Source: Hemileia vastatrix (Eukaryota > Basidiomycota > Pucciniomycetes > Pucciniales > Zaghouaniaceae). From it: a stretch of 64,000 nucleotides of DNA. The notes beneath the pieces are model-generated. The model ran no database searches. It saw only the letters and a program-made list of their open reading frames with translations, and was not told the origin of the DNA. This document shows positions 1 through 64,000 of this stretch, piece after piece. Each line of letters starts with the position of its first letter. The stretch's first letter is position 1. Where the stretch lies: contig JASXTE010000015.1 in assembly GCA_030280995.1 (NCBI GenBank), positions 21,410,501 to 21,474,500 of the forward strand, in the 5' to 3' direction. Position numbers and translations under genes: made by a program.

Positions 1-890
1 GGCTACTAACAAGTACTTAAAGCTTCTTTCTTTAATATGAGCTGTGTCTAAACTAATTCTACCATAAAATAGTATCTTCACCTGTTGCTTTCCTTTTTTT
101 TAGGCTTTCTTTTACTCCTACACTGACATTCTGAGCCAGATTGAACCCGATTCTTGACCTCTGCTCTTATATTAGGCCACCAGAATCTTTCCCTGACTCT
201 GCAGTATGTCTCACCTTGACCCCTATGTCCTAAATTCTCATGTAACTCCCTAAGAGTTTTCTCTTTCCTTTCCCTAGTTTGAATTACTAACTGTGGAAAA
301 GAAGATTGATTCCTCTATAAATTTCTATCTTTAATAAAATAACTGTTAGAATGCTTCTCAATGTTGTGCCAAAATATTTTATCCTAAAAATCTGGTTGAC
401 TACTACCTTCCAGATATAACCTTAACAACTCAGCTTTCCCATCAGTAGATGTGTCATCTTCACAATACTCCCCATCTCCTGGAGGTGTATTACTATCTTG
501 AATACCCCTTGATTTGTCTTCATAATCTGATTCTTTTGCTGACTCATCTGGCACACTCCTTGTTTCTACTTTGACATTAGCATTCCCTAAATCCAGTTGC
601 AGATTATCCTTGCTACAAACATCCTTTTTACAAATATTAAATCTAAGTTCTTTGCGGACATTCTACACTTCTAGTTTATCATTGTCCTGAATATTCTTCC
701 TATCATAATCATTTATTTCTACGTCCTTACAGATGCTCTTATTCTGAATCTTTGATAACAATAGTCTATTCCATTTATTTAACTCTTGTCTTCTTCAAAC
801 TCTTCTGCCTCAGAATCTACTTCTTAAAATAGCCTCCTAGATAATTAATCCGGAAACTTGAAAGAGCTCCCTGGCCTATGTACTAAATCA
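1..890 (-). pseudogene. Decayed acidic linker between RNase H and integrase of F1
   Basis: No open frame of useful length remains. By position and short matches the stretch corresponds to the acidic linker ORF of F2 at 50678-51274, which lies between RNase H and the integrase zinc finger. Reverse-strand codons are rich in Glu, Asp and Ser, as in F2. Nothing else is visible here: no RNA gene and no repeat. The assignment rests on order along the element more than on long similarity. Confidence 0.4.
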
Positions 891-894
891 AACA

Positions 895-1340
895 GAAAAA
901 ATTAATCTGTGCTACCCACCTAGTCATGGGAACATCTGGTAAACTGGGGCTACTAATCATTTGCACCAGCAACAGCACATTAACCTGCAACTCAAAATAT
1001 TTCCCCCAAAGTATCCATTGTAGCTTCTTAAGAATTTTTGCTACACCACATAACTCCAACTTAGATTGAAAGTAACTAGACTACACTTTAGTGAAAGTCT
1101 TGGATTCATAAAGGACAGGTCTATTATTACATTCATCATCCTCTTGTATCAAAACTGCACCTACAACAGACACACTAGAATCCACACTAGAGTAATTTTT
1201 CCATTACCTGGTCCATACTCCAATCTTTTCCTACAATCCTTTTCAACAACTCAAATTACTCTTCACACTCCTCTGTTCAATCCCACACAACATAATTTCT
1301 TGTTAATTGCCTTAATGGTGAAGACAACAAGGCAAAATCA
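895..1340 (-). pseudogene. RNase H relic of F1
   Basis: The reverse strand matches the F2 RNase H region (51293-51520) at nucleotide and protein level. Both carry the stretch that in F2 reads LCGVAKILKKLQ, followed by a segment ending in TRWVAF. In reverse transcriptases of this type the domain degrades the RNA strand of the RNA:DNA hybrid. No continuous frame survives, so this is non-functional. The plus-strand ORFs that overlap it have no support. Confidence 0.55.
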
Positions 1341-1629
1341 CAAATGAACATTCTCACATAGGTGCAAATACCCAAAAAAACCCTATCTTCCATAGTATTT
1401 CTTGGTCTTGGCCATGTGAGCACCTTGTTTTTCATCTTTTCTGCAATAATTCTTTCCTTCCTACATACAACGGTATTAAAAATATCTAGCACTAGTATGC
1501 AACACAAACATTTTGTCCCTGAGACCCTAAATCCTGCCTCTTCTATCCTAAATAGTACCCTTTCAAGAGTAACAGCATATTCCCAAATAAACCTCCTAAT
1601 TTATGAGTTCTCCTCTAGAACCTCCACAT

Positions 1630-2779
1630 CATAATCACTGGCTGGTTCTTTTACACCACCTTCATCAATGAAGATTCCCACATGCTCTGGGATTTCATCC
1701 TGTAATATTCACATCATCTGCACCTGATGCACTGCCACTGAATTTGTAGAACCCTGCAGTAACCTTGTCAGCATAAAGTTCCCCAATGGAGTTTCAAACG
1801 TAGTCATTGGTCTCAACAACATATCCAACTTGCGCTCATCATATCCTCCCATTATATCCCATAATCCATAACATGCGCATCACGCAAAAGAATCAACAAA
1901 TACCTCTGGAGTTGGTGGTAACCCTGTGTCTTTAACTTTAACCTTGTTAATTTCTCTCAAGTAATGAACAACCCTTAACTTTCCATTATGCTTGACAAAA
2001 CAAAATACTGGACTTGAGTAACTAGACATCAACTGTTTGTAAAATACAGACCTTAATCTTTCCCTTATTAGCTTTGTATATTTTTCCCTTATTGCTGCTT
2101 GTATTGGAAAAGCCTTCCTATTCGACATGGCATGCGGTATTACTTGAACAATATAAGGTTTACCATAAGAGTGTTATAAAAAACCTCTTACCTCCTCTGA
2201 AAATGCAATAGCCTTTTCTGTAAGAACCATAACATGTTATAATAACTTCTTTTCTTCCTGAGATAACCAATCTTCTGGTCCAAAATTAACCATCTGAAGC
2301 ATTTCCATTGTGATTCTACTAGTAGGTATAAATTCTGGTGGAAACTTTGTTAAAGGAGTATCATAAGGATTCTTAAACAGTGCCGGCCTCTGCATAGGAT
2401 AATTCATATCCTGCATTGGAAAATTAACTGGTTTATTTTTGAGGGCTACTAGTTTATACTTTGATACACAACAGTGCCTGCTGCTTCCTTCATTAATTAA
2501 AATTAAACCCTTCCTGAAATAACTACAGGGTGTACCTACATCCTCTTTTTGTCTTTTCTTCTTAATATAAGTATAACAAAATACATAATCAAATAAATTA
2601 AAAAGCATAGGTATAGTACATTCTACTGTAGTATAACCAAGACACCTATGAAGTGCTGCTTTACATATCCCCTCTTGTTGGACTGACTGGTAACTATCCA
2701 GGTTCATCTCATCTTGGGAGATAGAAATCCCTAAAATACTAGTCCCTAAATAAAATGTTGGAGCCTTCCTAGTGGTCAC
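1630..2779 (-). pseudogene. Reverse transcriptase relic of F1
   Basis: Reverse-strand blocks read, in order: VNFGPEDWLSQEEKKLL, HSYGKPY, SSYSSPVFC, NGKLRVVHYLRE, CYGLWDIMGGYDER and GIFIDEGGVK. These are the fingers and palm of the FIDDGG reverse transcriptase lineage, and each has a counterpart in F2 (51967-52833). The first palm Asp survives in DIMGGY; the second motif reads FIDE instead of FIDD. Stops separate the segments at 2237-2779 and 1880-2128, and a further break follows near 1880. The protein would have copied element RNA into DNA inside particles; it can no longer do so. Confidence 0.75.
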
Positions 2780-2916
2780 CCAATTTCATCATCTGAGACT
2801 TCCTCATAAATCTCTATTTCTTTCTCCAACCTGGCAGCTAACTTTCCAAACCACCATCCTTAGGCGCTACTAAGACTGCTGTCACTGGAATACCATCATC
2901 ACCCATAATCCTAATT

Positions 2917-3738
2917 TCAATAGTTTTTAAAACAATAATCAATAGTTTCAGAATAATCCATTAAAAATGGTGTGCCTAAAACTGGTTTAAATGTACCCAT
3001 TAGAACATAAAAATGTATATCCCTTGTTGCTCCCACAACTCTAGTGTGCACATACTCTTCTGCTCCTATAGCAGGCAACCTTCCTCCACCGATTCCTGTG
3101 ACAGTACTTTTACCACCTTTTACTGGAAGACCTAGCTCCACAGCATCATTCACTGAAAACACATTTATTTGTGAACCTGTGTCAACTAACACTCTAATCT
3201 GCTTACCATGTACAGTAATTGTTGAATACCCTAAAGGACCTGAATTATTTGGAGCCCTTGGCAGTCCCACAACTGGCTGAAATAACTGCTCTCCTGCTTT
3301 AAACTCACTGAAATTAGATACCCTTTTCTTACTGCACTTATCCACAATTCCATTTGCTACGTCTGGCACTACTGCTTTCAGTACCCCCAATGGAACCAAA
3401 ACTTTAGTTTTTAAACACCGCTCAACTAAATTCTCAGCTACATTAGGAAAGTCAGTGTGAGCTGGGCGCTGCATCCTCCACTTAGGTTTAGTCAACTTTT
3501 CACCAGCTTTTTCTCTTCCAAGTGGGCTCTTTGGAGTATTATTCCTTGCTCTTGGAATTCCCTCTGCTGGAACTGATCTTTTCAGAGTTACCTCTGGGTT
3601 CTCTATCATTGCAGGTTGCTCTTCTGCCTGATGATCCATACCATACCCAAAAGATTCCACGCCATCAATTTCAATATCCTCTATAGGCATAGGTGTATTC
3701 TCCCTTGTAGTATAAACTACTACCTCAATATCTTCCAT
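2917..3738 (-). pseudogene. Retropepsin-like aspartic protease segment of F1
   Basis: An open stretch of 273 codons, acidic at its N-terminus (EDIEVVVYTTRE) and ending in a retropepsin fold. The signature VLVDTGSQINVF keeps the catalytic DTG triad. GIGGGRLPAIGAEE and VLGTPFLMD correspond to the flap and C-terminal hydrophobic-Gly region. The F2 counterpart (53553-54308) has lost the Asp. The protease would mature the Gag-Pol precursor. It lies upstream of the RT segment in the same orientation, as expected. Its first ATG is probably not a native start, because a related frame (3760-3969) continues upstream after a stop. Confidence 0.7.
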
Positions 3739-4363
3739 ATTTGCATACTTGGTACCAGCTCATCTTGGCCTACTAATAGTTAGAGGGGCCATTTTCTTGT
3801 GCTTTGGTTCAAACATTTCCAAGCGTGATTCAGTAAGTGGTGCTGAAACTGCTCCTTCTTTTATTTTAAAGTCCAAAACCACCCAAATAACTGAAAAAGT
3901 AACTGATTTCACGTCCTTTCCCTTCTCTTTAGCCTTTTGCTCCTTGCCCTTGCTTGACTTTCCCTCCATAGACTTTTATTAATATGATTGATGACCTTTG
4001 CTCTAATCCCTCAATCCTTATCCATGACAAGTTTTGTTCCATCCTATAGCATCAGTTCTTTACCCGCTTCAAAAACAACATTATCTTCCTTATCCTTTTG
4101 AAGCGCATTACACTTCATCCTAGAAAGACCTTCTTTGCCACATTAATAACATATTATTAAAGAAAACATCAATAGTTAAGGAGTAAATTGGGGCTTTAGT
4201 TTAGCCTCTCCACTCAACTTCTTTTCCAACTCTTTGATTCTTGCCATTACAGAATTGAATCCTGTTACACCACTTTAACTTTTGGAGTTGTCACTGAAGA
4301 AGGTGATCTAGAGCTAGGCAAAACTTCTATCACCTCTACATCCTCGAAAGAAACTCTAGTGGC

Positions 4364-4749
4364 TCAGCACTCTACCCGACGCAGCTTCATTTCTGCTTCT
4401 ACAGCCATTTTCACTTCCTCAAATCCTGGATACTTATAATCTCCATTCCTCTTTCTAACCAGTTTCCCTTCATTATCAAGGCGCTTTTTTGTCCAAACTT
4501 GGATCTCAGGAGCTACCGCCTCACAAAACCAAGGTAATGACACACTAGTATCACTAAATTCCTTGTTACTGACCAAATAATCCACAACCTGATCAAATTA
4601 TTGTTAATAATTTTAAAAATCTTTAGGGTCTCTGATACCCCCTCTAGCCTTTGCCTTATTCATCAAGACATTCAGGTCTTTAATTGTGTACCTAGTTTCT
4701 TCCATAAGTTTAGACCATCTTTTTAACATTTGTGCTTTTAACGCCATCC
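4364..4749 (-). pseudogene. Gag N-terminal relic of F1
   Basis: The reverse-strand start at 4749 (ATG GCG TTA) opens a short basic and hydrophobic protein. After several in-frame stops near 4600 it continues as the segment DYLVSNKEFSDTSVSLPWF and ends at 4364. This resembles the Gag N-terminal domain of the FIDDGG lineage, but I recognise it mainly by position upstream of the protease. A Lys-rich piece at 3760-3969 may be the Gag C-terminus. Gag would form the particle shell. Confidence in Gag identity is moderate. Confidence 0.45.
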
Positions 4750-4954
4750 GGTGTAGACAATCCTATAGTACTAGCTATAGGTCTTGACCAAGGGAGTTGG
4801 AGAGAACCCAGAGAGAAAATCCCCTGTCCCTTTAGAAAAACAAAGTGAGATTTACCTGCTACAGTAAATTAGTTCCAGTTTGCTAAAGCCCCTTTTCCAA
4901 AAAAATTGACTGCCTGATCAGCCAAGAAAGTAGTCTCTAGACAGACTATCAAAC

Positions 4955-5031
4955 CAATTAATTTACTTAAGTTTATCTTATTTTAAGAATAAGAAATACT
5001 CAGTCCTAGGGATATCTAGGCTGAAAATGTC
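4955..5031 (-). repeat. Fragment of a B-type LTR terminus
   Basis: About 75 bp ending TACTCAGTCC...TAGGCTGA closely match the end of the B LTR (near 19830-19895), including the shared TTATCTTATTTTAA block. The rest of the LTR is missing, so this is a truncated relic, probably captured next to F1. Its terminal CTGAAA also differs from the usual CTGACA. Confidence 0.6.
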
Positions 5032-5807
5032 TCTATCACTAGCCATGGCATCCTCAAGTACATATCATACTCTTGCCTTATATTCTGGTATGCACTTTCC
5101 TTTCTCTCTGATCACTGTGGTTCATATTTTCATACCTACCCTAAAAAAATTGTGTGCAGAAAGTCTACTTTTAATGGGATTTTGAAGGCCCCTTAGTTGT
5201 GCTTCCGTAACCATCCTTCATAGTAATCCCATTTTTCTACTTGATGCTAACTGAGACACTTGCTGTGTTACTGAGAGATTTTCTGCATTCCTGCTAGATG
5301 TGTACCACAACACCTAGTGTGGTACAATTTTAATTTTTTTCTTTTTATTTCTCTGTAAAAACTTGTTAGAAATAAAACAGTCTGTGGCCTAACATTCCAG
5401 TGGGGCTTGTACATTTGTTGTGGAATCAAGGGTCATTAAGGGAAAGTCTAGTATAATGCAATTATCATTTACTTCAATTGGCTTCAATGCTGATAATTCT
5501 TCTACTAATTCCCCCTTATCCTTTACCTCTAATCTACTTAAGGAGGGAAAAACCTTTAATCCTGAGCACTTTCTTTTACCTGCTCCTTTCTTGTGCTATC
5601 CGCTACCTCACTAACCCTTATTTTTCCCCTACACTCCCTTTCCAGATGACCACCACTCCCACATCAGAGTCAAAGCACTATACTCACATGCCTTAGATAT
5701 CCCTCATCAGATAACCCTTTTTTCCTACTAGAGCTGTGTGAATTTACTGCATTTATGTCCATGGCATTTGGGTCCCTGACACTGGCCCCACTTGATGAGG
5801 CATAGTT
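5032..5807. other. Gene-poor stretch
   Basis: No credible coding frame. It holds a small inverted repeat (GTACCAC at 5302-5308 and GTGGTAC at 5319-5325). The predicted short plus-strand frames at 5420-5696 overlap each other and have no recognisable domain. It probably belongs to decayed LTR or flank sequence of F1 or of the neighbouring gag relic. Confidence 0.5.
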
Positions 5808-6500
5808 TCATTGCTGAAAAGTGCCACTCCAACCATCCATTTGCTGATGTTTAAACTTTTTATCAATTTGGATGGCCAGCTCCATGAGCACTTGGAGGGA
5901 GTTTGGACAAGTGTGACTGATTAGGGCATTCCTGATTTTTTGTGAGAGCCCATTTCTGAAGTGAAACATGAGTGCTCCTTCTCCCCATGTTTTAGCGTAG
6001 CTGGAATGGCCCCGTAGTTCTGACACATACCTGGAAACAGAGTGTTTCTGCTGCAAATGGTTGATAGCATTCTCTGAGGTTTCCAAATGCGAGTTCAAAA
6101 GCTTCCATGAGCTTATGGAAAGTTGTTTCCAACTCTGCATTTACAAGGAGTTCCTTTGTATATAGCCTTGCCTAGTGTGCTTCCTCATCTGTGAGGTAAG
6201 AGATTTAAAATTCAGTTTTAGATTGCCCATCTTGAAACTTCTTTCTTTTGAGAAAGACATAAATTTTTACCTGTGATGCTGACTGATCCGCCTGGGGGCT
6301 TTGCTTCACATTGAAGATTTCTTGTACCACAATATTTAGGCCTTTGACAAGTGGCACTGGTGTCATAGGCGGTACCCATGCCTCAACTTCAGTGGGGCCA
6401 CAATATGAGGCCTTTCTTCCACTAGAAGTTCCATGATTCTGGTGTTTTGTTCTTGCATTGCAGAAAGGGTTGCTACATCAGGTTGAACTGAGGGTTTCAT
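5808..6500 (-). pseudogene. Gag relic of a third Ty3/Gypsy family (H)
   Basis: A start at 6500 (MKPSVQPDVATLSAM) leads into a helical Gag-like protein. The part ending at 5808 contains the retrotransposon Gag-core pattern: AINHLQQKHSVSRYV, then ALMFHFRNGLS, then a C-terminal helix with LMELAIQIDKKF. Frame changes near 6400 and 6180 and a stop break it. This Gag type differs from those of A/B/C/E and of F1/F2, so it marks another family. Element A inserted about 66 bp upstream of its start codon, which may explain why nothing more of it is nearby. Confidence 0.65.
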
Positions 6501-6561
6501 TGTTCTTTAGTAGTGTTCCAATTAAGATTGGACAAAATGTTAAGACCTAAGAAGGAGGACT

Positions 6562-6566
6562 ACTAC
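6562..6566. repeat. Target-site duplication of element A (ACTAC, left copy)
   Basis: ACTAC immediately precedes the left LTR at 6567 and is repeated exactly at 16291-16295, immediately after the right LTR. Five base pairs is the usual integrase stagger for Ty3/Gypsy elements. This fixes both ends of A. Confidence 0.95.
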
Positions 6567-8066
6567 TGTCAGGCTAAGGTCAAGTACAAGGACGTGAACT
6601 AGCTTGAATAGTCAGTTGTCTAGAAGATTTTAATGGTCTTATATGAATACTGTAGTTTTAATCCACTAAGTTGTAAAATATAATTAAATATAAAGGTCTC
6701 AGTAATAAAATTCTCACTATTCTCATATATGGCTTACAATCTTTATAGTTGGTAGAAAAATAGATTATATAAATTCAGATACTATTCAAAAGTCTTATAA
6801 AAGTACTAATTGATATGTATTGTAATTGGTTTGGTTATATTGGTTAATTGTAATGATAAAGAATGCAGAAATACAACCCAAAAACCTCCTCCTTTTATAC
6901 ACACTGAGTTCCCCAATGATTCCCTTGATGTACCACCCAATACACAGTTAATCATGCCTCTAAACAACTAATAGACATTCCCATCAACATTCCCAGTGAC
7001 CCATGACATAATTAGAAGAGTAATAACCGCCAAAATCCTGAAATAATAAGGGAAATCCATCAAAATTAAAGAAAAAGACAAAAAGAGAGTATATGCGTAT
7101 AAAACAATAATATTAAGGACTAAAGGAGACTTTTTAAGGTTAATAATAGCTTAATAATAAGGGGGATTGACTGTAGAAATAATGGGGCTAATCCTGACAT
7201 TATACTACGTGAAATTCCCATTCAAAAATAACCAAAATTGACTGAGAAACCACCCAAAAACTTAAAAAAGAGCGTGAGATGTGGGGTAACTACATGCAGT
7301 TCTTGGCAGGCGCTTTCACGGTTAAATCCTTGACTAAAATTAGGCGAATTTAAGCTTGGTGATGAAATAAAGTGCCAAGAGTGAGGTTATTAATGAAATT
7401 AGTGCATATAAACAGGGTCAATGCATTATTAATTAAGCTAGGACACTAAATAAGCGCCTGTCGCCTATTTTAGTGTGTTTCCCCACAGTGGGCGTAGAAT
7501 GTGGGGTAATTATAGTGTGAAAAAGCTAACTTTGCTAAAAATGAAGCTATTCACACGGGAAAAAAGCAGGCAGTATGTGGCCAGTACACAGAAGCCATTT
7601 CTGGCATAAAAAACACCAAATTTGAAAAGTGTTATTTTTATGCATTTAAATAGCCAAATCAATAGTTCTAAATGAGCCCAATTGATCTGTCAAAGCGCAA
7701 TTTTGATATTCTCAATTTTATAGCGCATATAGTCAACTTTTAAGTGAAATAAAGCGCATTTCTTGTTTTTTGCATAAAACAATGAATATAACAGCTTTAA
7801 GTGTACTTAAAAATTATGTAGCCTTATACTTAAGGTTCTTAAGATTACCCTAACATACTCCAACTTAATATTAAGTACATAAGACCTATAAAAGGTGGAT
7901 ATATGCGTGTATATAAGGTGTTATAATGGCATTTTTTGTGTATTATCATAATTTTACTTATGTATACTATTTGTGTACTCTCATTTATTATTCCCATGTA
8001 TAGTTCATGTGTTTAACATAACTTATAGTTACTTTTTACTCAGTCCTGGAGATATACAGGCTGACA
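6567..8066 (-). repeat. Left (3') LTR of element A
   Basis: 1500 bp, bounded by TGTCAGGC and CAGGCTGACA, flanked on the left by the ACTAC duplication and on the right by the polypurine tract. For the minus-strand element this is the 3' LTR. A TATA box in reverse orientation (TATAAAAGG, complement of 6891-6899) matches those in the other two copies of this LTR. Confidence 0.95.
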
Positions 8067-8077
8067 CTCGCCCACCC
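8067..8077 (-). promoter_or_regulatory. Polypurine tract of element A
   Basis: Read on the minus strand the bases touching the 3' LTR are GGGTGGGCGAG. A purine run directly upstream of the 3' LTR primes plus-strand DNA synthesis in LTR elements. B and C have closely similar tracts in the same place (GGGTGAGGGAG, GAGTGAGGGAG). Confidence 0.8.
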
Positions 8078-8247
8078 AAAAAAACAATAAAAAAAATGAT
8101 AAGTTATACATTTTATTTTATTTAATTTGTAATTTTCAGGTATTCAGAATAAATCTGTAGCATTAAAGATTCAACTTTAAAGAAATAAAACATAATAAAA
8201 TATTATGAGTACTGGTTTTTTAACCCCTCAGCTGGTTGAACAGAAAT

Positions 8248-9186
8248 TTATTTCTGTTTAAATTTTTTAAGAAGGGTGGATAAATTAGAAATTTCTTTTT
8301 CAGGTATCCATTTATCAAATTCATTTGATTTCCCTTTAAATCTTAGTAAATACTCAGTTCCTTTTTCTTTAGTAAGGATTCTTTTCTTGAGTATTTTTTC
8401 AATCTCTGCTTTTTCCACAATTTCTTCAGGTTGCTTTTTAGGCCTTCCCCTTCTTTTTGGAAATAAGTCAGGATCATTTGCATGGTAAGGTTTCAATAAT
8501 GAGATAGGGAAAACTGGATGTTTCCTATCATATGGAGCATATAATATGACTTCCACTGCATTATTCCCAACCATTTTATTTACTACAAAAGGTCCTACAA
8601 AGGGATCCTTTAATTTAACATTACCTTGTAAGTTAAAATGTAGTGTTGATATGAGGACTTCATCTCCCTTTTTAAATTCAAATTCTTTATGAGATTTGTC
8701 CCACCTTTTCTTTTCATATTCAAATGCTTTTTGGATGCATTCTTCTGCATGCTTTCTACACATTTGTTGCATATGAATAAAGGATTTAGTGCCAGGGTGT
8801 ATATCCAACCTTGGTAGTTTATTTAAAAGATTTACTGGGGTATTTGGTACATATCCCAGCCAGAGTTCAAATGGTTTCTTCTCTGTTACAGAATGAGTTG
8901 TGCTGTTATAAGCAAATTCAAGGCCAGGAATTAATTTTACCCAGTCATGTGTGAATTTCTCATTGTCTTTGTATTCTAATCCAAAGGCACAATATCTTCT
9001 GATCATGTCTTCTAGAGTTTGTATCATCCTCTCAGCCAGCCCATCAGTTTGTGGATGGTGTGCTGTAGACAATTTTAATTGACAACCTGATACTTCCATC
9101 AAAGATGTCCAGAACTCTGAAGTAAATTTAGGATCTCTGTCAGAGATTATGGCTTTGGGGAACCCAGCAGTATTCATCATCTGAGT
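8248..9186 (-). CDS. Element A Gag-Pol, C-terminal part: integrase core end and chromodomain
   Basis: This continues the frame of 9187-13608 after a TAG codon that replaces the second Trp of the LWW motif seen in B and C (A reads LW then stop, then TQMMN). It holds the rest of the integrase: the second catalytic Asp in IISDRDPKF, the Glu in HPQTDGLAERM, and an SH3-like C-terminal domain with GDEVLISTLHFNLQG. The last 60 residues, EIEKILKKRIL then EYLLRFKGK and FDKWIPEKEIS, form a chromodomain. Chromodomains of this group bind modified histone tails and steer integration into heterochromatin. The nonsense codon would cut off the catalytic core, so this copy is probably defective. Confidence 0.88.
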   Translation of the reverse strand, partial: TQMMNTAGFPKAIISDRDPKFTSEFWTSLMEVSGCQLKLSTAHHPQTDGLAERMIQTLEDMIRRYCAFGLEYKDNEKFTHDWVKLIPGLEFAYNSTTHSVTEKKPFELWLGYVPNTPVNLLNKLPRLDIHPGTKSFIHMQQMCRKHAEECIQKAFEYEKKRWDKSHKEFEFKKGDEVLISTLHFNLQGNVKLKDPFVGPFVVNKMVGNNAVEVILYAPYDRKHPVFPISLLKPYHANDPDLFPKRRGRPKKQPEEIVEKAEIEKILKKRILTKEKGTEYLLRFKGKSNEFDKWIPEKEISNLSTLLKKFKQK

Positions 9187-12100
9187 CTACCATAGTAACG
9201 CCAAGTCTTTAGCAGATACCTCTTTATGGGTAGGGATAAACTTACACATTTTTGTTAATCTATCCACTATTACCCAGCAAGATTTGAAACTTTCTTTTCC
9301 TGCTAATGGCAAGCCAGTTACAAAATCCATGTTTATAATTTCCCATGGAGCTTTTGGCTGCTCTATTTGTTGTAACAACCCAGCTCTCTTCCCAGTTAAT
9401 CTTTTAGATTTCTGACAAGAGTCACATGTTTCAATGTATTTTTGTACATCCTCTTTCATGTTTATCCACCAGGCTGTATTTTTAACTCTGGTTAATGTTT
9501 TGTTAAAGTCAAAATGACCAGCTAAGATGTCATCATGACAAGTACTCAACATTAACTCTTTCATAGAAGGTGGTATTACTATTACATTGCTTAATTTTTT
9601 CCTGTAATATATATATCCATCTTCAATTGATAGTTTACCTTTTTCCAACGCATTTTTATACTTTGGAGGCAAGGTTTTAATTAATGCACTCATGGAGGCA
9701 TTTGTTGGATCATTAAGAATGGTAGATAGCTTAGACAAATCTTTATCAGATGAATAATTTTCCAATATAGTTTGCATAAACTCTTCTTCTAAATCCACTA
9801 TATAAATCCCAAATATATGTATAACCTCATTTTCAGGTACATAAGCTGGAATGTCAGCATCATTTGGCAAAGGACTTCTGGATAATAAATCCACATTTGA
9901 ATGCAATGTTCCTGCTCTGTGAGTGATTGTCATTCTTCCTCTGTACTCTTGTACAGCTAGTTGCCATCTAAACATGTGCCTATTAGGTGTTTTCATGTTT
10001 AGTAATGATTTTACTGCACTGCAATCTGTTATAAGTTCAAACTTCTGGTCTTCCAGATAGTAATGAAGTTTCTCCAAAGCCCACACCACGGCTAAACATT
10101 CTAGCTGTGTGGCACCATACCTTAATTCTGTCTTTCTCAAGGTTCTGGATATATAACAGATAACTACTTCAGATAATTTTCCATTTATTATCTGTTTTTG
10201 CTGTAAGGCAGCACCCAAACCTATGAAACTTGCATCAGTATACAAGATAAAAGGTAGGGTGAAATCTTGCAGTCCCAATATTGGAGCTGACATTAAACAT
10301 TCCTTTAATTTATTAAAGGCGTGCTGTCTTTCATTATTCCAAATGAAAGCTTCATTCTTCCTGATTAATGTTGTTAAAGGGGCTGCAATGGATTGGTAAT
10401 TTTTAATATATTGTCTATAATATCCACACATACCCAAAAAACTTTGAACCTCTTTTACATTTTTAGGTATCCCAATGTTTTTAATTGCTGCCACTTTATT
10501 CTGGTCAACACAGATTTGTAATCCAGATACAACATGTCCAAGTACTTTCAAGGATTGAAATCCAAACTTACATTTCTTTAATGCAATAGTCATATTAATT
10601 TCATCCATTTTTTGAAAGACTCTTTTCAGGTGATTTAAATGTTCATCATATGTTTTTGAAAACACTATGATGTCATCAATATAGACCAATAGCCATCCTT
10701 CAACCATTTCCTGATGAAAAACATTATCCATCAATTTTTGGAAGACTGAAGGGGCATTCTTTGGGCCAAATGGCATTCTCACATACTTATATATACCCAT
10801 ATGTGTGGTTATTAATAAGTAATTTTGAGAATTTCTTTCCACAGGAATCTGGTGGTAACCCTTGTTCCCATCCAGACAGGAAATATATTTTGCTCCTTGT
10901 AAGGTAGCATGGATAGAAGCTATCCTTGGTAGAGGGTAAATATCATCTACTGTATATGTATTCAGAGCTCTATAATCACCGCATAATCTTGCCTTATCTT
11001 TTTCATAAGAGATTAATACTGGTGAAATGACACAATACTTAGGTGTTGTGTCCACTTTTTCAACAATACCCATTTCCAACAACAATTTTATATTGTCTTC
11101 AATATCTTTCCTTTTTGCAGGAGATGCTGGGTAAGGTTTCTTTTTTAAACTGCCAGGAATATTATCCAGATCACAGCTTAAAGAGATTTTCATCTCATGG
11201 TCTTTGACCAATCCTAGTTCATTTGAGCCATGAGCAAATGCCATAGGATATGCTTTAATCAATCTCAAAATATCTTCTTCTTCAATTTTTGAGAGTTGAG
11301 GACTGAAAGAGGCCTTTTGGATTTCATTTTCCAATTCACCCACTTCATTGGTGGTTCTTCCACCTTGCAGTTGTTCTTCTCTAGGAGAAATGGTATATAC
11401 TGAATTTTCAGAACATATTTTGAATTTTCTTTTACCATTCACCCCTATGGTGAAACAACTGTTTGCAGGATCTAGTTTAATGCCAAATTTTGTCAATAAA
11501 TCATTGCCAATAATAAACCAATCACTACAATTATTATTATCCATTACTACAAATTCACAAACTGCTCTAACATATCCATTATTATATTTAAAGAATACAG
11601 CAGTTTTGTATTTGCCAATTGGATTTAATACTGAACCAAAACCCCTCCAGTTCTTTGTCTGAACAGGTTCTAGTTTTTCCTGGTACTTACTATCAAGTTT
11701 CATTAATGTATTAAGTGAAACTACACTACCTGCAGCCCCAGTGTCAAGAATGGCATTCATTTCTTTTCCACATATGATAATAGGTGCTCTGATAGGTGTT
11801 ATTTTGTAAGTATCATGTGATACATCTTTAATTATTTCAGCTTCCTCTATAGAAGTTAAAGATGTGTCTGTATGAGGTATAGCATCATTCAGGAACATTA
11901 TATCCTGTTCTAATACAAATATCTCATTTTCATCATCACTGTAAGATATGTTACTCTTGCAATCCTCACTGGATTCCACATTCTCATCTTCATGATTACT
12001 AGGTTCAGAATTCTGTGAGGTTTCAATAACATTTATTCTTTTCTTACACGTGTGACCTTTAACCCAAGGTTCATTACATTTGTAACAAGTGTTATTTTCT

Positions 12101-13608
12101 TGTCTCTTAGGGACAAGGGGAGCTGAAGGTTTTTTCTTTTCCACTGGTAACTTACTTGTAGTAGGTTTTACCACTTCAACACTTTGTCTGTAATTACTAT
12201 ACTTGGTTTCATATTTGTGGTTTAATAATATCTCATTGCATATATTAATGAATCCAGAGGTGTCTCTGACAGTTTCAGTTCTAGCTACAATAATGTCTCT
12301 AACTGATATAGGCAACTTGTATATTATTTTTTCTTTCCACTCTTCATAATCCATTTTTGGATCCATAGCTTTCATGATTTTTATTAAATTCATTAAGAAG
12401 ACCATGGGTTTATCTCCAGCATTTGGATTATATCTGGCCCTTTCATACAGTCTTTGTTGAGTGATTCTAAATTTTGGGCCACCAAATTGCCTTTCAATTA
12501 GTGCCTTCCATTCATTCCAGGAGTAATTAATTCCCTCACTCAATACAGATTCAAACCATAATAAGGCCACATCTGTAAATAAAGATATTAACTTTGAAGT
12601 AATTTCTTCATCAGGTAATTTGTATGAAAATTTTAAGTTATCAATTCTTTGTATGAATTGTTGCCAATCAGATTTTGAATCCCTGTCAAAAGAAGGGTAC
12701 TGATCTAACTTAGGCCAGTTCTTTTGGCTAGTTTTTGCTTCCCTAACCTGAGGAATATTGAGTAATTCACTTACTTTAGAAAGATGATCATTTATTTCAT
12801 CTTTTACTGATTTTATATTCTCAGAGCCCATGACACTATGTTCATGTTCCATCATTGGTTTATCCTCAGAGTGTTTCATAAAAACTGGTACTCTTTCTAC
12901 ATAAGAGGTATTATCCTTTATTGTTTCAGTATTTTTCAAAATGTTAGCTACTTCAATTTCTACTCTTTGTAACCTATCTTTTATTACAGGTACTTGAGTC
13001 AAAGTATCATTTACATTTGAAAAAGACAATTTTACACGTCCCTCTATGGTAGCCATAATATTCTGAGAGTGTTCTAATTTACTTTCTAAATTTCTAATCT
13101 CAGATTTTAATCTTTTATTCTCATTGATTAATTCATTATTTGAATTTTCAATAATTTTTAATTTATTGGCTGTGGTACTCAATGATTGTGTTAGTTGTAA
13201 TAATACATTTTCTGTATTAATGTTTGACTCTTTTGAGAACTCTTCCACTTTTTCAATTCTCAATAATAATTTACTTAGTATTTTTGATTCCATTGGATTC
13301 TCTTTTAAAAAATATTCTATTTTTTCCGTGTCCAATTCAGAAGACTCATTATCAGGGTCAAGATTTAATTCATTTGATTCCATTTTTATATTAATAGTAT
13401 TTTCCTGGTGATCAATAAAACTATTTACATTGTCCTCATGTAAAGACAAGTTTAACATATTCTGTTCAAATGAATAATCCTTTAAATCCTTATCAATAAT
13501 ATCCAATATTTCCTTATCAATCTCATTACCTATAAGTAATTTATTTTCAGGTTGATATAATTGATCATAAGAAGTTGGATGACTTACCAAGGTCTTATCC
13601 CACTTCCC
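9187..13608 (-). CDS. Element A Gag-Pol main part: Gag, protease, reverse transcriptase, RNase H, integrase N-terminus
   Basis: A 1.47-kb-codon open stretch on the minus strand. In order: a coiled-coil N-terminal part (about 13530-12900), the Gag core with NWPKLDQYPSFDRD and LPDEEITSKLISLF, a zinc knuckle CYKCNEPWVKGHTC (Cys-x2-Cys-x7-His-x-Cys, as in many chromoviruses), a protease with AILDTGAAGS, an RT with VYIDDIIVFS, an RNase H with LYTDASFIGLGAAL, and the integrase HHCC finger with first Asp in NMDFVTGLP. The native start is not here: the frame continues upstream, interrupted only by TAG at 13609-13611. The stop at 9187-9189 is a Trp-to-TAG change. All catalytic residues visible here are intact. 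Confidence 0.92.
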   Translation of the reverse strand, partial: GKWDKTLVSHPTSYDQLYQPENKLLIGNEIDKEILDIIDKDLKDYSFEQNMLNLSLHEDNVNSFIDHQENTINIKMESNELNLDPDNESSELDTEKIEYFLKENPMESKILSKLLLRIEKVEEFSKESNINTENVLLQLTQSLSTTANKLKIIENSNNELINENKRLKSEIRNLESKLEHSQNIMATIEGRVKLSFSNVNDTLTQVPVIKDRLQRVEIEVANILKNTETIKDNTSYVERVPVFMKHSEDKPMMEHEHSVMGSENIKSVKDEINDHLSKVSELLNIPQVREAKTSQKNWPKLDQYPSFDRDSKSDWQQFIQRIDNLKFSYKLPDEEITSKLISLFTDVALLWFESVLSEGINYSWNEWKALIERQFGGPKFRITQQRLYERARYNPNAGDKPMVFLMNLIKIMKAMDPKMDYEEWKEKIIYKLPISVRDIIVARTETVRDTSGFINICNEILLNHKYETKYSNYRQSVEVVKPTTSKLPVEKKKPSAPLVPKRQENNTCYKCNEPWVKGHTCKKRINVIETSQNSEPSNHEDENVESSEDCKSNISYSDDENEIFVLEQDIMFLNDAIPHTDTSLTSIEEAEIIKDVSHDTYKITPIRAPIIICGKEMNAILDTGAAGSVVSLNTLMKLDSKYQEKLEPVQTKNWRGFGSVLNPIGKYKTAVFFKYNNGYVRAVCEFVVMDNNNCSDWFIIGNDLLTKFGIKLDPANSCFTIGVNGKRKFKICSENSVYTISPREEQLQGGRTTNEVGELENEIQKASFSPQLSKIEEEDILRLIKAYPMAFAHGSNELGLVKDHEMKISLSCDLDNIPGSLKKKPYPASPAKRKDIEDNIKLLLEMGIVEKVDTTPKYCVISPVLISYEKDKARLCGDYRALNTYTVDDIYPLPRIASIHATLQGAKYISCLDGNKGYHQIPVERNSQNYLLITTHMGIYKYVRMPFGPKNAPSVFQKLMDNVFHQEMVEGWLLVYIDDIIVFSKTYDEHLNHLKRVFQKMDEINMTIALKKCKFGFQSLKVLGHVVSGLQICVDQNKVAAIKNIGIPKNVKEVQSFLGMCGYYRQYIKNYQSIAAPLTTLIRKNEAFIWNNERQHAFNKLKECLMSAPILGLQDFTLPFILYTDASFIGLGAALQQKQIINGKLSEVVICYISRTLRKTELRYGATQLECLAVVWALEKLHYYLEDQKFELITDCSAVKSLLNMKTPNRHMFRWQLAVQEYRGRMTITHRAGTLHSNVDLLSRSPLPNDADIPAYVPENEVIHIFGIYIVDLEEEFMQTILENYSSDKDLSKLSTILNDPTNASMSALIKTLPPKYKNALEKGKLSIEDGYIYYRKKLSNVIVIPPSMKELMLSTCHDDILAGHFDFNKTLTRVKNTAWWINMKEDVQKYIETCDSCQKSKRLTGKRAGLLQQIEQPKAPWEIINMDFVTGLPLAGKESFKSCWVIVDRLTKMCKFIPTHKEVSAKDLALLW
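13530..13587 (-). other. Intron 2 candidate, element A (58 nt)
   Basis: Donor CCTTG|GTAAGTC and acceptor TTACTTATAG|GTAATG on the minus strand. The donor overlaps the ORFX stop codon. Length 58, like the equivalents in C and E (B has 52). Removal closes the Gag-Pol frame shortly downstream, so Gag-Pol would need retention. The acceptor is weaker than in C or E. Confidence 0.55.
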
Positions 13609-14121
13609 CTACCTCTCCTTGCCTTTCCCCTGTAAGGGTGACTGCTGGAGCCCTGCTGTTGAGGATTGTTGTAGTTTTGGGCGTACCAATCCCATTTCCA
13701 TTTGCTTACTGTAATTTTTTGGTCCTCCTCTTGGGCTGGAGGTGTTGCTATGGAATTGTTGGGTGCCACTGTTGGTGGTTGAGTCTTTATGTCCACTAGA
13801 GCTTGGTTGACCTCTATGAAACCTTGAGCTGCTCTCTTTTCCAGATTGTTGATCTGGTCCACTATATTGTTGACTCTTATTGTCAAGGTATTCAGTAGGG
13901 TGGATAGGGAGTGAACTTGTTCTTGTAAAGTATTTTTTGTTTTCTTTATTGAAACCTGCTTTAAAAGCTTTTCCCTTTCCTCCAGAGACATTGACGGAGT
14001 GTTGTTGATTATGGGAGAGTCCTGGCCCTCCATTTGAATGTCCTGTAACAGGTCTTTCAGCTCTAGGTCTTAAGTTATAAGGTTTTACCTTATTACTTAC
14101 AATGTCATTGTTGTCACACAT
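13584..14121 (-). CDS. ORFX of element A: spliced, overlapping small protein
   Basis: Exon 1 is 14121-14101 (MCDNNDI), the intron is 14100-14043, and exon 2 starts at 14042 with DIQMEGQ. The frame is +1 relative to Gag-Pol. The protein has a heptad-patterned helix (about VHSLSTLLNTL to INNLEKRA), a Trp motif VSKWKWDWYAQN, a basic tail HPYRGKARRGRG and the end RPW followed by TAA. The same architecture recurs in E (plus strand), C and B. Trp-TAA is encoded whether or not the second intron (13587-13530) is removed, because exon 3 also starts GTAA. I do not recognise the protein; a nucleic-acid-binding, self-associating factor is a guess from composition. Confidence 0.7.
13609..14121 (-). CDS. 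Element A Gag-Pol N-terminal extension (unspliced frame)
   Basis: The frame opens at ATG 14119-14121 (MCDNNDI) and, if no intron is removed, runs Ser/Gly/Gln/Lys-rich and low in complexity to a TAG at 13609-13611, then continues in the same frame into Gag. In E the equivalent frame is fully open and in C it is open to past this point, so the TAG is probably a mutation. The whole segment overlaps ORFX in the +1 frame. Its poor conservation compared with ORFX suggests that ORFX carries most of the selective constraint. Whether Gag really begins at this ATG is inferred. Confidence 0.6.
   Translation of the reverse strand: MCDNNDIVSNKVKPYNLRPRAERPVTGHSNGGPGLSHNQQHSVNVSGGKGKAFKAGFNKENKKYFTRTSSLPIHPTEYLDNKSQQYSGPDQQSGKESSSRFHRGQPSSSGHKDSTTNSGTQQFHSNTSSPRGGPKNYSKQMEMGLVRPKLQQSSTAGLQQSPLQGKGKER
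14043..14100 (-). other. Intron 1 of ORFX, element A (58 nt)
   Basis: Minus-strand donor GTAAGTAATAAGG and acceptor CTGTTACAG, with a possible branch site GCTGAAAG 19-20 nt before the end. Length 58, i.e. 1 mod 3; phase 0. Removal moves translation from the Gag-Pol frame to ORFX. Equivalent introns: 55 nt in B, 64 nt in C, 58 nt in E. Confidence 0.7.
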
Positions 14122-14443
14122 TTTTACGTGGAATTTAAAGAATTGAAAGTTTAGATATGAAAACTTCAAAAAGGAGTTTTATCAGTATTTATCAATACCA
14201 CTGAAGACAATTTTATTGCTTACTTATTGGTATGAAGTGAATATTTAAGTGCCAAAAGTCAAATATGCTTTTATGTGGTCACTTGATTTAACTGGTCTAC
14301 AATATGTAGCCGTGTTTTTATATTCAAAAGAAAACAACTGTCAGTATGATTCTTTCTAAATATTTAATGAATTTTACAAACCAATAAAAGAAAATATTAA
14401 GAGTCCTGTTAAAAGAAAACAATTAATCAGTTTAATTGGTTTA

Positions 14444-14612
14444 TTATCTGCAAAGATCACAAATTTAATTGGTCTATTGACAGACTCCCACTAAGAACAA
14501 TTATATGTTAAATTAGTGGTAAAAAATTTTATCTGCAAAGATCTCAAATTTAATTGGTCTATTGACAGACCCACTAATAACAATTATAAGTTAAATTAGT
14601 GGTAAAATTGTT
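14444..14612 (-). repeat. 85-bp tandem repeat in the leader of A
   Basis: Two copies of an 85-bp unit starting TTATCTGCAAAGAT at 14444 and 14529. Each copy contains, on the transcript strand, the hairpin-forming GTCTGTCAATAGAC (in the second copy extended to GGTCT...AGACC). The leaders of B, C and E also carry repeated hairpins. Confidence 0.8.
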
Positions 14613-14774
14613 GATTCAATATCACAATTTTATAATATAACAGGGCTTCTTTTTCTGAAATCACTATATAAGTGACCCCAACCTGTTGTAATTATCCAAA
14701 TATTTCTATAGGGATATTATTTACGTGCACCTTCTTTTGAAAATTTCACTTACAGGATTATAACAGAATTCTTG

Positions 14775-14790
14775 AGGAAAGGTCCCCAAT
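14775..14790 (-). promoter_or_regulatory. Primer-binding site of element A
   Basis: Directly inside the 5' LTR, transcript strand ATTGGGGACCTTTCCT. The TGG two bases from the LTR could pair with a tRNA CCA end. C and E have the related ACTGAGGGCCTTTCC and ATTGAGGGCTTTCC, which lack TGG, so the primer is uncertain. Confidence 0.65.
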
Positions 14791-16290
14791 TGTCAGGCTA
14801 AGGTCAAGTACAAGGACGTGAACTAGCTTGAATAGTCAGTTGTCTAGAAGATTTTAATGGTCCTATATGAATACTGTAGTTTTAATCCACTAAGTTGTAA
14901 AATATAATTAAATATAAAGGTCTCAGTAATAAAATTCTCACTATTCTCATATATGGCTTACAATCTTTATAGTTGGTAGAAAAATAGATTATATAAATTC
15001 AGATACTATTCAAAAGTCTTATAAAAGTACTAATTGATATGTATTGTAATTGGTTTGGTTATATTGGTTAATTGTAATGATAAAGAATGAAGAAATACAA
15101 CCCAAAAACCTCCTCCTTTTATACACACTGAGTTCCCCAATGATTCCCTTGATGTACCACCCAATACACAGTTAATCACGCCTCTAAACAACTAATAGAC
15201 ATTCCCATCAACATTCCCAGTGACCCATGACATAATTAGAAGAGTAATAACCGCCAAAATCCTGAAATAATAAGGGAAATCCATCAAAATTAAAGAAAAA
15301 GACAAAAAGAGAGTATATGCGTATAAAACAATAATATTAAGGACTAAAGGAGACTTTTTAAGGTTAATAATAGCTTAATAATAAGGGGGATTGACTGTAG
15401 AAATAATGGGGCTAATCCTGACATTATACTACGTGAAATTCCCATTCAAAAATAACCAAAATTGACTGAGAAACCACCCAAAAACTTAAAAAAGAGCGTG
15501 AGATGTGGGGTAACTACATGCAGTTCTTGGCAGGCGCTTTCACGGTTAAATCCTTGACTAAAATTAGGCGAATTTAAGCGTGGTGATGAAATAAAGTGCC
15601 AAGAGTGAGGTTATTAATGAAATTAGTGCATATAAACAGGGTCAATGCATTATTAATTAAGCTAGGACACTAAATAAGCGCCTGTTGCCTATTTTAGTGT
15701 GTTTCCCCACAGTGGGCGTAGAATGTGGGGTAATTATAGTGTGAAAAAGCTAACTTTGCTAAAAATGAAGCTATTCACACGGGAAAAAAGCAGGCAGTAT
15801 GTGGCCAGTACACAGAAGCCATTTCTGGCATAAAAAACACCAAATTTGAAAAGTGTTATTTTTATGCATTTAAATACCCAAATCAATAGTTCTAAATGAG
15901 CCCAATTGATCTGTCAAAGCGCAATTTTGATATTCTCAATTTTATAGCGCATATAGTCAACTTTTAAGTGAAATAAAGCGCATTTCTTGTTTTTTGCATA
16001 AAACAATGAATATAACAGCTTTAAGTGTACTTAAAAATTATGTAGCCTTATACTTAAGGTTCTTAAGATTACCCTAACATACTCCAACTTAATATTAAGT
16101 ATATAAGACCTATAAAAGGTGGATATATGCGTGTATATAAGGTGTTATAATGGCATTTTTTGTGTATTATCATAATTTTACTTATGTATACTATTTGTGT
16201 ACTCTCATTTATTATTCCCATGTATAGTTCATGTGTTTAACATAACTTATAGTTACTTTTTACTCAGTCTTGGAGATATACAGGCTGACA
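14791..16290 (-). repeat. Right (5') LTR of element A
   Basis: 1500 bp, the same length as the left copy, beginning TGTCAGGC and ending CAGGCTGACA, followed by the ACTAC duplication. For the minus-strand element this is the promoter-bearing 5' LTR. A few single-base differences from the left LTR were seen, for example T/C near 14863 and C/T near 15687. Confidence 0.95.
15115..15123 (-). promoter_or_regulatory. TATA box of the A 5' LTR
   Basis: TATAAAAGG on the minus strand, followed by GAGGAGG. It is conserved at 6891-6899 and, on the plus strand, at 25194-25202 in the solo LTR. A start about 30 bp downstream would give a transcript with roughly 290 nt of LTR before the primer-binding site. 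Confidence 0.6.
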
Positions 16291-16344
16291 ACTACTAGGG
16301 CTGACACTAGCCTAGGACGGGACTGACTATGCTACTTATTCCTG

Positions 16345-16450
16345 TGGTGTTACCATACTATGTACTTAGCTAGTGTCTCATCAGTATATAGTTTAGCCTC
16401 CAAGTACATTGGAGACCTTTCCTTGTTTCTACAAGGCTTCCTTCTCTACA
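16345..16450 (+). repeat. Left LTR of TRIM-like element
   Basis: 106 bp, TG...CA ends, with a clear match to 17323-17428 (shared TGTACTTA, CATCAGTATATAG, AGCCTCCAAGTACAT). The divergence between the two indicates age. Confidence 0.8.
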
Positions 16451-16459
16451 GGTTATGGG
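16451..16459 (+). promoter_or_regulatory. Half-tRNA primer-binding site of TRIM-like element
   Basis: GGTTATGGG abuts the left LTR. It is complementary to the CCCATAACC of the initiator tRNA-Met anticodon arm, the primer used by Drosophila copia and yeast Ty5. The same motif is at 35771-35780. Confidence 0.65.
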
Positions 16460-16530
16460 AAATCTCGCTCATGGAGAACCCTTTGTAGAACCCCTTTCAT
16501 TGCAACAATACTGAAATTTTCCTCCTCCTC

Positions 16531-16644
16531 ATGGTGTATGGGCACCATATTCTCAATTCTACTCTCAAAACAGTGTATGGGCGCTGTTATTGCCTCAGCC
16601 AAAAAATGGAATTTTGCTCTCTAAAATTGGTGTATGGAAGCCAA
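16531..16644 (+). repeat. Hairpin array with common TATGGG/A loop
   Basis: Three inverted repeats share the loop TATGG[GA] but have different paired stems: ATGGTG/CACCAT (16531-16548), AACAGTG/CGCTGTT (16569-16588) and TTGGT/GCCAA (16627-16644). A fourth GGTGTATG near 16683 lacks a partner strand. Confidence 0.55.
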
Positions 16645-17305
16645 CTTATCATCCTGCCTAACAAAGGCATCCACTCTGCTATGGTGTATGAGGAATCTTC
16701 CTCAATGTGATTTGTGACACTACAAGCAAAACCTTTTGCCACAAACCAATCTCAAAACCCTGTTCATCTATGCGACCCCAAAAGGCACACACAACCTATC
16801 TAAATCTAATAACTTTGTTTTATTTTGACCCCCAAAAAGGCAAAACTGTCTATTCCCTTGTGTCTCATCTCTCTAAGATTCTACACCCTCATAGGAGCAA
16901 GGCTGGAAATCTTCCACTTCACAACATTTTTCAACTTCCAATTTTGCTTGATCTTCACTTTTCCCACCAACTGTCTCAAATCTAAACTGCCACTTATCTT
17001 TCCTTACACGACAAATCCTTTCTCAATGGTGCTTTAGTTTTTTACTTTTATTTTTATTGAGTACTTGGCAGTATTGTGCTGTCTTGATGGGGGGATGTAC
17101 TTTTTTCATTATACTTTTCTTTAATATCATTAAATACATCTAACTATTTTACTAGCTAACTTTAGATTTTAGATATTTTTCTACTTTTAAGTTTTTTCTC
17201 TTGTTTTCCTTTTTAACACACTCTTTTTAAATTAGTTTACTATTCTCTTTCATTGTCACTTGTTACAATCTTTTATTACCAGTGTAGGGTGATGTTCATC
17301 AAACT

Positions 17306-17315
17306 AAGTGGGGGG
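17306..17315 (+). promoter_or_regulatory. Polypurine tract of TRIM-like element
   Basis: AAGTGGGGGG lies 7 bp before the right LTR, in the position where plus-strand priming starts. The short TATTTTA gap before the LTR is unusual. Confidence 0.55.
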
Positions 17316-17322
17316 TATTTTA

Positions 17323-17428
17323 TGGTGTTACCATACTATGTACTTATCTAGTCACTCATCAGTATATAGTGTAGCCTCCAAGTACATCAGAGACCTTTCC
17401 CTGGTTCTGAAAGGCATCATTCTCTACA
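17323..17428 (+). repeat. Right LTR of TRIM-like element
   Basis: 106 bp, matching 16345-16450 in length and ends. The sequence diverges completely after CTCTACA, which sets the LTR boundary. Confidence 0.8.
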
Positions 17429-18740
17429 TTAAGCAGTGATACTCACTAGACTGACTATTTTGGGATTTCCAACAGTGAGGAAAGAATGACTATTCTGAAA
17501 CAGCAGTGAGACTAAGAAGTAACTGGATTAATATATAAGTTTTCCAATGAGGAGTGTTCCACAGTGCTTTCTCCATATAACTCCTTATGCAATATCCCCT
17601 CTTCTGACTCTCAAAATGTATAGCATCCATAGCACTCTTCCTTCTCAACTCTCAACCAAGTCCTAACAAGTGTCATGCGCTATGTGACACTTGAAGCAAA
17701 AGTACCTCAATTACCCCACTATTTAAGCTCTAAATCCACTAGCAATGCACTAAAAGCAACCTTAGGGAAATCACATTCTATTGTGTTCTGGATTTAGCTG
17801 TGCTGTTTAAACCTTAAAAGTACATTAATGGTAAAGACACTTATACTTTTTAATCATAGGCAATGTGTGCCCAATCTAGAACTAAGTTCAAGACAATATT
17901 TGAACAGGGGTTAACTGTGTATCTGAGGGTAACTTATGAGATCTGTGAAGGAGAAACAGGGCAGAATGTTTCTAAGGTTAGATGGCTGGTAAATGGGAAC
18001 TCCAGTGGATTAGATGGGTATAGGGTGTCTGGTTGATTAGTGGGTCCGTGCAAGGAGGAATAGGATATTTAAAAGGGGTTAATTTGGTTCAACATTCTTT
18101 AAAATTGAATTATAAATATATTGATGATAGCATTCAAACTATTATTAGGCTATTATTATATTGGTCCTTTTCTTACTTAATAATCAATTTCATTAAATCC
18201 TAAAGTATGTAAATCTTTCCCTTTGATTATTGAGTTGAAACACTTTGTGAGATTTGCCACAATAGTTAGTGTCCTCAACATATACATTAGGGGTTATCAA
18301 AGTTGGAAATCTTCCATTTAAAAATGCCGCTTTTTTCTACCAAATCAAACATGATTATTTTTTAAAATATACCATATTGTACCCCAAAAATACCTCTTTA
18401 CTGAGAATCAATGTCAAGTTTTGTGTTATGAATTAACTTTTAAATAATTACAATTTTATAACTTTGATACCCCCTATTAATTATTCCTCAAAGATTATCT
18501 CAAACCAGTATTAGCTACCTTGATCTATCTTTGAATCACTTCCTTGAAGTAGTCCTCTGTGCTTCAAAGTTGTAATTTCTCTCTTCCTCCATATCTCACT
18601 TACATGGGATTACCCTCAAACCTATGCATAGGTTGTCCAGTGACAACAAGTTCAAAAACTATTGTCTCATACCCACTCTCAATAGTGGGAGATCCTTGCT
18701 AATGTTTTAAGGCTCTTTTCATAGAAGTGTTAAGAGCCCC
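17429..18740. other. Intergenic stretch without a gene
   Basis: No open frame of interest on either strand and no recognisable repeat family. The only structure seen is a 27-bp near-palindrome at 17667-17693 (CAAGTGTCA...TGACACTTG). It separates the TRIM-like element from B. Confidence 0.6.
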
Positions 18741-19895
18741 TATCAGTATATGCTAGTATCTAAGTATGATTTAATAGTAAATATTTATGGTCCAGCTAAT
18801 AATTGTTAAATCATTTAGTGATTTAACCACATGGAAAGACTAATAAAATAATTATTCACAATATTAACTCACAATATTTGGATTTGGTGGGTGCTAGTGG
18901 TGGAAAATAGGATAATAAAATATAGTTATAGCTAATATAAAGATAATATCAATTTATAAGGGCTTTAAAATATATTTTTATATGATAATAAATCTTTATA
19001 CTTTTCATTAAAGTTTTAGTAAGTAGGTGATGTTCAAAAACCCATCAAATACTCCCTTACTTATACCAAAATCTACTGTAGTGCACAGACTTTCATTCCA
19101 GATGATTTCACTGCTATCCCTGGCAATAACAGCATTTTGAGGGCTCATCACCTTCCCATGGCGTACACTTCAAGCATTTTAAACACCCAGACTTCCAGTA
19201 AGGACCCTCCATCACAATTAATGATATCATAAACCCATAATATAAATAGAGAAAACAGATAAAAGCGATACCATAAAGAAACAGGTATAATAACTCATCC
19301 AAAGAGTATAGAATGAAACCCAAAGCATATAAAGGAGCCAAATCAAATTTCCAAGCCCCCAATAACATATCCAAGCGTCTATATAAAACCGGTCATCAAA
19401 TCCCAACCCATAAATCTCTGAAAATCCTTCAAAGGAAGCTGATTAAGCTGTCCAAACTGGATATATACACCTGAAAAAGGTGTTTATACTTGTGTAGGCG
19501 TTTTGAGTCCAGTGAATATGTCTATATGATCTAAAATAAGCATAAAAAAAGGTTATAGTCTGTTTAGAGTTTTAAACTAGCTTATAGACCTATATATACA
19601 TAATATAACTACATATCTCACTGAATATGAGGTTGATGCATACATATAAGCTTATGTCTGTCTATAATTACTTAATATGCTTAAGATAAGTATATTATGA
19701 CTACATTAACACCTTAATAAGTATTATAGGGCTATGTATAAGCTATTTAAACTATGATAAGTCACATAATAGTTTAATAATTATATATATAAGCATAATA
19801 GCCATATATATATAAGTATTATAAGCTTAATACAGTTAAGGTTATCTTATTTTAAACATAATAATTACTCAGTCCTGAAGATACCTAGGCTGAAA
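18741..19895 (-). repeat. Left (3') LTR of element B
   Basis: 1155 bp; ends TATCAG and CTGAAA are decayed forms of TGTCAG and CTGACA. It shares TACTCAGTCCTG near its inner end with the A LTR and the fragment at 4955-5031. A minus-strand frame inside it (19114-19374) with a hydrophobic stretch and a CCYCQG tail has a counterpart in the other LTR but no sign of function. Confidence 0.85.
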
Positions 19896-19906
19896 CTCCC
19901 TCACCC
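19896..19906 (-). promoter_or_regulatory. Polypurine tract of element B
   Basis: Transcript strand GGGTGAGGGAG directly beside the 3' LTR, similar to those of A and C. Confidence 0.7.
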
Positions 19907-20019
19907 ATAAAAAGTAATAAAAAATGTTAAGACATTTTAATTAATAAGTAAGGAGTGAATGGAAAAATTAATTTTTATATTTCTATATTACATATACTGA
20001 ATTTTAACAGTATTGTTTA

Positions 20020-23000
20020 TTCTAAATCTTTTAAAGAGATTTATAAGATCAGAGATTTCATTTTCAGGAATACACTGGCCATATTCACTTGATTAATTTC
20101 TAAAACTTAATAGATACTCAAATCTTTTTTCTTTATTAAGGTGTCAATTTTTAATTATCTTTTCAATTTCTGCTTTTTAAAATATTTCTTCAGGTTTCTG
20201 TTTATGTCTTCCTAATCTTCTTGGAAATAGTGCAGTATCATTATAATGTTATGATTTTATGAGAGAAATAGGAAATACTGGATGTTATTTATCATATTGT
20301 GCATATAATATAACTTCAACAGCATTGTTACCAAACATCTTTTTTACTAAAAATGGTCCAATGAATGGCTCTTTCAATTTAGCATTACCATTTAAATTTA
20401 AATTTAGTGTAGAAATAAGGAATTTATCACCCTCTTTGAACATTTGTTCTTTATTGGCTTTATCCCATCTTTTCTTCTCATACTCAAATGCCTTATTTAT
20501 ACATTCTTGAGCATTTTTTCTGCGTAATTCTTTCATCTGAAGAAAAAATTTAGTACCTGGATGGATATCTAATCTAGTTAATTTATTAAGAGTTTTATCA
20601 GGGGTATTAGGTACATAACCCAACCATAACTCAAATGGCTTATTGCCAGTGACAGAATGTATTGTGCTATTGTGTACAAATTTTAAACCTGGAATAAGGG
20701 TTACCCAATCATGGGTGAATTTCTCATTGTCTTAAAAGTCAAGACCAAAAGCACAATATCTTCTTATCATATCTTCTAAGCTTTGTATCATTCTTTCTGA
20801 TAGCCCATCAGTTTGTGGATGGTGTGCTGTAGAATGTTTTAATTGAAAACCTGAAACATCCATAAGTGACATCCAGAACCTGGAAGTAAATTTTTGGATC
20901 TCTGTCTGAAATTATTTCTCTGGGGAATTCTTCTATATTTAACATTTGTGTCCACCATAAAAAAGCTATGTCCTTTTCAGAAACCTCTTTGTGGGTAGGA
21001 ATAAATTTACAAATTTTTGTAAATCAATCTATAATTACCCAGCAGGAGTTACAACTCTTATGCCCTGCTATTCAAAAATCTGTTACAAAGTCCATGTTAA
21101 CTATTTCTCATGGAACATTTATTTTCTCAATTTGTTGTAACAAACCAACTCTTTTGCCTGTCAATCCTTTAGATTTTTGACAAGAATCGCATGTCATAAC
21201 ATATTTTTGAACATCATCAGACATGTTTATCCACCAAACTGTATTTTATACTCTGGTTAATGTTTTGTGGAAGTCAAAATTAGCTGCTAATATATCATCA
21301 TGACATATACTTAAAATTAACTCCTTCATTGAAGGAGGCATTATAATTACGTTACTTGATTATTTTTTATAATATATAAAACCTTTTTAAATGGAAAATT
21401 TAACTTTCTCTAATGCTTCTCTATATTTCAGTTGAAATGTTTTTATTAACACACTCATTGAAGCATTAGATAGATCATTCAATATTGTAGTAAATTTACT
21501 CAAGCCAAGATCTGAAGCATAACTATGAAAAATTGATTGCATAAATTCATCCTCAATATCTACAATATAAATGCAATAAATATTAATAATCTCTGTTTCA
21601 GGAACATAATCTGGATTATCATTATTATTAGGTAGAGGTGCTCTAGATAAAAGATCTACATTAGAGTGTAAATTTCCTGCTCTATGTGTAATAGTCATCT
21701 GTGCTCTGTACTCTTGTAAAGCTAATTGCCATCTAAACATATGCCTATTAGGAGTTTTCATGTTTAATAGTGACTTAACTGCATTACAGTCAGTTATCAA
21801 CTCAATTTTTTGGTCTTCAAGGTAATAATGTAGCTTCTCAAGACCCATACTACTGCCAAACACTCAAGTTGAGTAGCACCATATTTCAATTCACTACTTC
21901 TTAGAGTACATGAATATAGAAAATTAATTCTTTTGACATTTTTCATTCAATAAGTTATTTTCGATGCAAAAAAGCACCCAAATAAATAAATCTTGCATCA
22001 ATATACAAGACAAAAGTTAATTGGAAATCTGGTAATCCCAAGATAGGAGCTGTCATCAAACACTCTTTCAACTTATTAAAAGCTTGTTTCCTTTCATTGT
22101 TCAAATTAAATTTTCTGATTTCTTTTTTAGTGTGATTGATTGTGCAGCAATTAATTAATAGTCCTTTATATATTGACTATAATAACCACACATACCAAGA
22201 AAAAAATTTAAATCTCTTAAATTTTAAAGAATTCTAATATTCTTGATTGCAGCCACCTTATTTTGGATAACACATATTTGTAAGGAAGATATGATTTGAC
22301 CAAGCCCTTTAAAAGACTCAAACCCAAATTTAAATTTTTTCAATGCAAGGTCATTTTTATTTCATCAATTTTCTGAAATACCTTCTTCAAAAGTATTAAG
22401 TGTTCATCATATGTCTTTAAGAACACTATTGTGTCATCAATGTATACCATTAACCATCCCTCAATCATTTCATTATGAAATTTTATATCCATTAACTTCT
22501 GAAAAACTGAAGGAGCATTTTTTGGTCCAAATGGCATCCTAATATATTTATAAATTCCCATATGTGCTGTTATCAAATAAAATTTCTGTAAGTTCTTTTC
22601 AACAGGAATTTGATGTTACCCTTTATTTCCATCTAGGAAATTATGTATTTAGCACCTTTAAGGGTACCATGTATAGAGGCAATGCTTGGCAATGGTTTAA
22701 TATCATCTACTGTAAATGTATTTAATTCTATATGATCACTGCACAGTCTTTATTTATCTTGTTTATAAGAAATTGGAACTGGTGATATCACACAATATTT
22801 TGGTGTAGTTTCAACCTTCTCAAGAATGTTCATTTTTAACAACATTTTAAAATGATCCTCTATAGATTTCATCTTTATTGGTGAAGCAGGTAATGGTTTC
22901 TCTTTAAGTCCAGCAGAAATATTATCCATTTCACAGGTTAAACTTATCTTAATCTCATAATCTTTTAAAAGGCCAAGTTCATTGGTCCCATGTGTAAAAG

Positions 23001-24026
23001 CCATTGGAAATGCTTTAATTAAGTCCAAAGTATTTGTGTTCTAAGCTTCACTTATTTGAGTTCCAAATGATCCTTTTTGAATTTCTGTTTCCAGAAGTTC
23101 TGTCTCACAGGATTCTCTTCCTTTGCAAGGAATATCTATCACTGACTTAATGTGTAAGACTGTGTTAAAAGAATATATTTTAAATTTTCTTTTACCATTC
23201 AAGCCAATTGTAAAATTATTATTAGCAGGGTCTAATTTCACACCAAACTTTGTCAGAATGTTATTCCCAATGATAAAACAGCTACTAAAATTAGTTTAAT
23301 TCATTACTAAAAATTCACAAGTTACTCTAACATAACCATGTTGATGTTTAAAGAAGACAGCAGCTTTGTATCTACCAATGGGGTGTAGTACTGACCCAAA
23401 ACCTCTCCAATTATTACTTTTAAGGGGTGCAAGCTTTGAAAAACAATCACTATCAATTTTCTGTAATGTTAATTTAAGAAACAACACAACCAGTATCTCC
23501 TGTGTCCAACAATATATTTACATTTTTTTTTCCAGAAATTATTGCTGGAACCGTGATAGGTGTCATTCTTAAGTTATCAGCTTTTATATCTTTAATGATT
23601 TCAGAATCCTCAAAATTCATTAATGATAAATTTGAGTACATACTTAATATTGTATTTTCAAAGATGAACAAATCATCTTCCAACATACAGACCTCATTTT
23701 CATCACTATATGAGATACTACTGTCATAATCACTTAAATCTTTAATTTTTTCTATTTCACTTTCAGATTCTTTCTGATTTTCAACAATATTTATATCTTT
23801 CTCACATTAGTTACCTTTAACCCAAGGCTTATTATACTTATAAAAAGTATTTGTTTCATACTTTTTAGGTACTACAGATGCAGTTGGTTTTTTCTGCTTT
23901 TCCTGCTGTGTTATTGAGTTATGATTTTTCACATGTTCATTCTTTTGTTTATAAGTGTTGTAAATTGCTTCATACTTATGGTTTAATAGTGTTTCATTAC
24001 AAAGATTTTTAAATTCAGAGTATTCA
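20020..24026 (-). pseudogene. Element B pol relic: protease to integrase and chromodomain
   Basis: Read leftwards: a protease with ILLDTGDTGCVVS near 23510; RT blocks near 22760-23028 and 22340-22576, the latter with MPFGPKNAPSVFQKLMD and VYIDDTIVF; RNase H near 21387-21863 with EKLHYYLEDQKIELITDC; integrase HHCC remnants near 21180-21330; the integrase C-terminal domain at 20285-20623 with GDKFLISTLNLNLNG; and a weak chromodomain remnant near 20020-20230. More than a dozen stops or frameshifts break it. Sequence is closest to A. Trp-Trp is present where A has Trp-TAG, which shows A's stop is derived. Confidence 0.85.
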
Positions 24027-25527
24027 TGTCAGCCTGTATATCTCCAGGACTGAGTAAAAAGTAACTATAAGTTATGTTAAACACATGAACTATACATGGG
24101 AATAATAAATGAGAGTACACAAATAGTATACATAAGTAAAATTATGATAATACACAAAAAATGCCATTATAACACCTTATATACACGCATATATCCACCT
24201 TTTATAGGTCTTATATACTTAATATTAAGTTGGAGTATGTTAGGGTAATCTTAAGAACCTTAAGTATAAGGCTACATAATTTTTAAGTACACTTAAAGCT
24301 GTTATATTCATTGTTTTATGCAAAAAACAAGAAATGCGCTTTATTTCACTTAAAAGTTGACTATATGCGCTATAAAATTGAGAATATCAAAATTGCGCTT
24401 TGACAGATCAATTGGGCTCATTTAGAACTATTGATTTGGGTATTTAAATGCATAAAAATAACACTTTTCAAATTTGGTGTTTTTTATGCCAGAAATGGCT
24501 TCTGTGTACTGGCCACATACTGCCTGCTTTTTTCCCGTGTGAATAGCTTCATTTTTAGCAAAGTTAGCTTTTTCACACTATAATTACCCCACATTCTACG
24601 CCCACTGTGGGGAAACACACTAAAATAGGCGACAGGCGCTTATTTAGTGTCCTAGCTTAATTAATAATGCATTGACCCTGTTTATATGCACTAATTTCAT
24701 TAATAACCTCACTCTTGGCACTTTATTTCATCACCACGCTTAAATTCGCCTAATTTTAGTCAAGGATTTACCCCTGCAAGAGCCTGCCAAGAACTGCATG
24801 TAGTTACCCCACATCTCACGCTCTTTTTTAAGTTTTTGGGTGGTTTCTCAGTCAATTTTGGTTATTTTTGAATGGGAATTTCACGTAGTATAATGTCAGG
24901 ATTAGCCCCATTATTTCTACAGTCAATCCCCCTTATTATTAAGCTATTATTAACCTTAAAAAGTCTCCTTTAGTCCTTAATATTATTGTTTTATACGCAT
25001 ATACTCTCTTTTTGTCTTTTTCTTTAATTTTGATAGATTTCCCTTATTATTTCAGGATTTTGGCGGTTATTACTCTTCTAATTATGTCATGGGTCACTGG
25101 GAATGTTGATGGGAATGTCTATTAGTTGTTTAGAGGCGTGATTAACTGTGTATTGGGTGGTACATCAAGGGAATCATTGGGGAACTCAGTGTGTATAAAA
25201 GGAGGAGGTTTTTGGGTTGTATTTCTGCATTCTTTATCATTACAATTTAACCAATATAACCAATCCAATTACAATACATATCAATTAGTACTTTTATAAG
25301 ACTTTTAAATAGTATCTGAATTTATATAATCTATTTTTCTACCAACTATAAAGATTGTAAGCCATATATAAGAATAGTGAGAATTATATTACTGAGACCT
25401 TTATATTTGATTATATTTTACAACTTAGTGGATTAGAACTACAGTATTCATATAGGACCATTAAAATCTTCTAGACAACTGACTATTCAAGCTAGTTCAC
25501 GTCCTTGTACTTGACCTTAGCCTGACA
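24027..25527 (+). repeat. Solo A-family LTR inside element B
   Basis: 1501 bp, opposite in orientation to A, almost identical in sequence to A's LTRs, with exact ATTCA duplications at 24022-24026 and 25528-25532. A single LTR with intact target duplication is the usual outcome of recombination between the two LTRs of a full element. It splits B's Gag. A short block near 24770-24790 differs from A (ACCCCTGCAAGAGCC versus AACCGTGAAAGCGCC). Confidence 0.95.
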
Positions 25528-26535
25528 ATTCATTAACCATTATTTTTCTAGCTACAACAATGTCTCTGACAGATATAAGTAATATATATATTATTTTATC
25601 TTTGCATAAGTTAAAATTGAAATTTGGCTCAATGGCTTTTAATATTTTATTTAAATTCATTAAAAATACCATAGGTTTCTCACCATTAACTTTATTATAC
25701 CTTGTTTCTCATATAATCATTTCTGAGTTAGTCTGAGTTTAGAACCTCCAAATTGTTTTTCAATTAGTTTTTTCCATTCAGCATAAGAGTAATCTTTACC
25801 CTTACTTAATACAGCTTCAAACCACAATAAAGCAACATCCTTAAATAAAGAAATTAGTATTGATTTTATTTCATCATCTGGTAACTTATTTGAGTATTTT
25901 AAGTTGTCTATTCTTTGAATAAAATGCTTCCAATCAGAGCTGGCTTTCCCATCACAAGTTGTGTACTGGTTTATTTTTGGTAAATTCTTCTGATAAGATT
26001 ATATCTCACTTATCTTGGGTAAATTCAATAAATCATTTACTTTAGATAAATGGTCTTTTATTTCATCTTGCACTGATTTGTGACTTACATTTTTTCTCTC
26101 AGACTTGACACTTCCACCAGATGGTTTTACTTGTGGTGGCAATGGGAATGATTGAAATTCATTTTTTCAAATAAAAGGATTATTATTATACTGTGTATAC
26201 TTATGATTACCCTGATTCATTATTAGATTGGAAGTTTCAATCTCAACCTTATTTAATCTATGTAACAAATCAGAGACACTTTGATTTGTTTGTGCAAAAA
26301 ATAACTTTGTTCTTGATTCATACTTTAATAAATGTGCTTCATAAAAAATGTTTAACTTGCAGAATTTGTTTGAAATGTTACTGTATTTATTACTTAAGGA
26401 ATCATATTTAAGAGTTAGAACCAATTTTTCTTTCTCTATTTCTTTATTTCTTGTTGGAAGTTGAGAAATATTCAAATTTAAGGACAAAATTTTGTCACTT
26501 GTGAGCTTAATTGCCAGTTCCTCACACTCAGTAAC
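25528..26535 (-). pseudogene. Element B Gag relic (core and coiled coil)
   Basis: The part at 26167-26535 encodes a heptad-rich region (EELAIKLTSDKILSLNL, then LTLKYDSLSNKYSNI) like the coiled coil of A and C. Downstream, to 25528, broken frames match the Gag core, including IQRIDNLK-type and LISLFKDVALLWFEAV-type blocks. The continuation lies beyond the solo LTR. The N-terminal remainder is at 29090-29351, displaced by inserted LTRs. Confidence 0.75.
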
Positions 26536-27320
26536 TGTCAAGGGGTTCTTTTTGGTCTAGAAGATTGGCTCAAGGTTTTTACAAGGAAATTTAGGGCTTT
26601 ATTGAACTCTCAAAGAATAGTACATATTTCTTAAACAAAATGATTGTTTTACTCAAATAAAAGAGCTAGTTTTAAAATATTAATATAGATTATAGATTAG
26701 AATTACGCTGTTGTAAATACTAAGGTTATAAAATATAGAAATAAGTGTTGTATTGTAATTATAATAATAAAGTAAGTGATGCAGGAATGTCTTGAAAAGC
26801 ACAAAGTAAGAGGCCTTTTAAAGGCAAAACATGGGGGTATAAAAGATACGGAATTTACTCCATATACTGTAAGAATGTGAGAAAAGAATGACTAAAAGGA
26901 GTACATATATGACATAAGAAATAAATAAACTGGTATGTCAACAAGGGCATCAAATTTATTAGCAATAAAGTTTGAGTTCCTTGGGCTGTCACAATTAATT
27001 ACACAATAATTAATTATTTATATTACTTTCACGGGATTCCAGATCTCTCACTGAGGTAATATAATTGTTTTAAAGTTTTTTATTATAATTTTATTATTAA
27101 ATTTTATTCCCATTGACTTATACTATTGAGCATGGTGTTAGGGAGTAAAATTGTAGGGGACATTTTATTTACACTAATTATACTACTTATTGTACTTAAC
27201 TAGTTAATTGTAAGTAATACTTAAGTAGATAATTAATTATTAGTAAGAAGAAGGGGTGTGTCTTCAACTCAGTAAAGTAATCAATTATTTTACTGGTTAA
27301 GTCGAGTAGCCTGGCTGACA
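26536..27320 (-). repeat. D/E-family solo LTR, minus orientation, in B Gag
   Basis: 785 bp; on the minus strand it starts TGTCAGCCAGGCTA and ends CTTGACA, as does the 5' LTR of element E (59035-59838). The 5-bp duplication GTAAC (26531-26535 and 27321-27325) is intact, so it is a solo insertion. Its TATA region is decayed. Confidence 0.85.
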
Positions 27321-27342
27321 GTAACTCTGTCAGCCAGGCTAC
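27306..27342. repeat. 37-bp palindrome at two head-to-head LTR ends
   Basis: Perfect 16-bp arms (GTAGCCTGGCTGACAG and its complement) around TAACT. They are the outer ends of two LTRs of the same family placed nose to nose, with the target duplication of the first between them. Confidence 0.9.
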
Positions 27343-29089
27343 TATACTTAACCAGTAAATAATTAATTATTTTCTAGAGTAGAGCTACACATTTACATCT
27401 CATTTTATTAGTTATACTTACTTTGTAACTTACTTATAATATTTTAACTAATTAATAAGTTAAATTAAGTAAATATATAATTCTAATGTTTCCTCATTTT
27501 TTATCCCTTGACAGCATCCTCATGACAGCTGACAAGAAGACTAAATTATAAGAATACTAAATATTCAAATAAAATATTTTTATTTTACTTTGACATATAC
27601 AGAAAACTAAGTAAATCAAATAATTATAATTATAATTTACCTATAAAGATAAATACTGAATATGAGATCATTCTTTTTAGAACATACTTTATTATTGGAA
27701 ATTTCTATTTTGTGGGATTGTTCTCAATGAGGACTCATGTATGTGGACTTTTGGTTCCATATTTTCTCTCTTTTTGCCTATATAAGGCCTCTCAATCTTT
27801 CTTTTTTGGTTCATCCTATTCTTTACTTAAATCAATTATTATATATACAACCAATCTATTACTACTATTACTTCTCTTAGTATTTAAACTCTAGTATCTC
27901 TAAGTTAACAACATAATAATAATAATAATACAACTACTTACCTTTTTTTTGAGTAATTAGATATAAAAGAAATAAAATATGTTGTGGTGTTCCAGAAGTG
28001 GATAGGTTCTGGTTACCATGTTTTAGGTTTTTTTAGGGATCTTTGTGCTTTTTTCTGGTTGGAAAGGGAATCGTAAAATTGGATAACACTTTTATTTCTT
28101 TCAAGATTTAATGTTTTCAAGGCTCTCTGGTGTTTTTCTGGCATTTTGGGTGTAACTGGTGTCTTCAAAGTTAGAATTTTTCTTTATTTTTTTGGTTTTT
28201 TTGAATTCCTGGACTGGATACTTGGACCTGTTCTGTGTGGCTGCTACCATTGGATAGCCCTGAGTTCTCTCTATATTTTATGTTTTGAGGATTTTTTTTA
28301 TTTTAAGCTTTAAGGGCTCTTTTGGTCACTTTTCACTTTTTACTATAACTGTTTAATTTTGTTTTTTGTATTTTTTGGGCTAACATTAAGTCTTAGGGTT
28401 AAGTGCTTAGTATCATTGGATAGACCTAATTTGGCTCTATATTTAATGTCTTGATGACTTTTGGCTTAATTTTGTGTTTTAATGGTTTTTGTGGTGTGCT
28501 GTGTTTTTTAAAGGTAATTTGGTATTTTTTGGCTTCAGGGAGATTTTCTGCCTTTAGGCGGGCTTCCTGCCTCTACTTTAGCATGCTGGGGAGCGCTTCT
28601 AGAGTGTTTTTATGCAATTTGGCTGGCAGAAGCACCAAATTAGTTGTTGTAGCATAGATTTGTAGAAGGTGGTGTGTGTGTAAATACTGAATAAGAAAGT
28701 TTGGACATCTTATCTCATTACTTAGCTCTTCTTATTATCACACTTCTGATTGTTTTTGTGTGTGTTGTTGGAATGTACTTCTATTCATTTAAAATTCTCC
28801 TTGTAGTCTGTCTGGGACTACTATCTTTACCTTTCAAGAAGTCAAAAGTATTGAATTAAGGGGTCTAGCAAACAGATCTCCAATTTGCTGCAACAGGTAA
28901 ACCCCACTTGTTTTTTCTTAAAGGGATAGGGGTTTTCCTTCTAGTTTTTTCCAAATCCCTTGGTCAAAGCCTATAGCTAGCACTATAGGATTGTCTAAAA
29001 TGTACACTTTTGAAATCCTGAGTTCTCCTTCACCTATCACTGCTGTTGGATTTTTTAAGATCTTCTAGACCAAAGGTGACCCTCTGACA
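27328..29089 (+). repeat. D/E-family LTR, plus orientation, interrupted by an F-type fragment
   Basis: It starts TGTCAGCCAGGCTACTATAC and follows the E LTR to about 27980, including the promoter TATATAAGG (27779-27787). It then resumes near 29046 (ATCTTCTAGACCAAAGG) and ends TCTGACA. No matching target duplication is seen (AACTC versus CATCC). About 1.07 kb in the middle is foreign. Confidence 0.7.
27981..29045 (+). repeat. F-family leader fragment inserted in an LTR
   Basis: The right part (about 28800-29020) matches the complement of F1's 5' region at 4750-4940: both have the block CCTATAGCTAG(C/T)ACTATAGGATTGTCTA and an upstream GTCTGTCTGG/AGACTACT. It is in the opposite orientation to F1. 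The left part (27981-28800) is T- and G-rich and has no recognised partner in the window. No gene. Confidence 0.55.
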
Positions 29090-29351
29090 CATCCTATTCC
29101 ATAATTCTGAGACAATTCTATGGAAAGTAGGATTATTATAAGAATACTCAACATCTTCCTTCTCACATTCCCACTATCTTGTGAAGCTCTCAACTCACTA
29201 ATAAATGGTGGAAACTGAGGTTTAACTGTATTATTATTTTAAATAGTACTATTATTATTGAAAAAAGATAAATCAGGTGTATCTAAATCAAAACCCAATT
29301 GTCTCAAGTCCTCCACAATTCTCCGGACAGATTTCACATCAATTATTTTAC
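29090..29351 (-). pseudogene. Element B Gag segment following ORFX
   Basis: After the intron-2 acceptor the minus strand reads GKIIDVKSVRRIVEDLRQLG, then DLDTPDLSFF, a stop, and a further short stretch, ending at the inserted LTR. It corresponds to the segment between ORFX and the coiled coil in A, C and E. Confidence 0.55.
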
Positions 29352-29939
29352 CTGCATTGTAATCATCAGTACTGTGTGCAATCTGAGAAGGTAATCTACT
29401 TACTAAGGGATAGGAACAACCCTGACTTTTGGTGCTTTTTCTTTGGCTTGTAAGGGTTAGTTGAAGTGGTCTGATGAGGGGGTAGATCCCTGTTGAAATT
29501 GTGGCTGGCCCACTGCTGATGGAACCAATGCCAATTTTATTTCTCCACCAGGATCATGTCCTGAGAATGACCTGATCCTACTTGGATAGAGGGTTTCTGG
29601 TTTGGCTGTACTTCCTTCAGCTCTTCCAGAGTTTGGTTTAGTTTCTGGAATCCTATCCTGCAGTTGTTTTCCACCTTTTCCACTTCCTTTATGATAGAAG
29701 ATTTTGAATCCTCCAGCTTCAGAACTTGTTTTTCCAGGTGTGAAAGTTGATCCTGAAGAGGAGAGGAATTTATATTTTTAGTTACCTTTTTTATTGGGGT
29801 GTCCTTTTCCTCTATGCTCATTTTTTCTGGCTGAGGGTAAGTCTGTCCTTCCGTAGTGATGTCCTGGTACATTGTTTTTAGCTTTAGACCTGGTATTAAA
29901 GGCAGGTTTATCACTTACATTGTCCTGTGGAGCACTCAT
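29351..29939 (-). pseudogene. ORFX relic of element B with both introns
   Basis: Start 29939-29937 (MSAPQDN), intron 1 at 29918-29864 (55 nt, GTAAGT...TACCAG), exon 2 from 29863 beginning DITTEGQ. Exon 2 has a heptad helix (LQDQLSHLEKQVLKLED), then VEK, a TAA where other copies have Trp, NWHWFHQQW, and a Lys-rich tail. Intron 2 is 29403-29352 (52 nt) with branch-like TACTGATGA and acceptor ATGCAG. Even this decayed copy keeps the phase and 1-mod-3 lengths. The unspliced frame has stops. Confidence 0.6.
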
Positions 29940-30172
29940 AATGTCTTAAATAACTATTATTTACACATACCAAGGGGAAAACCTGTATCTTAACTAGTAG
30001 ACAAAATATATTAGTAATATGAATACTAATAAAAGCACTGGAGCTTACTCTGAGTTTATATTTTTATTTATTTAAATAAAATATAATAAAGATACAAAAA
30101 AATCTTTTAATATATAATTAATAATTTTAACTAGACCTTTATAAAGGTGAATTATTAGCTTACCAAGCTTTA

Positions 30173-30240
30173 ACCAAATACCAATTTAATTAAGTGTTAT
30201 ATTGGTGACCAAATACCAAGTGAAATCGGGTTTATATTGG
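30173..30240 (-). repeat. Leader hairpin repeats of B
   Basis: ACCAAATACCAA occurs at 30173-30184 and 30208-30219. Each copy is followed by an ATTGG-type partner, so each can fold as a hairpin (ACCAAT/ATTGGT and ACCAA/TTGGGT). Confidence 0.5.
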
Positions 30241-30433
30241 GTACAGTTACTACTGTAAATACCTGATTTTTATTTTTAAAAATTTAGTACAACTATAATA
30301 AGGTTTCTATTCCACAATAATTAAGCTATAATGACCCATTAATGTGCTAAAGACTCAAATATTTTGTTTATATGGGCTAAAATAAAGTTACAATCATGTC
30401 CTAAGGCTTATACTAAATAATGAGTAATAATTA

Positions 30434-30449
30434 ATGAAAGACCCCCAAT
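30434..30449 (-). promoter_or_regulatory. Primer-binding site of element B
   Basis: Transcript strand ATTGGGGGTCTTTCAT beside the 5' LTR, related to A's ATTGGGGACCTTTCCT. Confidence 0.6.
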
Positions 30450-31514
30450 TGTCAGTATATGCTAGTATCTAAGCATGATTTAATAGTAAATATTTATGGT
30501 CCAACTACTTATTTTTAAATTATTTAGTGATTAAACCTCAAGGGAAAACTAATAAGATAGTAATTCTTATTATTAACTCACAATTTTTGGATTTGGTGCA
30601 TGCTAGTGGTGGAAAATAGGATGATAAAATATAGTTATAGCTAATATAAAGATAATATCAATTTATAAGGGCTTTAAAATATATTTTTATATGATGTAAT
30701 TTTTTTATAATTTTTGTTTGAGTTTTAGTAAGTAAGTGATGTTCAATAACCCATCAAATCCTCCCTTACTTATACTAAAATCTACTGGAGTGCACAGACT
30801 TTCAATCCTGATGATGTCACTTCTATCCCTGGCAATTACAGCACTTTGAGGGCTCATCACCTCCACAGGGCATCCACTTCAAGCTGTTTCAACACCCAGA
30901 CCTCCAGTAAGGACCCTCCATCACAATCAATGATATCATAAACCCATACCATAAATAGAGGAAACAGATAAAAGTGAATACCATAAAGAAACAGGTAAAA
31001 TAACTCATTCAAAGAGTATAGAATGAACCCCAAAGCATATAAAGGAACAGAAGCAACTTTCCAAGCCTTCAAAAACATCCCCAAGCATCCATATTAACCC
31101 AGTAATCATATCCCAACCCATAAATCCATGAAAAACTATCAAATGAAGCAGATTAAGTTGTCCAAGCTGGATATATGCACCTGAAAAAGGTGTTTATGCT
31201 TGTGTAGGCGCTGTTAGTCCACTGAGTAACCTAAAATAAGCAGAAAAATAAATTTTATAGGCTATTTAGAGGTTTAAACCCACTTATAGACCTATATATA
31301 CATAATATAACTACATATTTTACTGAATATGAGGTTTATGCATACATATAAGCTTATGTATGTCTATAATTACTTGATATAACTTAAGATAAGTATATTG
31401 TGACTCCATTAACACCTTAATAAGTATTAAAGGGCTATGTATAAGCTATTTAAACTACTATAAGTCATATAATAGTGTAATAATTATATATATAAGCATA
31501 ATAAACATATATAT
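30450..31514 (-). repeat. Right (5') LTR of element B, truncated
   Basis: Matches 18741-19806 and breaks off about 89 bp before its outer end, where a copia element begins. Its outer end and target duplication are not found on the far side of the copia element, so more than simple insertion happened here. Confidence 0.85.
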
Positions 31515-31516
31515 TA

Positions 31517-31702
31517 TGGTAGCAGTGTCAGTGCTTTGTCTGGAGTGAACCACAATAATTGCATATCTTACCTATGGTAGCAGTGTCAGCACTTTTTCCG
31601 GAGTGAACCAGAGTTAGATGTGTTGGCTGCACCATAGCTTTTATACTAGATACTATGTACATAAAACGTAATCACTAGGTCTACCATTATCCAGCCAAAA
31701 CA
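31517..31702 (-). repeat. Left (3') LTR of the copia element
   Basis: 186 bp with TGGTAGCAG and CCAAAACA ends. It contains one full 58-bp unit starting TATGGTAGCAGTGTCAG and a second partial unit, the same duplication as in the right LTR. Confidence 0.65.
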
Positions 31703-31710
31703 CCCCCCCT
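31703..31710 (-). promoter_or_regulatory. Polypurine tract of the copia element
   Basis: Transcript strand AGGGGGGG directly beside the 3' LTR. Confidence 0.7.
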
Positions 31711-31859
31711 CTTAGTGATTTACCTACAACAGTTTTCATTGCTCTAAATTTTATGTAATAGAAATGTGAAAAGATGATGAGAAAAAAGAAAAGAGAAAAA
31801 GAAAGAAAAAAAACTTTTAACATGAAGAAGAAGGAGAAAAGCTAAAAAACACCAAGCAG

Positions 31860-32760
31860 ATGTCTTCTTTCTTTTCATGAAATTGGTCCAAGGTTTTTTG
31901 TCAGAAGGTCCACTACTTTATCTTTTGATGCTACCCAATTAATGAATATTTCTTTGTGATAAGCCTGTTCATTCACAAAATAAAAATCACAGTCAACATT
32001 TTGATTTCTTTTGTCTGAAGGGTTTTCTGTTGCCACCACAATGGCTCCTTTATTTTTGCACAGTATTTTTTTGATACTTACTCATATCTATTTCCAGCAT
32101 TTTCAGTACAGATTCACTACTCCCAATAAATACCCCATCACCCACATGGATCTATAACATCCCCGTAGCACCTTCTTTCGTCATGACATAGACACAGGCA
32201 TCTTGATTACTTGACTTATAACCTAGCTTCCTTAGGATACCGCTTAAGTGTTTCCACCAACACCTAGCTACTTGCTTAGTGCCGTATAAGGCCATTTTTA
32301 GCTTTCAAACATAGTCAGGGTTACCCAATTGGAAACCATCAGGTTGTTAACATAAATTTCTTCATCTATGTGGCTGTGGAGGTAAGCATCTGTTACATCA
32401 AAAATTTTCACTGGCCAGTTATAAGTGGCAGAAAGTGTAAGAATGAGTCAGAGCAAGGCAAATGTAGCTGTTGGGGAAAAAGTGGCACCAAAACCTTCAC
32501 CTTGCACTTGTTTAAAACCTTGAGCTACATACCTTGCCTTTTGTTTGGTGATACAACCAAATTCATCTTGTTTGAGTGTCATACCCATCTGGCTCCAGTA
32601 ACTGATTTGCCATCAGGTAAGGGAACAAGGTCCTAGACTTTCATGTTAGACATTTTTTTCAACTTGTCTTGACATGCTTGACGCCATTGATCTGCATCTG
32701 TTCTTTTTTCAGCTTGTTTATAAGTGCAGGGAACTCTATCTGACAAATCAAGTGAGTTAT
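31860..32760 (-). pseudogene. Copia reverse transcriptase and RNase H relic
   Basis: Broken reverse-strand frames show VPLPDGKSVTGARWV (start of the RT domain) near 32600, a DAYLHSHIDEEIYV-like palm block near 32380, and a tail with NVDCDFYFVNEQAYHKE and WVASKDKVVDLLTK near 31900-32000, typical of the copia C-terminus. The segment between palm and RNase H is much too short for the family, so roughly 200 or more residues are deleted. Many stops remain. Non-functional. Confidence 0.7.
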
Positions 32761-32767
32761 TGTTGAT

Positions 32768-33844
32768 TTACTCCACTAAAGTATCCTGACTAGCAACCGT
32801 CTCTTCAGCTGTAAAATCGCCAAAACTTAGGTTGTTAAGAATAAATGATAAGTCACCCTTTGATACAGATCCTGGATCATATGTGGAAGTAAGACATTTG
32901 TCATCAGTTTCTTCACCTTTGTTAATAAAATTAGTCATGGCTGACTGGACAAAAGAGTTGTTTTCATGGTGCCAGAAAATCCAACCTTTCCCGCCATTCA
33001 CAAAACCTACAACCCTGCATCTCATTGTTCTTGGTTCCATCCTAGTGTGCTTCTCAGTGGGTATGTAAACGTAATCCCACTGGCCAAAAATTTTAATGTG
33101 AGATAGATCTGCAACATGAAAAATAATAATCTGATATGGGTTGCTCTTAGTTACACATATATTGGGCAATTTATTATGTATTTAGGAAGCCCAGAAGTAT
33201 TCCAGGGTCCAGAAAGTTTTAGGGAGTCTTGCGGCAAGAAGTATGGTCCGAGCTATTTCCCCAATGGTCTCATTAAAGCATTCTTCCATACCGTTCTGTT
33301 CATGATGGTATGGCATCAAGTGTTTTTGTAGGATACCATGATGAGATAGGAATTCTGAGACCTTTTTATTCATGTATTCCTTACCATTGTCAGTGAGGAG
33401 TATTTTAAGGCAACGGTTGGTGAAATTTTTAAGCCAATTCTTAAAACTAATAAAAGCATCCAAAACATCAGATTTTTTCTTTAGGATGAAGACTTTGCTA
33501 TAAGTTGATAATGATTCTCTGAAGGTGGCCACGTATATTTCACCAGCTTTGGAGATGTCTAACATTGGCCCAACAAGGTCAGACACAATCACGTTCATAA
33601 GATTGTGGATCCGTTTATTTGAGACACATGTATTTTGCTGTTTACTTTTTGATACTGCACAGATATCACAATTAAGTCGACAGTGGGGAACATAAGATGG
33701 TGCTCCATGGCAGAGACCTAGTTTGGAAATACGCCGAAGAAAACGTGTGCTGGTATGTCCTAGCCTGCAATGCCAGTCCATAATCGAATTTAGTAAGGCT
33801 TTAGGATATGGAATGTTAGTTACAGGCAGGGACACAGATGACAA
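32768..33844 (-). pseudogene. Copia integrase (nearly intact core)
   Basis: 33182-33844 encodes the GAG-pre-integrase zinc finger (WHCRLGHTSTRF, then CDICAVSKSK) and the catalytic core: Asp in VSDLVGPM, Asp in LLTDNGKEYMN, and Glu in HEQNGMEECFNE. After a stop, 32768-33169 gives the C-terminal SH3-like part (KIFGQWDYVYIP, RCRVVGFVNGGKG) followed by an acidic linker. The core residues are present, but neighbouring parts are broken. Confidence 0.8.
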
Positions 33845-34059
33845 AGAATTTAAAATATTCCATTGAAAAATGGTTAAAATATAGCGTACAATGATAAACT
33901 AGAGTGACAGTCCATTTGCAATCAGGATTAGATAAAAGAGCAATAAACAAAATTTCGGAATCTTTTTTGGCTATAAAATCATGATTATTATTGAAAGTGA
34001 GACAAATACCGTTCTGCAATAAATCAAAAGTTGATATAAGGGTTAATTTTACCTTATCA

Positions 34060-34260
34060 CAATAAAATACATTTTTATAGTAATTTTTTTGTCTCCTGAC
34101 CCTTTTATCATGATGTTGCCATAACCAGAATTAAAGGCAGCAGCCAAATCAGTAGCTGTTTTAACAGATACTGGTGTTTGTAATTTTTTGAAGTCAGAAA
34201 GCAAGCATATGTCTCCAGTGACATGATGTGCTGCCCTGGTATCAAAGATGCCCTTTTAGT
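34060..34260 (-). pseudogene. Copia protease relic
   Basis: A short reverse-strand stretch reads GIFDTRAAHHVTGD then LLSDFKKLQTPVSV, matching copia proteases, where the active site is DTGA. Here Gly is Arg (DTR), so activity is lost. Confidence 0.65.
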
Positions 34261-35640
34261 GTGTGCCATCAATTAAATTAGGCCATTCATCACTTCCAAG
34301 GTCCAACTCGTTTAACAATGTTGTGAGAAAATCAAGTGCTGAGGAATCTATTTCATTAAGACGGACTTTGGATGTAGAATTTTTTCCTTTATGATCTGGG
34401 ATTGACTGCTTAATAATATTCAGAGAATTCTTGGCTTGCTGCAATCAAGCTTCTCATCTTGTCCAGACTTTGGAGTTGAAAGTGGATCCATTACCATTTT
34501 ATGGACAGGTTTTCAATAAGTTTTCTGTTGAGCGGCAAATTTGGCAGGAGAAATACAGCTCTTTGTTGTTTGGACAATAGCTGTCCATTTCTCCTCTTCT
34601 GAAAGCCATAGCAGACATCTTATCAAGATTGGCAGATGCTTTTAGCACGGTGGAGGGTAAGCTGCTGGGAATAGAAAAATTTCTTACTGTATTTTGGAGG
34701 GCAGTAAGCATATTTTCAAAGCTTGGTTGAGATATATCTTTGCGCAGTTCAAAATTTTTTTTGATTTCAGCTGAGAGATTTGATACTGAGACTGGGAGTA
34801 AAATTTGGATGAGCATGGCACCAAGTTCATTTTACCCCAGCTTGAAACCTGAATGTTTTAAAGCATCAAGGACATTCTAAATATTATTGGCATGTAACAC
34901 GGCATTGGTAAATGGAGAATTTTTAATTTTAAGAAGGTCATTGAAGAGGGAAATTTGGGTGGTGTGAGTTTCTGTCTCGAATTTAGAAGAGAGAGCCCTG
35001 TAAGCGTGAAAGCATGTAGTACCAACATCAATGAAGCCTTGGAGTTTTATTTCAATGGTAAAGTAAATAATGTGCCAGAACATTTCATTCTCAAAAGCAT
35101 CAGTTGCGGTGACAATGGCATTGGCATTAGTGGTGTACTTCATTGATCTGACACGTCTGCATTAAGAGCAAGATGCTTTTGTGCCAGATTTTCCAGTTAG
35201 ACCCATCATTTTTTAGTTTGGCTGTGTGTTTCACCTGGGATAGAGTATCATCGATGACTAAACAACAGTCTTTACCCTTGTATTCAGTTATAGGGTTCTC
35301 CTGTTCTGGACGTAGGGACATGTCGGATGGGGGATTGAAAACAGGGGACAGAGGTAAGCGTTCAGGATGAGTGAAGACAGTTCTTGGTTAGATGTCAGGA
35401 GGGTCAAAATAAGGATGTGCTTTTGTTGCACTGGAAGATGATGTGGGTGAAGAGGTGTTGATGGTGGAGGAAAAATATTGTGATTGATGGCGGTCACAAG
35501 TGTTGAGGTTAGATATGTGAGGAAGAATATCTAGATTCTTCAGTTCTTGTGTTAGGATAGGTTTATCACGCTGAAGTTTTGGTCTAGACTGGAAAGGGTT
35601 GGAGTTATTTGGGTCGGTAGGCATGATTTAAATTCCGGGA
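34256..35640 (-). pseudogene. Copia Gag relic
   Basis: A start near 35624 (MPTDPNNSNPFQ) opens a Ser/Pro-rich leader; 35127-35321 continues with LKNDGSNWKIWHKSILLLMQ, the Trp-containing first helix typical of copia Gag (UBN2-like). Further helical parts lie at 34877-35143 and 34499-34816, the last with a decayed zinc knuckle (CQICRSTENLLKTCP). Stops and frame changes separate the pieces. Confidence 0.65.
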
Positions 35641-35770
35641 GAGATTTGTGCGCCATAGATAAGGTGGACACCGGCAGGGAGGCACTTCTAAAAAGGGACT
35701 AACTTGAGGCACACAACAAATTCCAGGAATTTATAAGATTCAAATTACTGCTAGTAATCAATCAGGGACA

Positions 35771-35780
35771 GCCCATAACC
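35771..35780 (-). promoter_or_regulatory. Half-tRNA-Met primer-binding site of the copia element
   Basis: Transcript strand GGTTATGGGC, two bases inside the 5' LTR. It is complementary to GCCCATAACC of the initiator tRNA-Met anticodon arm. Drosophila copia and Ty5 prime from a cleaved or internal part of this tRNA. Confidence 0.75.
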
Positions 35781-35782
35781 TA

Positions 35783-35875
35783 TGATAGTAGTGTCAGCGC
35801 TTTGTACAGAGTGAACTGCAATAGTTTCATATCTTACCTATGGTAGAAGTGTCAGCTCTTCATCCGGAGTGAACT
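35783..35875 (-). repeat. Right (5') LTR of the copia element, truncated
   Basis: About 93 bp matching 31517-31610, including both 58-bp units (one partial), then an abrupt change into repeat G. The promoter-distal part is lost. Confidence 0.65.
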
Positions 35876-36340
35876 GGTGAAGGTAGACTCTTACAGTTGC
35901 CTTGCTGTAAGCAGAATCGGAAGGAGTTGGATAATCAGAGAAAACCCTGTCCCTCTAAATGAATTTGTGAGTTTTTTATATCAATAAGCTTAAAAGTCTA
36001 TTTGATAATAATAAAGAATGAAACCCTGTCTAATTAACGCTTGCTAGGATGATTGAGTGGTTTTTCTGTGCAAAACAACTGAAATGCAACAATAAAGTTA
36101 CACCAGAAACAATATTTTAAAAGAAAGAAGTTTTAATGTTTTTAGATTTTAATAATTTTTTATAACAGATACTATAAATGAGTCCCTGGAGTTGGAACTT
36201 TCTAATGATACCCTATATGTTAATGTTTAAGAGTTGTTGAGTAAAATATTTAAAGTTTTATGTAAATTTGTTATTTTATAAGGGTATTATAAATGATTAA
36301 TTATTTTTTTGACAAAAGAGAAATATGAATAATGGTTGTT
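35876..36340 (+). repeat. Fragment of repeat G
   Basis: Aligns, with many differences, to the complement of 49440-49864. Shared blocks are CTCTTACAG, GCCTTGCTGTAAGCAGAATC, GATACCCTATATG and TATAAGGGTATTATAA. The first bases of G lie exactly at the junction with the copia LTR. No coding potential. Confidence 0.7.
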
Positions 36341-36532
36341 ATCCTTCAAAAAGACCCTTCTAATCAAAACTAATGAGACTAAAACATATAGAAGACTAAG
36401 ATTCCCCCCTTCTATCTAATTCTCTTACCCCAGACCTTTCCAACAATACCCTACATGCATAGGATCTACAATAAACTTTTGATCTAACAAGCACAATAAA
36501 TTCTAGCCAAATTTTGACACAATAGCCAATTT

Positions 36533-36870
36533 TTTCTGCAGTGACCAAACTTTGAACTGGTGATCAGACTTTTCTACAGTGACCTTAACTTTTTACTGGT
36601 GATCAGACTTTTCTACAGTGACCAAACTTTACCACAGTGCCCAGACTTTTCTGCAGTGGCCAAACTTTGCCACAGTGCCCAGACTTTTCTGCAGTGACCA
36701 AACTTTGCACTGGTGATCAGACTTTCCCATTGTGAGAAACTTTTTCCACAATGAGCTCTTTTTTCCATAATGAGCTAATTTGGTCAGAGTGAGCTAAATT
36801 TTCCACAGTGACTTAATTTTGTCACCATGACCAAACTTGGCCACAATGACAGAAGTTTTCCAGTACACTT
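36533..36870. repeat. Degenerate minisatellite
   Basis: About 17 imperfect units of roughly 19 bp with the consensus CAGTGACCAAACTTT or CTGGTGATCAGACTTTT. Adjacent units alternate, giving a 38-bp higher-order period in the left half. It decays toward the right end. Confidence 0.8.
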
Positions 36871-37699
36871 CAATTTTCACCAGAAAATCACTGGATCAAA
36901 CTGGAGCGCACCAGAAAAAAAGTGGCCATTCCAAGAGCACACTTCATTCACCAAAAATACAAATCCACCAAATTATCAGATCACAAAAGAAATACCACAT
37001 ATAACCATTCCAAAACACCAAAAATCAACCCAAAAAAATCCAGTTAACTTCCTTAAACCAAATTAACATCTGGTAACACCATGATTTTTTTCCAACCAAG
37101 TTCCAATAAAATTTTCTCCTAAGTGGCCTACCCAGATTTGGAATGCCACATCCTTCCTCCAATAAGGAATGTCCCCATTCCAACCAATTATGCATTTTAA
37201 TTAGTTTATTTTGATGAATGTTGTTTTAGCTGGTCTTCTACAAATTTAAACTGTTTGTCTTCTTCTCCCACTCTTGATATAAATCATAATAATAATAAAA
37301 ATAAATTTTTGTGATGATTCCACTGCTGAGAGCAAGGTTTGAATCCCTTCAGACTACCATATACCAGTCTTCCCACTATGTCACAGCATGAGAGAGTGTA
37401 TCTCCCTAATGAGCCAAATATGCTTGATTCCATTCTCATAGGTCCCCCCACTGAGCCGAATTCTTTGATTCCAATCTCGCCATGAGGTACTCCAAGCTTC
37501 CACCAAACAGCCTAAAACTGAGGCTTTAAAATAAAACAATAATAGATCCAACCACCACCCTGACTTCTGATTCATTCATCACAATTTTCATCCATTTTCT
37601 ATTCAGAAACCTTCACAAAATACTTTTATCTAGGCTTCCAATATTTAATTTTAAACTTTTAGACCATGTTAAAGCGCCACAAATTTCACCAAATAGATT
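36871..37699. other. Gene-poor flank
   Basis: A Lys/Pro/Asn-rich plus-strand frame (36827-37066) and a minus-strand frame (37381-37575) have no recognisable features. No other structure was seen. Confidence 0.5.
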
Positions 37700-37844
37700 G
37701 ACATTCCAGTTTAAAGTCTTTGTGGACCAAACATTTAATTTATTGCTAGTTTCAACTACTATCATAAAACTTTCTCCAAAAATATCCATAAAGTTTTTAA
37801 CTTCCTTAAAAACTAGCCATTTTAAAGTCTTGGAGGACTAACAG
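37700..37844. repeat. Left part of the tandem repeat split by element C
   Basis: Contains two copies of the core TTTAAAGTCTT(T/G)G(T/A)GGAC. The array resumes at 46985 on the other side of C. Confidence 0.65.
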
Positions 37845-38982
37845 TGTCGGTCAGTCGTCTAGAAGAGATAAGAGAAGAGGGAAGAAAATAGAGGAGGACA
37901 AGAAGGATGTAGTGATTTAGAAATAAAAGAAATAAAAATAAATGAAATTATTTAATCTATTGAAGAGAAAGCAACGACAAGTGATTTGAGAGGTGACACA
38001 AGATTGGTTTTATTAATATTAATATTATTTCAAGTAAGAGTTCTGCGCGGCAAACACTATGATTACTATCAGACTTAAGGCAACCTTCAAATTGTTATTT
38101 AGAATTTTTAATTAGAATGTAACACTAATAAAAAATAATAATAGGCGTAATAAAATTATCTTTTAAATTGTTGAGTGTATAATAAGTGATGGGGCTACAG
38201 GGGATTAACCAAGGCCTTTTTATAGGCAATGGGCCCTCTGAAGCGCTACTATATTTGTAAATACAAGAAACATAATAGAATAAAACAAGAATTTAAAAGA
38301 ATAAGTGAAACATAACAATGTAGAGAAAAATATGAAAAAAATAATTAAAAACCCCAATTAAGAATCTAATTTTCCCACAATTAATTCCCAAATCAGTAAG
38401 TAAAAATAGTAAATAACTAAACAAGCCTGGGACATATGGACTATGAGGAAAATAATTCAAAACAGATTGTACAGTCTGATTTAAGGATTTTTAAGTGAAA
38501 CGAAGAATATTGTTACGCAACAAAATATGTAATTAATCTCAATTTAGTATAAATTAATTACTTGTTTTTTCCTGAAACACTTATGGGTCAAAAGAAGCGT
38601 CATTATTTATTGTTTAATACTATAAAAAATGATATTTAATATATAAATATAAATAATTAATTTAATTATATTATAAGTAAATCTTACACTTATAATTATA
38701 ATATATGTTTTTAATTAATTAAATATAAATTTATAATTATTAAATACATAAAAAATTGCACCATTATTTGTAGAATATAATATATTATGTTAAATTTAAA
38801 TGTATCAAAAATTTATATAACCAATAAAATTAATATAACACTTATATGTAATAAAATACTTATATAATTTTATTATGCAATAAAATATTAATTTATATAC
38901 ATTAAATACAATTCTTACCCCCTATTTCAGGTCTTATAAGTTACATATCATTTACTGGACTCCTGGAATAGCCTGGCTGACA
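37845..38982 (-). repeat. Left (3') LTR of element C
   Basis: 1138 bp, flanked on the left by AACAG. A TATA motif on the minus strand (complement of 38215-38224) matches that of the right copy. Confidence 0.95.
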
Positions 38983-38993
38983 CTCCCTCACTC
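38983..38993 (-). promoter_or_regulatory. Polypurine tract of element C
   Basis: Transcript strand GAGTGAGGGAG directly beside the 3' LTR. Confidence 0.7.
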
Positions 38994-39019
38994 TAAAAAA
39001 AACAATAAAAAAATGCTAA

Positions 39020-39366
39020 GATTTTTTCTTTTTGTACTTTTTTCAACAGAGTAGGCAGATTTGAAGTCTCCTTGCCAGGTATCCATGCATCATGTTCAGA
39101 TTATTTGCTCTTATATCTCAATAAATATTCAGTACCTCTTTCAGAAGTGATAATTCTATCATTGAGAATTTTATCAATTTCTGCTGTTTCTGTGACTTCC
39201 TGAGGGTTTTTCTTAGGTCTTCCCCTTCTTTTGGGAAATAAGTCACTGTTGGAAGTATAAGGCTTAAGCGAAGAAATGGGAAAAACAAGATGTTTCCTAT
39301 CATATGGAGAATACAATACAACTTCTACTGCATTATCACCAACCATTCTTTTAACAACAAATGGTC
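39020..39366 (-). pseudogene. Element C integrase tail and chromodomain
   Basis: After a frameshift near 39370 the minus strand reads MVGDNAVEVVLYSPYDRKH, the RRGRPKK linker and a chromodomain start (AEIDKILNDRI, EYLLRYKSK). A TAA then interrupts, and the rest (AWIPGKETSNLP) follows in frame. Same domain as in A. Confidence 0.8.
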
Positions 39367-40683
39367 CTACAAAAGATCTTTTAATTTGTGGTTACCTTGT
39401 AAATTGAAATGGACAGTAGAGATCAACACTTCATCACCCTTGTTAAATGTGTATTCTTTATGGGATTTATCCCATCTTTTCTTTTCATATTCAAATGCTT
39501 TATTAATACAGCTCTGTGCATCTTTTCTGCATAGCTGTTGCATTTGCATGAAAGATTTTACACCAGGGTGTAGTTCCAACTTAGGCAATTTATTATTGAG
39601 AATCTGAGCAGGAGTGTTTGGGACATAACCCAACCAAAGCTCAAAAGGCTTTTTCTCAGTGACAGAATGAAAAGTGCTATTATATGCAAATTCAAGACCA
39701 GGCAATAGAGTGACCCAATCATGAGTAAATCTGTCATTGTCTTTATATTCTAAACCAAAGGCACAATACCTTCTAATCATATCTTCCAGAGTTTGAATCA
39801 TTCTTTCAGCTAGACCATCAGTCTGAGGATGGTGAGCTTTAGAAAATTTTAACTCACAGCCACAAATATCCATCAAAGAGGTCCAAAACTCAGAAGTGAA
39901 TTTTGGATCCATATCAGAGATAATGGCTTTTGGAAAACCAATAATATTAAACATGTAAGACCACCATAAGAAAGCTAATTCTTTGGTGGATACATATTTG
40001 TGGGTTGGAATAAATTTGCACATTTTTGTGAATCTATCCACTATTACCCAACAAGAGTTAAAGCTGTCTTTACCTGCAACAGGAAGACCAGTGACAAAAT
40101 CCATATTAATGATTTGCCAGGGAGCATTAGGTGCTTCAATATGTTGTAATAACCCTGCTCTCTTACCTGTTAACCTTTTAGATTTTTGGCAGGAATCACA
40201 AGATTCAACATATAATTTTGTGTCCTCAGACATATTAGCCCACCATGCAGTGTTTTTGATTCTAATCAATGTTTTTTCAAGATCAAAATGACCAGCTAAT
40301 ATGTCATCATGACAATGTTTTAGGATAGTTTCTTTCATAGAAGGAGGAATTACAATTACATTAGTAAGCTTTTTTCTATAATATATATAACCATCTTCAA
40401 TAGAAAACTTTCCTTTATTCAAAGCATTTTGATACTTTGCAGGAAGAGTTTTTATTAATACTTGAATTGAAGCATTCTTAGGATCATTTAAGATAGTAAC
40501 TAATTTATTTAAACCAGAATCCTTATCATATGAATCCAGTATTAACTTTAATAACTCCTCTTCCATATCAACTATAAATATACCATGGATATGAACAGTA
40601 TCATCTTCAGGTACATAAGCAGGATTTGAGTCATTATTTGGAAGAGGAAAAGCTGGAGAGAATATCAACATTGGAGTGAACAT
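39367..40683 (-). pseudogene. Element C integrase
   Basis: A 438-codon open stretch: HHCC finger (HCHDDILAGHFD, CDSCQKSK), catalytic Asp in NMDFVTGLP, Asp in IISDMDPKF, Glu in HPQTDGLAERM, then the C-terminal domain up to NLQGNHKLKD, where the frame breaks. The motif FLWWSYMFN confirms that A's TAG replaces Trp. Its first codons are in the wrong frame relative to RNase H; the true junction is the frameshift at about 40640-40680. Confidence 0.88.
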
Positions 40684-40879
40684 TTCCAGCTCTATGGATA
40701 ATTTTCATCCGTCCTCTGTATTCTTGAACAGCAAGTTGCCACCTGAACATATGTCTGTTAGGTGTCTTTAGGTTTAAGAGGGACTTCACAGCACTACAGT
40801 CAGTTACCAACTCTAATTTTTGGTCATCCAAATAGTAATGAAGCTTCTCAAGGGCCCAAACAACTGCTAAGCACTCCAA
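40634..40879 (-). pseudogene. Element C RNase H end
   Basis: Reads ECLAVVWALEKLHYYLDD, LVTDCSAVKSLLNLKTPNRH and HSNVDILS, the last third of RNase H in chromoviruses. It is linked to the upstream segment by a frameshift near 40910. Confidence 0.85.
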
Positions 40880-43272
40880 TTGAGTGGCACCATATTACAA
40901 TTCACTATTTCTAAGGCTCTTGAAATATAACAAATTACAACTTCTGAGGATTTATCATTAATGATTTGCTTCTGGTGAAGGGCAGCACCCAGACCAATAA
41001 ATCTAGCATCTGTATATAGGACAAATGGCTTGTTAAAATCTGGAAGAGCCAATATAGGGGCTGTCATTAAGCAACTTTTTAATGTATCAAAAGCTTTTTG
41101 ACAGTCATTATTCCAGAGAAAAGCAACATCTTTTCTGGTCAGTTGTGTAAGAGGCAAGGCTATGACCTGATAATTTTTAATATATTGTCTATAATAGCCA
41201 CACATACCCAAAAAACGTTGGATTTCTCTTACAGAAGTTGGTGCTTTCACATTTTGAATGGCAGCAACTTTGTTATGGTCTACACAAATTTGTAAGCCTG
41301 ACACAACATGGCCAAGGATTTTCAAAGATTGAAAACCAAATTTACACTTTTTTAAAGATAAGGTCATATTGATTTCATTCATTTTTTGGAAAACTCTATT
41401 CAAGTGAATCATATGTTCATCAAAAGTTTTAGAAAAAACAATAATATCATCAATATAAACCATGAGCCAACATTCAATAATTTCTTGATGGAAAGTGTTA
41501 TCCATAACTTTCTTGAAAACTGAAGGAGCATTTTTATGGCCAAATGGCATCCTAACATACTTATATATTCCCATATGAGTAGCAATAAGCAAAAAATTTT
41601 GAGAATTTTTCTCAACTGGAACTTGATGATAACCTTTATTACCATCCAGACAACTAATAAATTTTGCACCTTGCAAGGTAGCACGTATTGAATTAATTCT
41701 GGGTAAAGGATAAATATCATTAACAGTATAAGTGTTTAAAGCTCTGTGATCTCCACATAATCTAGCTTTATCTTTTTCATAAGAAATCAAGACTGGAAAG
41801 ATGACACGATATTTGGGGATGACATCCACTTTCTCAATGATATTCATTTTCAATAATGTTTCAATATTATCTTCAATATCCTTTCTTTTTGATGGAGAAG
41901 CAGGATATGGGTTTTTCTTAAGACTAGGAGGAATATCATTCAAGTTACAGGATAAGGTAATTTTCATCTCTTCCTGAACAATTCCCCAGACATGAGAACC
42001 ATGAGCAAAAGCCATTGGGAAAGAGGTAATAGAGGCAACAATAGAATCTTTTTGTTCACTAGTCAACTGATCACCAAAAGAAGCAGTATTTATTTCATGT
42101 AATAAATCATCCATTTCAGTTGTTGTTCTACCTTTACACTGGATCAGTGATTTACAAGATTTCAACAAATGCCCAGAAGTTCTAGGAGAGGAAATTTTGA
42201 ATTTCCTTTTCCCATTCATTCCTAAGGTAAAGCAATTATTTGCTGGGTCCAGTTTCACACCAAACATGGTTAAAATATCATTTCCCATAATAAACCAATT
42301 GCTCAAATTATCATTTTTCATGACAACAAACTCACAAATAGCTCTGACAAAACCACCATTATATTTGAAGAATACAGAGGTTTTGTATTTGCCAATAGGA
42401 AATAAGGTAGAACCATACCCTCTCCATTTTTCAGATGTTATAGGCAATAATTTACTCAAATATTTTTTATCCACTGAAGCCAAAGCTTTTTCAGACACTA
42501 CACTTCCTCCAGCACCAGAATCAAGAACTACATCAAATTTTTTACCATTAATGATAACAGGTGCCTTTAAAGGGGATATAGGTATAGAATTGTTAGTAAT
42601 ATCTTTAATTATCTCAGCATTTTCTACTGAAGATAAATCCAATACACATTCTTCAGATATATTATTTAAATAATGGACATCTTGTTCCAACATTAAAACA
42701 TCTTTAACAGAATCATTTTCATAGGAGATATTACTTTCACATTCACTGGAAGAATTATTGACATCAAGTTCAACTTCATCAGTGTCTTCATTTTGTTCAA
42801 CAAGATGAATTTTCTTGTCACAAACATGACCCTTCTGCCATGGTTTGTTACATTTATAACAAGTATTTGTTGCATATTTTTTAGGTGCAACTGGGGCAGA
42901 GGGTTTACCAGATTTTTCTGGGAGCTTTGTAGAAGGTTTATTCTGATCATTATAAGATTTACCAAGGAAATTCTTTGGTTCATATCTATGGTTGAGCAGT
43001 ACCTCATTACAGATATTAATGAAAGAAGAATTTTCCCTTACATGCTCAGTTCTAGGCACAAGCAAATACCTAAGAGAATTTGGTAATTTATACAAGATTT
43101 TATCTCTCCAAATATCATAATCCATCTTTGGATCAATTGCTCTAAGGATTTTTGTTATTTTCATCAGAAAAACAATGGGCTTTTCAACAGAGGAGGATAC
43201 ATATCTAGTATTCTCATACAGTCTCTGTTGAGCTAACCTGAATTTTGAACCACCAAACTTATTCTCAATCAA
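40867..43272 (-). pseudogene. Element C Gag C-terminus, protease, RT and RNase H start
   Basis: An 801-codon open stretch. It starts within the Gag core (ENKFGGSKFRLAQQ), then a zinc knuckle CYKCNKPWQKGHVC, an intact protease signature VVLDSGAGGSVVS, an RT with VYIDDIIVFS, and the start of RNase H (LYTDARFIGLGAAL, with Arg where A has Ser). Just upstream, TGA replaces the Trp of the Y-S-W motif conserved in A and E. It ends out of frame (ALEIVNCN) at an indel near 40910. Confidence 0.88.
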
Positions 43273-43287
43273 GGATTTCCAATCATT

Positions 43288-44235
43288 TCATGTATAATGA
43301 TTGTTATCTAAAAGAACAGATTCATACCACATCAAGGCTACATTGGAAAATAAAGAAGTTAGCTTAGAAACAATTTCCTCATCAGGTAGTTTATAAGGTC
43401 TCTTTAAATTATCAATTCTTTGGATAAAGTGTTGCCAATCAGAGGAAGAATCACCATCAAAGGTAGGATATTGGTCTAACTTAGGCCAATTTTTCTGACT
43501 ACTGGGATGGTCTACTTTTTGGTTTGAATTATTCATTATTAATAATTCCTGAAGTTTAGCCAGGTGTTCAGAAATTTCATTATTTACAGAAACAGCTGGT
43601 GCATGACCATCACAAGATTTTTTGCTAGTAGCAAAAGATTTTACAGACTCATTGTCAGTTTGTTTAATGGTTGAAATATGAGGAAGAAAGGATGAGATTT
43701 GCTCAGGTTTTTTTTCTTTATTTTTACGCAGCTTATTGACAGCATTCTCATTTAATTCATTATTGATGGTTAAGGTTGAGAATTTTTCCTGTAGGTCAGA
43801 CACATAGTTTCTTATTCTTGAAATTTCAGACATCTGGTCATTTACTTTTGCAAGAGATAGAACATTTCTGTCCTCAGAAACTGAGTGTTTAGCACTTAGT
43901 GCATGGAAATCATTCCTTAGCTTTTTAAACTCATGTTGCAGAGATTTTATTTCATTTTTGAATGAATAATTTTTTTCAATAAGGGGTTTCAATTCACTCA
44001 AGGTCTTATGTAGACTGATATTTCTATCTGAGATAGCTCTATGGTCACTTCTTATTTGTTTTTGTTGACTAAGAATAATATTCAAGGTTTCTTTGATTTT
44101 TAAATAAGCTGTATCTTGTAAAGAAGAACTCACTTTACATTTCAAGTGTAAATTATTTAATCTATCATTTTCATGGATTAACACATCTCTCAAATGTTTG
44201 TCTTTCACAACATTAAAGTCAAGGGTATTTTTCAA
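43288..44235 (-). pseudogene. Element C Gag coiled coil and core
   Basis: A 315-codon stretch with a long heptad region (HLRDVLIHENDRLNNL, ISDRNISLHKTLSELK) and the Gag core (NWPKLDQYPTFDGDSSSDW). It is shifted relative to the upstream frame by an indel near 44235 and stopped by TGA near 43286. Matches the E Gag at HLRD, NWPKLDQYP and LPDEEIVSKL. Confidence 0.8.
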
Positions 44236-45182
44236 TATTTCCTCAGAAGTTTTTCAATTAAGGTATAGATTTCAGGGGGAATAGAATCATTTTTAATTGC
44301 AAGAGAAGGATTAATCAAAGAAGTAGAAGTTAAATGTAAAGGTTCATCAAATGACAATTTGCTAATTTCATCAATAGGGCTACTAGTTACAGGAAGCTGT
44401 CTTTTAACAGGTTTAACTGTTCTTTCACCATGTTCAATAATATTACCTGCAGAAGAAGTTTTATTAGAAAACATACCCAAGTGACTATCAGCCAAATTAC
44501 TTACCATGGAAGAGGAGGAAACTTCCCCTGAGACTGGGTTTGGGATTGTGCTTGGGCCTTCTTTCTCCTGCCTTGTTGGTAGGGATGAGGATGTGGATGG
44601 AAATCGGGTGTTCTGGATGGGCCAGGCTGATGATGAGGAGGGTGTTGCACATTCTGTTGGTAGTGACTCATTAGATAATCTCATTTCCATTGCTCTACTT
44701 CCATAGTATTTGGATTTTGGATGGTTGAGCTGGGTGACTGTGAAGGTTGAGCCTGAAACTGAGGCTGATTGGGAGGCAACTGAGGAGGGGCCTGGGCCTG
44801 ATTCTGGTTCCTGAGTTCTTGAACCTGATCCCACAAGGTGTCTACTTTTGCTTTGTACGTCATATTTTCTGTCTTCAACTCTTTTATATGTCTGGACAGG
44901 TTGATGATTTGTTGTGGCAGAGGAAGCTTTTTTATTTTGAATCCTTTTGGAAGACCTTCTTGAGGTACTAGAGGCTTTACTTCCTTCTGTTGTTCTGGGG
45001 GAAGGGGGTTTGGTTTGTTTACATTTCCTGTCATTTCCACATCCTGAATTATGTGAATTTTTTGTGTTAGCATAAGATTTTTTATGTCCAACTTTAGAAG
45101 AACTCACAGTATCAGAATCATAGTCAATTTTAATTTCATCCACTTGCATGTTATCCATTTTTTCAGCCAAATTGTTGGACAT
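44232..45182 (-). CDS. Element C Gag-Pol N-terminal extension (unspliced frame)
   Basis: Starts at ATG 45182-45180 (MSNNLAEKMDNMQ) and stays open for 316 codons without splicing. The middle is Ser/Thr/Lys-rich and low in complexity where it overlaps ORFX in the +1 frame. The end (INPSLAIKNDSIPPEIYTLIEKL) is the beginning of conserved Gag and parallels E. The stop at 44232 is caused by the indel that shifts C's Gag. Confidence 0.65.
   Translation of the reverse strand: MSNNLAEKMDNMQVDEIKIDYDSDTVSSSKVGHKKSYANTKNSHNSGCGNDRKCKQTKPPSPRTTEGSKASSTSRRSSKRIQNKKASSATTNHQPVQTYKRVEDRKYDVQSKSRHLVGSGSRTQEPESGPGPSSVASQSASVSGSTFTVTQLNHPKSKYYGSRAMEMRLSNESLPTECATPSSSSAWPIQNTRFPSTSSSLPTRQEKEGPSTIPNPVSGEVSSSSMVSNLADSHLGMFSNKTSSAGNIIEHGERTVKPVKRQLPVTSSPIDEISKLSFDEPLHLTSTSLINPSLAIKNDSIPPEIYTLIEKLLRKY
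44447..44504 (-). other. Intron 2 candidate, element C (58 nt)
   Basis: Donor CCATG|GTAAGTAAT, branch-like TTTTCTAATAA, acceptor ACTTCTTCTGCAG|GTAAT. These are the strongest signals of the four copies. Confidence 0.65.
44501..45182 (-). pseudogene. ORFX of element C, with a Trp-to-TGA stop
   Basis: Exon 1 is 45182-45108 (MSNNLA...DYDSDT), intron 1 45107-45044, exon 2 from 45043 (DVEMTGN). The middle, LPKGFKIKKLPLPQQIINLS, is the closest match to E's FPKGFRIKKMPLSQQVKNLS. The Trp motif reads VEQWK then TGA at 44681-44683, where A has VSKWKW; beyond it the frame continues DYLMSHYQQN, HPHPYQQGRRKK and ends LPW-TAA at the intron-2 donor. The nonsense change fits the general decay of C. Relatedness to A, B and E is clear; function unknown. 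Confidence 0.65.
45044..45107 (-). other. Intron 1 of ORFX, element C (64 nt)
   Basis: Donor GTGAGTTCTTC, branch-like ATGCTAACAC, acceptor CATAATTCAG|GAT. 64 nt is again 1 mod 3, phase 0. Confidence 0.7.
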
Positions 45183-45419
45183 AATAGTGGGAAGACTAAT
45201 TAACTTTTTTTTTAAAAAAATAATAAAATTTATTTAATAATTGCTCCAAAAATAAAAAAATTTTATTAATTAAATTATAAAAAAAAATTTTTTTTTTTTA
45301 ATATAAAATAATAATTATAAAAAATTAATTAATAAAATGGATTGCAAGGTTAAATTGAGAATAAACAATCAAGTTAATTCAACCAATTAAATACCAATAT
45401 TAAATATGGCAATATATTT

Positions 45420-45566
45420 GGGACTAAGCACAAAGTACTTTTAAGTCAACCAAAATTAACAATAATTAATAATAATAAAAATTAATTTAATAATTCAATT
45501 TGTATTAATAATAATGTCAATTCTTCTAGGACTAAGAGGATTTAACACTCTATAATGGTCAACTAG
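45420..45566 (-). repeat. Two leader hairpins of C with a TT bulge
   Basis: On the transcript strand GGTTGAC...GTCCC (complement of 45420-45451) and CTAGTTGAC...GTCCTAG (complement of 45526-45566). In both, GAC pairs with GTC and the outer bases pair across an unpaired TT, as in the E leader units. Confidence 0.6.
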
Positions 45567-45831
45567 GAAAATAAAATTTTTAATAATTGAACACTTACAC
45601 TCAGTGAATCAGCAATTAAGCCACAATCACTGTTATTGCAGTAAAAATATAGTAATATGAGTGAGAGGTGCAAAGGGGAACTTCCTATAGTGATCGAAAA
45701 ATCACTTCAAAATAATATATGAATTAATATAATATAAAACTAAGAAATTGAACCCAAGTTCGAAACACAGTCGCGGAAAAAGTTTTGTTTTTGCTAGGTG
45801 GTCCGTGCGTTTGTCGTTTGTTGTCGTCGTT

Positions 45832-45847
45832 TGGAAAGGCCCTCAGT
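45832..45847 (-). promoter_or_regulatory. Primer-binding site of element C
   Basis: Transcript strand ACTGAGGGCCTTTCCA beside the 5' LTR. It lacks the TGG expected for pairing with a tRNA CCA end. Confidence 0.55.
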
Positions 45848-46984
45848 TGTCGGTCAGTTGTCTGGAAGAGATAAGAGAAGAGGGAAGAAAAGAGAGGAGG
45901 ACAAGAAGGAAGTAGTGATTTAGAAATAAAAGAAATAAAAATAAATGAAATTATTTAATCTATTGAAGAGAAAGCAACGACGAGTGATTTGAGAGGTGAC
46001 ACAAGATTGGTTTTATTAATATTAATATTATTTCAAGTAAGAGTTCTGCGCGGCAAACACTATGATAAATATCAGACTTAAGGCAACCTTCAAATTGTCA
46101 TTTAGAATTTTTAATTAGAATGTAATACTAATAAAAAATAATAATAGGCGTAATAAATTTATCTTTTAAATTGTTGAGTGTATAATAAGTGATGGGCTAC
46201 AGGGGATTAACCAAGGCCTTTTTATAGGCAATGGGCCCTCTGAAGCGCTACTATATTTGTAAATACAAGAAACATAATAGAATAAAACAAGAATTTAAAA
46301 GAATAAGTGAAACATAACAATGTAGAGAAAAATATGAAACAAATAATTAAAAACCCCAATTAAGAATCTAATTTTCCCACAATTAATTCCCAAATCAGTA
46401 AGTAAAAATAGTAAATAACTAAACAAGCCTGGGACATATGGACTATGAGGAAAATAATTCAAAACAGATTGTACAGTCTGATTTAAGGATTTTTAAGTGA
46501 AACGAAGAATATTGTTATGCAACAAAATATGTAATTAATCTCAATTTAGTATAAATTAATTACTTCTTTTTTCCTGAAACATTTATGGGTCAAAAGAAGC
46601 GTCATTATTTATTGTTAAATACTATAAAAAATGATATTTAATATATAAATATAAATAATTAATTTAATTATATTATAAGTAAATCTTACACTTATAATTA
46701 TAATATATGTTTTTAATTAATTATATATAAATTTATAATTATTAAATACATAAAAAATTGCACCATTATTTGTAGAATATAATATATTATGTTAAATTTA
46801 AATGTATCAAAAATTTATATAACCAATAAAATTAATATAACACTTATATGTAATAAAATACTTATATAATTTTATTATGCAATAAAATATTAATTTATAT
46901 ACATTAAATACAATTCTTACCCCCTCTTTCAGGTCTTATAAGTTACATATCATTTACTGGACTCCTGGAATAGCCTGGCTGACA
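45848..46984 (-). repeat. Right (5') LTR of element C
   Basis: 1137 bp, paired with 37845-38982 and followed by AACAG. TATA motif TATAAAAAGG is the complement of 46217-46226. Confidence 0.95.
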
Positions 46985-47245
46985 AACAGAATATCTTGAA
47001 ATATAATCATAAACAGCAAGTTTAAAGTCTTAGAGGTCTAAAGATCCAATGTGGAACCAAATCCTTGAATTAAAATCGTAAAAACTATCCAGTTTAAAGT
47101 CTTAGTGGACTAACAGATCAAATGAGGAACCAAATTCTTGAAGTAAAATTGTAAAAACTATCCAGTTTAAAGTCTTAGTGGACTAAAAGATCTTGAATAC
47201 GGATAAGACCTTAAAGAAAGTCTTGGAGGACTAAACATTTTGAAG
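46985..47245. repeat. 72/73-bp tandem repeat, right of element C
   Basis: About 3.5 units. The core AGTTTAAAGTCTTAG starts at 47019, 47091 and 47164 (spacing 72 and 73). Together with 37700-37844 it is the target into which C inserted; a further weak copy lies near 47920. Confidence 0.8.
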
Positions 47246-48362
47246 TAGGATCCAATTTTGTTTGAACTCCTCTTCAACCTTTTTCCTATATAAAATATAC
47301 TATAAAAAATAAACCAAAATAAAATTTAAAATTAAATTTAACACAATTTTTAAAAAATAATTGTATGTTTATATATTTATTTATTTTTTATTTTATTTAT
47401 TTTTTATTTTTTATTATTTTTTTTTATATTTATATATATATATATATATATATTTAATTTTTTAATGATGAAAATAATAAAAGGTTATAAAAGATTTTTA
47501 TGAAATAAAATTTAATTTTTAATTTTTAAAAAAATGATAAACAAATTTGAAACATAAAATTTAAAAGATGCCCCCTGGCCAATTGATGAGCTGTACCCTC
47601 GACATCATACGCACATCTAAGTGCAACTGTATGTGGTTACACAATTTTGAGAAATTGAAAATACAAAATCAATAAATGAAAGTTTAGGAAAATAAAATTT
47701 TATGATAATGATCACTGGGTGGGCTCCCTCCAATTTGTAAAAATTAATGGAGACCACCAGTGAGCATCACCCTTAACAATATTTTATGGTATTATAAAAA
47801 TTAAAATTAAAGAAAAGCATATTTCATTATATAAAAATCTAACATTAAAGAAATAAAAATAATAAAAAATAAAAAGAATTTTGAATATGAAAGTGGTAGC
47901 ATTGTCTCTTTGTATGTTCCAGTTTATAGTCTTAGCAGACTTCTTATAGATCAAAAACAAAGTTAGGATTCAACTAGAAACAGGGAAAAATTGGTAACAA
48001 ACATTGTGGGGTAATTGTGTATAGAGAAGCCAGCCCATCAATTACCCCCAAACTTTCCAATATTTAATTCAGAAGGTTCCCCTGTGAACACTTCTACCAA
48101 TAAAAAAAATTTATCAATCCAACATATATCTTCCCCATAATTTTTGTTGCTTTTAAGAGTTTTAAGAATTTTCAAAGGAATGTCTTCATAAATGTCGTAA
48201 ATTTTGTTAACAGTTTTGTCTCCCATACCATAATAAAACAACAGTAATATTTTTAATAAGAAAGTAGTTTATCTTCTTTCCGGAGTTAAAATTTGTCAAA
48301 ATTTTATTTAATCAATTATGTAGTTTATCCTTGTTTCGGAGTCAAACTTCAGCACTCTGGGT
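47246..48362. other. A+T-rich stretch with a TA microsatellite
   Basis: Contains poly-T/A runs and (TA)n at about 47430-47453, and an imperfect hairpin at about 47712-47770 (CACTGGGTGG...CCACCAGTG). A small minus-strand frame (48038-48241) has no recognised domain. Two copies of a 23-bp motif also found in F2 are at 48265-48287 and 48321-48343. Confidence 0.55.
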
Positions 48363-48759
48363 ACCTCTAGGTTAGAACTGCTTTACTTGATTGGCTGCTA
48401 CGCTCTTCTTCAAAGCTACTCCATCCAACTCTTCTACACATATGAACTGCCAGATACTTGTTCCTTGACTTTTTACTGTCCATTCCACATATCTGCAAAC
48501 ATATTTCCCCATTGGCTCTCCAAACTCCTATTATACACCAAAACAATATCTCCAGTTTTCAAAGGTTTTCTAAGTCAATGTGCCAACCGCTCATCCCAAT
48601 ATCTTACTGACTGATTTTGGATCTTCATCATCTGTGAATATGCCTTTTCTAAGTACTCTTCTTTCTTTTCTAGCTGCATCATTCTTGCACATAATAACTC
48701 TTCAGTTGTCTTGACCATGTCCCAATCAACTCCAAGATATGATTCAGCTTCCAAATCAA
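48363..48759 (-). pseudogene. F2 integrase C-terminal part
   Basis: Reads PVDLEAESYLGVDWDMVKTT, then ELLCARMMQLEKKEEYLEKA, YWDERLAH, a stop, and LKTGDIVLVYNRSLES. This is the helical region and small beta domain that follow the catalytic core in this lineage. It joins to 49870 once the 1.1-kb insertion is ignored. Confidence 0.75.
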
Positions 48760-48764
48760 CCGGT

Positions 48765-49864
48765 GTGGTAGCCTAAAGTTTAGTACGGCACCTAAATATG
48801 TAAATGGAGTTATTACGGCGTGCAAGATTGGCGTTATTATTTTTTATAAAAGGGTTTTATTTAATTTATTGGAGTTTAAAATATGAAGAAATTGGTCACG
48901 AGCGAATGCCTACACAAATACAATTTATTTTACGGAGAAAACTTATTTTCACGGTCTGAAAAATTTATAAGTATCAAGTCAAGTCACTCAAGAACCTTGG
49001 GAAATTTTCCCAGTATTTTTACTATTTTTCTTATATTTTTAAATGAATTTTAAAGTTTTATAGAAATATTTACGTTTTCAAAAATTACTTAACTTTGATG
49101 AATTTTCACGGGGTAATTAGAGCTGCGCAGACTACGAAAATTTGTTTGGTATGTAAAGGGTAAGTAGCTCTATTATGTGTAATTTTTCTAGTTTTTTTAT
49201 TATAGTTTTAAGGTTCTAATTGAGTCCGGAAGTCCGGACGGACTCCGTACGGACTCTGTTCTGGCTCCGGATTGACTCTGGAAGAGCTCTGGAGGGGAAA
49301 ACTTAGGCACGTGACTAGGAATACTTAAGCGCTTCTCAAACTCGAAATTGAGAAGAGGGGGGACACATCATACAGCTTAATCATTAACCACCACAGTCTC
49401 ATTTTTTATTACTCAACAAATTAAATAAGTTATAATACCCTTATAACATTTATTATTTTTACATAACATTTTAGAAATACAATTCAACAATTTAAATCAC
49501 ACTTCATATAGGGTATCTTTAGAAAGGTCTTCATCGCTGGGACTTGATTATTGCTGTCTCATATAAATTTAAATTATTATAAAAACATAAAAGTCAATCT
49601 TTTCAGATCTTTCACTGGTACACCTTAATTGTTGTTATCAGTATTTCTTTTATCAACAGCCACTTTCTTTAAATCTCAATAAGCGTTAAATATTTTAGAG
49701 TTTCATTATTTTTATCAATCAGATCTAAGTAGATTGGTTAGCTTAGTGATTTAGAACACCCATTTTATTATTTTTATTGGAAGGACGGGGTTTTAAGCTA
49801 AATCCACATATCTCCTCCAGATTCTGCTTACAGCAAGGCGACTGTAAGAGTTTACCTTACCATA
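48765..49864 (-). repeat. Repeat G: 1.1-kb insertion in the F2 integrase
   Basis: Flanked by ACCGGT on both sides (48759-48764 and 49864-49869), a target duplication of 5-6 bp. Ends GTGGTAGCC and TTACCATA are imperfect inverted repeats. No coding frame. Reading F2 across the gap restores a typical integrase order (ELVCGQKTVLP then VDLEAES). It could be a solo LTR of an unknown element. A GC-rich patch with repeated AGTCCGGA/GGACTC lies at 49221-49292. A diverged copy is at 35876-36340. Confidence 0.8.
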
Positions 49865-49869
49865 CCGGT

Positions 49870-50250
49870 AAAACTGTTTTCTGTCCACAAACAAGTTCAT
49901 AGGGTGAAAATCCAGTTGTCTTTTTGCAGTAATTTGATCTGCAAATAAAACTAAAGGTGAATAATGCCTCCACTTTTCAGCACTTGACCCACACATTTCG
50001 ACTAAAGCATCCTTAATAACTTGATGCCCTCTTTCAACCATACCTTTAGCTTCAGTATAATAAGGGGTTGCTACCCTAACCTTTGACCCAACTTTTGATA
50101 TAGCTTCTATAAACTCTTTCCCAAACTCAGGACCTCCATCTACTGTTACCGATTTCATAACTCCATATTGATACACTTAATTTTTCAAAATAAATTCTGC
50201 CACATTTTTGGCAGTCAAATTAATAAGAGGTGCTGCCTCTACCCAACCAG
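49870..50250 (-). pseudogene. F2 integrase catalytic core
   Basis: First Asp in VARDDLSGW (just right of 50176, beyond a stop), second in SVTVDGGPEFGKEF, Glu in YYTEAKGMVERGHQ: the D,D-35-E set of integrases is present. The 20 or so codons beyond 49869 in the open frame (ending RRYVDLA) are translated G insertion, not integrase. Confidence 0.8.
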
Positions 50251-50287
50251 ATAAATCATCTCTGGCTACAAGTAAATATTTATACCC

Positions 50288-50581
50288 TCACACCTTAATA
50301 TGAATGGTATCCAAGCTAACCCTTCCAAAGAGAGTATTTTTGCCGGTAGTGTGTCCAGGTTCTTTCAGCCTTAAATAAATTCTTCTTTGACATTCTTTGC
50401 ATGACTGAACCCACTGTTTAACAGCCATCTTCATGCCTGGCCACCAAAATTGATCAACAATTCTCTTGAACGTTTCTACAACACCTCTATTCCCAAGATC
50501 TTCATGCAGTGACTTTAAAACTAATTCTTGCCCTTTATTTTGAGTTAAAACTACTTGAGGATTTGGGTACCTCCTTTTCAT
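50288..50581 (-). pseudogene. F2 integrase zinc finger
   Basis: The HHCC finger: LHEDLGNRGVVET, FWWPGMKMAVK, CKECQRR. The second His is Asn (GNRG where GHxG is usual), so zinc binding is probably lost. Followed by KEPGHTT and the start of the core. Confidence 0.75.
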
Positions 50582-50677
50582 TAATTGTCAACCAGATAAG
50601 TAAAACGTAGATGACTTCCTTTTTATAGCCACCCATTCATCATCTTCACAATCTTCTGGCCCTTCTAAAGTCAATAA

Positions 50678-51274
50678 TTATTTGACCAACAACAAATAAA
50701 AACCAGTCTGACCCCAGACTTCATCTTGAAAATTGATTAATATAATATCAATGGGCACTTCTCTATCACCAATATCACCTGCACATGATTGAGCCAATAG
50801 ATGTTGACCACAAATTTGATTCTTGATTGAACTATGTTGATATTCATCTTCTAAACCTTTTGAAATCTTAGAAACCAAATTCAAAAATACCTCTTTCTCT
50901 TCTTCACCCTTTTTAACCAAATTTTCTAATTCTCCAACATATACACCCTTCCTTAACCTACTACTATCCCAAACTACCAATCCATCTTCATCTATATACA
51001 CAACATCTTCTTCTACCTCTTTTTTACCAAATTTATTCACACCAATTTCATCAATTTTATCAACATAAAAATAATTTTCCAGTTTATCTTCTTGGTGGAG
51101 GTCATCATCACAATCATCTAAACACAATAGTCCTGCCAGTTTAACCTCATGGGGGAGGTATGGAAAGTCTTCAGCTCCTTTAGTTCTGGCTTTAATCATA
51201 GGTATATCTTCATTGAACTCTTCTGAGTCTGAATCATCTTCAGTGGGTGGTCTTCTTGACAAACCATCTGGCAT
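50678..51274 (-). pseudogene. F2 acidic linker between RNase H and integrase
   Basis: Starts PDGLSRRPPTEDDSDSEEF, the usual end of RNase H in Gypsy elements, then about 150 Glu/Asp/Lys-rich residues without a fold I can name. Contains DLHQEDKLEN, encoded by a copy of the 24-bp motif also at 53135 and 53240. Confidence 0.65.
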
Positions 51275-51292
51275 AGTAAAAGTTTTTCCAGG

Positions 51293-51790
51293 CTAATGAA
51301 CTAAGTCAAAAGAAAAATGTTGAATGAATGCTACCCATCTAGTCATAGGTGCATTTGGTAAACTTGGGGAATTAATCATTTGAATTAAAGATTTTGCATC
51401 CACTTGCAATTCAAAGTTTTGGCCCCACAAAACATTTTGAAGTTTCTTTAAAATTTTTGCCACTCCACATAGCTCCAATTTTGGCTGAGAATATCTTGAT
51501 TTGACTTTGGTGAATACCACAGATTCATACCTAACTGGCCTAATGTAACCAGCTTTATCCATCTGAGACAAAACTGCCCCAGCAGCAACCTGACTTGAGT
51601 CAGCTACTAAATAAATCCTACCAGCATCTTTTCCATAATCTAACTTGTGCAGGACTAAATCCTTCCCCACAACCTTCTTAAATCTCCCAAACGCCCTTTC
51701 ACACTCTTCATCCCACACCCAGTCTGCATCCTTTCTTGTCAACCTTCTCAACAGATCTTCCAATGAAGAAAAGTCCTTGTTGATAAACAT
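51293..51790 (-). pseudogene. F2 RT thumb and RNase H
   Basis: Reads LLRRLTRKDADWVWDEECER (thumb/connection), then IYLVADSSQVAAGAVLSQ (RNase H first strand; catalytic Asp in ADSS), KLELCGVAKILKKLQ and LQVDAKSLIQMI (Asp). It ends at TRWVAFIQHFSFDLVH. Separated from RT by stops near 51800-51960. Confidence 0.75.
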
Positions 51791-51966
51791 TCAAACATAA
51801 ACACATACGCCTAAAAACCCCTCACTTCAGTTGTATTCTTGGGTCTTGGCCAAGACTGAATTTTATTCACCTTCTTCTTTGACATAATCCTACCCTCTCT
51901 ACATACCACATGACCTTAAATCTCTAAAGCTGGCACACAACATGAAAATTTTGAACTTGAAATAGA

Positions 51967-52833
51967 TTAACCAGCTTCTTCAATTCTAAACAAGATCCTC
52001 TCTAAAGTGATTAGATACTCCCAGATAAATCTATTTATCCCTGGGTTCTCCTCCAACACTTCATTATCATAATCTTTTGAAGGTCCTTTAATTCCTCCAT
52101 TGTCAATAAAGATTCCAGCATATTGAGGAATTTCATCTTGAAGAATACAAGCCATCTGAGCTTGATAAACAGCAACTGAATTTGTTTCTCTTGGAGGTAA
52201 TCTTGTCAATTGTAATTGTCCTAGCAGTTTATCAAAAGTAGTGAGAGGCCTAGAGTCTGGATGCAACTCTCTCTCTTCATATCCCCCCATAATATCTACT
52301 AAACCATAACACACTCTCCCAGAAAATGCTTCCACAAACTCCTCAGCACTAGGTGGTATACCAGCAACCTTTATTGTAACCCTATTTAATTCCCTGAGAT
52401 TATGAACTACTCTAAGTTTTCCATTTGGTTTCCTGATACAAAATACTGGACTAGAATAACTTGATGATGATTGCTCATACAGTCCAGTGCAAATCAGCTT
52501 TCTGACAACTTCAATATAAGCTTCTTTTAATGCAGCCAGAATTGGGATTGGTTTTTGCTTCCACGGTTCATGAAATACTACATGAATCTTGTAAGGCTCC
52601 CCATAGGAATGCTTCAACACACCACTCTCCTCTTCTACAAAATCAATGGCTTTCTCTTGCTTGACCATCACATTCAACAACAACTTCTTCTCTTCTCCAT
52701 ACAACCAACCATCAGGTCCAAAATTAACAACACCTAATCTATCAAAAGTGATTCTTGACATTTCAGTAAATTCAGGCAGATTCTTCACCAAGGGACATTC
52801 ATAAGGATCTCTTGATAGCCTTGGTATTCTCAA
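51967..52833 (-). pseudogene. F2 reverse transcriptase
   Basis: A 288-codon open stretch: SSYSSPVFCIRKPNGKLRVV (fingers), CYGLVDIMGGYEER (palm Asp), AGIFIDNGGIKGPSKDYD (second motif, where the lineage normally has FIDD), then LEENPGINRFIWEYL. The second Asp of the Asp pair is Asn here and Glu in F1; with metal ligands lost, activity is unlikely. Confidence 0.8.
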
Positions 52834-53020
52834 AGGTGGATTTAATTCAGCGGGTAGCGGTTCATTAATCAGTCTGATTTTTTTTGCTACCTTTTTTTTT
52901 CTGCCTCCACATCTACAAAACTGTGAGGTAAAATATTTATTTTTGTATCGCCATTGGAAGTTTCATCAAAGGAATTCACTTCATTGTCAGAATCAGAATC
53001 AATATAAGTGGAAAAATAAT

Positions 53021-53446
53021 TTATCTCATTTTAAATTTAACCCTTTTCTCTTTTCCTTTGTCTAGTTTATCAACAATTTTTCCAACACCTTTAATTCCCT
53101 TATACATCATAAAATAACCAGTAAGAAAAGTTGGCAGTTTATCCTCTTGCTGGAGGTCCAGAATCAAATTATCACAAAAATTATTTTTTTGTGTTTTCAT
53201 TATACTAAGATTTTTTATAGAATTTTGATGAAATAATAGCAGTTTACCCTCTTGCTGGAGGTCAGAAAATAAACCATTACAACTTTTATTCAATATAATA
53301 TTTCCCATCTTCACTCTTGATCCATTCTTGAATGTGATTGAAAAACTTGACAAAGAAGTGAGACAAACCAAAAATTTGAAGACATAATAAAAATTTAACA
53401 TATTATTAACGGAAAATAATTGAGAATCCACTTGAATTATCTCCAA
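53021..53446 (-). other. Open stretch with an internal repeat between F2 protease and RT
   Basis: 141 codons, no recognised domain. It holds two near-identical blocks, SDLQQEGKLLLF and LDLQQEDKLPTF, encoded by 24-bp repeats at 53240-53263 and 53135-53158. It interrupts the expected protease-RT junction and may be inserted DNA. Confidence 0.45.
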
Positions 53447-53552
53447 GTGAGCTGACCTATTGCAATCTGGGATCTCATCCTGGGGAGAGATTGCAACATT
53501 AGAGTGATCAGCCCCAGCTACACCAAAAAATGAGGGTCACCAAAATTCCCCA

Positions 53553-54308
53553 CTAAACATAATTCACCAGAAGCTGTCCATTTAATACGCTGCTTCTTGG
53601 TGCATACACAAATTGACACATAGTGGTCACCCCAGGCCTAGTTTCCCAACCTTCATCTCCTGAGGGTGCTAGACACATATGAAGCCTTCTCATATTGTCC
53701 CCTGTAATCTCCAAAATAATTCCCATACCAGCTTGATAACCAATCCAGGCCTCAAAATCCATCAAAAAAGGACCACCAAGAACAGTTTTAACTGCCCCTC
53801 TGGCCACATAAAAGTGAACCTTACCAATAGATCCACCAATACCTATTTTAACATGCTCAGCTGTACCCATCAGCTCTGTTGCATGCCCTTCAATACCTCT
53901 GAGGTTTCCCCCAGTACCAGTTTTAATTGGAAAGCCTATAATTGTCGCTTTCTCTAAAGAAATTAAATTAATTTGAGACCCTGAATTGACCAGGGCCTTA
54001 AACTCTCTACCATTGAGAGTAACCATCAAATAGCCTAAAGGTGCAGAAAAATGAGTTTCCACCTCCTCACCAAACTTCTCCACATTTTCACATACATATT
54101 CCGCCTCTCCTTTGAAAACTCTTCTCCTTGTCAGATGGTTCTTCTGCTTTTCTGCAAGGGCTGGACAAATTGTAAATAATTTTCCTAAGGATAAAGGAAT
54201 TTGAAGTTGATTCAATCTTCCTAAAACTGTTTCCATTTCATTCTCTTTTCCAGAAACAATGGGCCTCTCATATTGAGCCCTAGATTTTGTTACCTTGGCC
54301 CTGGGCAC
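53553..54308 (-). pseudogene. F2 aspartic protease with lost catalytic Asp
   Basis: Retropepsin-like: APLGYLMVTLNGREFKALV, then NSGSQINLIS where DTGS/DSGS is expected, then LRGIEGHATELMG and VLGGPFLMDF. Asp-to-Asn at the active site should abolish activity. The F1 counterpart keeps DTGS. Long basic/acidic region upstream links to Gag. Confidence 0.7.
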
Positions 54309-54579
54309 CTCTTGGGGACCACATTGCCATCTTCACCCCCATAATAACAGTTTCACTAATAATAACCCTAGCTCCATCACCAGCTACTTTCACTAATCCA
54401 GATCCATCACTGGTCCTCCTTAACCCTTCCATAGGAGTAGGACCACTAAAACTTGGTCTAGAGAGAGATGCCAAAGGTTAATCCTCCTCAGAATCCGAAT
54501 CTTTGTCCACAGGCATAGGCTCACCATTTAAATCTAACTTTCCAAAACTAGGAGGCCCCATATCAGCCAACCCCTTCTA

Positions 54580-54732
54580 CATATTATAAATTTCATCCTT
54601 AGATTAAGGTTTCTTTTCCAACTTTTTAATTTCTTCCTTGCCCAGTTTAGCCCTTAATTTGCTCTGTATGCTACTCTTAGCTTTAGTAGCAGCTGCTCTT
54701 CTAGCAGCATTGACATTGTATTCACCCGCCAT
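54580..54732 (-). pseudogene. F2 Gag start
   Basis: ATG 54732-54730 opens MAGEYNVNAARRAAATKAKS, basic and helical, with a stop near 54606. It is the most upstream F2 coding block visible. Assignment to Gag is by position. Confidence 0.4.
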
Positions 54733-56828
54733 ACAACTTTAAAATGCCCTAACTACAGAGGATAACTCCAAACCAACAAATGAAGTTGAGAATGTGGCCT
54801 TATTGACCTCTTCACACCAGGTCAAAAGTTAGACGACTTGCAGTCAAGTGTTTGTTTAGTACCTGTGGTCTAACCTGAGTCAAACCTGTGTTGGAACTTT
54901 GGTGGGACAATTTTTCATCATGACAAATAGCTCATAGCTGAATCATTTGGACCAATTTGAATTCTTCATATAGTGCTGCTTGCATAATTTCAAACAGGCA
55001 ATAGATCATACTTTGGTGTCTAAAATACATATATTGAATTCATAATGGATATTACAAAGGTGACTAATATGCACCAGCTATATTACTTAATGACATTATA
55101 CAGACAGTATCTGATAAAACACCACCAAAGCCTCTTGGATTGAGAGTTCTTGAATTATTTCCAATAATATCTTTATGAGTAATAATAACATTTTTAGACC
55201 ATTGATTGTAGCACCAAAATGTTTTGAATCCCGCTTTTGAGAAAGGATTTTCTTTTTTTTTTTAACAGCATCATACAATTCAACTAGAATAAAGATTTGA
55301 TCTGGTAAAATTCAGTGACCTCCACATTCTCAAAAAAAAAAACTCCAATCTTGTTGCCTCTTGATATTCCCATAACCTTGTTGTTTTGATTATAATGATA
55401 AGTATTTACCACCAATGTTTTAGTATTGGAGATCAGTAATTTTAGATTGTAGAAACTTTAAAGCACCAATGAATTTATCTTTTTAAAAAAATTTTAAAAA
55501 AGACATTTTTCTATAAATCTTGTTTAAATATTCCGGCCATAAATCATATTCTTCACAGAGCAATATAACAGTTTATTTTGAAGTCTTTCCTTTTTCTATA
55601 TTAAAAAAATCTTTAATTTTTAATTTAAATCAATTTTCATTCATCTCAAGAAGAGATTTAAGATTTACTATCATGATGAACATTTCCATCAACATTTTTT
55701 CCATTTCAAATAAAAACATAAAAATTATGTAAAAAATTATGGGTAATAAAAAGAATTATGAAAAAATGAGTTTATTAATATTGTGTGGGATAGATCTTAA
55801 AATTTTATTTATACTCTCATGATCCCAAGCTTCCTCTGATGATTCTGGGCCAAATATTTGCAGAACTTCAGGAAAATTTTGGGCTAAGTGGAAATTAGGC
55901 TTGATGTGAGTTTGTGGCCAAAAGTTTCCATGGAATTTTTATACTCATTCAGCTAATCATGAAGAGATATAATTTCATCTTCATTGATTTAAAAGTAAGT
56001 TAAAAGGTTTTTAATTGATACAAAAATGGAAATACACTTAATTAAATTCTTCTCTTTACTTTCAGAATTTTCTATATTCACAACTAGAAACAAAGAAACT
56101 ACATCATAAGTTTTTTTAGCAAAATTCATTCTTCTGCCTTGAAATTTGTTCCAGTCTTCCCTAAATGGTGTGGAACACAGTTGAACCATGAGGTAATGAG
56201 TGTATGAAAAATAAGATTTTGAACCATCATTAAATCCTTAGTACTAAGATACAAATAAGAAGTTAAATCATTTGGTGTTGCAACTGATCCCCATTTGATT
56301 TAAGGTCTAAAACAGGCAGAAAATTCCTGAAATGTGGACTCTAAGGAAGATATTTATTAGGGAAAATTTTATCTAATGATGATTCAGCTATAATTACTTA
56401 AACTATCTACATCAGAACTATATTTTTCATTATATGAGCTGGGTCCAACACCTAGTGGATTAGAACTTCCTGATGGCCCAACAATTTTTAGAGCTTCTTT
56501 TGCCTTCTCTCAACAAATTTCATCATAAGATAATTTTTGCTTGAGGTCTGTTCTCAGTGGTGGTATCACTATGCAAACTTTACTCTCTTTTTTCTTCTTT
56601 TACTTGAGTCATGAGAGGAATAATTTGAGGGGAAAGATGGTATTTTTGAAAAAAAATTCCTTTTGTGTGAATTCTGTCTTTGAGTGTGAACCTTTCTCTT
56701 TCTCTGTATTGTAGTTTAGTAGTTTTATTCAACATTGTGTTGTTTTCTATTGTTTTATATGGTGCTATTTGTCATATAATCAAGCCTCTTCTTGCTGTTT
56801 CCATTTTCCCCATCAAAATTTTTTTCTC
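54733..56828. other. Relic DNA without a recognised gene
   Basis: 54733-55350 is presumably F2 leader or flank. On the minus strand between about 56500 and 55800 there are short protein-like blocks (KIVGPSGSSNPLGVGPSS, CSTPFREDWNKFQGRRMN) separated by stops, suggesting an old coding sequence I cannot name. No LTR or RNA gene seen. Confidence 0.4.
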
Positions 56829-57211
56829 TCTATTCTCTTTATCACTTCCATTTCTCCCTCCTGTACACTGTTTCCCCCTTGGCTGAAACTTACATTCCTT
56901 GAATTTTTTGGAGATAATAGAGTCTTTTTTCCAGGTTCTTTCCTTTTACTTTCTGCTTATTCTTTTAATCCTAACCACAGAAACCCATCTTTTTGTACCT
57001 TCTTATATCATCACATGCTTTTTTGTAGTTGTTGTAAGGTGCACAGTTGCTGATTGACCTATTTTTAGGTATGTTTGTTTTTTAAATGGTATACAAGTAT
57101 TTTTACCTCTATTATCTTTATCCCCTACATTGATCCCTCCTGTTAACTTCTCCCCCTTGGCTGCATCTGACAGTACTTGCTCTATTTGGGGAGAATAGAG
57201 TATTCTTTCCA
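56829..57211. repeat. Degenerate direct duplication (about 110 bp, 275 bp apart)
   Basis: Blocks at about 56829-56936 and 57102-57211 share CTCCTGT, TCCCCCTTGGCTG, GGAGA(A)TA-ATAGAGT and TCTTTATC in the same order. The reverse strand of the second copy is open (57003-57221), but with no known domain. Confidence 0.5.
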
Positions 57212-59034
57212 TTTTTATCACATTCTTTGTTCTAGTTTCTTTTTGAAAGTTGAAAAGTTTCTCATTGAAATGTTTTTCACCTTCCCCTGTGCTAAAAAAT
57301 CTTCATTGATGTCTTTTATAGAATGATAAGGTCTGATAAGAAATAAAGAATCAGGGGAGATAGAGGATATTTAATTTTTTTGATTGAATATATCTTTCAC
57401 AGGACAGCCCAAATTAATCATTGGGTTATAGTCAGGAATAAGATTAATTATGTTGGGGAGTGACCCAAATCTTTGGAGATAGCTATTAGGAAATTAGAAA
57501 GATAGAAATTCAAAATAATAATTAGTAGGGGGAAGTTGGTATCTTTTTGGGGTAATAATGTATCTTCAACTCATATAGAGGATGAATCCTACCCTAGAAG
57601 CTAAACCCCCAACAGGAGAAAATAAAGTTTGATAACCTGAGAGGCCAATTATTACATAGAGGATGTGGGAATTAGAAGGGCACTGTTTACTAATGTTAAT
57701 ATGAGTTGAATGTGCCCTAGCCCTGATAATATGTTATGTATGAGAGAGATGAAGTGAAAAAGGTTTCTCAATAAAACCTGGAAAGCTTCTGAAGTCAGAT
57801 ATGTGAAATTGAAGTAAGCTAATACAGATGGGAGAGGAATTATACAATGATTCCATCTTGAATATAAATTAATTATGAGAGGAAAGACAATAATTCAGGA
57901 AGAAATTACTTTTTATAAAAGACTAAAAACATTTCTTGAAAAAGTAAGTCACATGATTTGAATGATGAACGGATTTCCAATAATTTTCAGAGATTTTTCA
58001 ATCACTCTAGGTTGAGATAAACCATCAGGAAATATGTCAGAAGCTAATATTAACTGAATTATAATTTCTACATAGATTGAAGTCACAAGAGGTCCCAATT
58101 GACCAATGAAATTTTGAAAAATTAATGATTGGTTTTTTCATGTATAATTTGAACTCCACTTGTTTAAAAAATGAATTAAGGTTTTCTCCCAAATCAAAAG
58201 AATAGATTAGGAAAAATTGAAAAGTAAAAAAATACTGAAACTTCCACTTTTACAAAAGAAGAAACCAAATTTTTGACTTGTGAAAAATGCTTATGGACAC
58301 ATAAATACATCCAGTAATTTTCTCATGTTTCTATTATCTAGTATTGAAATAAAAATGCAGGATCTGAAAGGCCTGGAATATTCTCTTACTTTAATGTCCT
58401 GTTTTAAAGAACTGCACAAAAATGAGTTAAAATAAAAGTGGATCTCAGTCAAAGTATATGAAAAATCTATTATTGCACATGCCTTGTAATCTTACTTGAT
58501 TTCTGTTTAAAATCCATAGCACAGGTTCAACTTCTTATACTCAAAAAAGTGTTAATAATCTTATGAGATTAAGTCTATCTAATAAAATAATTTTCTTTTA
58601 ATAATAAATATTATATTATATTTTTCCTCTGGAATTCTCTTAAAAAAGTTTTAAATAGTAAAACCAGATTTTAATTCACTGAACTCAAGTTCCAGTACAA
58701 ATAAAGAAATTCATAAAGATACTCAACAATATATATTTACAAAAAATTTCAGCAACTTGAAGTGCTCTACAGTCTTTCCCTGGGGTGCCCCACCCTTCCC
58801 CTCTTTTGGCAGCCACAAGGCCTTGCACAAGCCTCTCAAAATAAAACTTACTTACTTCAATTTTTTCATTCTTACTTAGCATATTTCTATCATATACTCT
58901 GAATTTTTTCATAGAATGAAGTTTTAAAATGAATCAGATAAACTTTTCAACAAACGTTTAAGGCAAAAAGTTGCCTCATGTTTTCATTAACAGCAGCTCA
59001 GAAAAAAAAGAGGCAAAATACAAGGCACCATGTT
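57212..59034. other. A+T-rich stretch without a gene
   Basis: No convincing frame on either strand; 58685-58912 (minus) is the longest and has no recognisable feature. No repeat match within the window was noticed. It ends at the LTR of element E. Confidence 0.5.
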
Positions 59035-59838
59035 TGTCAGCCAGGCTACTAGACTTACCCAGTGAAATAATTAATTATTTACTGGATGAAGCCGCACCTT
59101 ATCATTTTAATTATTTAATTATAAATTAGTTACATTAAAATTACTTATAATAAATTAACTAATTACAGAATGATAAAATTAAATGAATAATTAAAATTAA
59201 ATATAAAATTGTCCCTTATATTTTTTCTCTAACACTGTGCTCGTTTGACAGGTTGGAAGAAATAAAGATTTATATTAAAAAATAGATTTTAAATTAAAAT
59301 AAGATTTTAATATTCAAATAATATTAAATATATACAAAAACCCAAATTTCTCATTTAGAATTGACTTCTACAGTAAATATTAAATAAATTGATGTATTTC
59401 TGACATACTCTGTAAATACATCTTTTTGATGCCTTCTTTTTAGAACAACTTTATTATTTGAAAATACTTCTTCTGGAATATTCTTTTTCTCTCTCTCTCA
59501 TACTACTGTTTTCAGAATTTGATTGCCGTGCTTTGTCCCTCCTTTGCCTATATAATGCCTCTCTTTTGGTTGTTTTTTATTCATTCCTTTACCAACTTAC
59601 TTTATTATTACTATTTACAACACAATACTTATTTTTATATCTTATCTCATTAGTAGTTACAAGAGCGTAATTCTAATCAATAAATTATAACAATATTTAA
59701 ACCCTACCTCTTATATTTGAGTAAAAAATCACTTAGATTAAGAAATATGTACCAAATTTTTGAGAGTTTATTTAAAATCCTTAAAATTCTCATAGAAACT
59801 TCATACCAAATCTTCTAGACCAAAAGCATACCTTGACA
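59035..59838 (+). repeat. 5' LTR of element E
   Basis: 804 bp from TGTCAGCCAGGCTA to CATACCTTGACA. Both ends are defined by comparison with the two LTRs in B. TATA box TATATAATG at 59549-59557. Confidence 0.85.
59549..59555 (+). promoter_or_regulatory. TATA box of the E LTR
   Basis: TATATAA within CCTTTGCCTATATAATGCC. The second copy at 27779-27785 sits in nearly the same context (TTTGCCTATATAAGGCC), so the core promoter is conserved. Confidence 0.65.
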
Positions 59839-59854
59839 ATTGAGGGCTTTCCGA
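59839..59854 (+). promoter_or_regulatory. Primer-binding site of element E
   Basis: ATTGAGGGCTTTCCGA directly after the LTR, aligned with A, B and C sites. No TGG at the expected place. Confidence 0.55.
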
Positions 59855-59976
59855 ATTATCAACGGCGCAACGATATTTGAGGCGTAATCAAGGGAACCAT
59901 TGGTGTGCAAAGTACCTGTAAAGGACGAGAAAGCGAGAAAACGACAAACGTCATACGTCACGTGACAAAAAATTTT

Positions 59977-60032
59977 GCTGCGAACGGGAATCAAACCGCG
60001 CTCCAAAAATTAAGCTCATATACTGACTAAAC
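59977..60032 (-). other. tRNA-like relic in antisense, leader of E
   Basis: On the minus strand a D-arm-like TTTAGTCAGTATATGAGC is followed by CTTAAT (as in a Lys CTT anticodon loop) and a T-arm-like GGTTTGATTCCCGTTCGC. The anticodon stem and 5' acceptor strand are missing, so it is not a functional tRNA gene; it may be coincidence. Confidence 0.3.
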
Positions 60033-60290
60033 GTTGTATATATCGTGGTACTTATTGTTATTACTATTTGTGGGTTACTCTTCACTCTTCATTTGTTATG
60101 TATTTCCTTTTACTCAGCACTCTGTAAGTGGCATTAATTTGCTCATTTTTCAGGGGGAGGTGTCTGGTAATTGGACTTTATTTTTATTATTATATTTTTT
60201 TTATCCTGGTAGACCATAATAGAGCAATAAGTGTTCGTAGTCCCAGAGGTAATAAATAAATTATATTTTAATATTATTTATTATAATTTT

Positions 60291-60730
60291 TCAGTTGACA
60301 TTTGTCCTGATTAATTTAATTGTTCCAGTTGACAAATTGTCCTGACAATAATATTTTTAATTAATATATAATTAATATTTAATTACTTCAGTTGACTTTG
60401 AGTCCTGGTAATTCAATAAATATTTTAATTAATAAAACTCACATTTAATTATTTCAGTTGACATTAAGTCCTGGTAATTAAGTGATCAAGCTTAATCAAA
60501 TTTTAAAATAAAAATTTATATTTAATTACTTCAGTTGACATTAAGTCCTGGTAGTTAAGTTATCAGTTTAATAAAATTTTGTTAAATTAATAAAGTTTCA
60601 TATTTGATTACTTCAGTTGACAATAAGTCCTGGTAATAAATTAGTTGATTTAAATCCTGAAAATAAATAATTAAAAATTATTAATAAAAATTCTAATTTA
60701 TTTCTACAGTTGATTATATTATAATCCTGG
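60291..60730 (+). repeat. Array of at least eight bulged hairpins in the E leader
   Basis: Units CAGTTGAC-loop-GTCCTG begin at about 60292, 60326, 60389, 60465, 60532 and 60614, then TAGTTGAT-loop-ATCCTG at 60642 and CAGTTGAT-loop-ATCCTG at 60707. In each unit GAC pairs with GTC (or GAT with ATC) and CAG with CTG, with an unpaired TT. Spacing is 28-82 bp in A+T-rich DNA. A ninth, weaker unit lies at about 60765. Confidence 0.75.
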
Positions 60731-60860
60731 TTTTAAATTTTTTTTATTAATAAATTAATTTTATTAAAGTTGATTTTTATCTTGAAAAAAAGATTTTTTT
60801 TATTATTTATTTTATTTTTTTTATATAAAAAATCAAAAATCAAAACTAATTAATCTTATT

Positions 60861-60880
60861 GTCTCTTTTCTTCATTTCAG
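60861..60880 (+). promoter_or_regulatory. Strong 3' splice-site-like sequence before the E start codon
   Basis: A pyrimidine run ending CTTCATTTCAG lies 12 bp upstream of the ATG. It could be the acceptor of a leader intron; no donor was identified with confidence. Confidence 0.4.
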
Positions 60881-60892
60881 TAAAATCTTAAA

Positions 60893-61566
60893 ATGACTGA
60901 CCAAAGTGGTTCTGCTGCATGTGAAGAAGAGCTAGACTTAATTGATTATGATGAGCCTACTTCAGTAAGTTCTCCTTTAACAAGAAGAATTTCTCAAACT
61001 AATAAATCCTTGCCCCAAACAGGATGTAGAGATGGAAGAAGTAGAAATCCTAGTGGACACAACTCAGGATCAGAAGCCTATGATAAACCCACCAGAAGAG
61101 TTTCCAAAAGGCTTCAGGATAAAAAAGATGCCATTGTCTCAGCAGGTAAAGAATCTGTCTACTCACATAAAGGAGTTAAGGACAGAAAGCTTGAGACTAA
61201 AGGTAAGGGTAGATGCTTTGGAAGAAAAGGTGAGAAGAACAGATACTTTTCTCCAAGAGAAGAAGAAATCTCTTCCTCCCAGGGATCAACAACAATTGGC
61301 TCCCCAGTCCCAAGAGAAGGTGGAAGTGTCCAAGTGGCAGTGGTACTGGCTAAACACTCAGTGGGACTACCTGGCTCAAAACCAGCATCAGTTACCTCAG
61401 GCAGGTCCATCAAGGCCCAACCAGGTCAACCCCACTCCTCCCCACCCTTATCAAGGAGGCAAAAGAAGAAGAAAGCCCAATATGGTGATACCCAGCAAAC
61501 CCTGGTACGTCCCTCTATTGATTCTCAAGTGCCTTTTCTTGTGGCTGACTCTGTTCCTTCAGGTAA
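60893..61566 (+). CDS. ORFX of element E: spliced, overlapping small protein
   Basis: Exons 60893-60964, 61023-61504 and 61563-61566; 185 residues. The first 24 residues are shared with Gag-Pol (MTDQSGS...DEPTS); exon 2 is in the +1 frame. It holds FPKGFRIKK at 51, a heptad helix at about 62-103, the Trp motif VSKWQWYW (Trp129, 131, 133), HPYQGGKRRRK and the end KPW-TAA. The final Trp codon is split by intron 2 (TG|G). If intron 2 stays in, the protein instead gains a 27-residue tail starting YVPLLILKCLFLWLTLFL, which looks membrane-seeking. A, B and C have the same arrangement. I do not recognise the family; self-association and nucleic-acid binding are inferred from composition. Confidence 0.72.
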
Positions 61567-64000
61567 ATCAGGAAGGGAGGATGAAACTTTGAGACCTATA
61601 GAGGCTGGGAGTAGTAGACAAATCACTCATGTATCAAATCCTTTACTTTTAATTGCTACCTCAATGATTAATCCTGATATGGCTGTAATTGATGAAACTC
61701 TTGACCCTGAGTTCTATGAGAGTCTGGAAAGTTACTCAGTTTCCTTATTGAGAAACACTCCAGATGTAGCAAGAATTAATGATGAGCACTTGAGAGATAT
61801 TATTGCCAAGCAAAATCATATAATGAACAATATGCAATTGACTCAGAGATATAATAGTTTGTTAACTGATCAGGGTTATCAAGCATTAAGAAGTGAATCA
61901 CAGAGAGTCTCTGATGAATTGTCTCATTACAAATCAACCCATGAAAAGAAAGTTGCTTTATGGCAAAATATAAAAAATGATTTGTCTAAACTAAAAGATA
62001 CTGTATCTGCCTGTTGCCAGGAGGTAGAGATAGATAAGATAAATCTGAAAAGATTGAATGACCATTTGTCATCTTCTCAAAATAAAAATCAATTATCTTT
62101 TGCAACTATCAATGAGAGTTTATCTAGTCTTCCAAGAATGAAAACAAGACTAACAACCATTGAAGAAAAATTGAACTCATTGTTAAATGACCAAAAATAT
62201 TCTGACATTTCTGTGAAGGAACATATAGTGCAGGATGCTCAAATAGTACCTGTGGCTAGTTCATCTAAAGTAAAAATAGCTCCAGAAATACCTGTTGATA
62301 ACACTGAGTTTCCATCAAAAACTGATGATGCACCAGGATCTGCAACAGAAGGATTAAACAATGAGATTTCAGCCCAATTAGAGAAATTAAAGCTGCTTCT
62401 TACTCAGAAACAAGCTAGTACTAAGGAGACTCCTTCAAATCAAAAGAATTGGCCAAAACTTGACCAGTACCCAACATTTGATGGTGATTCTTCCTCTGAT
62501 TGGCAACAATTTATTTGCAGAATTGATAACTTAAAAAATTCTTACAAACTCCCAGATGAAGAAATTGTTTCCAAGTTAATTTCTTTGTTCACTAATGTTG
62601 CCCTGATGTGGTATGAATCTGTTCTCCTGGATGGGAATGACTACTCATGGGAGGATTGGAAGAAATTAATTAACGCACAACTTGGTGGCTCCAAGTTCAG
62701 AATGGCTCAACAAAGGCAGTATGAGGAAACTAGATATAGCTCTTCTACTGATAAACCTATTGAGTTTTTAATGAAACTTGTAAAAATCTTAAGGGCAATG
62801 GACCCAAATATGGAGGTTGATTTATGGAAGGACAGGATACTCTATAAATTACCAATGTCTCTGAGAGACTTGATAGTGGCTAGGACTGAGTTCTCCAAAG
62901 AACCCTCTTCTTTCATTAATACTTGCAATGAAATACTTCTAAACAATAAGTATTATGCCAGAAGATTCATTCCTAGGACCCCTTTGGAGAAACCCTCCAC
63001 TTACCAACAGAAACCTCTGGAAAAGGTTGGTAAACCTTCTGCCCCTGTTGCACCAAAGAAGTATGCAACAAACACTTGCTTCAAGTGCAACAAGCCTTGG
63101 AAGAAAGGCCATGTTTGTGACAAGAAGATAAATCTTGTAGAAAAAACAGAGGAACATGCTGATGACACAGTGGTACTGGATGATACATCAAGTGTTTGTG
63201 CCAGCAATATTTCATATGAATCTCAACAAGAAATCTTGATGCTGGAAGAGGATATCCATTATTTAAATACTATTGACATTGATAATAATGATTTATCTAC
63301 AGTTGAAGATGCTGATATCATAATTAACATTGAGGATAGCTCAATTATTATTGCCCCTCTTAAGGCACCTGTCTTGATCAATAGAACCAGCATTGAAGTT
63401 GTTCTGTATTCTGGAGCTGGAGGAAGTGTAGTATCTGAAAGAGCACTTGCTTCAGTAGATCAAGACTATAAATCTAAACTGATGCCTATCATTTCTGAAA
63501 ATTGGAGTGGGTATGGCTCTGTTTTGTCCCCCATTGGGAAATACAAAGCCACAGTGTTTTTTAAATATAACCATGGTTTTGTAAGAGCTATTTGTGATTT
63601 TGTTGTCATGAAAAATGATAACTTGAGCAATTGGTTTATTGTAGGGAATGATATTTTAACCAAGTATGGCATAAAATTGGATCCTTCAAACCAATGTTTC
63701 ACAATGGGGATGAATGGGAAGAGAAAATTTAAGATTTCCTCCCCTAAAAAATTAGTAAAACCAGAATTGAACACATGTAATTCTGTGGTTCAATATAAAG
63801 GAAGATCTACAAAGGAAATGCATGTCCTTATGTCTGAAATTGACAATGCTTCTTTTGGAGAACAACTTTCTGATGAGGATAAATATTCCATCATTAACTT
63901 GATAAAATCTTTTCCTATGGCCTTTGCCCATGGGTCACATGAACTGGGATTAGTTAAAGAGGAAATGAAATTTTCATTGTCTTGCCCATTAACTGATATA
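60893..64000 (+). CDS. Element E Gag-Pol (unspliced), partial
   Basis: ATG at 60893 opens 1036 codons without a stop to the window end. Order: N-terminal extension overlapping ORFX (residues 1-205), an E/D- and heptad-rich region (about 240-440), Gag core with NWPKLDQYPTFDGD (about 520) and LPDEEIVSKLISLF, a zinc knuckle CFKCNKPWKKGHVC (about 729), a protease domain (about 825-930), then the start of RT (EEMKFSLSC). In the protease the catalytic Asp is Tyr: VVLYSGAGGSVVS against VVLDSGAGGSVVS in C and AILDTGAAGS in A. Both ORFX introns must stay in the RNA for this product. Related along its length to A and C. Confidence 0.9.
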   Translation, partial: MTDQSGSAACEEELDLIDYDEPTSVSSPLTRRISQTNKSLPQTGCRDGRSRNPSGHNSGSEAYDKPTRRVSKRLQDKKDAIVSAGKESVYSHKGVKDRKLETKGKGRCFGRKGEKNRYFSPREEEISSSQGSTTIGSPVPREGGSVQVAVVLAKHSVGLPGSKPASVTSGRSIKAQPGQPHSSPPLSRRQKKKKAQYGDTQQTLVRPSIDSQVPFLVADSVPSGKSGREDETLRPIEAGSSRQITHVSNPLLLIATSMINPDMAVIDETLDPEFYESLESYSVSLLRNTPDVARINDEHLRDIIAKQNHIMNNMQLTQRYNSLLTDQGYQALRSESQRVSDELSHYKSTHEKKVALWQNIKNDLSKLKDTVSACCQEVEIDKINLKRLNDHLSSSQNKNQLSFATINESLSSLPRMKTRLTTIEEKLNSLLNDQKYSDISVKEHIVQDAQIVPVASSSKVKIAPEIPVDNTEFPSKTDDAPGSATEGLNNEISAQLEKLKLLLTQKQASTKETPSNQKNWPKLDQYPTFDGDSSSDWQQFICRIDNLKNSYKLPDEEIVSKLISLFTNVALMWYESVLLDGNDYSWEDWKKLINAQLGGSKFRMAQQRQYEETRYSSSTDKPIEFLMKLVKILRAMDPNMEVDLWKDRILYKLPMSLRDLIVARTEFSKEPSSFINTCNEILLNNKYYARRFIPRTPLEKPSTYQQKPLEKVGKPSAPVAPKKYATNTCFKCNKPWKKGHVCDKKINLVEKTEEHADDTVVLDDTSSVCASNISYESQQEILMLEEDIHYLNTIDIDNNDLSTVEDADIIINIEDSSIIIAPLKAPVLINRTSIEVVLYSGAGGSVVSERALASVDQDYKSKLMPIISENWSGYGSVLSPIGKYKATVFFKYNHGFVRAICDFVVMKNDNLSNWFIVGNDILTKYGIKLDPSNQCFTMGMNGKRKFKISSPKKLVKPELNTCNSVVQYKGRSTKEMHVLMSEIDNASFGEQLSDEDKYSIINLIKSFPMAFAHGSHELGLVKEEMKFSLSCPLTDI
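60965..61022 (+). other. Intron 1 of ORFX, element E (58 nt)
   Basis: Donor TTCA|GTAAGTTCTC, branch-like CAAACTAATAA 19-20 nt before the end, acceptor TTGCCCCAAACAG|GAT. Phase 0, 1 mod 3. The intron itself is open in the Gag-Pol frame, so retention is compatible with Gag-Pol. Confidence 0.75.
61505..61562 (+). other. Intron 2 candidate, element E (58 nt)
   Basis: Donor CCCTG|GTACGTCCC, branch-like GGCTGACTC, acceptor TCTGTTCCTTCAG|GTAAA. Its removal ends ORFX at KPW and closes the Gag-Pol frame within ten codons; retention allows Gag-Pol. Confidence 0.65.

What the first reader, a model, noticed from the sequence alone, without database searches (positions are those of the whole stretch)
60893..61566. 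Intron-controlled frame switch: one start codon, two proteins (Gag-Pol or ORFX) in element E
Seen: ATG 60893 is followed by an unbroken Gag-Pol frame. A 58-nt segment at 60965-61022 has consensus donor, branch and acceptor, and its removal moves the same start codon into a +1 frame that encodes a 185-residue protein ending exactly at a second 58-nt intron. The same layout is present in A, B and C. Known: LTR elements need unspliced RNA for Gag-Pol and genome; a few use splicing (copia, retroviruses). Inference: intron retention versus splicing sets the ratio of Gag-Pol to an accessory protein. I know of no described chromovirus with this arrangement.
Basis: partly seen in the sequence, partly recalled or inferred. 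Interest (0 to 1): 0.95.

Follow-up and report, generated by a model that had tools for sequence, protein, structure and literature searches.

The report
Splicing-switched second protein in a retrotransposon
A very abundant mobile element, probably in a rust-like fungus, appears to use one start codon to make either its particle-and-enzyme polyprotein (intron kept) or a different small protein in a shifted reading frame (intron removed), and dozens of genomic copies that lack exactly that intron show that the removal really happens.

Summary
ATG 60893 opens an unbroken Gag-Pol frame to the window end; removing 60965-61022 puts the same ATG into a +1 frame of 185 codons ending PW-stop at a second 58-nt intron, 61505-61562.

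Without RNA data, the genome itself shows the splicing. Element E has 3151 matches to the intron-containing donor string and 30 to the exact spliced junction: 27 lack intron 1 precisely, 8 of these also intron 2; 3 derive from a spliced template. A junction shifted 7 nt gives 0. Family C: 17 spliced against 2979. Family A: 0 against 2327, a real contrary result.

In the overlap the +1 frame is the conserved one (dN/dS-like ratio 0.34; Gag frame 1.04, with few stops); after intron 2 the Gag frame is conserved (0.44).

ORFX has a predicted coiled coil, a Trp-rich stretch and a basic tail, and no detected relatives. Translation is inferred; a Rev/CERV-like role for unspliced RNA is a lead (about 0.35). 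The C. elegans element Cer1 (CERV) is a close precedent, so this is a new variant of a known kind.

The parts
59035..60892 (+). 5' LTR (starts TGTCAGCC at 59035) and untranslated leader of element E; LTR/leader boundary not determined
   Evidence: 18 of 20 upstream regions of spliced copies stop aligning at 59033-59037 with different flanks
60292..60784 (+). leader array of 7 (loosely 9) short units CAGTTGAC..GTCCTG able to form small bulged hairpins; candidate RNA signal, function unknown
   Evidence: pattern and fold (the 2 extra loose units show no fold on their own); 6 to 10 loose units in each of the 6 copies listed there
60893..64000 (+). Gag-Pol open frame (frame 0) from the shared ATG, runs off the window
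60893..60964 (+). exon 1, 24 codons shared by Gag-Pol and ORFX
60965..61022 (+). intron 1 (58 nt); coding for Gag-Pol when kept
   Evidence: donor GTAAGT 37/40, GT 38/40, acceptor CAG 39/40 copies; exact absence in 27 copies
61023..61504 (+). exon 2: ORFX in frame +1, overlapping Gag-Pol frame 0
   Evidence: omega 0.34 in +1 frame, 1.04 in frame 0
61505..61562 (+). intron 2 (58 nt); coding for Gag-Pol when kept
   Evidence: GT 40/40, CAG 40/40; exact absence in 8 aligned copies and 30 pattern matches
61563..61566 (+). last base of the Trp codon and ORFX stop TAA after splicing of intron 2
   Evidence: GTAA in 39/40 copies
14101..14121 (-). element A: exon 1 with shared ATG
14043..14100 (-). 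element A: intron 1 (58 nt)
   Evidence: no spliced copy found (pattern checked)
13588..14042 (-). element A: ORFX exon 2 (ends PW, then TAA within the donor)
13530..13587 (-). element A: intron 2 (58 nt), by sequence only
29864..29918 (-). element B: intron 1 (55 nt), by sequence only; ATG at 29939
45108..45182 (-). element C: exon 1 with shared ATG
45044..45107 (-). element C: intron 1 (64 nt)
   Evidence: 17 places match the exact junction
44505..45043 (-). element C: ORFX exon 2 (one internal stop in this copy)
44447..44504 (-). element C: intron 2 (58 nt), by sequence only

Best explanation
Element E is an LTR retrotransposon related to the chromodomain-bearing Ty3/gypsy-type element A of this window. 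Its full-length RNA carries two short introns in the 5' part of gag. If they are kept, the first ATG makes Gag-Pol, whose first ~220 residues are a poorly conserved extension. If intron 1 is spliced, the same ATG enters frame +1 and makes ORFX (185 aa after both splices). Shown from sequence: the layout in several families; exact intron-1 and intron-2 loss in proviruses inserted with their LTRs at different sites, which needs splicing followed by reverse transcription; purifying selection on ORFX; the switch of the constrained frame at intron 2. Inferred: that ORFX is translated from the spliced RNA, and what it does. Most likely function (about 0.35): ORFX multimerises through its coiled coil, binds element RNA through its basic tail, and favours export, stability or packaging of unspliced RNA, as Rev and CERV do, with the leader hairpin array as a possible binding site.
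For: Junction searches (at most 3 mismatches): E intron 1, 30 places, reversed-pattern control 0, of which 27 lack intron 1 exactly, 8 of these also intron 2, and 3 are deletion derivatives of a spliced template; intron-containing string 3151; junction shifted by 7 nt, 0. E intron 2: 30, control 0. C intron 1: 17, control 0, against 2979 with intron. 18 of 20 fetched upstream regions of spliced copies show the LTR start next to different flanks. Tree of 40 intron-bearing and 27 spliced copies: at least 12 separate intron-1 losses and 7 intron-2 losses on that tree. Selection (changes shared by 2 or more of those 67 copies): ORFX N 90, S 79 against expected 124.2, 36.9; none of 20000 random draws reached 79 synonymous; Gag stops 4 against 12.5, ORFX stops 4 against 11.9; after intron 2 Gag omega 0.44; singletons near 1 in all three frames of the overlap and of downstream gag. 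Intron-1 lengths 55, 58, 58, 64, all 1 mod 3, as translation through the intron requires. ORFX relatedness across families. Model: confident helix 38-81 of exon 2. Precedent: Cer1 CERV.
Against: Family A: 0 spliced copies against 2327 donor-side and 2771 acceptor-side matches, although it keeps ORFX. No RNA or peptide data. In the overlap the Gag frame has omega 1.04, so its extension may be little more than a tolerated open frame; 13 of 40 E copies have a stop there. ORFX has no detected relative beyond this genome and only coiled-coil matches; most of the model is low confidence (pTM 0.29). Intron-2 splicing alone makes neither product, and about 24 of 30 intron-2 losses seem to be of that kind. 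Some spliced copies group on the tree, so a few may descend from one spliced provirus. Nothing tests an export role.
Confidence: 0.87

Rival explanations
1. ORFX is a structural or nucleic-acid chaperone partner of Gag (coiled-coil multimer with basic tail, in the manner of LINE-1 ORF1p) made from spliced RNA, not a regulator of RNA fate.
For: Coiled coil and basic C-terminus; a LINE-1 ORF1p chain is among weak matches (E 0.022), as are many unrelated coiled coils, the best being reovirus sigma-1 (E 0.0006).
Against: The coiled-coil matches do not discriminate; no RNA-binding family was matched by the window copy.
Confidence: 0.3
2. ORFX limits the element's own copy number (a restriction factor, as recalled for the internally started Ty1 Gag fragment), so splicing lowers both full-length RNA and retrotransposition.
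For: Splicing removes RNA from the Gag-Pol pool by construction; thousands of copies coexist.
Against: ORFX shares only 24 residues with Gag, so it is not a Gag fragment.
Confidence: 0.12
3. The introns are only spliced by accident; frame +1 is open because of composition, and the spliced copies are by-products without function.
For: Only about 1% of E copies are spliced; family A gives none; shuffles sometimes give long +1 frames (22 of 20000).
Against: Protein-level selection in frame +1 (omega 0.34), recognisable ORFX in A, B, C and E, splice sites at the same place in each.
Confidence: 0.06
4. Intron-less copies are the old state and the 58-nt segments were inserted later, so no splicing of element RNA is needed.
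For: Some spliced copies group together and lie at the base of the E tree, but the sampled intron-bearing rows were all close to the window copy.
Against: Families A, B, C and E share an intron at the same place; spliced copies also lie scattered among intron-bearing ones; copies lacking only intron 1, both, or apparently only intron 2 exist; losses are exact at GT-AG.
Confidence: 0.03
5. The reading frame 0 upstream of about 61563 is not translated; Gag-Pol starts at a later ATG and ORFX is simply an upstream gene.
For: Gag-frame omega about 1 in the overlap; element A has a frame-0 stop there; deletion derivatives L063, L066, L070 lack most of the extension.
Against: Stops in frame 0 are depleted among shared changes (4 against 12.5, 85 of 20000 draws as low), also among changes silent in ORFX (1 against 3.6 expected); intron lengths stay 1 mod 3.
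Confidence: 0.15

Closest known systems
Cer1 / CERV (C. elegans, Gypsy/Ty3-related LTR retrotransposon; PMC10309623, PMC3315495)
   Same: Single gag-pol frame without a stop; spliced mRNA starting with gag's own N-terminus and continuing in another frame; unspliced RNA must skip consensus splice sites; lineage-specific protein.
   Different: CERV is 517 aa from a five-exon, 2.4-kb mRNA whose exons 1-3 are in the gag frame; ORFX is 185 aa, shares 24 residues with Gag, and its exon 2 lies wholly over the Gag frame; an export role is shown for CERV, untested here; no sequence comparison between the two was made.
Rev/Rex-type regulators of complex retroviruses (recalled, and as described in PMC10309623)
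   Same: Product of spliced RNA; basic stretch and helical region; repeated hairpin units in the RNA.
   Different: No export signal, RNA target or activity tested; the splice sites lie inside gag and the start codon is Gag's.
copia and Arabidopsis copia-type elements with spliced short GAG mRNA (recalled; PMC8892269 seen only as a search listing)
   Same: Splicing versus retention sets which product is made from one element.
   Different: There the spliced RNA encodes Gag itself; here it encodes a different frame.
Pol relatives in rust fungi (Puccinia, Austropuccinia) and Rhodotorula
   Same: Closest named fungal Pol relatives of element A among the 120 of 1596 hits listed; chromodomain in element A.
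   Different: No ORFX relative detected among predicted proteins; their DNA could not be examined here.

Membership tests
LTR retrotransposon, Ty3/gypsy order | LTR, gag, protease, RT, RNase H, integrase in that order | tested here: inconclusive
   E: LTR start at many insertions; protein matches to elements C and A downstream in Gag-Pol (46% over 442, 41% over 242); E's first 1035 residues match no Pfam family. A: RT, RNase H and integrase zinc domain above cut-off, protease just below. E's RT and integrase lie outside the window.
Chromovirus | chromodomain at the integrase C-terminus | tested here: inconclusive
   Met in the related element A (PF00385, E 1.8e-08); E's integrase is beyond the window end and was not read.
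Cer1/CERV-like arrangement | spliced RNA sharing the gag start codon and switching frame | tested here: met
   Exact spliced copies and selection in frame +1; the RNA itself was not seen.
Cer1/CERV-like arrangement | protein required for nuclear export of unspliced RNA | not testable with these tools
   No expression or localisation data.
Rev-like export regulator | nuclear export signal, RNA-binding motif and cognate RNA element | not tested
   Basic stretches are visible and a leader hairpin array exists; neither was tested for binding.
Known Pfam or PDB protein family | match above curated cut-off or a specific structural relative | tested here: not met
   The window copy has only Pfam matches below their cut-offs; over the 15 aligned members the best is bZIP_1, E 3.7e-05 in 4 members, cut-off not shown; PDB matches are assorted coiled coils, best E 0.0006.

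The most novel reading that the evidence does not exclude
ORFX is a fungal, independently evolved Rev/CERV-type regulator: made early from spliced RNA, it multimerises on the leader's hairpin array and lets intron-bearing RNA leave the nucleus and be packaged, so one start codon runs an early-to-late switch in a chromovirus, with the regulator overprinted on the Gag N-terminus.
Probability: 0.3. Interest if true: 0.87.

Novelty: new variant of a known kind. Interest (0 to 1): 0.74.

Why it matters
It would extend retrovirus-like splicing control, known in animals (retroviruses, Cer1), to a fungal element lineage with thousands of copies, and it shows overprinting in which frame +1 is the conserved one while the Gag frame over the same stretch is barely constrained. 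It also shows a method: exact spliced proviruses in a repeat-rich genome serve as a fossil record of splicing, with separate counts for each intron and family, when no RNA data are at hand.

Tried and rejected
Homology for ORFX: one sequence and a 15-row profile gave nothing at E <= 1 in 5.8 billion proteins; Pfam and PDB gave only coiled coils. A viral-contig scan with P0002 found no relative. A hydrophobic 28-residue tail appears if E's intron 2 is kept; considered as an alternative membrane anchor and set aside because that frame shows no constraint inside intron 2 (omega 0.97 on few changes). L063, L066 and L070 were first taken for use of a far acceptor at 62021; set aside because all 40 intron-bearing copies read GAGG there while the three read the GATG of exon 2, so they are deletions in an already spliced template. 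The protein search for further families did not complete. Papers: 8 searches; none of the titles and abstract starts listed is a fungal element with this arrangement; only the top of each list was shown, and the library lacks most subscription journals.

Limits of the selection test: rows are 40 copies nearest the window and 27 spliced ones (the 3 deletion derivatives were dropped); changes were scored one at a time on the window copy; families A, B and C were not tested this way. The 3151, 2979 and 2327 places were counted by pattern, not read. Of the 30 intron-2 losses, 6 coincide with intron-1 losses; of the other 24 only one (C2:8641525 with C2:8640988) was seen to keep intron 1, from the lists. 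Family-C spliced copies include two pairs about 8 kb apart (C579, C338), so 15 rather than 17 separate places; they were counted, not read.

Full report
What is there. In element E the ATG at 60893 opens a frame that runs to the window end (1036 codons). Taking out 60965-61022 (GTAAGT...CAAACTAATAAATCC...CAG) moves the same ATG to frame +1; taking out 61505-61562 as well gives 185 codons ending Pro-Trp-TAA with the stop at 61564-61566. If intron 2 is kept, E's frame +1 goes on to 213 codons. In A and C the donor of intron 2 is GTAAGT, so the PW-stop is there with or without splicing, and bases GTAA follow the acceptor as well; the same protein end is thus kept by two routes. B has intron 1 but a broken ORFX. 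Intron 1 is 58 (A, E), 55 (B) and 64 nt (C), always 1 mod 3, as expected if both the kept and the removed form must be readable.

More than chance. Resampling synonymous codons over the region gave a +1 frame this open in 22 of 20000 trials, shuffling codon order in 7 of 20000. ORFX of C matches that of E at 36% over 145 aligned positions (tblastn E 3e-17), A's at 30% over 151 (E 2e-06) and B's at 25% over 110 (E 0.005); the alignment keeps DVEM/DIQM at the junction, a leucine-spaced heptad region, a KWxWxW stretch and a basic run (B and C are cut there at their stops, so the last two are seen in A and E).

Where it is. The window lies in a 747.6-Mb genome of 791 contigs. Pol of element A is closest to two unnamed proteins (62-63% identity); named hits further down include a pseudoscorpion assembly, Puccinia, Austropuccinia and Rhodotorula (120 of 1596 hits listed). 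I take it for a rust-like fungus, without proof.

Genomic record of splicing. The string made by joining exon 1 to exon 2 was sought with up to 3 mismatches: 30 places, reversed-pattern control 0. Aligned to E, 27 of 30 lack 60965-61022 exactly; 8 of these 27 also lack intron 2 (L041, L042, L043, L053, L058, L060, L061, L064); the remaining 3 (L063, L066, L070) carry the same spliced start and then a 998-nt deletion, with exon-2 letters at the join that none of 40 intron-bearing copies has at the downstream site. The donor-side string with the intron is present 3151 times, so spliced copies are about 0.9%. A join of the same length shifted by 7 nt is absent. The intron-2 join occurs 30 times, control 0; 6 coincide with intron-1 losses, one of the others was seen to keep intron 1. 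If the two losses were independent, about 0.3 double losses would be expected from these frequencies, against 6 (by pattern) to 8 (by alignment) seen, which fits splicing of both introns in one RNA. In family C the intron-1 join occurs 17 times, control 0, against 2979 with the intron. In family A it occurs 0 times against 2327 donor-side and 2771 acceptor-side matches; this is a real difference, and either A is hardly spliced or its spliced RNA does not reach new copies.

How the spliced copies arose. These are separate insertions by the ordinary route from spliced RNA. On a tree of 67 copies rooted with C the intron-1 losses need at least 12 events and intron-2 losses at least 7; support is low in places, and intron-bearing rows come only from the window's close relatives, so these are rough numbers. 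L060 and L061 are near-identical and probably one event, and some spliced copies form groups (such as L059, L065, L068), so a spliced provirus may at times have moved again.

Which frame is real. Changes shared by two or more of the 67 copies were classed by their effect in each frame and compared with a mutation spectrum taken from singletons of the 40 intron-bearing copies. In exon 2, frame +1 has 90 nonsynonymous and 79 synonymous changes (expected 124.2 and 36.9; ratio 0.34), the Gag frame 128 and 41 (expected 120.4 and 40.1; ratio 1.04). None of 20000 random draws had as many ORFX-synonymous changes. Stops are few in both frames (4 against 12.5 in Gag, 85 of 20000 draws as low; 4 against 11.9 in ORFX, 154 of 20000). 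Part of the shortage of Gag stops follows from selection on ORFX, but among changes silent in ORFX Gag stops are also short (1 against 3.6, while other ORFX-silent changes are 74 against 32.7), and changes altering both proteins are rarer than those altering ORFX alone (51 against 77.1; 36 against 37.4), a hint of weak constraint on the Gag residues too. Downstream of intron 2 the Gag frame has ratio 0.44 and frame +1 has 1.39. Singletons, the recent decay, are near neutral in all three frames of exon 2 and of downstream gag (0.93 to 1.16); inside intron 2 they are too few to judge. So ORFX carries most of the sequence constraint in the overlap, the Gag frame is mainly kept open, and the roles change at intron 2. 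Of 12 copies with the first 540 Gag codons open, 11 have ORFX open; of 28 with Gag broken, 17 do (start-codon loss, seen in 2 of 40, was not counted).

What ORFX may be. AlphaFold on exon 2 with 15 sequences predicts one long confident helix (38-81) and a second, low-confidence, Trp-rich one (103-119), the rest unstructured (mean pLDDT 64.9, pTM 0.29). No relative was found, only coiled coils. A multimerising helix plus a basic tail suits an RNA-binding multimer. The leader carries 7 units that can form a small bulged hairpin and 2 looser ones that do not fold on their own, a conceivable binding array. The precedent is CERV of Cer1: a spliced mRNA that starts with gag's N-terminus and continues in another frame, required for export of unspliced RNA (PMC10309623: abstract and sections 6, 9, 15 read; PMC3315495: passages read). 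By analogy I give a Rev/CERV-like role 0.35, a structural or chaperone role 0.3, self-limitation 0.12.

Novelty. The logic (one start codon, splicing chooses Gag-Pol or an accessory protein in another frame) is known from Cer1. New here, as far as the listings of 8 paper searches show, are the probable fungal host, the full overprinting on the Gag N-terminus, and the genomic record of spliced proviruses. I therefore call it a new variant of a known kind.

Noticed in passing
60292-60784: Array of 7 (loosely 9) leader units CAGTTGAC..GTCCTG; the 7 strict ones can each form a small bulged hairpin, with varied but still pairing upper stems (e.g. GACAA/TTGTC); the number of units varies between the 6 copies looked at.
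   Followed up: partly
14444-14607: Element A's leader also has a tandem duplication of about 80 nt that contains self-complementary stretches (the stretches seen by eye).
   Followed up: no
L063, L066, L070: Internally deleted derivatives that descend from a spliced template: 998 nt lost across the short match GTAGAGAT, which joins exon 1 to a later part of the Gag frame (open for at least 504 codons in L066 and L070) and removes ORFX; three places.
   Followed up: partly
G000:C2:8196072, 8204017, 8211962 and similar: Copies at regular spacing of about 7.9-8.2 kb on one strand, as if elements shared LTRs in tandem; two pairs of spliced C copies are of this kind.
   Followed up: no
40 E copies (L001-L040): Recent decay is rich in G>T and C>A changes as well as C>T and G>A.
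   Followed up: no
61505-61592: If intron 2 is kept in E, ORFX gains a strongly hydrophobic 28-residue tail, not under visible selection.
   Followed up: partly
P0002 (protein hit), residues 1-200: The N-terminus of this unnamed Gag-Pol relative has the same Ser/Arg/Gly-rich, low-complexity look as the overprinted Gag extension; its DNA could not be read to see whether a +1 frame is open.
   Followed up: no
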